Assembly: GCA_017649485.1 (NCBI GenBank)
Contig: JAGCGS010000033.1
Span: 1 to 43,585 of the forward strand
DNA length: 43,585 bases
DNA from: Bacteroidaceae bacterium
GTDB taxonomy: Bacteria > Bacteroidota > Bacteroidia > Bacteroidales > Bacteroidaceae
Direction: 5' to 3'
Positions 1 through 43,585 of the stretch are shown here, in pieces. The first letter of the stretch is position 1, and the number at the start of each line of letters is the position of its first letter. Both the position numbers and the translations under genes were made by a program. The notes beneath the pieces are model-generated. The model did no database searches, was not told the origin of the DNA, and was given only the letters and a program-made list of their open reading frames with translations.

Positions 1-2180
1 ATACGTACAAGGTCTTCAACACGAGTCCCCTCATAATACACGTCGGAATAGTATGAATAGTTGGGGTTCTGTGTGTAGTCAAGCCCTTTGTAACTGTCGG
101 AGTCGATCCATGAAGGCCTATATGCGTTGAACTCATCAAGCGTGGCATGGCTCACTGTTGTGCCGGCAATGTTGGTACGCAGTCCGCTCTGGAATGACCA
201 CGAGGCAGACAGGTCCCAGTTACGGCTCAGCCTCTGTGTCACGCTGATATTGAAGTTATGACGGTGGTCGCCGGCTGCATAGAATTCCCTGCCCCCGTTG
301 ATTTCCATGCCGGGTCTGTCAAATGTACGCAATGACTTTGACCATGTATAGCTTATATGACCGCGGGTCTTGCCTGTGGTCTTCTGTGCCAGGAACTCAA
401 CGCCATACGCCCTGCCCTTTCCCTGTGCTATGGCATCGGTCCACTCCCGGACAGCAAGGAAAGAAACGCCCTCGCGATAATCGGCTACATTGTCCAGCCA
501 CTTATAGTATCCTTCCAATGAGAGCTGGATGCCCTCTGCCATATCATGGCTGACACCTACGGACACCTGGTCTGATATTCCCGGCTTCATGTCCCTGCTA
601 ACGGGCATCCACATTTCTGAGGTAGAAACCATACTGCCGCTGCTCAGCAGGAACACGCCCTGAGTCATGCGGGCATAGGAAGCTTTGACGGAGGTGGATT
701 CAGCCAACATCAGGCGGAGTGACGCACGCGGCTCAAGCATCAGGTGGGTCTTTTTATCAGTTCCATAGACTTGCAGCCGTAAACCGACATCGGCTTTCAT
801 CCAGTCAGTCACGGTCCAGTCTTCCTCTGCAAATGCGGAAAAACTGTTCAGCCTGAAATCACTGCCCAAGCCGTGTCCTTTGCTGTTTTCAGAAAAGACA
901 TACTTGCCGTCATCCATTGTCGTCTGATATATAATGTCCTCGCTGATGGCCTGTTGCAGGCGACTGACATAGGATGAAGCCACTGATGGCCTGAACGACA
1001 TGATACTGCCTTGCAGGCCAAGGCGGATTTCATGAACATCATGCAGGCTGACCGTAAACCCCAATCGTGCGGACCAGTCGTCTATCTTTGAATGATATGT
1101 GGTGCTGCGGTCAGTTCCTGTTAACGAATACAGTTGTGCCCCGTCTATGCCGTGACCCCACAGGTCAAGCATCGTCCTTTTCTCCAGGGCGGAAAGGCGG
1201 GAAAGCCTGTAATCATATCCGCTGTAGCCAACATTGGCATCGAGCTGGAAAGATCCGTTAGGCCAGTAGGTGACGGAGAGTCCCCCCAGCAGGTTTTTCC
1301 AGTTGTTCAATGTCCTCTCATTTCTGGAGTTATCGGTGAAGCTTGTCTTGTCCACATTGTATTTGTGATTAAACTCGCTGTATTCGAAATGCTGATTCGT
1401 TACGCTCGGAGTGGTGTTGTTCTCATCATATCCATAGTAAAACATACCGTTCAGCTTCGTTGTCTCGCTGAACCTGTGCGTCAGCTTGGCGTTGATGTCG
1501 TAATACCTCATGTGGCTGTAGTTGTTCATCTGCCCCGGGTTGTCATATACCACTTCTTTCAGCAGAGGGCTGACAATCGCATTGAAGTAGCTTATGCGGG
1601 CACCTATATTAAAAGAGGTGTGACCTTTCCAAAGCGGTCCCTCTGCCTGAATCCCTGAAGCCAGCATGCCGGCCGTGACAGAGGCATGGTACTGCTGCAT
1701 GTCGCCCTCACGCAGACTGATATCGATGACACTTGACAATCGGCTACCGAATCTTGAGGGGAAAGCACCTTTATATAATACCACATCATCCACTAAGTCG
1801 GCATTGATGGCGGAAGTGAAGCCCTGCAGGTGTTCGGGGTTATACAGCGTAATGCCGTCAAGCATAAACAGGTTCTGGTCATAGTCGCCTCCACGCACGA
1901 AGATACCGGCTCTGCCCTCGCCGCCGCTCTGGACACCGGGCAGGGTCTGCAGCGACTTGAGTACATCAGCCTCCCCTAACAATCTGGGGAGCTGCCTGAT
2001 CCGCTCGGCAGAAACAGCAATGGTACTCATCTGTACGTTCCTTGCATTGAAATTGTGCCTCCGGGCAGTGACCTCTATCTCCTGCAGGTCGTATTCCCTG
2101 GCCACGTCTTGAGCATAATCAGGCTGGCTCAAAAGTGCGAGCCAACCTGTTGCAAGATAAAACATTATTCTCTTTCTCAT
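1..2180 (-). CDS. TonB-dependent outer membrane receptor, C-terminus cut by window edge
   Basis: Open frame from the ATG at 2180 to base 1 without a stop, so about 726 residues are visible and the barrel end is missing. A signal peptide (MRKRIMFYLATGWLALLSQPDYA) precedes a plug domain: residues around 75-130 read LPGVQSGGEGRAGIFVRGG, then LDGITLYNPEHLQGF and SRFGSRLSSVIDI, the usual Bacteroidetes plug signature. There is no N-terminal carboxypeptidase-like domain, so this is not a SusC type. The barrel follows with many alternating aromatic strands. It probably imports a substrate across the outer membrane using TonB/ExbBD energy; the substrate cannot be told. It is last in the cassette after two lipoproteins (gap 52 nt). 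By eye the gene is clearly richer in G+C (about 50-60% in sampled lines) than the genes to its right. Confidence 0.9.
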   Translation of the reverse strand, partial: MRKRIMFYLATGWLALLSQPDYAQDVAREYDLQEIEVTARRHNFNARNVQMSTIAVSAERIRQLPRLLGEADVLKSLQTLPGVQSGGEGRAGIFVRGGDYDQNLFMLDGITLYNPEHLQGFTSAINADLVDDVVLYKGAFPSRFGSRLSSVIDISLREGDMQQYHASVTAGMLASGIQAEGPLWKGHTSFNIGARISYFNAIVSPLLKEVVYDNPGQMNNYSHMRYYDINAKLTHRFSETTKLNGMFYYGYDENNTTPSVTNQHFEYSEFNHKYNVDKTSFTDNSRNERTLNNWKNLLGGLSVTYWPNGSFQLDANVGYSGYDYRLSRLSALEKRTMLDLWGHGIDGAQLYSLTGTDRSTTYHSKIDDWSARLGFTVSLHDVHEIRLGLQGSIMSFRPSVASSYVSRLQQAISEDIIYQTTMDDGKYVFSENSKGHGLGSDFRLNSFSAFAEEDWTVTDWMKADVGLRLQVYGTDKKTHLMLEPRASLRLMLAESTSVKASYARMTQGVFLLSSGSMVSTSEMWMPVSRDMKPGISDQVSVGVSHDMAEGIQLSLEGYYKWLDNVADYREGVSFLAVREWTDAIAQGKGRAYGVEFLAQKTTGKTRGHISYTWSKSLRTFDRPGMEINGGREFYAAGDHRHNFNISVTQRLSRNWDLSASWSFQSGLRTNIAGTTVSHATLDEFNAYRPSWIDSDSYKGLDYTQNPNYSYYSDVYYEGTRVEDLVR

Positions 2181-2232
2181 AGCTGTAATTACTATGTAAG
2201 ACTAAGGAATGATAGGACAGGACAATCCCCGA

Positions 2233-2652
2233 TTAAGGCTTTGCGCCGTCCTGCTGTATGATGATGGTGTTTGAGCCCATCTGCGCGTCCTGGGGGATAT
2301 ACGTACCCTCAACAGGCCTGAACATAACGACACCTTCCCTCGCGTCCGTTCCGTTGTTTTCCTTTACCATAACAGAGTACGTCACGACATCACCTTCCTC
2401 CCCTGTCTTCGAGGCACTGATCCATCCGATGCTGCCTTCAAGCAGCTGTACTCTCAGGCTGATATTCGTCTTGACAGGTACCTCAAAGGTCTGCGCTTCA
2501 GCACTGATCTCATATACCACCTTCTCTATCTCCATATAGGGCAGAGGAGCTGGTTCTGGCACTGGTTCGTCATTGCTTTTGCTGCAAGAGTGAAAAGGAA
2601 TCAATATGGCAATGACAAATAATAACGAAATAATACTTCCTGCTTTCTTCAT
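2233..2652 (-). CDS. BACON-like lipoprotein, 139 aa
   Basis: Small lipoprotein. The signal peptide ends in FHSC (Cys23), a plausible lipobox, followed by a short acidic/proline linker (SNDEPVPEPAPLP) that would tether the domain to the outer membrane. Residues 40-137 look like one immunoglobulin-like BACON domain: beta-rich, with the typical end NTIIIQQDG. BACON domains are Bacteroidetes modules thought to bind carbohydrate or mucin, or to act as spacers; no binding residues can be claimed here. It lies 52 nt before the TonB receptor and 18 nt after another lipoprotein, so the three are probably co-transcribed and it may be a surface partner of the receptor. The BACON assignment is by resemblance only. 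Confidence 0.7.
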   Translation of the reverse strand: MKKAGSIISLLFVIAILIPFHSCSKSNDEPVPEPAPLPYMEIEKVVYEISAEAQTFEVPVKTNISLRVQLLEGSIGWISASKTGEEGDVVTYSVMVKENNGTDAREGVVMFRPVEGTYIPQDAQMGSNTIIIQQDGAKP

Positions 2653-2670
2653 GGTTCATCCCTCCCTGGA

Positions 2671-3462
2671 TTATTCACCTTTATTTTTCTCCTCACTCTT
2701 TACAACTTCTTTCTTTTTGGCATTGCTTTTGCTTGGTGCCCCGTAGAGTGTAATGTCATTAATCATCGTCTTATCTGTAGAAGAATTTGGCATTCTGCCC
2801 TTTACGGTCAAGAATGTATAGCCATAGCTGTCAGTCTTAAAATAGACAGTGTAACCATACTGATTGTAAATAGTAGCATGATTGAATATCCAAGTCAATG
2901 TCATATTCGATGCCTCTGAGTTTGAGAAGTATGCATAATAGAAAGTGTTAGGACTCAGTCCAACAATGGCAGGAAACACTTCCACTCCATCAGACGAGCG
3001 AACCACTCTAACGCTTGAGGTTCCTGCAAGCGGGCCATTGCATCCTATATCAATCGTAGAAGTAAAATCTATATGCCCCGTTGACCTGTTTTGCAACTTG
3101 ACTGTAAGATACGTGTCAGCTGTTGAGGAAGAATTCACCAATTTAAATGAAGCGTAAGGGCTATCACCGTTTGAATCAGTACGCTGCAAATAGCTTGAAG
3201 GCTCCCAAATGGTCTTGTAAGTTGAAGTACTATATCCAGTTGCTGTATATGATCGGCTTGTGGTGCCGGAAATAATACTAGGGCCTGTAATACTCAGTGA
3301 GGTTCTTAACGATTCATCTGCCGTTTCTTCTGTTTCTTCATCCAGCATACGTGTAATAGCAGCATCTTTATCAATGCCAATCACTTCTTCCATGTCACTC
3401 TGGCAGGAAGTTACCATAAAACCTAATATAAGGCTTGCGACAAATAATAAATGTTTTTTCAT
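2671..3462 (-). CDS. Lipoprotein of unknown function, 263 aa
   Basis: Not recognised. The signal peptide ends MVTSC (Cys20), a good lipobox. An acidic stretch (residues 22-53, many D/E) follows. The body (about 55-240) is rich in Ser, Thr, Tyr and Gly and looks like two or three beta-sandwich repeats (for example LSITGPSIISGTTSRSYTA and WIFNHATIYNQYGYTVYF), resembling Ig-like or SprB-type surface modules. The tail is highly charged (SNAKKKEVVKSEEKNKGE). It sits between a DUF3244 protein (29 nt) and a BACON-like lipoprotein (18 nt) in one minus-strand unit leading to a TonB receptor. A surface-exposed adhesin or ligand-binding partner is a guess from composition and context. Confidence 0.75.
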   Translation of the reverse strand: MKKHLLFVASLILGFMVTSCQSDMEEVIGIDKDAAITRMLDEETEETADESLRTSLSITGPSIISGTTSRSYTATGYSTSTYKTIWEPSSYLQRTDSNGDSPYASFKLVNSSSTADTYLTVKLQNRSTGHIDFTSTIDIGCNGPLAGTSSVRVVRSSDGVEVFPAIVGLSPNTFYYAYFSNSEASNMTLTWIFNHATIYNQYGYTVYFKTDSYGYTFLTVKGRMPNSSTDKTMINDITLYGAPSKSNAKKKEVVKSEEKNKGE

Positions 3463-3490
3463 GATAGCTTAGAATTTATAGTGTTAATAA

Positions 3491-3847
3491 TTAGAACCAG
3501 CCTATCAGATGAATGTCACCGTAGGCAATTTGAATGGAATACTTAGCAGCATCTACATAGTCTGGCAAGACAATGGAGTACTGTAGATAGATGACAGGAA
3601 TAACAGTGGAGTAAAGGACATCTCCCTGATTATCCCTGATGGTCACTTCCATATCATCGATTTGATATGGTACACTAATGGTTACCTCTCTGTCGGCATA
3701 GTCAACAGATGGGAGTAATGGTTGTTCACGATGCCCTTTGCCTCCGTGTTCATCAGGTGGGCCACCGCATAATGACAATGGAATAGGGTCTGCAAAACTT
3801 ACCAAACTGATTATAAGACCAGTCATAAAAATAAAAAATCTTTTCAT
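3491..3847 (-). CDS. DUF3244-type small secreted protein, 118 aa
   Basis: Signal peptide with cleavage near SFA-DP (about residue 19), no lipobox Cys. The mature part has a Gly/Pro-rich start, then a small beta domain: EVTISVPYQIDDMEVTIRD, then VLYSTVIP, then KYSIQIAYGDIHLIGWF. The same architecture recurs in the protein at 11093-11449 (VLTITAPYYIDGMTVVIAD...YSISLYFNGICLYGLF), which defines them as paralogues. I recognise this as the DUF3244 family of Bacteroidetes, of unknown role. In both cassettes it is the first gene after a TPR/HTH regulator, suggesting a common regulated output or a signal fed back to the regulator's periplasmic domain (inference). Confidence 0.8.
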   Translation of the reverse strand: MKRFFIFMTGLIISLVSFADPIPLSLCGGPPDEHGGKGHREQPLLPSVDYADREVTISVPYQIDDMEVTIRDNQGDVLYSTVIPVIYLQYSIVLPDYVDAAKYSIQIAYGDIHLIGWF

Positions 3848-3899
3848 ATTGCAATGATTTAAAAACTCATCGCAAATGAAAAAAAAATATGTTATTAAC

Positions 3900-3922
3900 T
3901 ATTTAACAAACTGTGTTAAATA
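3900..3922 (-). promoter_or_regulatory. Inverted repeat upstream of the DUF3244 gene at 3847
   Basis: Arms TATTTAAC and GTTAAATA (8 bp, perfect) separated by 7 nt. A weak -7 box lies at 3873-3880 (TTCATTTG on the minus strand), so the dyad centre would fall near -45, where an activator could bind. No TTTG is found at the proper distance from that -7 box. Several further TTAAC words lie nearby in AT-rich DNA, so chance is possible. Confidence 0.35.
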
Positions 3923-3976
3923 ATTAAACAAGAGTATTTACAGTCAAAAAGTGGAGTAATTTAACAGTTTGGTTAA

Positions 3977-5722
3977 TCATAACGAAAGAATAAATTGATC
4001 CCAAGCTGATGTCCCTGTAGAATCATGCAGGATACTCAGACTTAATCTGCGACGAATGTTTGAAACTCCGCCTGCTGTAAGGTTCAATAAAGAAGCAATT
4101 TCAGAGGGGGATATATGACATTTAAGTAGTAAGCAAGTTCTATATTCTGATTTATTCAGTTCACCAATAGATTGTAATCTGTTGAGAAAATCTGGATAGA
4201 TGGCTGTAATACCATTTTCTATTTCTATCCATTCTTCTTCATGAATATAGTCTTCCTTTTTGACACGTTCACGAAGTATGTTACGGAATTGCGAAGTCTG
4301 CATGCTTAAATCAGCATCCTCTTTTAGGTGAAGCTTCATTTCAAGATTCTTGTTCTCATTCTCCAGAATCCTTTTCATCGCTTCCTTCTGACTATCATTT
4401 TTACCTTGCAAGCGCATTTGCTCCAATTCGGCTTCCAATGATACGATTTTTTTATTGTTGAGAGCCAACATCTCTGCACTCTCACGATATACCTTATCCT
4501 GCACCTGCTTCAAACGTTCCAAAGAGAGGTCTGCCTTTATTTGTCGATTTTTGTATCGCAGTATTAAGAATACGCTGATGGTAATGACAATTAGCAAGAC
4601 AATGGCTGCTGATAGCAACAATAGTTGGTTGCGATTAATCTTCTCTTCAAGCTCATAATTCTCTTTTTCACGGAGTTGGTAATTGTATAGAGAATTCATC
4701 TGTGCCATTACTTCAGTGGCATTCAACTCGTTGATTGAATCTTTCAACACTTCATATTGCAAGCTATAATCGATTGCAAGCTTGGGATTATTCCAATGTT
4801 GGAGGGCAATTTGGGCTAATCGTTCATAGGCTGTGCGTCTTGCATAAATGGTTCCTTTATCTAAGAGTTCGTTATAATAATAGGAAGCAGAGTCGATCTG
4901 TCCTGCTTTGAAATAAATGTCTCCAGCGATTGCATAGATACTACTAATATTAGATTGATCTAAATTTTCCAGCGAGGGAAGAATAAACTTCTTTGCAAGC
5001 TGAATACTATCAATCGTTATGTAGAGGCTTGCCATCTGGGAAGTTATAAGATTCTCCATTTTGGTGTCATGGATTATTAAAGCCAATTCATGAGCTCTTA
5101 AGAAATATTGCATTGTGCTATTGATTTGCCTTTTGCCCCAAAACATTACAGCAATGTCTCTCAAGTCGTATATAAGTCCTATGGTATCCTGCTGGATAGA
5201 GTCACATTGATATGCTGCACGATATGACTTCAAAGCTTCATTATATAATTTCTGATATCTGAACAGTTCCCCCATCTGAGCATACACCTTACTCTTCACC
5301 TTCAGGTTTTCATCGCCCGGCATCGCATCAAGAGCCTGCTGATAATAATCCAAGGCACGGGGAGCATCGCCCAGGTCACGGTAGGTACTGCCGGCATAAT
5401 AGTAAGCCTCGCCAAGATAGACTTTATCCCCACCATATTTATAATAGTCAACGAGCGAGAGGATAAGGCTGTCGGAGGTATGGGGGATGTAGGCTTTATC
5501 ATTGGCCTTGATGGTAAGCAGCCGGTATCGCATTTGCACATGCTCATCAGCCTGGGTCATGTCATCAGCTATGGACTTCAGCAATGAAACAGCACTGTCA
5601 GGATTGGCAACGCACAAGCTGTCAGCCGCCTGCAACACAGCAGGATACTGATAGCGGCGATGACAAGAGCACACACTCGCTAAACAAAACAAGAGTACTA
5701 TATAAATAAGATGACGTTTCAT
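3977..5722 (-). CDS. Membrane-anchored TPR regulator with C-terminal HTH, 581 aa
   Basis: One-component sensor/regulator typical of Bacteroidetes. The N-terminus is a signal sequence with a possible lipobox (SVCSC, Cys20). Residues about 30-350 form tetratricopeptide repeats (for example VYLGEAYYYAGSTYRDLGDAPRALDYYQQALD). A single membrane helix lies near 365-388 (LLLLSAAIVLLIVITISVFLIL), then a long coiled coil, then a helix-turn-helix-like C-terminus (residues about 515-560: YRTCLLLKCHISPSEIASLL...VSNIRRRL). Topology implies TPRs in the periplasm and the DNA-binding end in the cytoplasm. It shares this plan and much sequence with the gene at 11614-13288. It has its own promoter (5754-5785) and precedes a DUF3244-lipoprotein-TonB receptor unit that it probably controls. 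Confidence 0.85.
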   Translation of the reverse strand: MKRHLIYIVLLFCLASVCSCHRRYQYPAVLQAADSLCVANPDSAVSLLKSIADDMTQADEHVQMRYRLLTIKANDKAYIPHTSDSLILSLVDYYKYGGDKVYLGEAYYYAGSTYRDLGDAPRALDYYQQALDAMPGDENLKVKSKVYAQMGELFRYQKLYNEALKSYRAAYQCDSIQQDTIGLIYDLRDIAVMFWGKRQINSTMQYFLRAHELALIIHDTKMENLITSQMASLYITIDSIQLAKKFILPSLENLDQSNISSIYAIAGDIYFKAGQIDSASYYYNELLDKGTIYARRTAYERLAQIALQHWNNPKLAIDYSLQYEVLKDSINELNATEVMAQMNSLYNYQLREKENYELEEKINRNQLLLLSAAIVLLIVITISVFLILRYKNRQIKADLSLERLKQVQDKVYRESAEMLALNNKKIVSLEAELEQMRLQGKNDSQKEAMKRILENENKNLEMKLHLKEDADLSMQTSQFRNILRERVKKEDYIHEEEWIEIENGITAIYPDFLNRLQSIGELNKSEYRTCLLLKCHISPSEIASLLNLTAGGVSNIRRRLSLSILHDSTGTSAWDQFILSL

Positions 5723-5753
5723 TAATGACTAACAAATCTTTCCATCTTGTCTG

Positions 5754-5785
5754 CAAAGATATAGGATTTGATGAATAATGCCAAA
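5754..5785 (-). promoter_or_regulatory. Bacteroidetes sigma-A promoter of the TPR regulator at 5722
   Basis: On the minus strand: TTTG (5785-5782), 20 nt, TATCTTTG (5761-5754), a full match to the Bacteroidetes -33/-7 consensus. The 5' leader would be about 25-30 nt. The other TPR regulator gene has the same -7 octamer and the same 20-nt spacing at 13317-13348. Confidence 0.8.
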
Positions 5786-5923
5786 TAAAAGCTGTATATC
5801 TTATCAGTAATACCCCCAAAAAGAAGGGTGGGCAATTTGAGAAGGCACACCAAATATTTCTTGAAAAAAAAAGTTGAGGTGCAGCCTGTTTTATTTTTCG
5901 CTCATTATTGTTCTGCATCAATT

Positions 5924-6367
5924 TCACTCCACACTGAGCCGATAGCCTACGCCTCTGATATTCTCAATTCGGATGTGGCTATCAACCTGGAGAAGCTTGC
6001 GAAGCTGGAAGATGAGATTGTTGACAGACTGGTCGATTACTATAATATCCGGCCAAAGCATGCGATGGATCTCATCACGAGTAACCGTGATGTTCATACA
6101 TGCGCAAAGCAGGTAGAGCAGCTTGTTCTGATAGATAGAGAGACAGGTCATCCGGCCTTCACGTTCAAGCCTCATGCAGTCTGGCATAAAGATGAAGGAG
6201 CCCAACCTGATATGCTCATCCATCAGTATCAAATCTGGTTCCTGGCGATCTACCTCCTCAGCAAGTTTGCCATCAACGCCAAGTCTATTTAAATCTACAG
6301 CCCTGTCTTCCAAAGATTTGCGCAAGTCAGAAGCCATATCCTCATTTTCTATAATCACAATCTTCAT
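5924..6367 (-). CDS. OmpR-like winged-helix regulator with half a receiver domain, 147 aa
   Basis: The C-terminal 85 residues are a complete OmpR/PhoB-type winged helix: beta strands FIFMPDCMRLEREGR, recognition region ITVTRDEIHRMLWP...VNNLIFQLRKLL, and the closing hairpin IENIRGVGYRLSVE. The N-terminal 60 residues are only the first half of a response-regulator receiver: strand 1 with acidic residues (KIVIIENED), helix 1, strand 2, helix 2, and strand 3 (DLILMDEH) whose Asp is the expected phosphorylation site. The part carrying strands 4-5 and the conserved Thr/Lys is absent, so the protein is about 75-80 residues shorter than usual. It is last gene of the NVEAL cassette, 47 nt after the signal peptidase. 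No kinase gene is adjacent. Either an internal deletion or a phosphorylation-independent form. Confidence 0.8.
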   Translation of the reverse strand: MKIVIIENEDMASDLRKSLEDRAVDLNRLGVDGKLAEEVDRQEPDLILMDEHIRLGSFIFMPDCMRLEREGRMTCLSIYQNKLLYLLCACMNITVTRDEIHRMLWPDIIVIDQSVNNLIFQLRKLLQVDSHIRIENIRGVGYRLSVE

Positions 6368-6414
6368 CTCAGCTTAACTGTCATTGGCAATATAATCAAA
6401 ATATAATCATCACC

Positions 6415-6855
6415 TCAGTTCACCTTCTTAAAGATTCTATTCAACCTCACTTTGCCTTTGCTATCAACCGACTTCCAGATGCGCCAAACCCTGCCCACAA
6501 TATAGTCATCAGGCACCAAGCCCCAGAATCGGGAATCAATGGAGCTGACGGCATTGTCGCCTGCCATGAAATAATAATCGTGGGTAAAGGTATATTCCTG
6601 AATAACCTCCTCTCCCATCCTCACTACTCCTTGGTCATCAATCGCCAGTTTGCGTTTCTGCTCCCACTCCACCAACTGATGATACAGTTTCCAAGCAGTG
6701 CTGTCCATCCGCATTGTTTGTCCTCGCTTAGGGACAGGCAAGGGACCAAACTCCTTCAGCGTCCATCCCATGCCCTCGCCTGCTGATGCTTCAGGATAAA
6801 CAGGGTCAGGATACCTTGTCAGCATCATGCTGTCAGGCAGCACCATCAGCTCCAT
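6415..6855 (-). CDS. lepB: Signal peptidase I, C-terminal part (frameshifted from 6873-7343)
   Basis: Carries the last conserved box of type I signal peptidases: HDYYFMAGDNAVSSIDSRFWGLVPDDYIVGRVWRIW (GDN.x5-DSR..G.V pattern, about residues 92-127). It lacks the catalytic Ser and Lys, which are in the neighbouring frame upstream. The same frame is open upstream of the Met at 6855 through residues GEIGKRSRQ, and joins the N-terminal part in frame if one G is added to the run at 6879-6882. The joined protein would be about 309 residues, normal for Bacteroidetes SPase I. Whether the piece is translated by itself is doubtful. It lies upstream of the half-receiver regulator. Confidence 0.75.
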   Translation of the reverse strand: MELMVLPDSMMLTRYPDPVYPEASAGEGMGWTLKEFGPLPVPKRGQTMRMDSTAWKLYHQLVEWEQKRKLAIDDQGVVRMGEEVIQEYTFTHDYYFMAGDNAVSSIDSRFWGLVPDDYIVGRVWRIWKSVDSKGKVRLNRIFKKVN

Positions 6856-6872
6856 CTGCCGTGAACGCTTTC

Positions 6873-7343
6873 CTATTTCCCCTTCACACCAGCTATCTGA
6901 TACAATCCGTTCCTTATACTGATGGTATCACCAGGCAGTCCGATGCACCGCTTCGTATAGTATCTCATTACATGAAACCTTATGCTATCCAACCTGCCGT
7001 ACTCGTAGGGAAAGTTAAACACTACCACATCATTCCGCCTGATGCCCCTCAGTCCGGGCAGGCGATAAATCTCAATATCCTCTAACCGTGTGGCCTTGAA
7101 CACATTGAACAGCCTCGGTCCCATGCTGAGCTTCTCAACCAAAATAAAATCTCCCGGCATCATCTCAGGCACCATAGAATTGGTCGGCACCTTAAACGAC
7201 ACCAAGAGAAACACTTGCAGCAGCAGATACCCCACCACTGCCAGGCATCCATAGAACACTAAGTTCACCAGTATGTTGAGGCGTTTCTTCAAATTATTAT
7301 CATATCTCCCATTCAAAGAATGACAATAAAGAGGGATTTGCAA
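6873..7343 (-). CDS. lepB: Signal peptidase I, N-terminal part, ends early at a frameshift
   Basis: Type I (S26) signal peptidase that removes signal peptides on the periplasmic face. A membrane anchor (about residues 25-50) precedes the catalytic serine box PTNSMVPEMMPGD (Ser56) and the catalytic lysine box YYTKRCIGLPGDTI (Lys131). The frame stops at TAG 6875-6873, right after the run of four G (6879-6882 on the plus strand as CCCC), while the conserved C-terminal box continues in the other frame at 6415-6855. This piece alone would lack the final structural box and is probably inactive. It follows an NVEAL peptide gene by 38 nt, so a role in maturing those peptides is plausible, but a housekeeping lepB is expected elsewhere. 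Confidence 0.8.
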   Translation of the reverse strand: MQIPLYCHSLNGRYDNNLKKRLNILVNLVFYGCLAVVGYLLLQVFLLVSFKVPTNSMVPEMMPGDFILVEKLSMGPRLFNVFKATRLEDIEIYRLPGLRGIRRNDVVVFNFPYEYGRLDSIRFHVMRYYTKRCIGLPGDTISIRNGLYQIAGVKGK

Positions 7344-7381
7344 GCCCGTTTAAAAAGCAATTTCCATCTAAAATTTACCCA

Positions 7382-7618
7382 TTATTGATCTGCATAAACC
7401 AATACTCCTGGTACGCCAACACCATCAACAATTGTACATATATTAGTCGTGATTTGTGCACAAACGAAGTTGGCATTAACAGATTGTGCCAAAGCCTCCA
7501 CATTTGCCTGCGTCAAATCACCTACATTCGCTTCGCTCTTATTAGATCCAATCATATTGTAGCCAGCAGCAATCGCAATTGCAGACATGAGGGCTACGCT
7601 CATTAATTCTATTTTCAT
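7382..7618 (-). CDS. NVEAL-type small exported peptide (third copy), 78 aa
   Basis: Short precursor with a hydrophobic leader (ALMSAIAIAAGYNM, residues 9-22), a conserved middle (SNKSE...DLTQANVEALAQ, residues 25-45), and a variable tail of about 33 residues with two cysteines, Cys53 and Cys61 (C-x7-C). The NVEAL word identifies it with the Bacteroidetes NVEAL family of unknown function. The leader looks like a signal peptide with cleavage after AIAA or AAG. The first 45 nt of leader DNA at 7561-7605 are almost identical (one mismatch) to 10117-10161 in the first copy, pointing to recent duplication or gene conversion. Unlike the other two copies it is followed by signal peptidase, not a propeller lipoprotein. 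Confidence 0.85.
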   Translation of the reverse strand: MKIELMSVALMSAIAIAAGYNMIGSNKSEANVGDLTQANVEALAQSVNANFVCAQITTNICTIVDGVGVPGVLVYADQ

Positions 7619-7629
7619 AACACTATAAT

Positions 7630-8670
7630 TTAAAATTTATACTCTAATATACAACCTTCAGGGTCATATCCAATTCCATAAAGCAATCCTTCTTTTTCAT
7701 CAACACCAAAAGCGAACAGTTCTTTTTCCAATTCATAATGCGCGACAGGATTACCATCCCAGTCATAAACAAATACATGTGACCCATGCCATGCTTTATT
7801 TACATCATCTCCTACTATTTTACCGGCATAAAGTGTATAGACAAAGCTATCCGTACATTCTAATCCGACAAACCCTGTCCTACACTTCATGGAGACAGCT
7901 GTGGGTGAGTAATCACTTTTTGTCCTCACAAAAATGGGAGGGAAATAATTCAGCAAGATTCGCTCATTTATGCCCTTCTCATCACAATCATAGATAGCTA
8001 AGGCACATCCATTGTCTATTACAACTGCCAGTCTCGTCCCATCTGGCTTAAACCGATGTTGCCCACTTTTATAAGCATCAACCAACACAGACGTTTCCAT
8101 ATCTCTTGTCTCGGGAAAGTCCGGGAACCCATAGGAATCTATCTCTATACCATCTTTATAATATTTTATCCATGAATCACCCTTCCAACTTTTGGCTGCC
8201 ATATAACTACCATGAAAATCAGGCAGCGAAACAGCCTCAACGCCAATATCTTGAAAGTCTATTATGTAAAGAGCAGAATCGCTATCTTCCATGATAAGAT
8301 AACGCTTCATTGTATTAATCTCATAGACTGTCATTCCAGTCTTTTCCTTAATAAAGGATGTCGGGTATATTAATTCACCTGGCCCATTTCCATAATTAAC
8401 GCCTTGTCTAACCTGTAATGTACTCCTATCTATAATTTTAAAAATATTAGAGCGAGCATAATCAAACACAAAATAACGATGGCTATCCTTCTTAATAGAA
8501 AAAGGTCTATAAGTATCAAGACTCTCTAAATCTATCCTATTACTAATCTGTAAATTCTTGTGAGGCACTCTCCTAAAATGTGAGACAGGACTATTGTCTA
8601 CTTGCTTGGTTGGGCAAGCAGACAATAGCACAGAGAATAATCCAATCAACAATAGCCTTATACCTGTCAT
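7630..8670 (-). CDS. Six-bladed beta-propeller lipoprotein, 346 aa
   Basis: Start chosen at ATG 8670, which gives a compact signal peptide ending LLSAC (Cys19) and a 4-nt gap after the preceding peptide gene; the earlier Met at 8703 would add 11 polar residues and overlap that gene. The mature part contains repeated beta blades with the motif VNYGNGPGELIYPTSF, a hallmark of the BF3164-like / TolB-like propeller lipoproteins of Bacteroidetes. It is likely anchored to the outer membrane. Tight linkage to the NVEAL peptide upstream suggests it binds, displays or retains that peptide (inference). It is a paralogue of 8934-9956 (GDIGQGPGEISNLGS at the same place). A 15-bp hairpin sits across its lipobox codons. 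Confidence 0.85.
   Translation of the reverse strand: MTGIRLLLIGLFSVLLSACPTKQVDNSPVSHFRRVPHKNLQISNRIDLESLDTYRPFSIKKDSHRYFVFDYARSNIFKIIDRSTLQVRQGVNYGNGPGELIYPTSFIKEKTGMTVYEINTMKRYLIMEDSDSALYIIDFQDIGVEAVSLPDFHGSYMAAKSWKGDSWIKYYKDGIEIDSYGFPDFPETRDMETSVLVDAYKSGQHRFKPDGTRLAVVIDNGCALAIYDCDEKGINERILLNYFPPIFVRTKSDYSPTAVSMKCRTGFVGLECTDSFVYTLYAGKIVGDDVNKAWHGSHVFVYDWDGNPVAHYELEKELFAFGVDEKEGLLYGIGYDPEGCILEYKF
8591..8628 (-). repeat. 15-bp hairpin across the lipobox Cys codon of the propeller gene at 8670
   Basis: Plus-strand arms 8591-8605 (CTATTGTCTACTTGC) and 8614-8628 (GCAAGCAGACAATAG), loop 8 nt. In the minus-strand mRNA all 15 positions pair, one as G-U. It covers nt 43-80 of the coding sequence, with the Cys19 codon at the top of the 5' arm. 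No U-run follows, so it is not an intrinsic terminator. Confidence 0.8.
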
Positions 8671-8674
8671 AGAA

Positions 8675-8905
8675 TTATTGATATGGCTCTTCAAGCTTTT
8701 CACCTACTACAGTAATATCTGGTAAAACACATGGTTGATTCTTAGTGTTGGCACACCAAGGTCCGAAATCCACACTTTGTGCCAATGCCTCCACATTAGC
8801 CTGTGTCAATTCACTTACAATCATTTCGCTCTTATTAGAGCTTGTAATCATATAGCCAGCTGCGATAGCAGCTACGAGGGCTACGTTCATAAATACTTTC
8901 TTCAT
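8675..8905 (-). CDS. NVEAL-type small exported peptide (second copy), 76 aa
   Basis: Same plan as its two neighbours: hydrophobic leader (NVALVAAIAAGYMI), conserved SNKSE...ELTQANVEALAQS, then a tail with Cys51 and Cys59 (C-x7-C: CANTKNQPC) ending VVGEKLEEPYQ. The leader is less like the other two at DNA level, so it is the diverged copy. The propeller lipoprotein starts 4 nt after its stop, suggesting coupled translation. The mature product, if cut after the AIAAG region, would be about 58 residues; if cut after ALA (Ala42), 34 residues. Function is unknown; a secreted signal, surface peptide or modified peptide are all possible. Confidence 0.85.
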   Translation of the reverse strand: MKKVFMNVALVAAIAAGYMITSSNKSEMIVSELTQANVEALAQSVDFGPWCANTKNQPCVLPDITVVGEKLEEPYQ

Positions 8906-8933
8906 AATCCATTTCTTTTAAATGTTATTAAAT

Positions 8934-9956
8934 TCAGTCTAATATACCTTTCAAGTCCAGGTAGCCGAACTGCATTACCTCATCCGCAAAAGTGAAATAT
9001 ATTAATCCATTCTCCTCGTCAATAGTCAAGTGCCAGATATTTTTCCCGACATTAAACGTCATTAGATAATCACCATTCATGGAAAAAACGTGACATTGCT
9101 TAGCATATTGCTGCTTATCATAATCATAACCCGCATAAGCAGCGATAAACTTATCTTTATAGCACACGACATCGCCAAAATGCCTCTTGTTGTCACCATT
9201 CACACTCCATTGTGGACCTTTAATCCTGAATTTAAGATTCAAATCCTTGTCAAAAACATTGATAAGGTCATAATACCTGTTGCATTCAATAAGTATCTGA
9301 TTATCGACAGAATAGGCGCAACTCACTCTAAAAACCTTAAGACCCGCCAGCTCATGCTTATGAGTTATTACCTCACCTGTACTCATATTCCAGATGCCTG
9401 CCATTTGAGCCATAGTATTTCTCTCAAAGTTGGCATATCCGATAACTCCATAAGATAGCGTGTCAGTCAAGTATTGATAAGATACTGGAATAGTAGTGTT
9501 TTCAAATTTTACCCTAACATGAGGAGTATAATCAGCAACTACCATGATGCTGTCAATATCATAACTTAGCACTCTTGACCCGCCTAAATCTGTAACCAAC
9601 AGCAAGCCCTTTAAGGCATCTATCGCAACTGAACCTAAATTAGAAATCTCACCTGGACCTTGACCTATATCTCCCGCACTACCCACATAATCCCAAGTGT
9701 CTTTGTTAAACAAATGAATCATTTTGCCTACCGCCCTATGATCTTTGACTATTAAAAAATCGTCATGCACCTGCAAGTATGCGTGTGATGAGGACATGGG
9801 TAGCTCATCAGGATTAAACTCCCTGACCTGAAAGCTCAAATCAATTAGATTATTCCTTTTAGATTGAATAATCACTTCACCACTTTCGTTATGGTTGCCA
9901 CAGCCAACCATAACGAAAGCCAGAAAAAGAAAGCAAAATCTTATGTAGCCGGCCAT
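8934..9956 (-). CDS. Six-bladed beta-propeller lipoprotein, 340 aa
   Basis: Signal peptide ends MVGC (Cys19), a good lipobox. The body shows blade repeats including LFNKDTWDYVGSAGDIGQGPGEISNLG and VAIDALKGLLLVTDLGGSRVLSYD, matching the BF3164-like/TolB-like propeller lipoproteins. Its start overlaps the end of the NVEAL gene upstream by 16 nt, so translation is probably coupled. Only about half of the residues look shared with the propeller at 7630-8670, mostly the GxGPGE blade. Like that gene it carries a perfect 15-bp hairpin over the lipobox. A binding partner or receptor for the NVEAL peptide encoded with it is the simplest reading of the pairing, but nothing proves it. Confidence 0.85.
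   Translation of the reverse strand: MAGYIRFCFLFLAFVMVGCGNHNESGEVIIQSKRNNLIDLSFQVREFNPDELPMSSSHAYLQVHDDFLIVKDHRAVGKMIHLFNKDTWDYVGSAGDIGQGPGEISNLGSVAIDALKGLLLVTDLGGSRVLSYDIDSIMVVADYTPHVRVKFENTTIPVSYQYLTDTLSYGVIGYANFERNTMAQMAGIWNMSTGEVITHKHELAGLKVFRVSCAYSVDNQILIECNRYYDLINVFDKDLNLKFRIKGPQWSVNGDNKRHFGDVVCYKDKFIAAYAGYDYDKQQYAKQCHVFSMNGDYLMTFNVGKNIWHLTIDEENGLIYFTFADEVMQFGYLDLKGILD
9883..9919 (-). repeat. Perfect 15-bp hairpin across the lipobox Cys codon of the propeller gene at 9956
   Basis: Plus-strand arms 9883-9897 (CTTTCGTTATGGTTG) and 9905-9919 (CAACCATAACGAAAG), loop 7 nt (CCACAGC). In mRNA it covers nt 38-74 of the coding sequence, with the Cys19 codon in the loop. There is no U-run after it. 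The arms are unrelated in sequence to those of the hairpin at 8591-8628, but the position and stem length are the same. Confidence 0.9.
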
Positions 9957-10174
9957 ACTTTTTCCATATAATCTTCATGCCATCCATTACAGAAACAGCC
10001 TTCACCGCAATTAATTAAACACCCGTTAGGACACATTGGACTTGCAAGTGCTTCAACATTAGCAGATGTCAAGTCATTCACACTTACTTCGCTCTTTTCA
10101 GAGCTAATCATACTGTAGCCAGCAGCAATCGCAATTGCTGACATGAGGGCTACGCTCATTAAAAACTTCTTCAT
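9941..10174 (-). CDS. NVEAL-type small exported peptide (first copy), Cys-rich tail, 77 aa
   Basis: Leader ALMSAIAIAAGYSM, conserved SSEKSE...DLTSANVEALA, then a tail far richer in cysteine than the others: Cys48, 52, 56, 60 and 62, i.e. C-x3-C-x3-C-x3-C-x-C, followed by NGWHEDYMEKVWPAT. The first and third Cys keep the C-x7-C spacing of the other two copies. The tail could be cross-linked by disulfides or bind metal. It follows the DUF1573/thioredoxin-like lipoprotein by 29 nt and overlaps the propeller start by 16 nt. It belongs to the NVEAL family by its central motif; no function is known to me. Confidence 0.85.
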   Translation of the reverse strand: MKKFLMSVALMSAIAIAAGYSMISSEKSEVSVNDLTSANVEALASPMCPNGCLINCGEGCFCNGWHEDYMEKVWPAT

Positions 10175-10203
10175 AAATAATGCAATTTTAATGTTATTGA
10201 TAA

Positions 10204-11082
10204 TTATTCAACTCTACCACTGACAGATATACGCAGTGGAGATTGTTTTGCATTGCAATACAAAGTAACCGTCTTATGGAAGGCCCCCTTCTTGTCTGGG
10301 TCATAGCTTAACACTACCTCACCAGCCTCTCCTGGCATAATTGGTACCCTTGGGTATTCCACTTTGGTACATCCACAAGAAACTACCACATCTTGCACTA
10401 CCAAAGGCTTAGAGCCTGTGTTAGTAAGCTTCAGTTTTGTTTCCTGTTTATTGCCAATCTCAATCTCCCCAAAGTCAATGGTGTTTTGATCAATCGCAGC
10501 TTCAGTCAAAGATACTTGGGGCTTGCTCTCACCATCCTTGCCCAGGATAATGCTTTGGTAAAGCTCCAACACCTTGGGACTTTGAACAGGATTGCCGATG
10601 GCAAGCACTTTGTTATCCTTGTCCAAGAGCATGGTCTGGAAATTGAAATTAGCCGGAAAATGGTTCAGGGCATTAAACTCTCCTTGCAAATCCAACAAAA
10701 TCGGATAGTCAAAGCCTCCGCTCTTTGTAGCATACATTACATCCCGCAGTTTATCCGGAGAGAACACAAAGACAAAGGGAACACGAACAGCAGACACAGA
10801 GTCTATGCGATGAATGATGTTCTTCCACCTGTCCAACTGCAACTTGCAACTGACGCAACCTACTGAATCCACGTAACTCACCACTTTGTAGTCAGCCTCA
10901 CGGAAATTGAAATCAACCGTATCCTGCCCAAAGATAGTGAAAACTGGATTGTTTGGAAAAACGACTTCTTTCCCTTGCCATTCCCCTACAATTCTAACAG
11001 CGTCATTACTGCTTGAACTTTTACAAGAGGCAAGCATGCCCAATACCACCAATAATATCAGATGCCTCAGATTAAGCAGCAT
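10204..11082 (-). CDS. Thioredoxin-like / DUF1573 lipoprotein, 292 aa
   Basis: Start set at ATG 11082, giving a clean lipoprotein signal (GMLASC, Cys20) and a 10-nt gap after the DUF3244 gene; the longer frame would add 27 unlikely residues. Residues about 60-180 look like a thioredoxin-type fold with a CVSC active-site-like pair (Cys76, Cys79) in YVDSVGCVSCKLQLDRW, then FVFVFSP and YPILLDLQGEFN. Residues about 195-292 are DUF1573 (IDFGEIEIGNKQETKLKLTNTG...VSCGCTKVEYP...GRVE), an Ig-like ASPM/Hydin-type module. The two-domain layout is common in Bacteroidetes beside peptide clusters. It could act on the Cys pairs of the NVEAL peptides encoded next, as oxidase, reductase or isomerase; this is inference from neighbourhood. 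Confidence 0.85.
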   Translation of the reverse strand: MLLNLRHLILLVVLGMLASCKSSSSNDAVRIVGEWQGKEVVFPNNPVFTIFGQDTVDFNFREADYKVVSYVDSVGCVSCKLQLDRWKNIIHRIDSVSAVRVPFVFVFSPDKLRDVMYATKSGGFDYPILLDLQGEFNALNHFPANFNFQTMLLDKDNKVLAIGNPVQSPKVLELYQSIILGKDGESKPQVSLTEAAIDQNTIDFGEIEIGNKQETKLKLTNTGSKPLVVQDVVVSCGCTKVEYPRVPIMPGEAGEVVLSYDPDKKGAFHKTVTLYCNAKQSPLRISVSGRVE

Positions 11083-11092
11083 AATACTCCTA

Positions 11093-11449
11093 TCAGAATA
11101 AGCCATAGAGGCAGATACCATTGAAATATAGGCTGATGCTATATTTATCTTCATCCACTTCATCTGGCAACAATATAGGCTGCTGACCTATAAAACCTCC
11201 AAGCTGAACAGTATAGATCTCGTCCTCATTGCTGTCAGCTATCACCACTGTCATACCATCTATATAATATGGTGCAGTGATAGTTAGAACTCCAAGTTCG
11301 TATGAGGCAGTAGGGTAAAGGGCAGGGGCTTTGCTACCAGGGGTTCCGTTGCCACCGAAGTTCTTGGGTCTTCTATCCAGATCTATCTCATCTGCAACAG
11401 AAACCAAACTGAAACATGCGCAAATTAATAATAACAGTACCTTTTTCAT
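11093..11449 (-). CDS. DUF3244-type small secreted protein, 118 aa
   Basis: ATG at 11449 preferred over the GTG at 11455. The signal peptide ends near SVADE (about residue 20). The mature part begins with a Gly/Pro-rich stretch (DRRPKNFGGNGTPGSKAPA) and continues into the DUF3244 beta domain (YELGVLTITAPYYIDGMTVVIAD...YSISLYFNGICLYGLF). Clear paralogue of 3491-3847. It is the first gene of the NVEAL unit, preceded by a -7 box and four phased ATTTCAC repeats, and is followed by the DUF1573 lipoprotein at 10 nt. No function known. Confidence 0.8.
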   Translation of the reverse strand: MKKVLLLLICACFSLVSVADEIDLDRRPKNFGGNGTPGSKAPALYPTASYELGVLTITAPYYIDGMTVVIADSNEDEIYTVQLGGFIGQQPILLPDEVDEDKYSISLYFNGICLYGLF

Positions 11450-11483
11450 AATCACATAATCTTATTAGTTCATTTTGATGGAA

Positions 11484-11581
11484 CAAAGATAAGATATGCG
11501 CTAAAAGCTGGCTAAAAAACCATTTCACTTTTATTTCACTTTTATCTTAACAAGGTAGGGATAATTTCACTTAAATTTCAC
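11484..11581 (-). promoter_or_regulatory. Probable activator-dependent promoter with four ATTTCAC repeats
   Basis: Minus-strand -7 box TATCTTTG at 11491-11484 with no TTTG at the expected -33 place. Upstream, ATTTCAC (plus strand) occurs at 11522-11528, 11533-11539, 11564-11570 and 11575-11581: two pairs, each with 11-bp spacing, exactly 42 bp (about four helical turns) apart. Direct repeats at 11 bp are the usual site form of OmpR/PhoB winged-helix regulators; one such regulator is encoded at the end of this unit (5924-6367). The repeats would lie about 45-105 bp before the start of transcription. Confidence 0.65.
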
Positions 11582-11613
11582 CAAGCAGAATTACTACACT
11601 GATATACAATTGA

Positions 11614-13288
11614 TTAAATACCGTCAATGATTTTATCAAATTCTTCGGCTTTTCCTTCTTTTCCCACAACTTTTTTATAAAGTCTCTTACGGGAATTTGT
11701 TATAGTACTTTCCCTTCGGCTCAGCAAACTGGCTATATGTGAAGGACTGAACCCCATTTTCAACAACAGGCAGACTCTCAAATCTTGTGGCTTATTCACA
11801 CCTAATGTGTGCAAACGGGTTGTAAAGTCGGGGAATATATTATTAATCAGTTCCTCCACCTCTATCAGCTCTTTGTCTGAAATACCTTTACTCGTATTTA
11901 AGAGTCTCCCATAGATTGAAGATTCAAATATCGTTTGCTTTCTATTATCACTTTTAGACTGACGAAGTTGCTCCATCATATTATCATTGATTAGCCTATC
12001 ACGCTCTTGAAGCAAAGAATGCTTTTCACGTTCAGCTTCCTTTCTTCTCAACTGTTCCTCTTTCAGATACTGATCCAACAGGGCATTATTGTATTTCAAC
12101 CTATCTCTGTCTGAACGAATCCTGTTTCCATAGATTATGAGTACAGAGATAATCACCATAATGAACAATCCGATAATGATTACGAAATATGTATATTGCA
12201 TGTTCAGATGCTTCAGACGATCTTTTTCCTTCTCGAGTTTCTGGCTATTATACAAGCTATTGATGCGGGCAATCTGCCCGGAATCAGTGATAAGTGATAA
12301 CGAATCAGTCAGTTCCTTATATGGAACAAGATGTTTGATTATTTCATCTATGTTTCTATCATTTGCAGCCATGCTCAAAAGCATTGCTTCAGCCTGCTGA
12401 CGACTCCCTATTGAATGAGATCTTAACATCTGTTCATAATAAGGTCTTGCCAATTCATACTTATGTTGCCTAAAGAAGATATAACCAGCGATAGAATTAG
12501 CAATATCTTTATAGTCTTCGCCAACATTTTCCATCGATGATTTCATGAAATCTTCAGCCAAATCATAATTGTCCATATAATTATACGCCTCAGCTTTTCT
12601 AAGATTAGCATAACTCTGTAAGCTCTTATCCCCCATCTGTGACGCTAAATCAAATGCCTTATCATAATATTTTAGACTGGTTTCATACTCTTCCATTTCC
12701 ATATAGCAATAGCCTAAATCACTTAGTGCAGCAAACATGCCCAATGAATCTGAAATAACATCTGCATATTGATAAAAACTCTCAAGATCTTTTAAAGCCA
12801 TATCATACAGAGCCTGTGATCTGAAGATTTCACCTCTTTGTGAATGAATTTTGCTTAGTAAATAGCTGTCGCCTTCATCTGCCACATCAAGGGCTTTATT
12901 GAAATACTCTAAAGCGCGCTGGGCATCATACAAAGAAACATAGGTTCTGCCAGCATAGTAATACGCCTCTGGCAATGTGCCTTTATCGCCCTCTTCTTCA
13001 TAGTAGTCAATGACAGCGATAATCATACTGTCAGTTACAAGAGGCTTGTTAATCTTGTCTTCTGCTTTAATCTTTTGCAGCTCAAACCTCATCCTGGCAT
13101 CATGACTTTCCTGAAGCATAAAGCTGTCTATGGCAACCAACGCATTAAATGCCGCCCAGTAGTTGCCGGCATCAAGCAAACTATCAATATAGTTGAGTGC
13201 CACGTTAGGACTATTATAGAAAACACCCCCTACACCCTGACAAACAGAGCGTTATCATCAGAATCAGTATGTATTGTATTTGGCTCAT
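11614..13288 (-). CDS. Membrane-anchored TPR regulator with C-terminal HTH, frameshift near the start
   Basis: Paralogue of 3977-5722: periplasmic TPRs (LPEAYYYAGRTYVSLYDAQRALEYFNKALD and more), one membrane helix about 160-180 residues from the C-terminus side of the TPRs (YFVIIIGLFIMVIISVLIIYG), a long coiled coil, and an HTH-like end (LRVCLLLKMGFSPSHIASLLSRRESTITNSRKRL). The main frame runs 13203-11614 from a GTG and lacks a signal sequence. A lipoprotein signal (MSQIQYILILMITLCLSGCRG) starts at ATG 13288 in another frame and stops at 13214. Removing one G from the five-G run at 13226-13230 joins them as ...SGCRG-VFYNSPNVALNYID, giving about 558 residues. So either a disrupted gene or a sequence error. 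It probably controls the unit starting at 11449. Confidence 0.8.
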
Positions 13289-13316
13289 CAACTATGAATT
13301 ATCTCTAATCACTGCG

Positions 13317-13348
13317 CAAAGATAAGCAACAAATAATTCCCAAACAAA
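13317..13348 (-). promoter_or_regulatory. Bacteroidetes sigma-A promoter of the TPR regulator at 13288
   Basis: Minus strand: TTTG (13348-13345), 20 nt, TATCTTTG (13324-13317). This octamer and spacing are identical to the promoter of the paralogue (5754-5785). Its position 29 nt before ATG 13288 supports that ATG, not GTG 13203, as the true start. Confidence 0.8.
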
Positions 13349-13456
13349 TAAATTTGCCAGAAACAGCCAGGAGTCCAAAGCAAGAATTAGCAATAATTGA
13401 GTAACGATAAATGAAGAAAAAAAGTATGCATGTGACTGCTTACATAGTGACACCAT

Positions 13457-13491
13457 ACAAAAAAAGAAGGCCCTGCATGATGCAGAGCCTT
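13457..13491 (-). terminator. Intrinsic terminator after rplI
   Basis: Minus-strand stem AAGGCTCTGC...GCAGGGCCTT followed by TCTTTTTTT. It closes the rpsF-rpsR-rplI operon and separates it from the accessory region to the left. Confidence 0.85.
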
Positions 13492-13513
13492 ACTTCTTAA
13501 ATTATAGCGGGGA

Positions 13514-13969
13514 TTAAGCTTCCTCAGTTTCAGCCACAACCTCGAAAGGAATCTCAACCTTTACCTCCTTGTGCAGCTGTACATTAGCCACGTAGTTACC
13601 AACCTCCTTCACACTACCTTTTACGGTAATGATCTTGCGGTCGATCTCATGACCCAACTTAGCCAACTCGTCAGCAATCTGCATAGCGCCAACAGAACCG
13701 AAGATGGTTCCAGTGTTGCTAACCTTAGCAGCAATCTTCAGGCTAACATCCTTGAGCTCCTCAGCCTTTGCCAACGCTTCATTCTTAATCTTCTCCAACT
13801 TGTGAGCACGCTGCTTCAGATCCTCAGCCAACTGCTTCTTTGCAGAAGGAGTAGCTACGATAGCCTTGCCCATAGGGATGAGGTAGTTACGGCCATAACC
13901 GTCTTTCACCTTAACGATATCGTTCTTGTAACCCAGATTGGCTACGTCTTCTTTCAAAATCAATTCCAT
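13514..13969 (-). CDS. rplI: 50S ribosomal protein L9
   Basis: 151 residues. The N-terminal domain is typical of L9: MELILKEDVANLGYKNDIVKVKDGYGRNYLIPMGKAIVAT, which binds 23S rRNA domain V, joined by a long helix (about 45-80) to a C-terminal domain ending VEIPFEVVAETEEA. Last gene of the S6-S18-L9 operon, 15 nt after rpsR, followed by an intrinsic terminator. Length and motifs are normal. Confidence 0.98.
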   Translation of the reverse strand: MELILKEDVANLGYKNDIVKVKDGYGRNYLIPMGKAIVATPSAKKQLAEDLKQRAHKLEKIKNEALAKAEELKDVSLKIAAKVSNTGTIFGSVGAMQIADELAKLGHEIDRKIITVKGSVKEVGNYVANVQLHKEVKVEIPFEVVAETEEA

Positions 13970-13984
13970 ACTATCTCCTCCTTA

Positions 13985-14269
13985 TTATTTCATCATGTCA
14001 GTTACATAAGGCAGCAGAGCCAAGTGACGGGCTCTCTTCACAGCTTGCGCTACACGGCGCTGGAACTTCAGAGAAGTACCAGTGATACGGCGAGGCAGGA
14101 TCTTGCCCTGCTCGTTGAGGAACTTCTTCAGGAACTCAGGATCCTTATAGTCGATGTACTTGATGCCGGCCTTCTTGAAACGGCAGTACTTCTTCTTCTT
14201 AACATCTACTGAAGGGGGAGTCAGATATCTGATTTCAGACTGCTCTTGAACGTTCTGATTCTGTGCCAT
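13985..14269 (-). CDS. rpsR: 30S ribosomal protein S18
   Basis: 94 residues. It contains the S18 core [28 protein letters not shown] followed by [35 protein letters not shown]18 binds the 30S platform together with S6, whose gene ends 2 nt upstream, consistent with coupled synthesis. The N-terminal 20 residues ([21 protein letters not shown]) are a Bacteroidetes-style extension. Confidence 0.98.
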
Positions 14270-14271
14270 AA

Positions 14272-14613
14272 TTAATCCTCCTTTTTAGTTTTAAGACTTC
14301 TTCTCTTAGCGGCATACTCAGCAGCATATTTTTCCTGCTTCAATGTCAAAAAGCGAAGAACGCGCTCATCACGACGATAATTAACCTCTAACTTAGCGAT
14401 CACTGTAGGATCAGCCTCAAACTCTACCAACTGATAAAAACCAGTGGTCTTCTTCTCAATAGGATAAGCCAGCTTCTTCAAGCCCCAGCTCTCTTCATTG
14501 ACAATCGTACCACCATTTGCGGTGATGATGCCAGTGAACTTACCTACCGCTTCCTTCATCTGATCATCAGACAAAACGGGAGTCAAAATGAAAACGGTTT
14601 CGTATTGATTCAT
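14272..14613 (-). CDS. rpsF: 30S ribosomal protein S6
   Basis: 113 residues, ferredoxin-like S6 fold: [23 protein letters not shown], the [23 protein letters not shown] strand and the [15 protein letters not shown] segment. First gene of the operon with rpsR and rplI. A strong promoter lies 47-75 nt upstream and is back to back with that of the MarR gene. The 5' leader of about 40-50 nt is AT-rich; S6:S18 autoregulatory structures known in other phyla are not evident in it. Confidence 0.98.
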
Positions 14614-14659
14614 ACTGTTTAATAATAAAAAAATTAATTGTTTTGCAAAAATGCGGATG

Positions 14660-14690
14660 CAAAGGTAGGCTTTTTATTTGGAACTGCAAA
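14660..14690 (-). promoter_or_regulatory. Promoter of rpsF-rpsR-rplI
   Basis: Minus strand TTTG (14690-14687), 19 nt, TACCTTTG (14667-14660): perfect Bacteroidetes promoter. It interleaves with the opposite-strand promoter at 14677-14707, so the two polymerases would compete for the same DNA. Confidence 0.85.
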
Positions 14691-14707
14691 AATTTTTCCT
14701 AACTTTG
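14677..14707 (+). promoter_or_regulatory. Promoter of the MarR-family gene
   Basis: Plus strand TTTG (14677-14680), 19 nt, TAACTTTG (14700-14707). The start of transcription would be near 14714, about 20 nt before ATG 14734, which supports that start. It overlaps the rpsF promoter on the other strand. Confidence 0.8.
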
Positions 14708-14733
14708 TAGCCAAAACAGGTAAAAAAGCTGAT

Positions 14734-15204
14734 ATGAAAGATATAGAACAATATGATTTCGACGTTAGCCTGATATTTGCGGTACTGAATGGCAGGGTAT
14801 CAGCAGCTATCAATCGCAGGTTAATGATAGACTTTAAAGAGCAAAACATCGACATTACACCCGAACAACTGTCTGTGTTGTCATTCCTCTGGAAGAAGGA
14901 TATGGTGCCACAGCAGGAGTTATGTAACATTACCTTTAAAGAGAAGCCCAACATGTCGAGACTTCTCGACAGCTTGGAGAAGAAGGGACTGGTGATGCGC
15001 AGGGTTGATGAGAATGACAAGCGCAATAACCTGATTATACTCACCTCTAACGGCAGAAAGATTGAGCAGACAGCCTTCAAGGTGGCCAATGAAACCATGC
15101 GCAAGGCTCTCTACAATGTGACGCCCGAAGAACTGAGAATGGGGCAAAATTTGCTGAAGAAGATATTCAACAATATCCAAGAAAAGCAGAGTAAAGAGGA
15201 CTAA
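14734..15204 (+). CDS. MarR-family transcriptional regulator, 156 aa
   Basis: ATG 14734 is chosen because an earlier in-frame start (14638) would lie upstream of the promoter at 14677-14707. Winged-helix MarR fold: helix region ITPEQLSVLSFLWKKDMVPQQELC, recognition helix FKEKPNMSRLLDSLEKKGLV, wing MRRVDENDKRNNLIILTSNGRKI, and C-terminal dimer helices. MarR proteins usually repress their own or neighbouring genes in response to small ligands. The ligand is unknown. It is divergent from rpsF, and a site within the overlapping promoters could affect both. Confidence 0.9.
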   Translation: MKDIEQYDFDVSLIFAVLNGRVSAAINRRLMIDFKEQNIDITPEQLSVLSFLWKKDMVPQQELCNITFKEKPNMSRLLDSLEKKGLVMRRVDENDKRNNLIILTSNGRKIEQTAFKVANETMRKALYNVTPEELRMGQNLLKKIFNNIQEKQSKED

Positions 15205-15339
15205 AAAAGGGTAAAACGAAAATAATTGGATTGTTTTTAGCATTTTTTCGTCAAATTATTTCTTTCGTTGAAGAATTATGCTTTTCTTTGTAATTGATTT
15301 AGGTCAGAATAAATAATAATTAAAAAAATAGTGTACACA

Positions 15340-15516
15340 ATGAAAGGCTTAGTAAAGAATCTGGGACTGATTTTAATCCTGCTGGGTGGCATCGGTATGA
15401 TTGTATGCCAGTTTACCGGCAACGTAAACAACAATGGTGTATTAGGTGGCCTGTTCTTCCTGATGGTTGTAGGTTTAATCGTTTACATCGTTATCAACAA
15501 ACGTTTGGCTGACTAA
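15340..15516 (+). CDS. Small membrane protein with two helices, 58 aa
   Basis: ATG 15340 preferred over GTG 15331. Two hydrophobic segments (LGLILILLGGIGMIVCQFTG, about 7-27, and GVLGGLFFLMVVGLIVYIVI, about 33-52) are joined by NVNNN and end in a basic KRLAD tail. Not assigned to a named family; it resembles small conserved Bacteroidetes membrane proteins next to the rpsF and rprXY region. A single-gene unit ended by the terminator at 15551-15580. Confidence 0.8.
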   Translation: MKGLVKNLGLILILLGGIGMIVCQFTGNVNNNGVLGGLFFLMVVGLIVYIVINKRLAD

Positions 15517-15550
15517 TCTTCCCACACGAGTTTCGTGTTAGAGAAAAAGT

Positions 15551-15580
15551 AAAGGCGGCTCCTGAAATGAAGCCGCCTTT
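15551..15580. terminator. Bidirectional terminator between the small membrane gene and rprY
   Basis: Perfect 10-bp stem AAAGGCGGCT/AGCCGCCTTT with a 10-nt loop, flanked by T-rich DNA on the plus side and an A-run on the other, between convergent genes. A smaller 6-bp hairpin (ACACGA/TCGTGT) lies at 15524-15538. Confidence 0.9.
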
Positions 15581-15592
15581 CTTATTGTCTTA

Positions 15593-16300
15593 TCATTCTT
15601 CATCCTTCGTGTCGGGGATGATAAGTTTGTAGCCCTTACCATGGATGTTGATTATCTCGATGGATGGGTCTTGCTTCAGGTGCTTACGCAGCTTGGTAAT
15701 ATACACATCCATGCTACGAGCGTTGAAGTAGTTATCATCAATCCAGATGGTCTTTAAGGCGAAGTCACGGTTCAGCACATCGTTAGCATGTGAGCAGAGC
15801 AGGTTCAACAGTTCTGACTCCTTGGTGGTGAGTTTTGTCTGCTCGCCATTGATTGCCAAGATCTGCTTCTGGATATCGAAAGTGAATTTACCAATCTTAT
15901 ATGTATTGGTCTCACGGTTCTTTTTACCTCTTACCCTACGCAGGATAGCCTCCACACGGAATGTTAGCTCCTCCATACTGAAAGGCTTGGTTATATAGTC
16001 ATCTGCACCGATTCTGAAGCCTTCCAGTATATCTTCCTTCAAGGTCTTGGCTGTTAAGAAGATGATTGGAATTTCAGAATTGGCAGAACGTACTTCTTGT
16101 GCTAATGTGAAGCCATCTTTCTTTGGCATCATCACATCAAACACGCAAATATCATACTTGTTTTTCAGGAAAGCCTTGTAGCCAGCATCACCATCAGGGA
16201 AGAGGTCTGCCACATAGCCCTTTGCCTGCAAATACTCCCTGAGCAGCATACCCAGGTTCTCATCGTCCTCACATAAAAGAATACGTAATTTATCGTCCAT
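15593..16300 (-). CDS. rprY: Response regulator RprY (OmpR family)
   Basis: Start set at ATG 16300 (MDDKLRILLCEDDENLG), 1 nt after the kinase stop; ATG 16309 would add MTE and overlap it. Receiver with acidic pair (EDD), phosphorylated Asp in CVFDVMMPKKDGF, Thr in FLTAKT and Lys in YITKPFS. A C-terminal winged helix follows (KLTTKESELLNLLCSHANDVLNRDFAL...INIHGKGYKLII). Partner of the kinase encoded just upstream. RprXY of Bacteroides was originally linked to porin regulation and is later tied to cell-envelope control. About 235 residues, normal length. Confidence 0.92.
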   Translation of the reverse strand: MDDKLRILLCEDDENLGMLLREYLQAKGYVADLFPDGDAGYKAFLKNKYDICVFDVMMPKKDGFTLAQEVRSANSEIPIIFLTAKTLKEDILEGFRIGADDYITKPFSMEELTFRVEAILRRVRGKKNRETNTYKIGKFTFDIQKQILAINGEQTKLTTKESELLNLLCSHANDVLNRDFALKTIWIDDNYFNARSMDVYITKLRKHLKQDPSIEIINIHGKGYKLIIPDTKDEE

Positions 16301-16301
16301 C

Positions 16302-17834
16302 TCAGTCATGATTAAATAAAGGTAATGCAATAATAAACCTGGTTCCGACATTCAGCTCGCTCTCAGCCTTAATGGTACCCTGGTGGTCTGTGATGATTTT
16401 CTTCACATAGGCCAGTCCCAAGCCAAATCCCTTCACGTCGTGCAGATTACCTGTATGCACTCGGTAGAACCTTTCGAATATCTTTTTCAAATTCTCTTTC
16501 TTAATACCGATGCCGTTGTCCTGTACGGCAATCATGAGTTTCTTGCCCTCGTTCCATGTCTTGACGATGAGGTGTAAATCCACATCCGCACGCTTGTATT
16601 TAACGGCATTGTCCATCAGGTTAAAGATGACATTGGTAATGTGCATCTCGTCGGCAAAGACGATGGGATCTTCTGCCAACAACTCGCTATCAATCTTACC
16701 ATTATAGCGTTCCACCTTCAAGGCGAATGTATTCACCACTCCTTCAATGAGGGCGTTCATGTCAATCTCCTTGAGTTTCAAAGTTCCTTTCTCGTGGTCA
16801 AACATTGACATCTGTAGCACTTTCTCCACCTCTAATCTCAAGCGTTTAGTTTCATCGTTGATGACACCTGAGATATGCTGGAACATGGTAGGTGATTTGG
16901 ATACAGCAGGATCATTCAACATCTGAGCGGCCAAAGAGATGGTAGAAATCGGGGTCTTGAACTCATGAGTCATGTTGTTGATAAAGTCGTTCTTCATCTC
17001 TGTCAATTTCTTCTGACGGAAGATGACATAGATGGTGAAGATAAAAGTGACCAAAAGCACCAGGGTGAACACCACCGATGGTATCATGAAACTCACGGAG
17101 TCGAAGATGTAGTCGCGCTTGCCTGGGAAGTGCACCTGAACTAAACTCATCTTAGCAGGTGTATCGTTCAGGAACAACGGCTGGGTATAAACCTGGTCAT
17201 TGCCCTTTTCATTGTAATCAGTGCAACGATACACTTCTTTGCCCTCACCGTCAATCACTTTAAAGTGGTAGCTAAGATTCACTCCGTTATCCACCAGTCC
17301 AGAATGGATGTACTGGTCAAGGCTCCTAAAGTTCACACGTTCAGACACAGGCTTCACATCGGCGTTATACACCATCTGCCAAGCTATCTCATCCAATAAA
17401 TCACGTTGGTAAAGGTAGCGGTTACGCAACATATCGGCCATCGAACGTGACGTCTGGGGTATGGTTTTAGTACCATGCCTACGGGATATCATTGCCTTTG
17501 GTAGTTCCTGCGAACTACTGGAGAAGGTTTTCAGTTCAATCTTAGAACCATCTGGGCTTGTTATGGTATATGTTTGTGATTGTGTCTTGGAGCCTTGCGA
17601 ACTCTGATTCCAAGCCGCACGGTCTTGATTGGAGATGTCCTCACGAAGCCAACGATCCACTTCTTCTTGCTCTACGTCTTTCGATGCCGCCAGAAGCGCA
17701 CGCTTGACCGACTCGTCGAACTGTTCATTGCGCATAGTAGCCATCTCCTCGATATAGCTAATCTGGAGATACAGCAGGCTGAGGAATGAAAGCCCCATCA
17801 CGATGCCCAATATCCATATCGTAGTTTTTTTCAT
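16302..17834 (-). CDS. rprX: Sensor histidine kinase RprX
   Basis: 510 residues. Membrane helix 1 at about 7-26, periplasmic domain to about 255, membrane helix 2 (FMIPSVVFTLVLLVTFIFTIYVIF), then the His box FINNMTHEFKTPISTISLA, N box NLMDNAVKY, G1 QDNGIGIKKENLKKIFERFYR and G2 VKGFGLGLAYVKKI. Phosphorylates RprY, whose gene overlaps or adjoins the stop. The periplasmic domain is large and Ser/Gln-rich (SQGSKTQSQTYTI) at 75-100. The pair is monocistronic from a promoter at 17872-17903. Confidence 0.93.
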   Translation of the reverse strand: MKKTTIWILGIVMGLSFLSLLYLQISYIEEMATMRNEQFDESVKRALLAASKDVEQEEVDRWLREDISNQDRAAWNQSSQGSKTQSQTYTITSPDGSKIELKTFSSSSQELPKAMISRRHGTKTIPQTSRSMADMLRNRYLYQRDLLDEIAWQMVYNADVKPVSERVNFRSLDQYIHSGLVDNGVNLSYHFKVIDGEGKEVYRCTDYNEKGNDQVYTQPLFLNDTPAKMSLVQVHFPGKRDYIFDSVSFMIPSVVFTLVLLVTFIFTIYVIFRQKKLTEMKNDFINNMTHEFKTPISTISLAAQMLNDPAVSKSPTMFQHISGVINDETKRLRLEVEKVLQMSMFDHEKGTLKLKEIDMNALIEGVVNTFALKVERYNGKIDSELLAEDPIVFADEMHITNVIFNLMDNAVKYKRADVDLHLIVKTWNEGKKLMIAVQDNGIGIKKENLKKIFERFYRVHTGNLHDVKGFGLGLAYVKKIITDHQGTIKAESELNVGTRFIIALPLFNHD

Positions 17835-17871
17835 ATCTGCGTTCTTAACTATGTAATGTTAATTCACACGG

Positions 17872-17903
17872 CAAATTTAACAATTAAACCAACATCATGC
17901 AAG
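17872..17903 (-). promoter_or_regulatory. Promoter of rprXY
   Basis: Minus strand -7 TAAATTTG (17879-17872) with a -33 CTTG (17903-17900) 20 nt upstream; -7 is a full match, -33 has one mismatch. Confidence 0.6.
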
Positions 17904-17949
17904 TTTGTTGCTATCTTTTTTATGATTATTGCGTTAACTTTGTTAAAAA

Positions 17950-17985
17950 AACAGGAACTGCACCAAAATCGGTACAGTTCCTGTT
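17950..17985 (-). terminator. Intrinsic terminator after the EF-G paralogue
   Basis: Perfect 11-bp stem AACAGGAACTG/CAGTTCCTGTT with a 14-nt loop, followed on the minus strand by a run of seven T. Confidence 0.9.
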
Positions 17986-18007
17986 ATATATATAAGGTGT
18001 AGGAGGA

Positions 18008-20167
18008 TTACTCTTCGTCCTTGTTGCTCTCCTCGAACTCCTTGATGAGCTTGTTCTGAACATCGGTAGGAACGAGCTCGTAGCCAGAGAAGCTCATCAC
18101 GAATGATGCACGACCGCCAGTCAGTGAACTCAGGGCGGTTGAGTAAGATGACATCTCCTTCAAAGGCACCTTAGCACTCAACTTCTGGAAACCAGACTCG
18201 CTGTCCATACCCATAATCATAGCACGACGACCTTGCAGGTCACTCATCACATCACCCATGTAGTCAGCTGGTACCAAAACATCCACATCATATATAGGCT
18301 CCAAGATCTTTGGACCTGCGTTGCGGAATGCCTCACTAAACGCGTTACGACCTGCCAGCATGAATGAGATTTCATTTGAATCCACTGGGTGCATCTTACC
18401 ATCATATACTATCACGCGAACATCACGAGCATAAGAACCTGTCAACGGACCTTGCTCCAGACGTGACATAATACCCTTTAAGATAGCAGGCATGAAGCGC
18501 GCATCAATAGAACCACCAACGATGGCATTGTAGAACACGAGCTTACCACCCCACTCCAATGGATACTCATCCTTACCTTTCACTGAGATACGGTATTCCT
18601 GACCGTTGAACTTATAAACGGTAGGTTCAGGCATACCCTCGCTATAAGGCTCTACGATGAGGTGTACCTCACCGAACTGACCTGCACCACCAGACTGCTT
18701 CTTGTGTCGATAGTCGGCACGAGCTGCCTTGGTAATGGTCTCACGATATGGGATACGAGGCTCGTTATAAACAATCTGCATCTTCTCGTTGTTCTCCATA
18801 CGCCACTTCAAAGTACGCAGGTGGAACTCGCCCTGACCATAAAGGATAGTCTGACGCAACTCCTTAGACTGGTCAACAATCCAAGTTGGGTCTTCCTCAT
18901 GCATGCGGTTCAGCAAGCCCATCATCTTCTCCATATCTGCCTCGTTTGCAGGACGGATAGCACGAGAGTACTTAGAGTTAGGATACTTGATAAAGTCGAA
19001 GCGATACTCGCAGTCCTTGCCGTTCAAAGTGTTTCCTACGCGAACGTCTTTCAATTTTACTGAACAACCTATATCACCTGCTACCATAGCCTCAACCTTC
19101 TCACGGTTGGCACCTGCAGGAGAATAGATCTGAGCAATACGCTCTTTTGATCCACGGTCAGCATTTGTCAGGTCATCACCTTCCTTTAGCGTTCCGCTCA
19201 TCACCTTGAAGTACTGAACGTCACCGATATGTGGTTCAACAGAAGTTTTGAAGAAGAAGATAGAAGTAGGACCGTTTGGATCGAGCTTCACTTCTTCACC
19301 TGCCGTATTCTTAACACAAGGCATTTCGTCAACGAAAGGTACTACATTACCCAAGAACTCCATCAGACGGCTGACACCCATGTCCTTAACAGCGCAAACA
19401 CACATCACTGGGAACATTCCACGACTTGCCAAACCCTTACGGATGCCCAGACGTATCTCATCTTCTGTCAGAGGCTCTTCCATAAAGAACTTCTCCATCA
19501 ACTCCTCATCGTGCTCAGCAGCGGCCTCCACCAACGCATTGTGCATCTCAGTGGCCTTGTCTATTTCAGAAGCAGGGATATCCTCGATGGTAGCAGCTCC
19601 ACCATCAGCACCCCATGACAACTTCTTCATGAGCAGTACGTCAATCACTGCATTGAAGTCTGGTCCCTGGTTCAACGGATACTGTACCTGAACAACCTTT
19701 GAGCCGTAAATCTCACGTAGGCGCTCAACGCTATTGTCATAGTCGCACTTGTCGCTATCCAACTGGTTTACCAAAAAGATAACTGGCTTGCCCAGTTTCT
19801 CAGTATAACGGAAATGGTTCTGGGTAGTCACCTCAGGGCCATACTGACCATTAATCAACACTACAGCTGTGTCAGTCACATTCAAAGCAGTCAAGTATGC
19901 TCCAGCGAAGTCATCACTACCCGGGCAATCGATAAAATTCAGCTTCTTGCCGTTATATTCAACATGGAAAACTGTAGAGAACACTGAGTAACCATACTCC
20001 TGCTCAACAGGGAAATAGTCACTGACTGTATTCTTCTGACTTACTCTACCGCGACGTTTGATGATACCACCCTCAAAGAGTAAAGACTCAGTGAGAGTGG
20101 TTTTCCCGGCGCCATCACTACCTAACAAGGCAATGTTCTTAATCTCGTTTGTTTGATAAACTTTCAT
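18008..20167 (-). CDS. fusA2: EF-G paralogue lacking the catalytic histidine (EF-G2)
   Basis: 719 residues with the full EF-G domain order. P-loop GSDGAGKTT (16-24) and NQLD (134-137) are present. The switch II motif, DTPGHVDF in ordinary EF-G, reads DCPGSDDF (80-87), with Ser84 in place of the catalytic His. The switch I RGITI motif is also absent (EYGYSVFSTVF there). This matches the Bacteroides EF-G2 described as supporting translation without GTP hydrolysis and needed for gut colonisation, under control of the carbon-starvation regulator Cur. Domain IV (IPYRETITKAARADYRHKKQSGGAGQFGEVHLI) is intact. Single-gene unit with its own terminator; neighbours rprXY and rpsF-rplI are also near it in B. 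thetaiotaomicron (memory). Confidence 0.9.
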   Translation of the reverse strand: MKVYQTNEIKNIALLGSDGAGKTTLTESLLFEGGIIKRRGRVSQKNTVSDYFPVEQEYGYSVFSTVFHVEYNGKKLNFIDCPGSDDFAGAYLTALNVTDTAVVLINGQYGPEVTTQNHFRYTEKLGKPVIFLVNQLDSDKCDYDNSVERLREIYGSKVVQVQYPLNQGPDFNAVIDVLLMKKLSWGADGGAATIEDIPASEIDKATEMHNALVEAAAEHDEELMEKFFMEEPLTEDEIRLGIRKGLASRGMFPVMCVCAVKDMGVSRLMEFLGNVVPFVDEMPCVKNTAGEEVKLDPNGPTSIFFFKTSVEPHIGDVQYFKVMSGTLKEGDDLTNADRGSKERIAQIYSPAGANREKVEAMVAGDIGCSVKLKDVRVGNTLNGKDCEYRFDFIKYPNSKYSRAIRPANEADMEKMMGLLNRMHEEDPTWIVDQSKELRQTILYGQGEFHLRTLKWRMENNEKMQIVYNEPRIPYRETITKAARADYRHKKQSGGAGQFGEVHLIVEPYSEGMPEPTVYKFNGQEYRISVKGKDEYPLEWGGKLVFYNAIVGGSIDARFMPAILKGIMSRLEQGPLTGSYARDVRVIVYDGKMHPVDSNEISFMLAGRNAFSEAFRNAGPKILEPIYDVDVLVPADYMGDVMSDLQGRRAMIMGMDSESGFQKLSAKVPLKEMSSYSTALSSLTGGRASFVMSFSGYELVPTDVQNKLIKEFEESNKDEE

Positions 20168-20289
20168 GCTATATAATTATTAAATTTATATTTCATGCTA
20201 TATTACCTTAGCCAAAAGGTTGCGCAAATTAGTAATTCTAAGCAAGAAAAACAACTATTCGACCACTTTTTTACGATTTCATAACTATT

Positions 20290-23200
20290 TTAGTCAATAT
20301 CTATCTGGTTACTTAGAGGCGAAATCACAAAAGTAAACTCATAATCCTGATAAGGGAGCATATACTCTTCCAAAGGCAGAGTACCCCAACTGGTGATACA
20401 TCCCAGTCCCATCTGAACTCTGTCAATCAAGAGGTTCGTCAGCTTAGCAGGTTCAATTTCATGAGAATGCATCTGGTGCTTTTCAGTTCCTTCATCCAAT
20501 GACTCTATGGTATAATGGAGGGCTGAAGCCGAGAAAGGTTGTTCAGCTACAATCTGAATACCCTTGCCAGTTTCATTGATCATTTTCCAATAACGAATAT
20601 CTGTTTTATTGCCATTTTCCTGAGGACGAATATACGGATAGAATTGCTCCGTAACAGTCTGACGATAGATCGCCAAGAAGGTACTGTTATTACGGTCAGC
20701 ATAATTCTCAATTGGACCACGTCCATAATACTCGATAGTCTCATAGTTCTCAGGCATTGGCAACTGCATACCGAAACGGAATAAGTTAGACACCTTAGCC
20801 TCTTTGTCGGCTTCAAGTTTCTGGGTCACCTTCACTGCTCCTTTATTATTTATTAGGTAAGTCAATTCCAGTTTAGCCTTTACACCTTCCATCTCATACT
20901 CTGCTTTCACCTCGGCCATACCATTTTTCTCCTCTTGTGAAAGTTTCTTCAATTTAATACTTGGGTTCTTCCATACTGCATAGCGCATCTGAAGACGAGC
21001 ACCAAAATCGTTGTCAGTAGGAGCGCGCCAGAAGTTTGGAGTCAAGGCTGAACCTTCATTCAGCACTTCCTGACCATCCAGTTGATACTTCACCAAGTAG
21101 CCAGTACTACGACTGAACTCCATGCGGAACTGCTCGCCCTTTACAATGAGGTAATTACGATCGTTATTCTGAATGACAGGTTTCACAACAGGCAGATTGT
21201 TTGTCGCTACATTCTTTAAGTCAACGGAGGTTCCTTGATAGGGATTAACAACCAGTTGGTCTTTTGCCACCTCAAATCCTATCGGCAACAAACCGTCAGC
21301 TTTTTTGAGTTTATAGCTCACATTAAGCAACCACTCACAGTGCTTGCATGTTTCACCATAATCAAGTTGAATATTAGTAGTCTGCTGGGGAGCCACATTC
21401 AGATTATCCACCCTACCCATTTTCTCAACCTTGCCATTATGGAGCAACGACCACTCCATGTAATAGTCAGACAAATCACGGAAGAAGTTTTCGTTATATA
21501 CGCTGATAATGCCCTTCTCCAAATCTACAGGCTTCGTCCAGATATTCTGATAGTAATAACCCACCTCATACATGTGAGGGTTAGGCACACGATCAGGACT
21601 AATCAAGCCATTGTCGCAGAAGTTTTGGTCGCTGGCATCAAACTTATTGAAGTCGCCACCATAGCCGTAAATCATCTTGCCGTTTTTATACCAACGTACC
21701 GACTGATCCACAAAGTCCCAAATAAAGCCTCCCTGATATTTAGGATATTTACGAATGATATCCCAATACTCCTTAAAACCACCTTCTGAGTTACCCATAG
21801 CATGAGCATACTCACATTGAATCAACGGCTTGGTTCTCGAAGGATCTTCGCTATACTTGATTGCACCATCATAGTTCAGGTACATTGGACAGTAAATATC
21901 TGTCTTGCCATCATAGCCAGCACGCTCGTACTGTACAGGACGACTCTTGTCCTCTGCCTTTATCCAATCGTATGCCGCTTCGAAGTTAGCACCATAGCCA
22001 GCCTCGTTGCCCAGCGACCAAAAGATGATGCTCGGATGATTGAAATTGCGTTGTACATTGCGTTGGTTACGCTGCATGTGAGCCAACTTATAATCGTCAC
22101 GAATGGCGAGTGTCTTATCACCATAGCCCATACCGTGCGACTCGAGGTTGGCTTCTGCTACCACATAAATGCCATACTCATCGCAGAGATCATACCAATA
22201 AGAATCGTCAGGATAATGACAGGTCCTGACACCGTTAATATTGAATTTCTTCATGATTTGAATATCTTGAATCATGCGCTCGCGAGACATCACATAGCCA
22301 CCATCCGGATCCAATTCATGACGGTCGGCACCCTTGAAAAGAACAGGTTGCCCATTTACCAACACCTGTGCATTCTTAATTTCAATCTTGCGGAAGCCAA
22401 CCTTTACAGGTATTACCTCCACTGTGTTAGTACCATTCTTTAGCGTTGCCTTCAATGTATATAAATATGGCGTCTCTGCGCTCCACTTCTCAGGATTAGA
22501 CACATTCAGAGTAACAGAGTTGGAAGGAGCAGCTTTCACACTTTGGCTTGCTACTTCTTTGCCTGCTGCATCAAACAGAGCCAATTCTACAGTGCCACCA
22601 CCTTTTGTACTAAGCTGTACATCCAATTTACCATCTTTATATTGTACATCTAAATCTGGCGTCACACGGATATCACTAATCTGTTGTTTATTACGTGCAT
22701 AGAGATAGCTGTCGCGAGCCACGCCACAATAGCGGAAAAAGTCTTGATCTTCCAGATAGGTGCCATCACACCAACGGAACACTTGGAAGGCGATGAGGTT
22801 TTGTTGCCCAACCTTGATGAATGGCGTCAAGTCGAACTCTGCTTCCAACTTGCTATCCTCGCTATAGCCAACAAAGCGACCATTAACCCACAGATAAATA
22901 TTAGATGTCACAGAACCGAAATGGGCAATAATCTGCTTTCCATTCCAAGTAGCGGGCACTGTTATCTCCTTACGATAAGAACCTACGTGATTGTTCTTGA
23001 CGGGTATCTCGGGCGGGTTATTCTCAAACTGGTTCTTCCAGGCATAGCCAATGTTTACATACAGTGGGTCGCCATAGCCATTGAGCTCCCACATACCAGG
23101 CACTGGCATGGTGTCCCAAGCTCGGTCATTATAGTCGGTTTTCCAGAAATCGGTGGGACGCGCGTCTGCATCTTCCACCCAATTAAACTTCCACATGCCA

Positions 23201-23391
23201 TTCAAAGTCATGTAGTTGGCAGCTTGTTCTGGAGTACCTTGTGCCGCCTTGTCATTCTCAAAAGCGAAGTAGTGGCTATGCATTGGTAAACGGTTCACCT
23301 CGTTTACACGGGGGTCTTGCCATTCGTTACCTTGTGCCTGAGCACCAAGAGCCATCATAGCCAGCAAACCAATCATCAAATGTCTTTTCAT
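20290..23391 (-). CDS. Secreted GH2 beta-galactosidase, 1033 aa
   Basis: A signal peptide (MKRHLMIGLLAMMALGAQAQ) precedes the LacZ-like five-domain GH2 fold: N-terminal jelly roll (WKFNWVEDADARPTDFW, PGMWELNGYGDPLYVNIGYAW, VGSYRKEI), TIM barrel with acid/base Glu463 (SLGNEAGYG) and nucleophile Glu527 (IQCEYAHAMGNS), and the C-terminal small-chain domain (GRGPIENYADR). It releases terminal beta-galactose from oligosaccharides, probably in the periplasm. It stands alone, divergent from hemW, not in a SusCD locus. Length is typical. The minus-strand -7 box TATATTTG is at 23435-23428. Confidence 0.93.
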   Translation of the reverse strand: MKRHLMIGLLAMMALGAQAQGNEWQDPRVNEVNRLPMHSHYFAFENDKAAQGTPEQAANYMTLNGMWKFNWVEDADARPTDFWKTDYNDRAWDTMPVPGMWELNGYGDPLYVNIGYAWKNQFENNPPEIPVKNNHVGSYRKEITVPATWNGKQIIAHFGSVTSNIYLWVNGRFVGYSEDSKLEAEFDLTPFIKVGQQNLIAFQVFRWCDGTYLEDQDFFRYCGVARDSYLYARNKQQISDIRVTPDLDVQYKDGKLDVQLSTKGGGTVELALFDAAGKEVASQSVKAAPSNSVTLNVSNPEKWSAETPYLYTLKATLKNGTNTVEVIPVKVGFRKIEIKNAQVLVNGQPVLFKGADRHELDPDGGYVMSRERMIQDIQIMKKFNINGVRTCHYPDDSYWYDLCDEYGIYVVAEANLESHGMGYGDKTLAIRDDYKLAHMQRNQRNVQRNFNHPSIIFWSLGNEAGYGANFEAAYDWIKAEDKSRPVQYERAGYDGKTDIYCPMYLNYDGAIKYSEDPSRTKPLIQCEYAHAMGNSEGGFKEYWDIIRKYPKYQGGFIWDFVDQSVRWYKNGKMIYGYGGDFNKFDASDQNFCDNGLISPDRVPNPHMYEVGYYYQNIWTKPVDLEKGIISVYNENFFRDLSDYYMEWSLLHNGKVEKMGRVDNLNVAPQQTTNIQLDYGETCKHCEWLLNVSYKLKKADGLLPIGFEVAKDQLVVNPYQGTSVDLKNVATNNLPVVKPVIQNNDRNYLIVKGEQFRMEFSRSTGYLVKYQLDGQEVLNEGSALTPNFWRAPTDNDFGARLQMRYAVWKNPSIKLKKLSQEEKNGMAEVKAEYEMEGVKAKLELTYLINNKGAVKVTQKLEADKEAKVSNLFRFGMQLPMPENYETIEYYGRGPIENYADRNNSTFLAIYRQTVTEQFYPYIRPQENGNKTDIRYWKMINETGKGIQIVAEQPFSASALHYTIESLDEGTEKHQMHSHEIEPAKLTNLLIDRVQMGLGCITSWGTLPLEEYMLPYQDYEFTFVISPLSNQIDID

Positions 23392-23427
23392 ACTATATTG
23401 CTTTAAGGTTATTTATTTTCCAATCTA

Positions 23428-23464
23428 CAAATATAGGTATTTCGCGGAAATTAAACTACATTTG
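23428..23464. promoter_or_regulatory. Divergent -7 boxes between the beta-galactosidase and hemW
   Basis: Minus strand TATATTTG at 23435-23428 would serve the beta-galactosidase gene; plus strand TACATTTG at 23457-23464 would serve hemW. Neither has a clear TTTG at 19-20 nt, so activators or weak promoters are likely. Confidence 0.5.
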
Positions 23465-23506
23465 CAAGAATTATTGGTGATTATTCATACGAAAAGCAAT
23501 AAATCT

Positions 23507-24634
23507 ATGGCGGGAATCTACATACATGTACCTTTTTGCAAGACCAGATGCGCATATTGCGACTTCTACTCCACGACTTTAAAGGAGCTGAAGCCACGCT
23601 ATGTGGAAGCTGTATGTCAAGAATTGGCGATGCGTTCTGACTATTTGCATGGTGAGCCCATCCGCACTTTATATTTCGGCGGTGGCACACCCTCACAATT
23701 AGGAATGGATGATTTCAAAAAATTGTTTGCCTGCCTGGAAGATATATATGGACTGGACACCTGCGAAGAGACAACCCTCGAAGCTAATCCCGACGACCTG
23801 ACTGAAGACTATGTACAGATGCTTAGCTCCTTACCCTTCAATCGCATTAGCATGGGCATACAGACTTTCCACGAGCCTACATTGCAACTGATAGGAAGAA
23901 GACATACGGCATCAGAAGCTATTGAAGCTGTACGTCGATGCCAAAGGCATGGCTTCAAAAATATCAGCATCGACCTGATTTATGGCTTGCCTGGTGAAAC
24001 ACCTGAGCAATGGAAGCAAGACCTGCAAACAGCCTTCAGCTTGGATGTGCAACATATCTCGGCTTATCATCTCACCTACGAGGAAGGCACTCGCCTTTGG
24101 CAGATGTTACAACTAAAAGAAATTGCCCAGGTTAGCGAGGACACCAGCGTGGAATTGTTCCGAATGCTTTGCGATGAGATGCAGCAAGCTGCCTTTGAGC
24201 ATTATGAGATTTCCAACTTTGCTCGTCCTGGCTATCGATCCCGGCACAATAGTGCTTATTGGCATGAGGTGCCTTATTTGGGTTTTGGCCCAGGTGCCCA
24301 CTCTTTTAACGGCAAGAGCCGCGAGTGGAATGTAGCTTCTTTGGCAAACTACATGCTGGCCATTGAGCATGGACTCCGTGACTTCGAACAAGAAGAACTG
24401 GATATAGACACACGCTATAACGAGTTTGTAATGACTCGCCTCCGCACTTGCGAGGGCTTCAATCTCAACGATGTCAAGCAGAAGTTCGGTAAGCCTTATC
24501 ACGACTATTGCCTACATTTAGCTTCTCCCTACCTTCATCAAGGCTTGTTGGAACATAAAAAAGATGCCCTCAAGCTTACTCCTAAGGGCATCTTCGTATC
24601 AGACGATATCATCAGCGACTTAATGCGAGTGTAA
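23507..24634 (+). CDS. hemW: HemW, radical SAM heme chaperone-like protein
   Basis: ATG 23507 (MAGIYIHVPFCKTRCAYCDF) is the conserved start; an upstream Met at 23462 sits inside the -7 box. The radical SAM cluster is Cys11-x3-Cys15-x2-Cys18, followed by FGGGTPS, the SAM-binding GGGTP motif, and the HemW C-terminal domain (HNSAYWHEVPYLGFGPGAHSF). 375 residues. The HemW type has CxxxCxxC with F, unlike true HemN, and is thought to deliver heme rather than oxidise coproporphyrinogen III. Plus-strand single gene, followed by a repeat-bearing gap. Confidence 0.9.
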   Translation: MAGIYIHVPFCKTRCAYCDFYSTTLKELKPRYVEAVCQELAMRSDYLHGEPIRTLYFGGGTPSQLGMDDFKKLFACLEDIYGLDTCEETTLEANPDDLTEDYVQMLSSLPFNRISMGIQTFHEPTLQLIGRRHTASEAIEAVRRCQRHGFKNISIDLIYGLPGETPEQWKQDLQTAFSLDVQHISAYHLTYEEGTRLWQMLQLKEIAQVSEDTSVELFRMLCDEMQQAAFEHYEISNFARPGYRSRHNSAYWHEVPYLGFGPGAHSFNGKSREWNVASLANYMLAIEHGLRDFEQEELDIDTRYNEFVMTRLRTCEGFNLNDVKQKFGKPYHDYCLHLASPYLHQGLLEHKKDALKLTPKGIFVSDDIISDLMRV

Positions 24635-24669
24635 AGGGAAAAAGCTAATGTTTCCATTATTTTTGTCGG

Positions 24670-24757
24670 ATTAACCATAAGCTTATGAGTTCTTAACCTA
24701 TGGTTTAGGCATGCTAAGCCTATGGTTTAATGTAGCTTAACCTATGATTATTTTATT
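24670..24757. repeat. Four tandem 22-nt units in a gene-free gap
   Basis: Units at 24670-24691, 24692-24713, 24714-24735 and 24736-24757. Shared pattern is TTAACC-TATGGTTTA; unit 2 has CTTAACCTATGGTTTAGG and unit 3 CTAAGCCTATGGTTTAAT, unit 4 CTTAACCTATGATT, unit 1 the most diverged. AACC-TAT-GGTT is itself a short palindrome. The period of 22 is two helical turns. The 303-nt gap 24635-24937 otherwise holds only the promoter near 24883. Confidence 0.7.
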
Positions 24758-24882
24758 GCTTGCCTGTTGGCTTAAGCGATAAAGTTATACTAAAAAAGGG
24801 GTTAGCTGGCTCAATAGCCATGAAAGGAGGGATAAGGCGTTTTTTTCTTTTACAAAAGAGATGATATTTCATATTTTATTTG

Positions 24883-24890
24883 TACTTTTG
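24883..24890 (+). promoter_or_regulatory. -7 box of the carboxylesterase gene
   Basis: TACTTTTG, a full TAnnTTTG match, 48 nt before ATG 24938. No good -33 element is found. The 22-nt repeats lie 125-215 bp upstream. Confidence 0.55.
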
Positions 24891-24937
24891 CCGAGCAAAT
24901 GAAAATGTGGAAGTTCTAAATAATTAACATTATAATT

Positions 24938-26596
24938 ATGAGTAAAAAGTATTTTACAACTGTTAGAGTACTGATGGCAGCATTGGTAGCTATCATGGTG
25001 ACATCCTGCACTCAGAATACTGAGGTGACATTGCAGGTCAAGACCCAGGCCGGTGTGGTTGAGGGTATTGCCGAAGACGGCATCAAGAAGTTCTTAGGTG
25101 TACCTTTCGCTGCTGCTCCTGTAGGCGACCTGCGTTGGAAGGCTCCACAGCCAGTTGTGGCTTGGGAAGGTGTGCGTGAGGCAAAGACTTTTGGCAATGA
25201 CCCTATGCAGCCCAGAGTATTTGGTGACATGAACTTCCGTGGTCCTAAGACCGATGAAGACTGCCTCTACCTCAACATCTGGACACCTGCTAACTATACC
25301 GATGAGGCACTGCCTATACTGATTTATTTCAATGGTGGTGGCTTGATGGCAGGTAGCGGTAGCGAACCTCGCTATGATGGTACGGCTATTGCCCAGCTGG
25401 GTGTTATCGGCGTAACTGCCAACTACCGTGAGGGTGTATTTGGCTTCTTCGCTCATCCCGACCTTACTGCTGAGACTTCTTACAAAGGTAGTGGCAACTA
25501 TGGTTTCTTGGATCAGGTAGCTGCTATCCAGTGGGTAAAGGACAACATCGCAGCTTTCGGTGGTGATCCTAACCGCATCAACATTGTGGGTGAGTCTGCT
25601 GGCTCATTCTCTACTTCATTGCTCATGTGCTCACCTCTGTCTAAAGGTAATCTGGCAGGTGTGATGGGATCAAGTGGTGCTGAGGTGCTGCCTTACGGTG
25701 CTGTTGCCCAGACTGATGCTGACGCCGCTGGCGCTAAGTTGCTCGAGAGCAGAGGTATCAAGTCGCTGGCTGATGCCCGTGCTCTGTCTGCAGATTCTTT
25801 GCAGAAGCTCATTCCTCCACAGGGCATGGCGAATGTGGTGCTCGACGGTTACTTCATGAAGGAGAGTGCCGACGATGTGTTCAAGAAAGGCGAGCAGGCT
25901 CAGGTGCCTCTGCTGGTGGGCTGGAACTCACAAGAGGGTAGTCCTGCAGGTGCATTGCGTGGTCAAGAGCAGACATTGGCTAACTACAAGAAAGCTATGA
26001 CTGCTACTTTCGGCGATATGACAGACGAGATCTTCAAGGCTTATGGATTGGAAACTGATGCCGACTTGTTCAGCATCAAGAGTCTGAACTTGGCAGGCGA
26101 CTTGTTCACAGGTTTCCCAACTTGGAAGTGGGCCGACTATCATGCTAAGACCTCTAAGCAGCCTGTTTACCGTTACAAGTACATGCACCCACGTCCACAG
26201 GTTTCTGCCAAGATGGGTAACCGTGTTGCTGCTTTGGCTGGTGGCGTTCGTGAGATGACTGAGGAAGAAAAGAAAGCACAGGCTGAGCGTCCTAAGTTCC
26301 CGGCAGGTGCAGTTCATTCTGCTGACATCGAGTACGCTATGGGTAACCTCGACTCAAACGAGTTCTACGATTGGCAACCCGAGGACTATGCAATTTCTAA
26401 ACTATTCCTCACTTACTATGCTAACTTCTGCAAGTATGGCAATCCTAACGGTGAGGGTCTGCCTCAGTGGACAGCCATCAATGGTCAGGAAGTGGCTCCT
26501 GTGATGTATATCGACGTAGAGAGTGCAGAGAAAGCTGATGCTGCTACGGAGAATGCATATCGTACCTTAGAGAAGTTCTATTTGAGCAGACAATAA
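24938..26596 (+). CDS. Type-B carboxylesterase lipoprotein, 552 aa
   Basis: Lipoprotein signal ends MVTSC (Cys24). Alpha/beta-hydrolase of the carboxylesterase type B family: KKFLGVPFAAAPVGDLRW, EDCLYLNIWTP, oxyanion segment IYFNGGGLMAGSG, nucleophile elbow GESAGS with Ser220, and the C-terminal part with HSADIEY where the His is expected. It hydrolyses esters, perhaps acyl groups on plant or host glycans; specificity is not visible. It stands alone with a strong hairpin downstream (26614-26657). Usual length is 500-560. Confidence 0.9.
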   Translation: MSKKYFTTVRVLMAALVAIMVTSCTQNTEVTLQVKTQAGVVEGIAEDGIKKFLGVPFAAAPVGDLRWKAPQPVVAWEGVREAKTFGNDPMQPRVFGDMNFRGPKTDEDCLYLNIWTPANYTDEALPILIYFNGGGLMAGSGSEPRYDGTAIAQLGVIGVTANYREGVFGFFAHPDLTAETSYKGSGNYGFLDQVAAIQWVKDNIAAFGGDPNRINIVGESAGSFSTSLLMCSPLSKGNLAGVMGSSGAEVLPYGAVAQTDADAAGAKLLESRGIKSLADARALSADSLQKLIPPQGMANVVLDGYFMKESADDVFKKGEQAQVPLLVGWNSQEGSPAGALRGQEQTLANYKKAMTATFGDMTDEIFKAYGLETDADLFSIKSLNLAGDLFTGFPTWKWADYHAKTSKQPVYRYKYMHPRPQVSAKMGNRVAALAGGVREMTEEEKKAQAERPKFPAGAVHSADIEYAMGNLDSNEFYDWQPEDYAISKLFLTYYANFCKYGNPNGEGLPQWTAINGQEVAPVMYIDVESAEKADAATENAYRTLEKFYLSRQ

Positions 26597-26613
26597 CAAA
26601 AATACAGTATCTA

Positions 26614-26657
26614 AGCATAGAAGCTGGTCACTTTATTTAGTGGCCAGCTTCTATGCT
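26614..26657 (+). terminator. Long stem-loop after the carboxylesterase gene
   Basis: 19-bp stem, AGCATAGAAGCTGGTCACT pairing with AGTGGCCAGCTTCTATGCT (one G-U), loop 6 nt. There is no long U-run, so it could act by Rho-independent pausing or protect the 3' end of the mRNA. Confidence 0.7.
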
Positions 26658-26717
26658 GTTATGTCTGTAATCAGATGCCCATAAAATGTAAAAAAGCATT
26701 AAACTCATAACCATTAA

Positions 26718-26747
26718 TTGTCAATTCCCAAAAAAATAATATCTTTG
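26718..26747 (+). promoter_or_regulatory. Promoter of the stand-alone plug protein
   Basis: TTG at 26718-26720, 19 nt, TATCTTTG at 26740-26747, 32 nt before ATG 26780. Good match to the Bacteroidetes consensus. Confidence 0.7.
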
Positions 26748-26779
26748 CAAACTGACAACATATAAACATATTAGTTATT

Positions 26780-27445
26780 ATGAAAAGGTATTTTTTACTT
26801 TGGATGATGATTATGTCTTGTGTCGCCCTGTCGGCACAGGAACTATCTGGTGTGATTACTAAGAATGGAAAGCCCAAGAGAGGGTTGACGGTTTCCATTC
26901 TCGGTTCTGATGAAAGCACGACAACTGACAAGTTTGGCCGTTTTTATTTCAAGAATGCTTCTCCTGGTGATATATTGCAAATAGATGTAACAGCCCGCAA
27001 GGCGGCCCGTATCCAACTTAGCGAAGCCCGTCGCCTTAGGGTCTATATCGCTCCATCGGACTTTGTTTATAACAATGGTCGCATAGAGCAGCATTTACCC
27101 TATACAGCTTTGAGGTCGGATGCAGTAGTTCGAGGCAATATAGTGATGCACGATCAGATTATGAGTTCTGGCTTACATTCTGTATCTGATTTACTGAAAA
27201 ACTTCATGACAGGTGTCCGCATTGAACAGGAAATGATGAGTAGTAACATTGTGATGAGAGGTCCTGGTTCCATCATGGGCAACACCGCGCCTCTGTTCGT
27301 TGTCGATGGTGTTGTTATGGAATCTCTTGATGAGGTTGACCGTCTTGTACCAGTAGAGACCATCAGCAAACTGGTACTCAATAAAGAAGGTACTGGCTGG
27401 GGAGCCCGTGGAGGCAATGGTGTGATAGAGATTACCACGCGCTGA
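26780..27445 (+). CDS. Stand-alone carboxypeptidase-like plus TonB plug domain protein, 221 aa
   Basis: Signal peptide to ALSAQ (about 20). Residues about 21-95 are a carboxypeptidase regulatory-like domain (ELSGVITKNGKPKRGLTVSILGSDESTTTDKFGRFYF), as found at the front of SusC proteins. Residues about 130-221 resemble a receptor plug (SDLLKNFMTGVRIEQEMM...IVMRGPGSIMGNTAPLFVVDGVVME...GVIEITTR). The barrel is entirely missing: the frame stops at the place where the barrel would begin, and the next gene begins 60 nt later. It is therefore a small periplasmic protein, either a decayed receptor or a functional soluble plug. A weak terminator (CCTCA/TGAGG then T5) follows at 27454-27471. Confidence 0.8.
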   Translation: MKRYFLLWMMIMSCVALSAQELSGVITKNGKPKRGLTVSILGSDESTTTDKFGRFYFKNASPGDILQIDVTARKAARIQLSEARRLRVYIAPSDFVYNNGRIEQHLPYTALRSDAVVRGNIVMHDQIMSSGLHSVSDLLKNFMTGVRIEQEMMSSNIVMRGPGSIMGNTAPLFVVDGVVMESLDEVDRLVPVETISKLVLNKEGTGWGARGGNGVIEITTR

Positions 27446-27453
27446 GTTAGGAA

Positions 27454-27471
27454 CCTCATTTGAGGCTTTTT
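27454..27471 (+). terminator. Short terminator after the plug protein gene
   Basis: CCTCA-TT-TGAGG followed by CTTTTT. Confidence 0.5.
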
Positions 27472-27505
27472 ATCTCCTACTTACTATTGATGATGTGCTT
27501 AAGAT

Positions 27506-28114
27506 ATGGATATTATGAATAAACAAATTATAGGATTTTTATTGGTATGCTTGACAATAACAGGATTCGTAAGCTGTTCAAGTAGTTCGTTTGACGATAT
27601 TGTGGCAAACCGTCGCAGTGTGAGAAGCTACGATAAGAGCAAAAAAATCAGTGAAGAACAGATCCGCACATTGATAGCAACCTCCCAGGAAGCCCCTTCT
27701 TGGGCAAACGTACAAGCCACACGATATTATGTAGTGATGTCAGAAGAGAAACTAAACCAGGTTCTACCTGCAATGCTGCAGAATAAGGAAAAAGCATCAA
27801 TGGCTCCAGTGCTAATAGTGACCACCTACAAGCAAAACCAGTCAGGATTCTTTAACGGAGAGCCCTCTAATGAAATAGGTAATGGATGGGGAGCTTTCGA
27901 TGCAGGTCTTAGCAATGCTTTCTTAGTATTGAAAGCAAAAGAAATGGGCTTCGACACCCTAATTATGGGCTTACGAGATGCAGATGGCATCAAGCGAGCC
28001 TTGGATATTCCTAATGATGAAACTGTTATGTCTGTGGTAGCTTTGGGTTATGGTAATCAGGTACCCAAGCGTCCAGAAAGGAAATCTCTGTTTGAAATAA
28101 TGAAAATTAAATAA
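27506..28114 (+). CDS. Nitroreductase-family lipoprotein, 202 aa
   Basis: ATG 27506 or, as likely, 27515 (MNKQIIGFLLVCLTITGFVSC) gives a signal with lipobox FVSC. The mature part is a small nitroreductase: IVANRRSVRSYDKSKKISEEQIRTLI, EAPSWANVQATRYYVV, GWGAFDAGLSNAFLVLKAKEMGFDT and PNDETVMSVVALGYG, covering the FMN-binding Arg-Arg-Ser and the closing glycine. The normal family is cytoplasmic; lipoprotein export of an FMN enzyme is unusual. Followed at 28 nt by an ABM-domain lipoprotein, probably one transcription unit, and perhaps both act on quinone or aromatic compounds since menaquinone genes come next. Confidence 0.85.
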   Translation: MDIMNKQIIGFLLVCLTITGFVSCSSSSFDDIVANRRSVRSYDKSKKISEEQIRTLIATSQEAPSWANVQATRYYVVMSEEKLNQVLPAMLQNKEKASMAPVLIVTTYKQNQSGFFNGEPSNEIGNGWGAFDAGLSNAFLVLKAKEMGFDTLIMGLRDADGIKRALDIPNDETVMSVVALGYGNQVPKRPERKSLFEIMKIK

Positions 28115-28142
28115 GCTATAATCGTTTAAATTTCTATCTATT

Positions 28143-28835
28143 ATGAATAAAGCATTATTCGGCATGGCGATGATGACCGCTTTCGGACTGGCATCATGTG
28201 CTAACAAACCTTCACATCAAGATGAGGAGACTGCTACTGAAGCAATTGCCTCTGGTAACGAAATACGCATCAACTGCCTGTTTAAAGTGTCTTCTGAGGA
28301 CGTGAACAGGATTGTAAAAGTGAGTAAAGAACTGGTTGCTGCTTCTCGTAAGGACAAGGGTAATATCGACTACGATATTTACCAAAGCCAGACGGACAAA
28401 ACACAGTTGATGATTTTTGAAACGTGGAAAGACCAGGCATCATTAGATATTCACTCTGCAGCGCCTCACTTCTTACGAATCGTGCCTCAGATTGCCAATG
28501 CAGCTGTGGGAGAAATGGCTATTCAGAGTTTCACGGAAGCTGGCGAAGGAAATGAGATTCGCATCAACTGTCTGCTGAAAGTAGCTCCTGAGAATGTGAC
28601 CAAGGCCTTGGGTTTAGCACAGGAGTTGGTAGAAGCATCTCGGAAAGATGGTGGCAACATCGACTATGACATCTACCAGAGTCAGAACGACCCTACACAA
28701 CTGATTATCTTTGAGACTTGGAAAGACCAACCATCTCTCGACATCCACTCTGCTGCCGAGCATTTCACACGCATAGTACCGCAGTTACAAGAGATGGCGA
28801 TAGGTGAAATGGCTATCCAAATCTTTAAGAAATAA
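28143..28835 (+). CDS. Lipoprotein with two tandem ABM (monooxygenase-like) domains, 230 aa
   Basis: Lipobox GLASC (Cys19). Two near-identical domains of about 95 residues: first NEIRINCLFKV...NIDYDIYQSQTDKTQLMIFETWKDQASLDIHSAAPHF (about 38-128), second NEIRINCLLKV...NIDYDIYQSQNDPTQLIIFETWKDQPSLDIHSAAEHF (about 137-228). ABM/YgiN-type domains are ferredoxin-like folds acting as dimers on quinones or polyketides; the tandem would form a dimer within one chain. Ends 6 nt before ubiE/menG, so it may be co-expressed with menaquinone synthesis. Confidence 0.85.
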   Translation: MNKALFGMAMMTAFGLASCANKPSHQDEETATEAIASGNEIRINCLFKVSSEDVNRIVKVSKELVAASRKDKGNIDYDIYQSQTDKTQLMIFETWKDQASLDIHSAAPHFLRIVPQIANAAVGEMAIQSFTEAGEGNEIRINCLLKVAPENVTKALGLAQELVEASRKDGGNIDYDIYQSQNDPTQLIIFETWKDQPSLDIHSAAEHFTRIVPQLQEMAIGEMAIQIFKK

Positions 28836-28841
28836 GTCTCA

Positions 28842-29558
28842 ATGCAACAAGAGAAACAGAACATAGGATCTATGTTCGATCGCATTGCAGGGAAGTATGA
28901 TTACCTCAATCACCTGCTGTCACTAAACATCGACAAATGGTGGCGCAGGCAAGCAGTGAAAACCATAAAAAAAGACTTCGATGGGGGATGCCAGTGCCTG
29001 GATGTTGCTATTGGCACTGGTGATCTCGCCATCGAACTTGCTTGTCAGCTGAATAGCCAACATACTTCCTGCAATATTACAGGCATTGATCTATCAATTG
29101 AGATGATGCGTATCGGAGAGGAGAAAGTACGGAAGCGTGGTCTGGAACAGTGCATATCATTTCAGCAGGCAAGTGCGCTCGACATACCATTTGCTGACGA
29201 TACGTTCGATATAGTTACCTGCGCCTACGGCGTTCGCAATTTCTCTAACCTGAACAAAGGACTGGCTGAGATGCAACGCGTGCTGAAACCCAACAGGCAA
29301 CTGATGATTCTGGAGTTCTCTTATCCAAAGAACAAACTGATAGCTTGGACATATGATTTGTATTTCACACATATACTGCCAGCTGTGGGACGTTTTTTTA
29401 GTAAGGACAAAACGGCTTATACCTATCTCAATCGTAGCGTAAAGAGTTTTGTATGGGGGGAGCAGATGTGTAAGCAGTTAACAGCAGCAGGCTTCAGCCA
29501 GGTAACACATAAAACACTCACCTGCGGCATCACTACCATATATACTGCAACAAAATGA
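28842..29558 (+). CDS. menG: Demethylmenaquinone methyltransferase
   Basis: 238 residues of the UbiE/MenG family: FDRIAGKYDYLNHLLSLNIDKWWR, SAM motif LDVAIGTGDLAIEL, IDLSIEMM and FADDTFDIVTCAYGVRNFSN, and MILEFSYPKN. It methylates demethylmenaquinone to menaquinone, the last step. In a Bacteroidete without ubiquinone, menG is the right name. Its stop overlaps the start of menA by ATGA. Confidence 0.93.
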   Translation: MQQEKQNIGSMFDRIAGKYDYLNHLLSLNIDKWWRRQAVKTIKKDFDGGCQCLDVAIGTGDLAIELACQLNSQHTSCNITGIDLSIEMMRIGEEKVRKRGLEQCISFQQASALDIPFADDTFDIVTCAYGVRNFSNLNKGLAEMQRVLKPNRQLMILEFSYPKNKLIAWTYDLYFTHILPAVGRFFSKDKTAYTYLNRSVKSFVWGEQMCKQLTAAGFSQVTHKTLTCGITTIYTATK

Positions 29559-30445
29559 ATCATTTCAACATGAAACATCTTTCTCTTTGGTTTCGTATCA
29601 TCCGCCCACATACCTTGTTTGCTTCCCTTTGTCCAGTAGTGGTGGGATTATTGGTGGCATATCAACAGATAGGTCATGTGGGAAGCTTAATAGCTATATT
29701 AACGGTGCTGTGTTCCCTCTCATTGCAAATACTAAGCAACCTCATCAATGACTACTACGACTTTAAACGTGGCACTGATAAGCCTGGCAGGGTGGGTTTC
29801 AAACGAGCTTTGGCAGAGGGAGCTGTGAGCGAAAGAGAGATGCGATTGGCATGTTATATCACCCTTACCATCTCCATAGCTCTTGGAGCAATACTCTGCA
29901 ATATAGGAGGTTGGGTAATACAAATCATTGGCATTACCGCAATTCTTTTTGCATGGCTTTATACTGCCACACCATACTCCCTCTCATACTTAGGCATTGC
30001 AGATATTTTTGTGTTCCTCTATTATGGTGTATTGGCCACATGCGGTACTGTATGGCTACAATACAAAGCATTGGGACAAGAACCCGACATGCAGCAACAG
30101 ACTTCTCTCTATGCAGGAGCCGTGTGCGGATTGATTTCGATGTGTGTACTGGCCATCAACAATATACGTGATATTGAGGATGATCGGCTAGTGGGTAAGC
30201 GTACCATCCCAGTACGGATGGGCAAACAAGCAGCACTGTTGCTTCTCGGAGTCATCGTTGCACTGATGCCTGTATTTGCCTGGCTGGCTTTCGGAGTAAG
30301 TTGGGCTGTCGCAGTGATTATTCCTGCATCCTATTTATATTATAAGGTGCTAAAATCGAAAGGTGTGGAGTATAATATCTGCCTAATGATGGCTGGCTTT
30401 GTTAACCTTATCTATGTCGGTCTGGTGTGGTTGAGCATTCTGTAG
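29555..30445 (+). CDS. menA: 1,4-dihydroxy-2-naphthoate polyprenyltransferase MenA
   Basis: 296 residues, UbiA-type membrane prenyltransferase with about eight helices. The first Asp-rich motif is NLINDYYDFKRGTD and the second is INNIRDIEDDRLVGKRTIPVRMG. It attaches the polyprenyl tail to DHNA in the inner membrane, the step just before MenG, encoded immediately upstream with a 4-nt overlap. ATG 29555 gives the overlap; ATG 29570 (MKHLSLW) is an alternative. Confidence 0.93.
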   Translation: MNHFNMKHLSLWFRIIRPHTLFASLCPVVVGLLVAYQQIGHVGSLIAILTVLCSLSLQILSNLINDYYDFKRGTDKPGRVGFKRALAEGAVSEREMRLACYITLTISIALGAILCNIGGWVIQIIGITAILFAWLYTATPYSLSYLGIADIFVFLYYGVLATCGTVWLQYKALGQEPDMQQQTSLYAGAVCGLISMCVLAINNIRDIEDDRLVGKRTIPVRMGKQAALLLLGVIVALMPVFAWLAFGVSWAVAVIIPASYLYYKVLKSKGVEYNICLMMAGFVNLIYVGLVWLSIL

Positions 30446-30471
30446 AAAAAAAGTAACAATAATAATAAATT

Positions 30472-30774
30472 ATGAACAAAATAAGAATCACAGCTATTCG
30501 ACAGACAATCTATGCTGACCTAATGGCGAAATATGAGAACCCCATAGAGCATACTTGTGATGTCAAGATAGGACAACAATGGATATCTGTCGATGGGCAA
30601 TGTCCTGAGGGAATGTGTCCTTCAGCTTGGGAATCAATGAAGTCTTTTGTGGAATCATTGGCTCATGGCAAAGGAAACTTTTATGATGGTTGGATGAAAA
30701 ATCCTATGAGTGCCATGATCAGTTGCAATGATGGCTTTCGCCCGTTCAGCTTCTATATCGAGGTGATAGACTGA
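30472..30774 (+). CDS. TIGR04076-family small protein, 100 aa
   Basis: Family of small Cys-bearing proteins of unknown role; recognised by CPEGMCPSAWESM (about 43-55) and the end CNDGFRPFSFYIEVID. Four cysteines (about 29, 43, 48 and 84) could bind a metal or cluster. It begins 26 nt after menA and may be in its operon. No signal peptide, so cytoplasmic. Confidence 0.8.
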   Translation: MNKIRITAIRQTIYADLMAKYENPIEHTCDVKIGQQWISVDGQCPEGMCPSAWESMKSFVESLAHGKGNFYDGWMKNPMSAMISCNDGFRPFSFYIEVID

Positions 30775-30831
30775 CCCATACTGAGTCTGGAAAATCTTTT
30801 GCCATAACAGCAGATTCTCGGTTAAAACTCC

Positions 30832-30839
30832 TATATTTG
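30832..30839 (+). promoter_or_regulatory. -7 box before the six-hairpin protein gene
   Basis: TATATTTG, full TAnnTTTG match, 28 nt before ATG 30868; no TTTG at the proper -33 distance. Confidence 0.45.
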
Positions 30840-30867
30840 CAAAATTAAAGAGAAGGAGTGATAATAA

Positions 30868-32865
30868 ATGAAAGCAAGACATTTTTTGAATACTATAGTA
30901 CTGATAGGTACTTTATCATGTCTAACAGTTCGAGCGGAAGAAACTGAGCGGCCATTTTGGGAACTGAATACTGAGGGCGGCATAACCTGGATTGCTGATG
31001 GAAGAGCCCACATGGATCACATTGAAATGGCAGGACGGCAAATAGCCGTCGTGTTGCACTATGGTATTAACGCTGAAGGACGCTTTACCTGTGAACGTCA
31101 TCTGGTATTCCCCATGTTGCGGACCATACCCAACGATACACATGCCAGCTTTATCCGCTACGTGAATTGGGAACCGTTAGAGAGCGTACTCATCGGGCAG
31201 AATCGCCTTGTGGATCTTAAAGAGCAGGTGGAAACAATTTCGCTGCTTGGACTGATGACTGTACAAAGTCACTGGGGCAACATTGGTGTGAAGCGCATCC
31301 TCAGCCCATCCCCTACACAGCCTGCATTGGTAGAGGTATATGAGCTGACAAACTTGGGAGACAGGACTGTAACAGTTCGTATTGAACCAACGGAACACCG
31401 CATGACAAGTGATGCTGCTAAAGGAGTGGATGGCGCTTACGTGGTAGAGGAGACTTTCTACGGCACTGGCACTTTCCAACTCCAACCACAGGAAAGTCTG
31501 TCATTCTCGGCGGTGGTCAGTGCCCGCAGGGAAAGCGAACTACCATTGGTCTGCGATGCTGTATCAGAAATAGCCGCAAGGCAAAAGCTTGTAAAAGAAT
31601 GGCAGGACAACCTGGTATTGGGAACTCCTGACAACGTACTCAACCACATGTTTGCTTTCTCCAAAATACGAGCTTGTGAGAGCATTTATGAAACCAAGAA
31701 CGGTCCTTTACACGGACCCGGTGGAGAGCGCTATTATGCTGCCATTTGGGCCAACGACCAAGCTGAATATGCCAATCCCTTTTTCCCTTTCATTGGTGAT
31801 TCTTATGCAAATGCCTCGGCGATGAACGCATGGAAAATGTTTGCCTCATGGATGAACGAAGACTGGAAACCCATTCCCAGCAGTATCATTGCAGAGGGCA
31901 CGGACTATTGGAACGGAGCAGGAGATCGAGGCGATGCCGCTATGATTGCCTACGGAGCTTCCCGCTATGCATTGGCTCGTGGTGACCTTCATGAGGCACA
32001 ACAGCTGTGGCCCCTGATTCAGTGGACACTGGAGTACTGCCACCGACAATTAAATGAAGCTGGTGTTGTAAGCTCTGACAGCGATGAACTGGAAGGACGT
32101 TTCCCCTCTGGTAACGCTAACCTTTGCACTTCTTCATTATATTATGATGCCTTAGTGTCTGCTTCTTATCTGGCACGCGAATTAAAACAACCAGCCGCTG
32201 TGTCTAAAAGCTATGAACAACAGGCTCGCGCCCTACGAAAGGCAATTGACAACTATTTCCATGCTGAGGTGGAGGGGTTTGACACCTATCGATACTACGA
32301 AGGTAACGACGTCTTGCGCTCGTGGATTTGCATTCCCTTAACAATGGGTATCTTCGACCATGCCAAAGGAACCATAGATGCCCTCTATTCACCTCGCCTC
32401 TGGACCAAAGACGGGATGCTGACTCAGGCTGGCAGTGAAACGTTCTGGGACCGCTCTACACTCTATGCTCTGCGTGGAGCCCTGATGGCTGGCGATACAG
32501 AACGTACCTTAAGATTCTTACAATATTATTCCCAGACCCGTCTGTTAGGCAGTCACGTTCCCTATGCTATAGAGGCTTGGCCAGAGGGTAACCAGCGACA
32601 CCTCTCTGCAGAGAGTGCCCTTTATGCCCGCATTATCACTGAAGGCCTTTTTGGTATTCGTCCTACTGGCCTACATAGTTTCACTGTCTCTCCACGGCTC
32701 CCTTACGCGTGGCCAGAGATGACCCTACGCCACATCCGCATTTGTGGTAGTGACTTCGATCTCCGCATCTATCGTGACAAGAAGCAACGGGTTCACGTGC
32801 AACTGATTCAAGACGGCAAGGTTATCAAAGATTCAGCAGGAAATTCTATAACATTTTTCATTTAG
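30868..32865 (+). CDS. Secreted six-hairpin glycosidase-like protein, 665 aa
   Basis: Signal peptide cut near VRA-EE (residue 22). A beta-sandwich N-domain (to about 235) leads to an (alpha/alpha)6 barrel with acidic clusters (HGPGGERYYAAIWANDQAEYANPFF, GDRGDAAMIAYGASRYALARGD, SDELEGRF, AGSETFWDRSTLYALRGAL) and a short C-terminal beta domain (GIRPTGLHSFTVSPRLPYAWPEMTLRHI). This plan is that of GH families such as GH63, GH65, GH78, GH94 and GH95; the family cannot be fixed by eye and the catalytic residues are not certain. It stands apart from any SusCD pair. Confidence 0.75.
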   Translation: MKARHFLNTIVLIGTLSCLTVRAEETERPFWELNTEGGITWIADGRAHMDHIEMAGRQIAVVLHYGINAEGRFTCERHLVFPMLRTIPNDTHASFIRYVNWEPLESVLIGQNRLVDLKEQVETISLLGLMTVQSHWGNIGVKRILSPSPTQPALVEVYELTNLGDRTVTVRIEPTEHRMTSDAAKGVDGAYVVEETFYGTGTFQLQPQESLSFSAVVSARRESELPLVCDAVSEIAARQKLVKEWQDNLVLGTPDNVLNHMFAFSKIRACESIYETKNGPLHGPGGERYYAAIWANDQAEYANPFFPFIGDSYANASAMNAWKMFASWMNEDWKPIPSSIIAEGTDYWNGAGDRGDAAMIAYGASRYALARGDLHEAQQLWPLIQWTLEYCHRQLNEAGVVSSDSDELEGRFPSGNANLCTSSLYYDALVSASYLARELKQPAAVSKSYEQQARALRKAIDNYFHAEVEGFDTYRYYEGNDVLRSWICIPLTMGIFDHAKGTIDALYSPRLWTKDGMLTQAGSETFWDRSTLYALRGALMAGDTERTLRFLQYYSQTRLLGSHVPYAIEAWPEGNQRHLSAESALYARIITEGLFGIRPTGLHSFTVSPRLPYAWPEMTLRHIRICGSDFDLRIYRDKKQRVHVQLIQDGKVIKDSAGNSITFFI

Positions 32866-32915
32866 TGAATTATTTGTTGTATTTTTGTATCCATGATTTA
32901 TACTTATAAATAGTA

Positions 32916-33695
32916 ATGACCACATTGATTATTGGATTACTCATTCCTTTGTTTGGCACGATGTTCGGCTCTGCTTTCGTCTTTTTTATAAAGGACGAAA
33001 TGTCTGTTCAGTTGCAAAAGTCTTTGTTAGGTTTCGCATCAGGTGTGATGGTAGCAGCTTCAGTTTGGTCACTGTTGATTCCTTCAATGGAGATGGAGGT
33101 TTATAATGGTAAATGGAATGTGATGCCTGCAGCCATCGGTTTTCTGTTAGGTATGCTTTTTCTGCTGTTAATTGACGAACTCACCCCACACCTGCATATT
33201 GGAACTGACAAACCAGAAGGTATGAAATCTCACCTTTCCAAGACTGCTATGCTTGCTTTGGCAGTTACTATCCACAATTTACCAGAAGGAATGGCAGTAG
33301 GTATTGTATTTGCAGGAGCAGAAAACGGAGCAACTCACATATCCATAGCCAGTGCTGCTGCAGTATCATTGGGTATTGCCATTCAGAACATTCCAGAAGG
33401 AGCTATCATCTCTATGCCAATGCGAGCGGCTGGCAATAGCCGTTGGCGGTCATTCCTTATTGGTTCTTTGAGTGGAGCCGTTGAGCCTATTGGAGCCGTT
33501 GCCGTTATACTGCTTGCCTCGCTATTATTACCAGTTCTTCCTTATATGTTGGCTTTTGCTGCTGGAGCCATGTTTTATGTAGTAGTCGAAGAACTGATAC
33601 CCGAAGCCTCCAATGGTCAACATAGTAATCTCAGTACTATCGGTTTTGCTATTGGCTTCGTACTGATGATGGTACTTGACGTGGTGATGGGCTGA
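32916..33695 (+). CDS. ZIP family metal transporter (ZupT/GufA-like), 259 aa
   Basis: Eight predicted helices. The metal-binding motifs are HNLPEGMAVG in helix 4 and NIPEGAIISMP in helix 5, followed by SGAVEPIGAV in helix 6. Between helices 3 and 4 there is a short His-containing loop (ELTPHLHIG). Imports zinc or other divalent cations across the inner membrane. A -7 box TATTTTTG lies at 32880-32887. No linked metal sensor in the window. Confidence 0.9.
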   Translation: MTTLIIGLLIPLFGTMFGSAFVFFIKDEMSVQLQKSLLGFASGVMVAASVWSLLIPSMEMEVYNGKWNVMPAAIGFLLGMLFLLLIDELTPHLHIGTDKPEGMKSHLSKTAMLALAVTIHNLPEGMAVGIVFAGAENGATHISIASAAAVSLGIAIQNIPEGAIISMPMRAAGNSRWRSFLIGSLSGAVEPIGAVAVILLASLLLPVLPYMLAFAAGAMFYVVVEELIPEASNGQHSNLSTIGFAIGFVLMMVLDVVMG

Positions 33696-33737
33696 TAAAA
33701 AACAATTTAGAACTAACATATTATAGTAAAAAAGATT

Positions 33738-34592
33738 ATGATAGAATTGAAGAATGAACTTCTGGCGATAAGTATTGCCGAAAAGGGAGCTGAGCTTCAG
33801 AGCGTGAAAGACCATGAGGGTAAGGAATATATGTGGCAAGCAGGTAAAGAGTGGCCAAGACATTCACCTATATTGTTCCCTATCGTCTGTAGTGTTAATG
33901 ACAATACCTACATGGTGGACAGCAAGCAGTATCATCTACCTCGCCATGGATTTGCACGTGATATGGAGTTCACCGTTGTCAACCAGACGACAGAAAAAGT
34001 GACACTGGCATTGAATGAGTCGGAGGAAACGTTAAAAGTGTATCCATTCTGTTTCAATCTCGCCATATCCTATCGATTAGAAGGTAACAAGATTCACGTT
34101 ATCTGGCATGTGGAGAACACAGACAATAAAGAAATTCATTTCCAGATAGGTGGACATCCTGCTTTTAATGTGCCAGGAGGAAAGCTAGAAGGTAGGATTA
34201 AACTGGACAATGAAGAACCTATGATAGCACTGAAAAGCTATGCTGACGGCAGTCACGACATGATGGAGGTTCCTTTAGAATCCAATAAAGGTATTTTAGA
34301 AATAACTAATCATTTTTTCCGTAACGACTCAGTAAAGATTCACAAGTGTCAGACACATCGTGCCATCTTGATGGATACAAATGGTAAAGCTGCTGTGACT
34401 GTGGACTACAAGACACCAGTTTGTGCATTTTGGAGTCCTTATGGCAAACAGGCTCCCTTTGTATGTATAGAACCTTGGTATGGCATTGGTGATCCAAGGG
34501 GCTTCAAGGGTGAATTCAAAGACAAGCCTCTGATGAACCACCTGCTACCTGGTGCCTCATTTATGAGCAGATATACTATTACAATAGGATAG
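33738..34592 (+). CDS. Aldose 1-epimerase family protein, 284 aa
   Basis: Galactose mutarotase-like beta-supersandwich: IELKNELLAISIAEKGAELQSVKD, WPRHSPILFPIVCSVNDN, the His motif LPRHGFARDMEF, GGHPAFNVP and CIEPWYGIGDP near the end (Glu near the active site). The short LacX-type subgroup is about 280-300 residues. It interconverts alpha and beta sugar anomers; the sugar is unknown. No signal peptide, so cytoplasmic. Convergent with the symporter at 34690; the gap has nothing but a short hairpin and a possible gene remnant. Confidence 0.85.
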   Translation: MIELKNELLAISIAEKGAELQSVKDHEGKEYMWQAGKEWPRHSPILFPIVCSVNDNTYMVDSKQYHLPRHGFARDMEFTVVNQTTEKVTLALNESEETLKVYPFCFNLAISYRLEGNKIHVIWHVENTDNKEIHFQIGGHPAFNVPGGKLEGRIKLDNEEPMIALKSYADGSHDMMEVPLESNKGILEITNHFFRNDSVKIHKCQTHRAILMDTNGKAAVTVDYKTPVCAFWSPYGKQAPFVCIEPWYGIGDPRGFKGEFKDKPLMNHLLPGASFMSRYTITIG

Positions 34593-34610
34593 CTGTCAAT
34601 TATATCGTGC

Positions 34611-34692
34611 TTCTTACCTTGCCCAGGTCATTGGATATTAAGAATTATCTTGCATCCTGCACCACCTTGTTCCAACAAGGTGTGTGCTTTTA
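34611..34692 (-). pseudogene. Possible remnant of a zinc-type dehydrogenase C-terminus
   Basis: In a minus-strand frame overlapping the symporter end, the translation reads GKVVQIIKAHTLLEQGGAGCKIILNIQ then stops. This resembles the usual end of zinc-binding alcohol dehydrogenases / quinone reductases (AH..L..G...GKIVL). No start or upstream part remains. It contains an 8-bp hairpin (CACCTTGT/ACAAGGTG) at 34663-34682. Weak evidence, from one short similarity. Confidence 0.3.
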
Positions 34693-35607
34693 TGATCTGT
34701 ACAACTTTGCCATCATTGCCCCGCTGATATTGTGCCAAACACTGAATATTGCACCTGGGATGGTAGCAAGAGGATAAACGGCAAAATGAAGTACAGCAAG
34801 GGAGGAAGCAAGGCCAGAATTCTGCATACCTACCTCTATCGACACCGCTATACATTTCTCTTTCTTGAGATGAAGCATACGACCTATCATATAACCGATG
34901 CCATATCCACTGAGGTTATGCAGCATCACCACCAATATGATCATCACACCTCCAGCCAAGAGTTTGCCGGCATTATGAGACACCACAATGCCGACAACCA
35001 TCATGATCATTAGAGTAGAGAAAGCTGGCAGATAAGCCACTAACTTCTCCGTCAGCTTAGGAATAAACCTTTGGCAAAGTAGTCCTCCTGCAATTGGTGC
35101 TATCACCACATAAAGAATACTCATCAACATGCCAATGGTATCAACATCTACCATAGTGCCCGCCAACAGCCATACCAACAATGGGGTGAGAACAGGAGCC
35201 AATACGGTAGAGGTAGCCGTCATGCCAACAGACAAGGCGAGGTCGCCCTTAGCTAAAAAAGTGATGACATTGGAGGATGTGCCACCAGGACAACAACCCA
35301 CAAGTATCACACCTAACGCCAACTCTTCAGGTAAGGCAAAAGCTTTTGCCAATAGCCATGCTAATAGAGGCATGATGGTGAATTGTGCCAAGCATCCCAA
35401 CAGCACATCTTTAGGACGACTAAACACTATATGAAAATCTTGTGCTGACAAAGTGAGTCCCATACCAAACATGATCAAGCCTAATATGGGATTAATGTAC
35501 CAAGTATCAATATGTACAAATGTATCAGGCTCTACCAAAGCGATGAGAGCCACCAGCAAGACTAATGCTGCCATCCATCGCGAAATGAAACCGCATATTT
35601 GCTTCAT
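34690..35607 (-). CDS. Bile acid:sodium symporter family transporter, 305 aa
   Basis: About ten hydrophobic helices. The BASS signature includes LILGLIMFGMGLTLSAQDF, ALGVILVGCCPGGTSSNVITFLAKGDLALSVGMTATSTVLAPVLTP, and SIEVGMQNSGLASSLA. Family members carry organic anions such as bile acids, pantoate or other carboxylates with sodium. The gene follows dctP by 45 nt on the same strand without a clear promoter, so it may be part of that unit and could export or import the same class of acid (inference). Confidence 0.85.
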   Translation of the reverse strand: MKQICGFISRWMAALVLLVALIALVEPDTFVHIDTWYINPILGLIMFGMGLTLSAQDFHIVFSRPKDVLLGCLAQFTIMPLLAWLLAKAFALPEELALGVILVGCCPGGTSSNVITFLAKGDLALSVGMTATSTVLAPVLTPLLVWLLAGTMVDVDTIGMLMSILYVVIAPIAGGLLCQRFIPKLTEKLVAYLPAFSTLMIMMVVGIVVSHNAGKLLAGGVMIILVVMLHNLSGYGIGYMIGRMLHLKKEKCIAVSIEVGMQNSGLASSLAVLHFAVYPLATIPGAIFSVWHNISGAMMAKLYRS

Positions 35608-35652
35608 AAATGCATCCTTTTTTAATTGTGTTGAAAATATAACACTATAATT

Positions 35653-36654
35653 TTAATTTACTGCATTACCTGAAATATTCAAGTAATTGTTCACCAGTTC
35701 CGTATCCACCTTGCTACGGATACGCTCAATCAAAGGCTGGGAAAGAAGACGCATTTCTGCTTTAGTCTTTTCATCCAAGCGGATGATTTGCGTACCACTC
35801 TGCTCTATCAATTCAATACGAGAAGCGATACGCTTATCAGATTGTTCACGGGCATAGACTTTAGCTATTTCTGCTGCTTGACGAATAATCTGCTGTTGCT
35901 TTTGAGAGAGCTTATTCATAAACTTAGTACTAACAATCAAGGATATGAGATGTGGCAGGTGGTTGGTTTCAACCACGTAACGTTGCTGCTCGAATAGTTT
36001 ATTAGACACAATTACCTCGTAGGGATTCTCTTGAGCATCAATAGTGCCTTGCTGTAAGCCAATATAAACTTCAGAGAAAGTCATAGGTGTGGGAGCAGCA
36101 TCCAAGGCTTTCCAAAAAGCCAGGTGATAAGGGTTCTCCATAGTGCGAATCTTCTGTCCCTTAAAATCTATCAGATCCTGTACCTTACGATTGGTGGTCA
36201 TCACACGGAACCCCTGATCGGCATAGCCCAATAACTCATAGTTGGCACGCTGATATACCTGTCTGATGCGATAAAGAAAAACCGGATTATCCACAGCTTG
36301 CCTCACCGTCTCTATACTGTCAAACAGCATGGGGATGTCAAACACGGCGATGTCGGACATGAAAGGCACCTGGGGGGCTGTATTCTGTACCACAAACGGG
36401 ATATCACCATCCTTGCATGACTCCAACAGTTCTCTGTCACCACCCACCACACTGTTGGGATAGACCTGTATCTTCATGGTTCCTTCACTTAGACGAGCCA
36501 CCTCATCGGAAAATTTTCCAGCAAAGATTTGTGTCACGGTATTCTCGGGGCTTGATGTCCCCAAAGGCCAAGCATAATGCTGTCCTGAAGGAGTTCCACA
36601 GGCAACCATCAACATTGCCAGTAAAAGTAGATATGTATTTAAGGACATCTTCAT
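35653..36654 (-). CDS. dctP: TRAP transporter substrate-binding lipoprotein DctP
   Basis: 333 residues. The signal ends MVACG (Cys19), so this DctP is a lipoprotein. TRAP solute-receptor motifs: SPENTVTQIFAGKFSDEVARLSEGTMKIQVYPNSVVGGDRELLESCKDG, the RVMTTNRKVQDLIDFKGQKIRTMENP segment with the carboxylate-binding Arg, and the GLQQGTIDAQENPYEVIVS signature. Binds an organic acid and hands it to DctQM. Start overlaps the dctM stop (ATGA, 4 nt). Confidence 0.92.
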   Translation of the reverse strand: MKMSLNTYLLLLAMLMVACGTPSGQHYAWPLGTSSPENTVTQIFAGKFSDEVARLSEGTMKIQVYPNSVVGGDRELLESCKDGDIPFVVQNTAPQVPFMSDIAVFDIPMLFDSIETVRQAVDNPVFLYRIRQVYQRANYELLGYADQGFRVMTTNRKVQDLIDFKGQKIRTMENPYHLAFWKALDAAPTPMTFSEVYIGLQQGTIDAQENPYEVIVSNKLFEQQRYVVETNHLPHLISLIVSTKFMNKLSQKQQQIIRQAAEIAKVYAREQSDKRIASRIELIEQSGTQIIRLDEKTKAEMRLLSQPLIERIRSKVDTELVNNYLNISGNAVN

Positions 36655-37940
36655 ATCAACAATAAACTTATAACCGGAACAAAGGTTACCACTAACAAGG
36701 CAAAAAGGAACAACACAATCATACCCACCGCCTTACGTGCTATCAATACAACCGGTATCTTCGTGAGCGAACTGGCAACAAAAAGGTTTACCCCAATAGG
36801 TGGCGTCACGAATCCGATGGCAAGGTTTACCACCATCATCACACCAAAATGAATAGGATTCAAACCGATGGCTGTAACAATAGGCAACAGAATAGGCGTG
36901 AGTATCAAGATAGCAGGAGTGGTGTCCATCACCATACCTACCAGCAGTAGGAAGACATTGATCATCAACAACAACACAATCATATTGGTAAAGTTACCTA
37001 AAATCCATGCACTCACTAACTGAGGTACTTGCATCAACGTTAGTACTCGTGAGAAAGCCATGGATGCCGTTAATATAAACAGAATAGGTGCATATGTGCG
37101 CATCGCCTCGCCCAAGAACCGCCATAGTTCACCGATTCGGATACTTTTATAGATAAACAGACTAACAACGAGAGAATAGAAAACCGATATCACAGCTGCT
37201 TCAGTTGGTGATGCCACACCACTGTATATAGCTCCCAATATAATTACAGGACTGAGTATTGCCCAAAAGCTGTCGGCAAGCACTTTCCAAAAGCCTTTTT
37301 GCTGCAGCTCCTCAACTTTGTAGGCAATCTTATGCTTGTCCTCTCCATGCCGTTTGCAATAGACGTAAGCATAACCTATCAACAAAAGAGCAATCAAACA
37401 TCCTGGAATAATGCCAGCAATGAACAGCTGACTAACAGATTCTCCAGATGCCAGGCCATACATTATAAAAGGAATACTGGGAGGTATCACTACGCCCAAG
37501 CCACCAGCAACTGCCACGATAGCCGTAGAAAAGTCTTTCTCATAGCCCAACTCAACAAGTAAAGGGATGGTCATGCTCCCCACCGCTGCCACAGTGGCTG
37601 GTGCTGAACCTGATATCGCTCCATAAAATAGGCAAGTTACAATCACCGCAGCAGGAATTCCGGCAGTTCGTCGGCCAAAGCAATAAGAAAATACATCAAA
37701 TAACTTGGTGGAAATCTTGCCATGGGACATCAGTACACCAGCTAAAACAAACATCGGCACTGCTAACAATGGGAAGCTGTCAATGCCACCCACCATAGAA
37801 CGAATTACGAAAGTAGCACTGGCAGTAAAGGACTCATCCATCGCACCTGGCAAAACAGAAACAATACCCAACGACACCGCAACAGGGATGGCCAGGGCTA
37901 AGAAGACAAAGAATAACAGGATGATTACCAAACCAGACAT
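36651..37940 (-). CDS. dctM: TRAP transporter large permease DctM
   Basis: Start taken at ATG 37940 (MSGLVIILLFFVFLALAIPVAVSLG), 1 nt after the dctQ stop; the longer frame begins in dctQ. 429 residues with about 12 helices and the conserved GDSPAT-like and TTPAILILTPILLPI segments (KISTKLFDVFSYCFGR, GSAPATVAAVGSM, DTTPAILILTPILLP, TPPIGVNLFV). Sodium-driven uptake of the DctP ligand across the inner membrane. Confidence 0.92.
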   Translation of the reverse strand: MSGLVIILLFFVFLALAIPVAVSLGIVSVLPGAMDESFTASATFVIRSMVGGIDSFPLLAVPMFVLAGVLMSHGKISTKLFDVFSYCFGRRTAGIPAAVIVTCLFYGAISGSAPATVAAVGSMTIPLLVELGYEKDFSTAIVAVAGGLGVVIPPSIPFIMYGLASGESVSQLFIAGIIPGCLIALLLIGYAYVYCKRHGEDKHKIAYKVEELQQKGFWKVLADSFWAILSPVIILGAIYSGVASPTEAAVISVFYSLVVSLFIYKSIRIGELWRFLGEAMRTYAPILFILTASMAFSRVLTLMQVPQLVSAWILGNFTNMIVLLLMINVFLLLVGMVMDTTPAILILTPILLPIVTAIGLNPIHFGVMMVVNLAIGFVTPPIGVNLFVASSLTKIPVVLIARKAVGMIVLFLFALLVVTFVPVISLLLI

Positions 37941-37941
37941 A

Positions 37942-38478
37942 TCACGCGCCCTCCTTTCTTTCTGCATCCCGCAATTCCTGCCAGTTACGATATTCTTCAT
38001 TCATCCTGAAATTCTGCCATTGCAAGAACCAGCGTTCCATTATCCTCACGCAACAAAGGATGAAACATATTAAAGGAGCCGACTGGACATAATACATGGG
38101 TATGCCACAAGCTGGACTCACTTGACCACTCTCTATGGTGGATTGTAGGTAATGCCATGCGTAAGGTATCAGATATAGGAAGAAAGCCAATTCCACTGTG
38201 AGGTTGAAGATCTTCACCAATGCCCTACCTTTCTTAGAAAATTGACGGATGATGGTATCAATGCGAATGGAAATGGTGAGTTTGGTGCAAAGACTAATGC
38301 TCAGAAAAGCCGACCAAATAAACATGTATCGGGTAATCTCTTCCGACCAGGAGAGTGACATACCTAAGACATAACGGCTAAAGATTTGCACCATCATAAC
38401 CACTGCTATACCACACAGCAATGATATCATGAAGCTTTCTTCCAGCTTATTCCACCATTTAGAGAATGTATTAACCAT
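37942..38478 (-). CDS. dctQ: TRAP transporter small permease DctQ
   Basis: 178 residues, four helices. DctQ motif VQIFSRYVLGMSLSWSEEITRYMFIWSAFL; the second half GIPMYYVQSAPLICFILCCVRIMERW is as usual. Overlaps the aroE 3' end by 8 nt and adjoins dctM, so translation is probably coupled. Confidence 0.9.
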   Translation of the reverse strand: MVNTFSKWWNKLEESFMISLLCGIAVVMMVQIFSRYVLGMSLSWSEEITRYMFIWSAFLSISLCTKLTISIRIDTIIRQFSKKGRALVKIFNLTVELAFFLYLIPYAWHYLQSTIESGQVSPACGIPMYYVQSAPLICFILCCVRIMERWFLQWQNFRMNEEYRNWQELRDAERKEGA

Positions 38479-39343
38479 TATCTTTGAGCCATTGTTTCAT
38501 GTGTTCCACATCCATGTCTTTCCCTGTCCACAGCTTAAAGGCAGCCGCACCCTGAAATAACATCATGGAATGGCCGTTCAAGGTTCGACATCCTACCTTT
38601 TGAGCCATTGCCAAGAACTTGGTAATAGGCGGAACATATACAGTATCTGTCACAATCAATTCAGGTCGAAGGTAACTGATGTCGGGCAACCAGGTGACAT
38701 CTTCATAAGGTTTCATACCTAAACCTGTAGCATTGGTCACCAGGCAACTATCAGCAATCTCCCTACGCAAAGCCTCATAGTCTGACAAGTCATAAATGTC
38801 AGCTTTACAAGAGGTATTATCATTTATTTTGCGAACAGTCTCTTCACCAGCGGCAAAGAACTTATCTTTTACGTTAAAGATAGAAATGGCAGCTACCCCA
38901 TCCAAGGCTGCTTGTATCTGGATAGCAGTTGCAGCACCTCCGGCACCTACTACCGTTATTTTTTTACCTTTAATATCTATACCTTCATCTTTCAATGAAT
39001 TCATATAGCCAATACCATCGGTGCAATAACCAGTCAACTCACCATTATCGTTCACAATAGTATTGACAGAGCCAATCAGTTGGGCAGTTGGAGAAAGTTT
39101 TTCAAGGTATTGTCCTACTATGGTTTTATTAGGCATAGACACATTGCAGCCTCGCATACCCAACGCCCTGATGGACTGCACAGCTTCTTTCAAGTTGGTG
39201 TTATCAACCTCAAAAGCCAACTGGATGCAATTAATGCCTGCCTTGCGAAACGCTTCGTTTTGCATGGCAGGAGAATGAGAATGGCGAATGGGATAGGCCA
39301 TGAGTCCCACCAATTCGGTATAACCGTTAATCATTGATTTCAT
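38471..39343 (-). CDS. aroE: Shikimate dehydrogenase
   Basis: ATG 39343 (or 39334) is chosen; the open frame extends through the tRNA to 39499, which cannot be the true start. Shikimate-binding SHSPAMQNEAF and NVSMPNKT, NADP Rossmann motif VVGAGGAATAIQ, NATGLGM, and NGHSMMLFQGAAAFKLW. Reduces 3-dehydroshikimate to shikimate with NADPH. About 290 residues. It is placed 10 nt after the terminator of tRNA-Val and overlaps dctQ, so it is the first protein gene of a tRNA-aroE-dctQMP unit. The link of aroE with a TRAP transporter suggests the transported acid could be shikimate/quinate-like (inference). Confidence 0.92.
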   Translation of the reverse strand: MKSMINGYTELVGLMAYPIRHSHSPAMQNEAFRKAGINCIQLAFEVDNTNLKEAVQSIRALGMRGCNVSMPNKTIVGQYLEKLSPTAQLIGSVNTIVNDNGELTGYCTDGIGYMNSLKDEGIDIKGKKITVVGAGGAATAIQIQAALDGVAAISIFNVKDKFFAAGEETVRKINDNTSCKADIYDLSDYEALRREIADSCLVTNATGLGMKPYEDVTWLPDISYLRPELIVTDTVYVPPITKFLAMAQKVGCRTLNGHSMMLFQGAAAFKLWTGKDMDVEHMKQWLKDNG

Positions 39344-39353
39344 GTTCACAAAC

Positions 39354-39382
39354 AAAAAAGCCTCACAGACACTCTGTAAGGC
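39354..39382 (-). terminator. Terminator or attenuator between tRNA-Val and aroE
   Basis: Minus-strand stem GCCTTACAG-AGTGT-CTGTGAGGC (9 bp, one G-U) followed by TTTTTT. It stops most transcription from the tRNA promoter; aroE starts 10 nt further with no room for a promoter of its own. Confidence 0.8.
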
Positions 39383-39393
39383 CAAAATCATCG

Positions 39394-39468
39394 TGGGCGT
39401 TGACGGATTCGAACCGCCGACCCTCTGCTTGTAAGGCAGATGCTCTAAACCAGCTGAGCTAAACGCCC
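39394..39468 (-). tRNA. tRNA-Val (anticodon TAC)
   Basis: 75 nt, cloverleaf complete: acceptor GGGCGTT/AACGCCC with discriminator A, D-arm TAGCTCAGCTGG, anticodon arm TCTGC-CTTACAA-GCAGA with anticodon TAC, T-arm GTCGGCGGTTCGAATCCGTC-like. CCA is not encoded. It follows the promoter at 39497-39527 and precedes a terminator. Confidence 0.97.
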
Positions 39469-39496
39469 AAGGCTCTTTCTTTTTGGAAAAGCGATG

Positions 39497-39527
39497 CAAA
39501 GGTAGTGTTTATTTTCTTACTACCAAA
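39497..39527 (-). promoter_or_regulatory. Promoter of tRNA-Val (and by read-through aroE)
   Basis: Minus strand TTTG (39527-39524), 19 nt, TACCTTTG (39504-39497): perfect consensus, 29 nt before the tRNA 5' end. Confidence 0.85.
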
Positions 39528-39563
39528 ATCTTTATGCAGTTTTTTTCATTATTCATAAAAAAA

Positions 39564-39597
39564 AGGTAGAGATAGAGCCTTCAACTCATCCCTACCT
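39564..39597 (-). terminator. Intrinsic terminator after carB
   Basis: Minus-strand stem AGGTAG...CTACCT (6 bp, extended by GAT/ATC with one bulge), then a T8 run. Confidence 0.75.
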
Positions 39598-39634
39598 GAT
39601 ATTATTCACTTAAACAGTAAACCTTAAAGGTAAA

Positions 39635-42600
39635 CTAAAGTTCGTACTCCTGCCAGCTCTTGATCTTGATATCTTTCTCACTTACCTGACAAATGGCCTC
39701 AATAAAGGCACTGGCCAAGCGGGCATTTGTAATCAATGGTATATTATGATCCACAGCTGCTCGACGGATGCGATAACCGTTGGTCACCTCACGCGTGGTG
39801 TGATTCTTCTGTACATTGATGATGAGATCAAACTGATGACCAGCAATCATACGCATTACATTGTTAGCTGCATCAGGACGTTCATCTGGCCAGAATACAG
39901 GTATGGTTGCCACGCCATGAGCATTGAGAAAGGCTGCAGTACCTGCAGTAGCATAAATTTTATAACCTTTCTGATGCATCGCATGGCAAGCATCGAGCAA
40001 ATCCACCTTCGACTTCATTGCTCCAGATGACACCATTACTCCCACTTCTGGACGAGGAATCTTATAGCCCACAGCAATCATAGCTTGCAAAAGAGCCTCA
40101 TTCACATCATCACCCAAGCAACCCACTTCACCAGTAGATGCCATATCGACACCCAATACTGGATCGGCATTTTGCAAACGAGAGAACGAGAACTGAGGAG
40201 CCTTCACACCAATCCAGTCGATGTCAAATTCACTTTTATCTGGCTTAGCGTAAGGAGCATCCAACATGATACGGGTAGCTGTCTCAATAAGATTTCGCTT
40301 CAGCACCTTGCTAACAAACGGGAAGCTACGTGATGCACGCAGGTTGCACTCTATCACCTTCACTTCGTTCTTACGAGCCAAGAACTGGATGTTGAATGGA
40401 CCTGAGATATTCAGTTCCTTCGCAATCTGACGACTGATCTGCTTGATCCTACGACCAGTAGCATAGTAGATTTTCTGTGCTGGACATACCAATGTAGCAT
40501 CGCCAGAGTGTACGCCTGCGAACTCAATATGTTCAGAAATAGCGTATTCCACAATCTCACCGTTCTGTGCCACAGCATCAAATTCAATCTCCTTTGTATT
40601 CTGTAAGAACTGTGAAACCACCACAGGATATTCCTTCGACACCTTGGCAGCAGCTTTAAGATAAGTCTCCAGTTCACCATCGTCATAACAAACATTCATT
40701 GCTGCACCAGAAAGCACATACGATGGACGTACCAGAACAGGATAGCCCACTCGCTTGATGAAGCCTTTCACATCATCGAGGTTCGTCAGTTCCTGCCAAG
40801 CAGGCTGATCAATGCCCAATTGGTCAAGCATACGTGAGAACTTGTCACGGTTCTCAGCACGGTCGATGCTTACAGGCGATGTACCCAATACAGGTACCGA
40901 CTGGCGATAAAGCTTCATAGCCAAGTTATTCGGAATCTGTCCACCTACTGACACCACAACGCCACGAGGTTCTTCTAAGTCGATGATATCCATGACACGT
41001 TCGAAAGACAACTCATCAAAATACAAGCGGTCGCACATATCATAGTCGGTAGAAACAGTCTCTGGGTTATAGTTAATCATAATAGATTTGTATCCCAACT
41101 TGCGAGCCGTCTGGGTGGCATTAACAGAGCACCAGTCGAATTCCACGGATGAGCCGATGCGGTAAGCACCTGAACCCAGTACTACCACCGATTTCTCATT
41201 ATGATAGAAGCGCACATCGTAACCTTCAGTGCCGTATGTCAGATAAAGGTAGTTCGTCAAGTCCGGATGCTCAGAAGCCACGGTATTGATACGCTTCACA
41301 GCAGGCAAGATGCCCAAAGCCTTACGACGGGCACGTACTTCCAGGTTTTCCTTCTCATAAGTAGAACCTGATGGATGTAACACAAAGCGGGCAATCTGGA
41401 AATCTGAGAAGCCCAATCGTTTTGCTTCACGTAACACATCTGCAGGCACTTCATCCATTTTATTATAACCTTCAAGCTTATGCTTGTATTCCACCACATT
41501 CTTCATGCGGCTCAAGAACCATGGGTCAATCTTCGTCAGCTCCTCCACACGTTCTACTGTGTATCCCTTTTCAAATGCCACAGCGATTGCGAAGATACGC
41601 AGGTCTGTAGGATGAGCAAGCTCCTTATCCAAATCATCAAACTGAATATTATTGCCCACAAAGCCATGCATGCCCTGACCTATCATACGCAAACCCTTCT
41701 GGATGACCTCCTCGAAGCAGCGTCCGATGGACATAATCTCACCCACAGATTTCATGCTGGAGCCAATCTCACGGCTTACGGTGGCAAACTTCGTCAAGTC
41801 CCAACGTGGAATCTTACAAATCAGGTAATCCAACTGAGGTGCCACGTATGCAGAGTTAGGAGTATCCATCTCACCAATCTGATCGAGGGTATAGCCTAAA
41901 GCAATCTTTGCGGCTACAAATGCCAACGGATAACCCGTAGCCTTTGATGCCAATGCCGATGAACGGCTCAAACGGGCATTCACCTCGATAACACGGTAAT
42001 CATTAGTCTCGGCATTGAAAGCGAACTGAATATTACATTCGCCTACGATATTCAGGTGGCGAACACACAGCACAGAGAGGTCTTGCATCATCTTGGTCTG
42101 CTCATCCTTCAGCGAGCAGATAGGAGCAACCACAATGCTCTCTCCTGTATGGATGCCCAGTGGATCGACATTCTCCATCGTAGCCACAGTGAAACAATGG
42201 TCGTTGGCATCTCGTATCACCTCAAACTCAATTTCTTTCCATCCTTTCAACGACTCCTCAACCAATATCTGGCTACTGAAGGTAAAGGCACTCTCAGCCA
42301 ACTTCATGAACTCTTCCTCATTCTGGCAGATACCACTACCTTGTCCGCCTAAAGCATAAGCAGAACGAATCATGATTGGGAAACCTATCTCCTCAGCAGC
42401 CTTCAGAGCTTCGCGCATGTTATTCACGGCATGACTCTTCGGCGTCTTCATAGGTATTTTGTCGAGCTCTTTCACAAACAGGTCACGGTCTTCCGTGTTC
42501 ATGATGGCCTCAACAGAGGTGCCGAGCACCTGGACACCATATTTCTCCAATACACCTTTTTTAAATAAGTCAGTGCCACAGTTCAAGGCAGTCTGTCCAC

Positions 42601-42865
42601 CGAAAGCCAAAAGGATGCCATCTGGACGCTCCTTCTCAATCACTCTTTCCACGAAACTGGTCGTAATAGGCAAGAAATACACCTTATCTGCGATACCCTC
42701 CGAAGTCTGGATGGTAGCGATATTAGGGTTAATCAACACTGAACTGATTCCTTCCTCACGCAAAGCCTTCAATGCCTGTGAGCCTGAATAATCGAATTCT
42801 CCTGCCTGACCAATCTTGAGCGCACCTGAGCCCAAGACTAATACCTTTTTCAAATTCTGTCTCAT
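39635..42865 (-). CDS. carB: Carbamoyl phosphate synthase large subunit
   Basis: 1076 residues with the two homologous ATP-grasp halves of CarB: MRQNLKKVLVLGSGALKIGQAGEFDYSGSQA at the start, VNARLSRSSALASKATGYPLA and SVEFDWCSVNATQTARKLGYKSIMINYNPETVSTDYD, and the C-terminal MGS-like allosteric domain (YATAGTAAFLN...NVQKNHTT). Makes carbamoyl phosphate from glutamine-derived ammonia, bicarbonate and two ATP for pyrimidine and arginine synthesis. carA is not in the window on either side; the gene has its own promoter and terminator, so it is not co-transcribed with carA here. Confidence 0.97.
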   Translation of the reverse strand: MRQNLKKVLVLGSGALKIGQAGEFDYSGSQALKALREEGISSVLINPNIATIQTSEGIADKVYFLPITTSFVERVIEKERPDGILLAFGGQTALNCGTDLFKKGVLEKYGVQVLGTSVEAIMNTEDRDLFVKELDKIPMKTPKSHAVNNMREALKAAEEIGFPIMIRSAYALGGQGSGICQNEEEFMKLAESAFTFSSQILVEESLKGWKEIEFEVIRDANDHCFTVATMENVDPLGIHTGESIVVAPICSLKDEQTKMMQDLSVLCVRHLNIVGECNIQFAFNAETNDYRVIEVNARLSRSSALASKATGYPLAFVAAKIALGYTLDQIGEMDTPNSAYVAPQLDYLICKIPRWDLTKFATVSREIGSSMKSVGEIMSIGRCFEEVIQKGLRMIGQGMHGFVGNNIQFDDLDKELAHPTDLRIFAIAVAFEKGYTVERVEELTKIDPWFLSRMKNVVEYKHKLEGYNKMDEVPADVLREAKRLGFSDFQIARFVLHPSGSTYEKENLEVRARRKALGILPAVKRINTVASEHPDLTNYLYLTYGTEGYDVRFYHNEKSVVVLGSGAYRIGSSVEFDWCSVNATQTARKLGYKSIMINYNPETVSTDYDMCDRLYFDELSFERVMDIIDLEEPRGVVVSVGGQIPNNLAMKLYRQSVPVLGTSPVSIDRAENRDKFSRMLDQLGIDQPAWQELTNLDDVKGFIKRVGYPVLVRPSYVLSGAAMNVCYDDGELETYLKAAAKVSKEYPVVVSQFLQNTKEIEFDAVAQNGEIVEYAISEHIEFAGVHSGDATLVCPAQKIYYATGRRIKQISRQIAKELNISGPFNIQFLARKNEVKVIECNLRASRSFPFVSKVLKRNLIETATRIMLDAPYAKPDKSEFDIDWIGVKAPQFSFSRLQNADPVLGVDMASTGEVGCLGDDVNEALLQAMIAVGYKIPRPEVGVMVSSGAMKSKVDLLDACHAMHQKGYKIYATAGTAAFLNAHGVATIPVFWPDERPDAANNVMRMIAGHQFDLIINVQKNHTTREVTNGYRIRRAAVDHNIPLITNARLASAFIEAICQVSEKDIKIKSWQEYEL

Positions 42866-42886
42866 ACCTTATGCTATAAAATCGAG

Positions 42887-42918
42887 CAAAGTAACAGATT
42901 TTTTTCGAAATGAGCAAA
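42887..42918 (-). promoter_or_regulatory. Promoter of carB
   Basis: Minus strand TTTG (42918-42915), 20 nt, TTACTTTG (42894-42887): one mismatch to TAnnTTTG, 22 nt before ATG 42865. Confidence 0.65.
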
Positions 42919-43053
42919 TATATGTAAGCAAAAACGAAAACAAATTTCACACCTTATTATATTTTAAGAAGCACGCAAGGGATTTGAAAGAAAGAGCGTC
43001 CAAGTAACGACTAAAAAAAAATTCACCTCATTTGAAAAAAAATGCTAATATTA

Positions 43054-43085
43054 TTTGCTCATTTGTTTAAAAAGATTTAAGTTTG
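43054..43085 (+). promoter_or_regulatory. Promoter of the SusC-like gene
   Basis: TTTG (43054-43057), 20 nt, TAAGTTTG (43078-43085). It leaves a leader of about 180 nt before ATG 43274. The 408-nt gap 42866-43273 holds only this, the carB promoter and the hairpin at 43112-43129. Confidence 0.75.
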
Positions 43086-43111
43086 TGAACTGAAATTATA
43101 GAAAAAGTGTG

Positions 43112-43129
43112 CAGTTACGGGAGTAACTG
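43112..43129 (+). repeat. Hairpin in the SusC-like gene leader
   Basis: CAGTTAC-GGGA-GTAACTG, a perfect 7-bp stem with a 4-nt loop, about 20 nt after the expected start of transcription. No U-run. Confidence 0.6.
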
Positions 43130-43273
43130 TGGTTTAAGTACCTATTTATTAGGGGAATATGCACCTTTTTGGTGTAGAGTGACAGGTACATGCGAATGTA
43201 TGAACTCACGACAAGAAGTGAAGAAAAAGAATTATTATAAGAAAAGTTTTACATTAACTTAAATTTTTTTATT

Positions 43274-43585
43274 ATGAATGACATTAAATTTTGGAAAAGG
43301 ACCTTCCTCTGTGGAGCTTCCCTGCTCCTGATCGCCGCAAGCCAGGCCATGGCTTCAGGCGTGGACGCAATGTCAACTGAAGGTGTAGCTGCGGTTCAGC
43401 AGAATGGACGCACAGTTACAGTGACAGTTAACGATGCAATGGGTCCAGTCATCGGTGCCAACGTTATCGTTAGAGGCACTACAATCGGTTCTATCACTGA
43501 CATGGATGGTAACGCCGTTATCCAGGGCGTTCCAAACAATGCAGTGATCGTTGTTTCCTACATTGGTTACATCACTCAGGAGATC
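43274..43585 (+). CDS. SusC-like TonB-dependent receptor, N-terminal 104 residues only
   Basis: The frame is open to the window end. A signal peptide (FLCGASLLLIAASQAMASG) is followed by the carboxypeptidase-like domain with the SusC hallmark: VTVTVNDAMGPVIGANVIVRGTTIGSITDMDGNAVIQGVPNNAVIVVSYIGYITQEI, just before the TonB box and plug. It is normally paired with a SusD lipoprotein downstream. Substrate unknown from this part. Confidence 0.93.
   Translation, partial: MNDIKFWKRTFLCGASLLLIAASQAMASGVDAMSTEGVAAVQQNGRTVTVTVNDAMGPVIGANVIVRGTTIGSITDMDGNAVIQGVPNNAVIVVSYIGYITQEI

What the first reader, a model, noticed from the sequence alone, without database searches (positions are those of the whole stretch)
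8591..9919. Two unrelated 15-bp hairpins at the same codon position in both propeller genes
At 9883-9919 (perfect) and 8591-8628 (one G-U), stems of 15 bp with 7-8 nt loops cover nt 38-74 and 43-80 of the two propeller coding sequences, with the lipobox Cys19 codon at or beside the loop. The arms differ in sequence but pair equally, as expected for a selected RNA structure. The null is that T-rich signal-peptide codons followed by A-rich codons favour some pairing; weaker 5-bp hairpins do occur at other lipoboxes here, but 15 bp twice is far beyond that. Since peptide and propeller genes have no space between them, the hairpin may protect the 3' end of the peptide mRNA, lower propeller translation, or pause ribosomes at lipoprotein targeting.
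Basis: seen in the sequence. Interest (0 to 1): 0.82.

Follow-up and report, generated by a model that had tools for sequence, protein, structure and literature searches.

The report
RNA hairpins between peptide and propeller genes
Two strong RNA hairpins at the start of two lipoprotein genes belong to a structure that many Bacteroidales bacteria keep, without keeping its sequence, between a small peptide gene and the lipoprotein gene after it, where it probably sets how much peptide is made relative to lipoprotein.

Summary
Both 15-bp stems exist at the stated coordinates (-21.7 kcal/mol each; 0 of 200 shuffles as good). Random synonymous codons reach them in 6 and 1 of 5000 trials.

Where 40-165 nt separate them, the gap folds with z < -2 in 132 of 148 junctions, against 23 of 88 other same-strand gaps in the first-set loci. 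Stem sequences are mostly unrelated between junctions. G-U exceeds A-C at imperfect positions, 91 to 10, so selection acts on the sense RNA. One orthologous trio shows compensatory changes.

Without a gap, as here, the stem is usually absent or lies inside the lipoprotein gene; nine of the ten strongest in-gene stems centre within 6 nt of the lipobox Cys codon.

Few have a U-rich tail (3 of 111, or 7 by a looser pattern), so most are not intrinsic terminators. Best reading: decay-blocking hairpins favouring peptide mRNA over lipoprotein mRNA. No expression data were available.

The parts
9883..9919 (-). Hairpin 1: perfect 15-bp stem, 7-nt loop, inside propeller 1 coding sequence (nt 38-74), 21 nt after the stop codon of NVEALA 1, centred on the lipobox Cys codon (9902-9900)
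8591..8628 (-). Hairpin 2: 15-bp stem with one G-U, 8-nt loop, inside propeller 2 coding sequence (nt 43-80), 46 nt after the stop codon of NVEALA 2, centred 5.5 nt from the Cys codon (8616-8614)
9941..10174 (-). NVEALA 1, 77-aa peptide precursor (PF14055), overlaps the propeller 1 start by 16 nt
8934..9956 (-). Propeller 1, lipoprotein, DUF5128 6-bladed beta-propeller (PF17170)
8675..8905 (-). NVEALA 2, 76-aa peptide precursor (PF14055), 4 nt before propeller 2
7630..8670 (-). Propeller 2, lipoprotein, TolB_like 6-blade propeller (PF15869); ATG at 8670
7382..7618 (-). NVEALA 3, 78 aa (PF14055); no lipoprotein follows and no comparable hairpin follows (z -0.7)
10204..11082 (-). DUF1573 lipoprotein (PF07610), upstream gene of the same-strand run; start codon chosen by eye

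Best explanation
Each hairpin is a selected RNA element of the polycistronic mRNA at the boundary between an NVEALA peptide gene and the lipoprotein gene after it. Shown here: position, sense-strand RNA selection, conservation of structure without sequence, and no terminator tail in most. Inferred: the genes share one mRNA; after an endonuclease cut in the poorly protected downstream lipoprotein mRNA, 3'-to-5' exonucleases stop at the stem; the upstream peptide mRNA survives longer, so more peptide than lipoprotein is made from one transcript. The stem normally fits between the terminating ribosome (median 11 nt after the stop) and the initiating ribosome (median 17 nt before the ATG). Where genes overlap or abut, as in both pairs here, a stem can only be built inside the lipoprotein coding sequence. 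It is then found where protein constraint is probably weakest: variable signal-peptide codons form one arm, linker codons after the Cys form the other, and the unchangeable Cys codon lies at or near the loop.
For: Gapped junctions have z < -2 in 57 of 65 (first set; other gaps in the same loci 9 of 39 and 14 of 49), 55 of 60 (loci L110-L188) and 21 of 24 (third set), 132 of 148 in all; 106 of 118 after clustering similar gaps in the first 124. Contiguous stem score >= 28 within 150 nt of the stop: 26 of 129 NVEALA genes, 1 of 1290 shuffles, 17 of 347 other genes. G-U to A-C at imperfect stem positions is 91:10, against 31:19 in shuffles. Compensatory changes: 4 of 17 pairs in the trio L189/L190/L191. 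Tails: 3 of 111 have >= 6 T in the next 8 nt, 7 of 111 match a looser U-run pattern; distances from stop and ATG. In-CDS stems of score >= 28: 9 of 65 when the gap is < 40 nt, 0 of 118 when gapped, 2 of 197 without NVEALA; 9 of 10 such stems in the larger set centred within 6 nt of the Cys codon. Precedent with the same anatomy: in E. coli, hairpins without a uridine tract protect the upstream gene, 17 of 26 of them inside the downstream coding sequence (PMC5927463, passages).
Against: No RNA abundance, half-life or 3'-end data for any NVEALA operon were seen. Most gapless junctions (54 of 89) have z >= -2, so the stem is not indispensable. In the window's own genome 2 of 8 NVEALA-lipoprotein junctions lack it. 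The closest homologue of propeller 1 in another genome (L081, 44%) has no long stem (best 8 bp; z -2.6). NVEALA genes not followed by a lipoprotein also show some structure in the next 120 nt: z < -2 in 15 of 29 followed by another NVEALA and in 25 of 46 others, so the structure is not confined to peptide-lipoprotein boundaries; this would fit 3'-end protection of peptide mRNA but also weakens specificity. A stem inside a translated region would be opened by each ribosome. Other same-strand gaps show structure at lower frequency (23 of 88) and the same G-U bias on few counts (15:1).
Confidence: 0.58

Rival explanations
1. Translational insulator: the stem separates translation termination on the peptide gene from initiation on the lipoprotein gene, lowering or uncoupling lipoprotein translation.
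For: The stem lies between the two genes at short, regular distances (median 11 and 17 nt). Junctions with overlapping, abutting or close genes (gap < 40 nt) less often have structure (35 of 89 with z < -2, against 132 of 148 gapped).
Against: The stem does not cover the start region in most gapped cases, and the ten in-CDS stems of score >= 28 begin at nt 25-60 after the ATG. The window's first pair overlaps (coupling expected) and still has the stem.
Confidence: 0.2
2. RNase III or other double-strand-specific processing site that cuts the polycistronic mRNA into separate peptide and lipoprotein mRNAs.
For: Stems are long (median 19 bp, middle half 15-23, small bulges allowed) and not fixed in sequence, as a double-strand-specific enzyme would allow.
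Against: About a quarter have 15 bp or fewer, below what E. coli RNase III favours (recalled). No cleavage data.
Confidence: 0.12
3. Partial transcription terminator or attenuator after the peptide gene.
For: Hairpin after the peptide gene, which would also favour peptide over lipoprotein. 7 of 111 have a U-run-like pattern near the stem end.
Against: Only 3 of 111 have >= 6 T in the next 8 nt; the terminator scan lists neither window hairpin; the window stems are followed by ordinary codons. Rho-dependent stops were not tested.
Confidence: 0.06
4. Codon-level pause that helps lipoprotein targeting or modification, tied to the lipobox Cys.
For: Nine of ten strong in-CDS stems centre within 6 nt of the Cys codon.
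Against: Lipoproteins without NVEALA rarely have it (2 of 197 with stem score >= 28) and gapped ones carry none at the Cys (0 of 118 with score >= 24). At codon 19 the nascent chain has not left the ribosome tunnel (established knowledge). Protein constraint explains the register.
Confidence: 0.03
5. DNA-level palindrome (cruciform, recombination or repeat-insertion site), or chance pairing from T-rich signal-peptide codons followed by A-rich codons.
For: A perfect inverted repeat is also a DNA palindrome. Permuted codons of the same stretch reach the stem score in 25 and 27 of 1000.
Against: Strong G-U over A-C bias; little shared sequence between stems; random synonymous codons and other lipoboxes rarely match it.
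Confidence: 0.01

Closest known systems
Protective hairpins of differential operon decay in E. coli (Dar and Sorek 2018, PMC5927463; passages seen)
   Different: Those were defined by RNA half-life and Term-seq, which are missing here. Here structure is kept across genera with little sequence in common, and most in-CDS copies are registered on a lipobox codon.
malE-malF and puf intercistronic stem-loops (named in passages and reference list of PMC5927463; originals recalled)
   Same: Stem between an abundant upstream product and scarcer downstream products of one operon; puf also has very small upstream proteins (recalled).
   Different: malE uses a repeated REP sequence (recalled); here nearly every stem has its own sequence.
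Selective RNA processing and stabilization in the C. cellulolyticum cip-cel operon (PMC4423207; abstract and outline seen)
   Different: A clostridial operon with mapped processing sites; here none are mapped, and the junction type recurs in many paralogous gene pairs.
Leader-peptide and bacteriocin operons with a hairpin after the precursor gene (recalled)
   Same: Small secreted peptide first, hairpin, then larger genes at lower level.
   Different: Those are usually read as partial terminators with a U-tract (recalled); a U-tract is missing in most cases here.

Membership tests
Protective hairpin of differential operon decay | Stable hairpin at the 3' boundary of the upstream gene, within the gap or early in the downstream gene | tested here: met
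Protective hairpin of differential operon decay | No uridine tract after the hairpin | tested here: met
   3 of 111 with >= 6 T in 8 nt, 7 of 111 with a looser U-run pattern; window tails have none
Protective hairpin of differential operon decay | Structure conserved in relatives | tested here: met
   132 of 148 gapped junctions, but only 35 of 89 gapless ones
Protective hairpin of differential operon decay | Steady-state transcript 3' ends just downstream of the hairpin | not testable with these tools
   no RNA data held
Protective hairpin of differential operon decay | Upstream segment more stable and more abundant than downstream segment | not testable with these tools
   no RNA data held
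Protective hairpin of differential operon decay | No Rho-dependent termination at the site | not tested
   no RNA data held
Intrinsic terminator | Stem followed by a U-run | tested here: not met
   not met for both window stems; among gapped stems 3 of 111 have >= 6 T of 8 and 7 of 111 match a looser pattern
REP or other repeated palindromic element | Shared sequence between copies | tested here: not met
   118 clusters among 124 gaps
Known Rfam RNA family | Match to a covariance model | tested here: not met
   0 matches at E <= 1 in window 7000-12000
RBS-sequestering hairpin | Stem covers the ribosome binding region or start codon | tested here: not met
   median 17 nt before the ATG, but 7 nt or less in a tenth of 111; the ten in-CDS stems of score >= 28 begin at nt 25-60. 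Three further stems overlap the assigned ATG (L047, L152, L131), probably because the start codon was assigned too early (inference)
Lipoprotein-targeting pause element | Present at the lipobox of lipoproteins generally | tested here: not met
   2 of 197 without NVEALA, stem score >= 28

The most novel reading that the evidence does not exclude
A structure-only RNA element, defined by place and pairing but not by sequence, is re-invented at NVEALA-lipoprotein junctions across Bacteroidales. When the intergenic gap is lost it can move into the signal-peptide and linker codons, so that RNA pairing dictates part of a lipoprotein's amino-acid sequence. Sequence diversity between modules of one array may itself be selected, so that stems of neighbouring modules do not cross-pair (this last point was not tested).
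Probability: 0.35. Interest if true: 0.72.

Novelty: new variant of a known kind. Interest (0 to 1): 0.57.

Why it matters
NVEALA peptides are a family for which I found no described function: 'NVEALA', and 'NVEAL' with 'Bacteroides', returned 0 papers in the held open-access library. A near-universal hairpin in gapped peptide-lipoprotein junctions suggests that the two products are meant to be made in different amounts from one transcript, and that the unit is peptide plus lipoprotein. It gives a direct test of how Bacteroidales tune ratios within operons, and a clear case of RNA structure written through a lipobox.

Tried and rejected
Lipobox-specific function: rejected as the main reading, because the stem sits in the gap when there is one. 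Intrinsic terminator: rejected for most. DNA palindrome or repeat element: rejected. Known RNA family: none in window 7000-12000. The first NVEALA profile was built partly from wrongly oriented loci, was discarded, and was rebuilt. The first count of in-CDS stems had copies of the window among the controls and is replaced. The genome-contig scan with propeller 2 found no relative. Close orthologues of the window's propeller 1 were not found among 158 genomes of the genus (best 44% over its length in another genome), so covariation at the window's own stems could not be tested directly. The close pair L111/L115 shows changes on one side only, some of which break pairs.

Limits: start codons of lipoproteins were assigned by rule (first ATG giving a lipobox), and a few are probably too early (L047, L065, L131, L152). 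z-scores rest on 40 shuffles each. Folding stretches differ: the gap itself when >= 40 nt (cut at 150 or 170 nt), 120 nt after the stop otherwise. Controls for z (88 gaps) come from the window and L040-L079 only. Junctions were deduplicated on the first 100 nt after the stop, but the second set (L110-L188) and the first partly come from the same species or assemblies under different names, so the sets are not independent samples of species. NVEALA genes cut by contig ends or with less than 150 nt downstream were dropped. Only junctions with a lipobox-bearing next gene enter the 60, 124, 148 and 89 counts; the first-set count of 65 did not demand the lipobox. Some records bear titles outside Bacteroidales (for example Clostridiaceae, Bacillales); I take these for misbinned contigs but did not test it.

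Full report
What is in the window. On the minus strand lie, in order, a DUF1573 lipoprotein gene (10204-11082), NVEALA 1 (9941-10174), propeller 1 (8934-9956), NVEALA 2 (8675-8905), propeller 2 (7630-8670) and NVEALA 3 (7382-7618). NVEALA 1 overlaps propeller 1 by 16 nt, and NVEALA 2 ends 4 nt before propeller 2. Random synonymous codons with local usage reach the same stem score in 6 of 5000 and 1 of 5000 trials, and the same MFE in 7 and 10 of 1000; permuting the codons already present reaches the stem score in 25 and 27 of 1000. That is less extreme than the shuffles, because the amino-acid sequence and codon set already allow much of the pairing.

Where the element really belongs. NVEALA (PF14055) was found in 80 of 149 genomes of the genus, and in 5 of 395 genomes drawn over the phylum (these include the window's own genome and one of its genus). 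I fetched arrays from the genus and 67 loci from named records of Bacteroides, Phocaeicola, Parabacteroides, Tannerellaceae and others. A first scan showed strong stems mostly 45-90 nt before the lipoprotein ATG, in the gap after the NVEALA stop. A contiguous stem of score >= 28 lies within 150 nt of the stop in 26 of 129 NVEALA genes, in 1 of 1290 shuffles and in 17 of 347 other genes of the same loci. Folding each gap of 40-165 nt against its own shuffles gave z < -2 in 57 of 65 in the first set (median -4.4). Control gaps in the same loci gave 9 of 39 (next gene NVEALA) and 14 of 49 (other gene pairs), with medians of -0.3 and -0.35. Loci L110-L188 gave 55 of 60 and a third set 21 of 24, so 132 of 148 in all. 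After clustering similar gaps, 106 of 118 clusters of the first 124 pass. In the 111 of 124 that pass, the main helix has a median of 19 bp, begins a median of 11 nt after the stop and ends a median of 17 nt before the ATG. NVEALA genes that are not followed by a lipoprotein also show structure in the next 120 nt, at lower frequency: 15 of 29 when another NVEALA follows and 25 of 46 otherwise.

RNA, sense strand. Stems were found with a scoring that gives no credit to G-T or A-C. At the imperfect positions 91 were G-T and 10 A-C; shuffles gave 31 and 19 (first set alone 54 and 5). Base composition (counts) predicts a ratio of only about 1.4. A DNA palindrome would not show this. Control gaps show the same direction on few counts (15 and 1). 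In one orthologous trio at about 70% protein identity (L189, L190, L191), 98% of cells pair and 4 of 17 pairs have changes on both sides. Sliding the 3' partners by 1-3 columns gives 33-55% of cells paired and at most one such pair; 14 of 500 shuffles reach the observed covariation score. This is a small sample. Another close pair, L111/L115, shows one-sided changes only.

What happens without a gap. In 89 junctions with a gap under 40 nt, 35 have z < -2 and 10 have a stem of score >= 28 inside the lipoprotein coding sequence; three more such stems straddle the assigned ATG. Nine of the ten are centred within 6 nt of the Cys codon middle base; the tenth (L139) is 33.5 nt away. Two are the window's own stems; others are in the same genome (L060, L061) and in other genomes (L051, L082, L083, L107, L174). 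The five weaker in-CDS stems (score 24-28) are 13.5 to 56.5 nt off the Cys. Stem score >= 28 around the Cys occurs in 9 of 65 gapless, 0 of 118 gapped and 2 of 197 NVEALA-free lipoprotein genes. So the lipobox register is real but conditional. The simplest cause is protein constraint: signal-peptide and post-Cys linker codons can vary, the Cys codon cannot, so it ends up at or near the loop (inference). Of the 9 NVEALA genes found in the window's genome (82.6% complete), 8 precede a lipoprotein and 6 of those 8 junctions carry a stem.

Mechanism. The stem mostly leaves the stop and the start free, mostly lacks a U-tract, and the window region matches no Rfam family. This anatomy matches hairpins that protect an upstream gene from 3'-to-5' decay in E. 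coli operons; those lack a uridine tract, and 17 of 26 lie inside the downstream coding sequence (PMC5927463, passages). [quoted passage not shown] cellulolyticum (PMC4423207, abstract). I therefore favour differential stability giving peptide in excess over lipoprotein. That step is inferred: no expression data were at hand, and the passages I saw of a B. thetaiotaomicron transcriptome paper (PMC10994844) say nothing on these operons. Rivals are a translational insulator and a double-strand-specific processing site.

Novelty. The kind is known, the instance appears not to be: searches for NVEALA and NVEAL returned nothing, and searches on propeller lipoproteins and RNA decay in Bacteroides listed no paper whose title or abstract start concerns these operons; from those three listings I opened only PMC5927463 and PMC4423207. 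The held library lacks most subscription papers. New are the near-universal conservation of structure without sequence at one type of gene junction, and the lipobox-registered copies.

Noticed in passing
window 6415-6855 and 6873-7343 (-): A signal peptidase S26 gene downstream of NVEALA 3 reads as two open frames, each matching a different part of PF10502; possibly a broken gene or a sequencing error.
   Followed up: partly
window 7382-7618 (-): NVEALA 3 has no lipoprotein after it and no hairpin after it, unlike the other two.
   Followed up: partly
window 26614-26657 (+): A 19-bp hairpin with a 6-nt loop and no U-tail, unexplained.
   Followed up: no
L160:1572 (+) and L063:1131 (+): Two lipoprotein genes without a detected NVEALA gene upstream also carry a long stem at the lipobox (12 and 20 bp). 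The L063 gene resembles by eye the 291-aa lipoprotein gene of L051, which does follow an NVEALA gene.
   Followed up: partly
window 3977-5722 and 11614-13203 (-): Two TPR proteins flank the peptide-propeller run (one search finds only the TPR part); by eye each has a membrane segment and a C-terminal region that could bind DNA.
   Followed up: no
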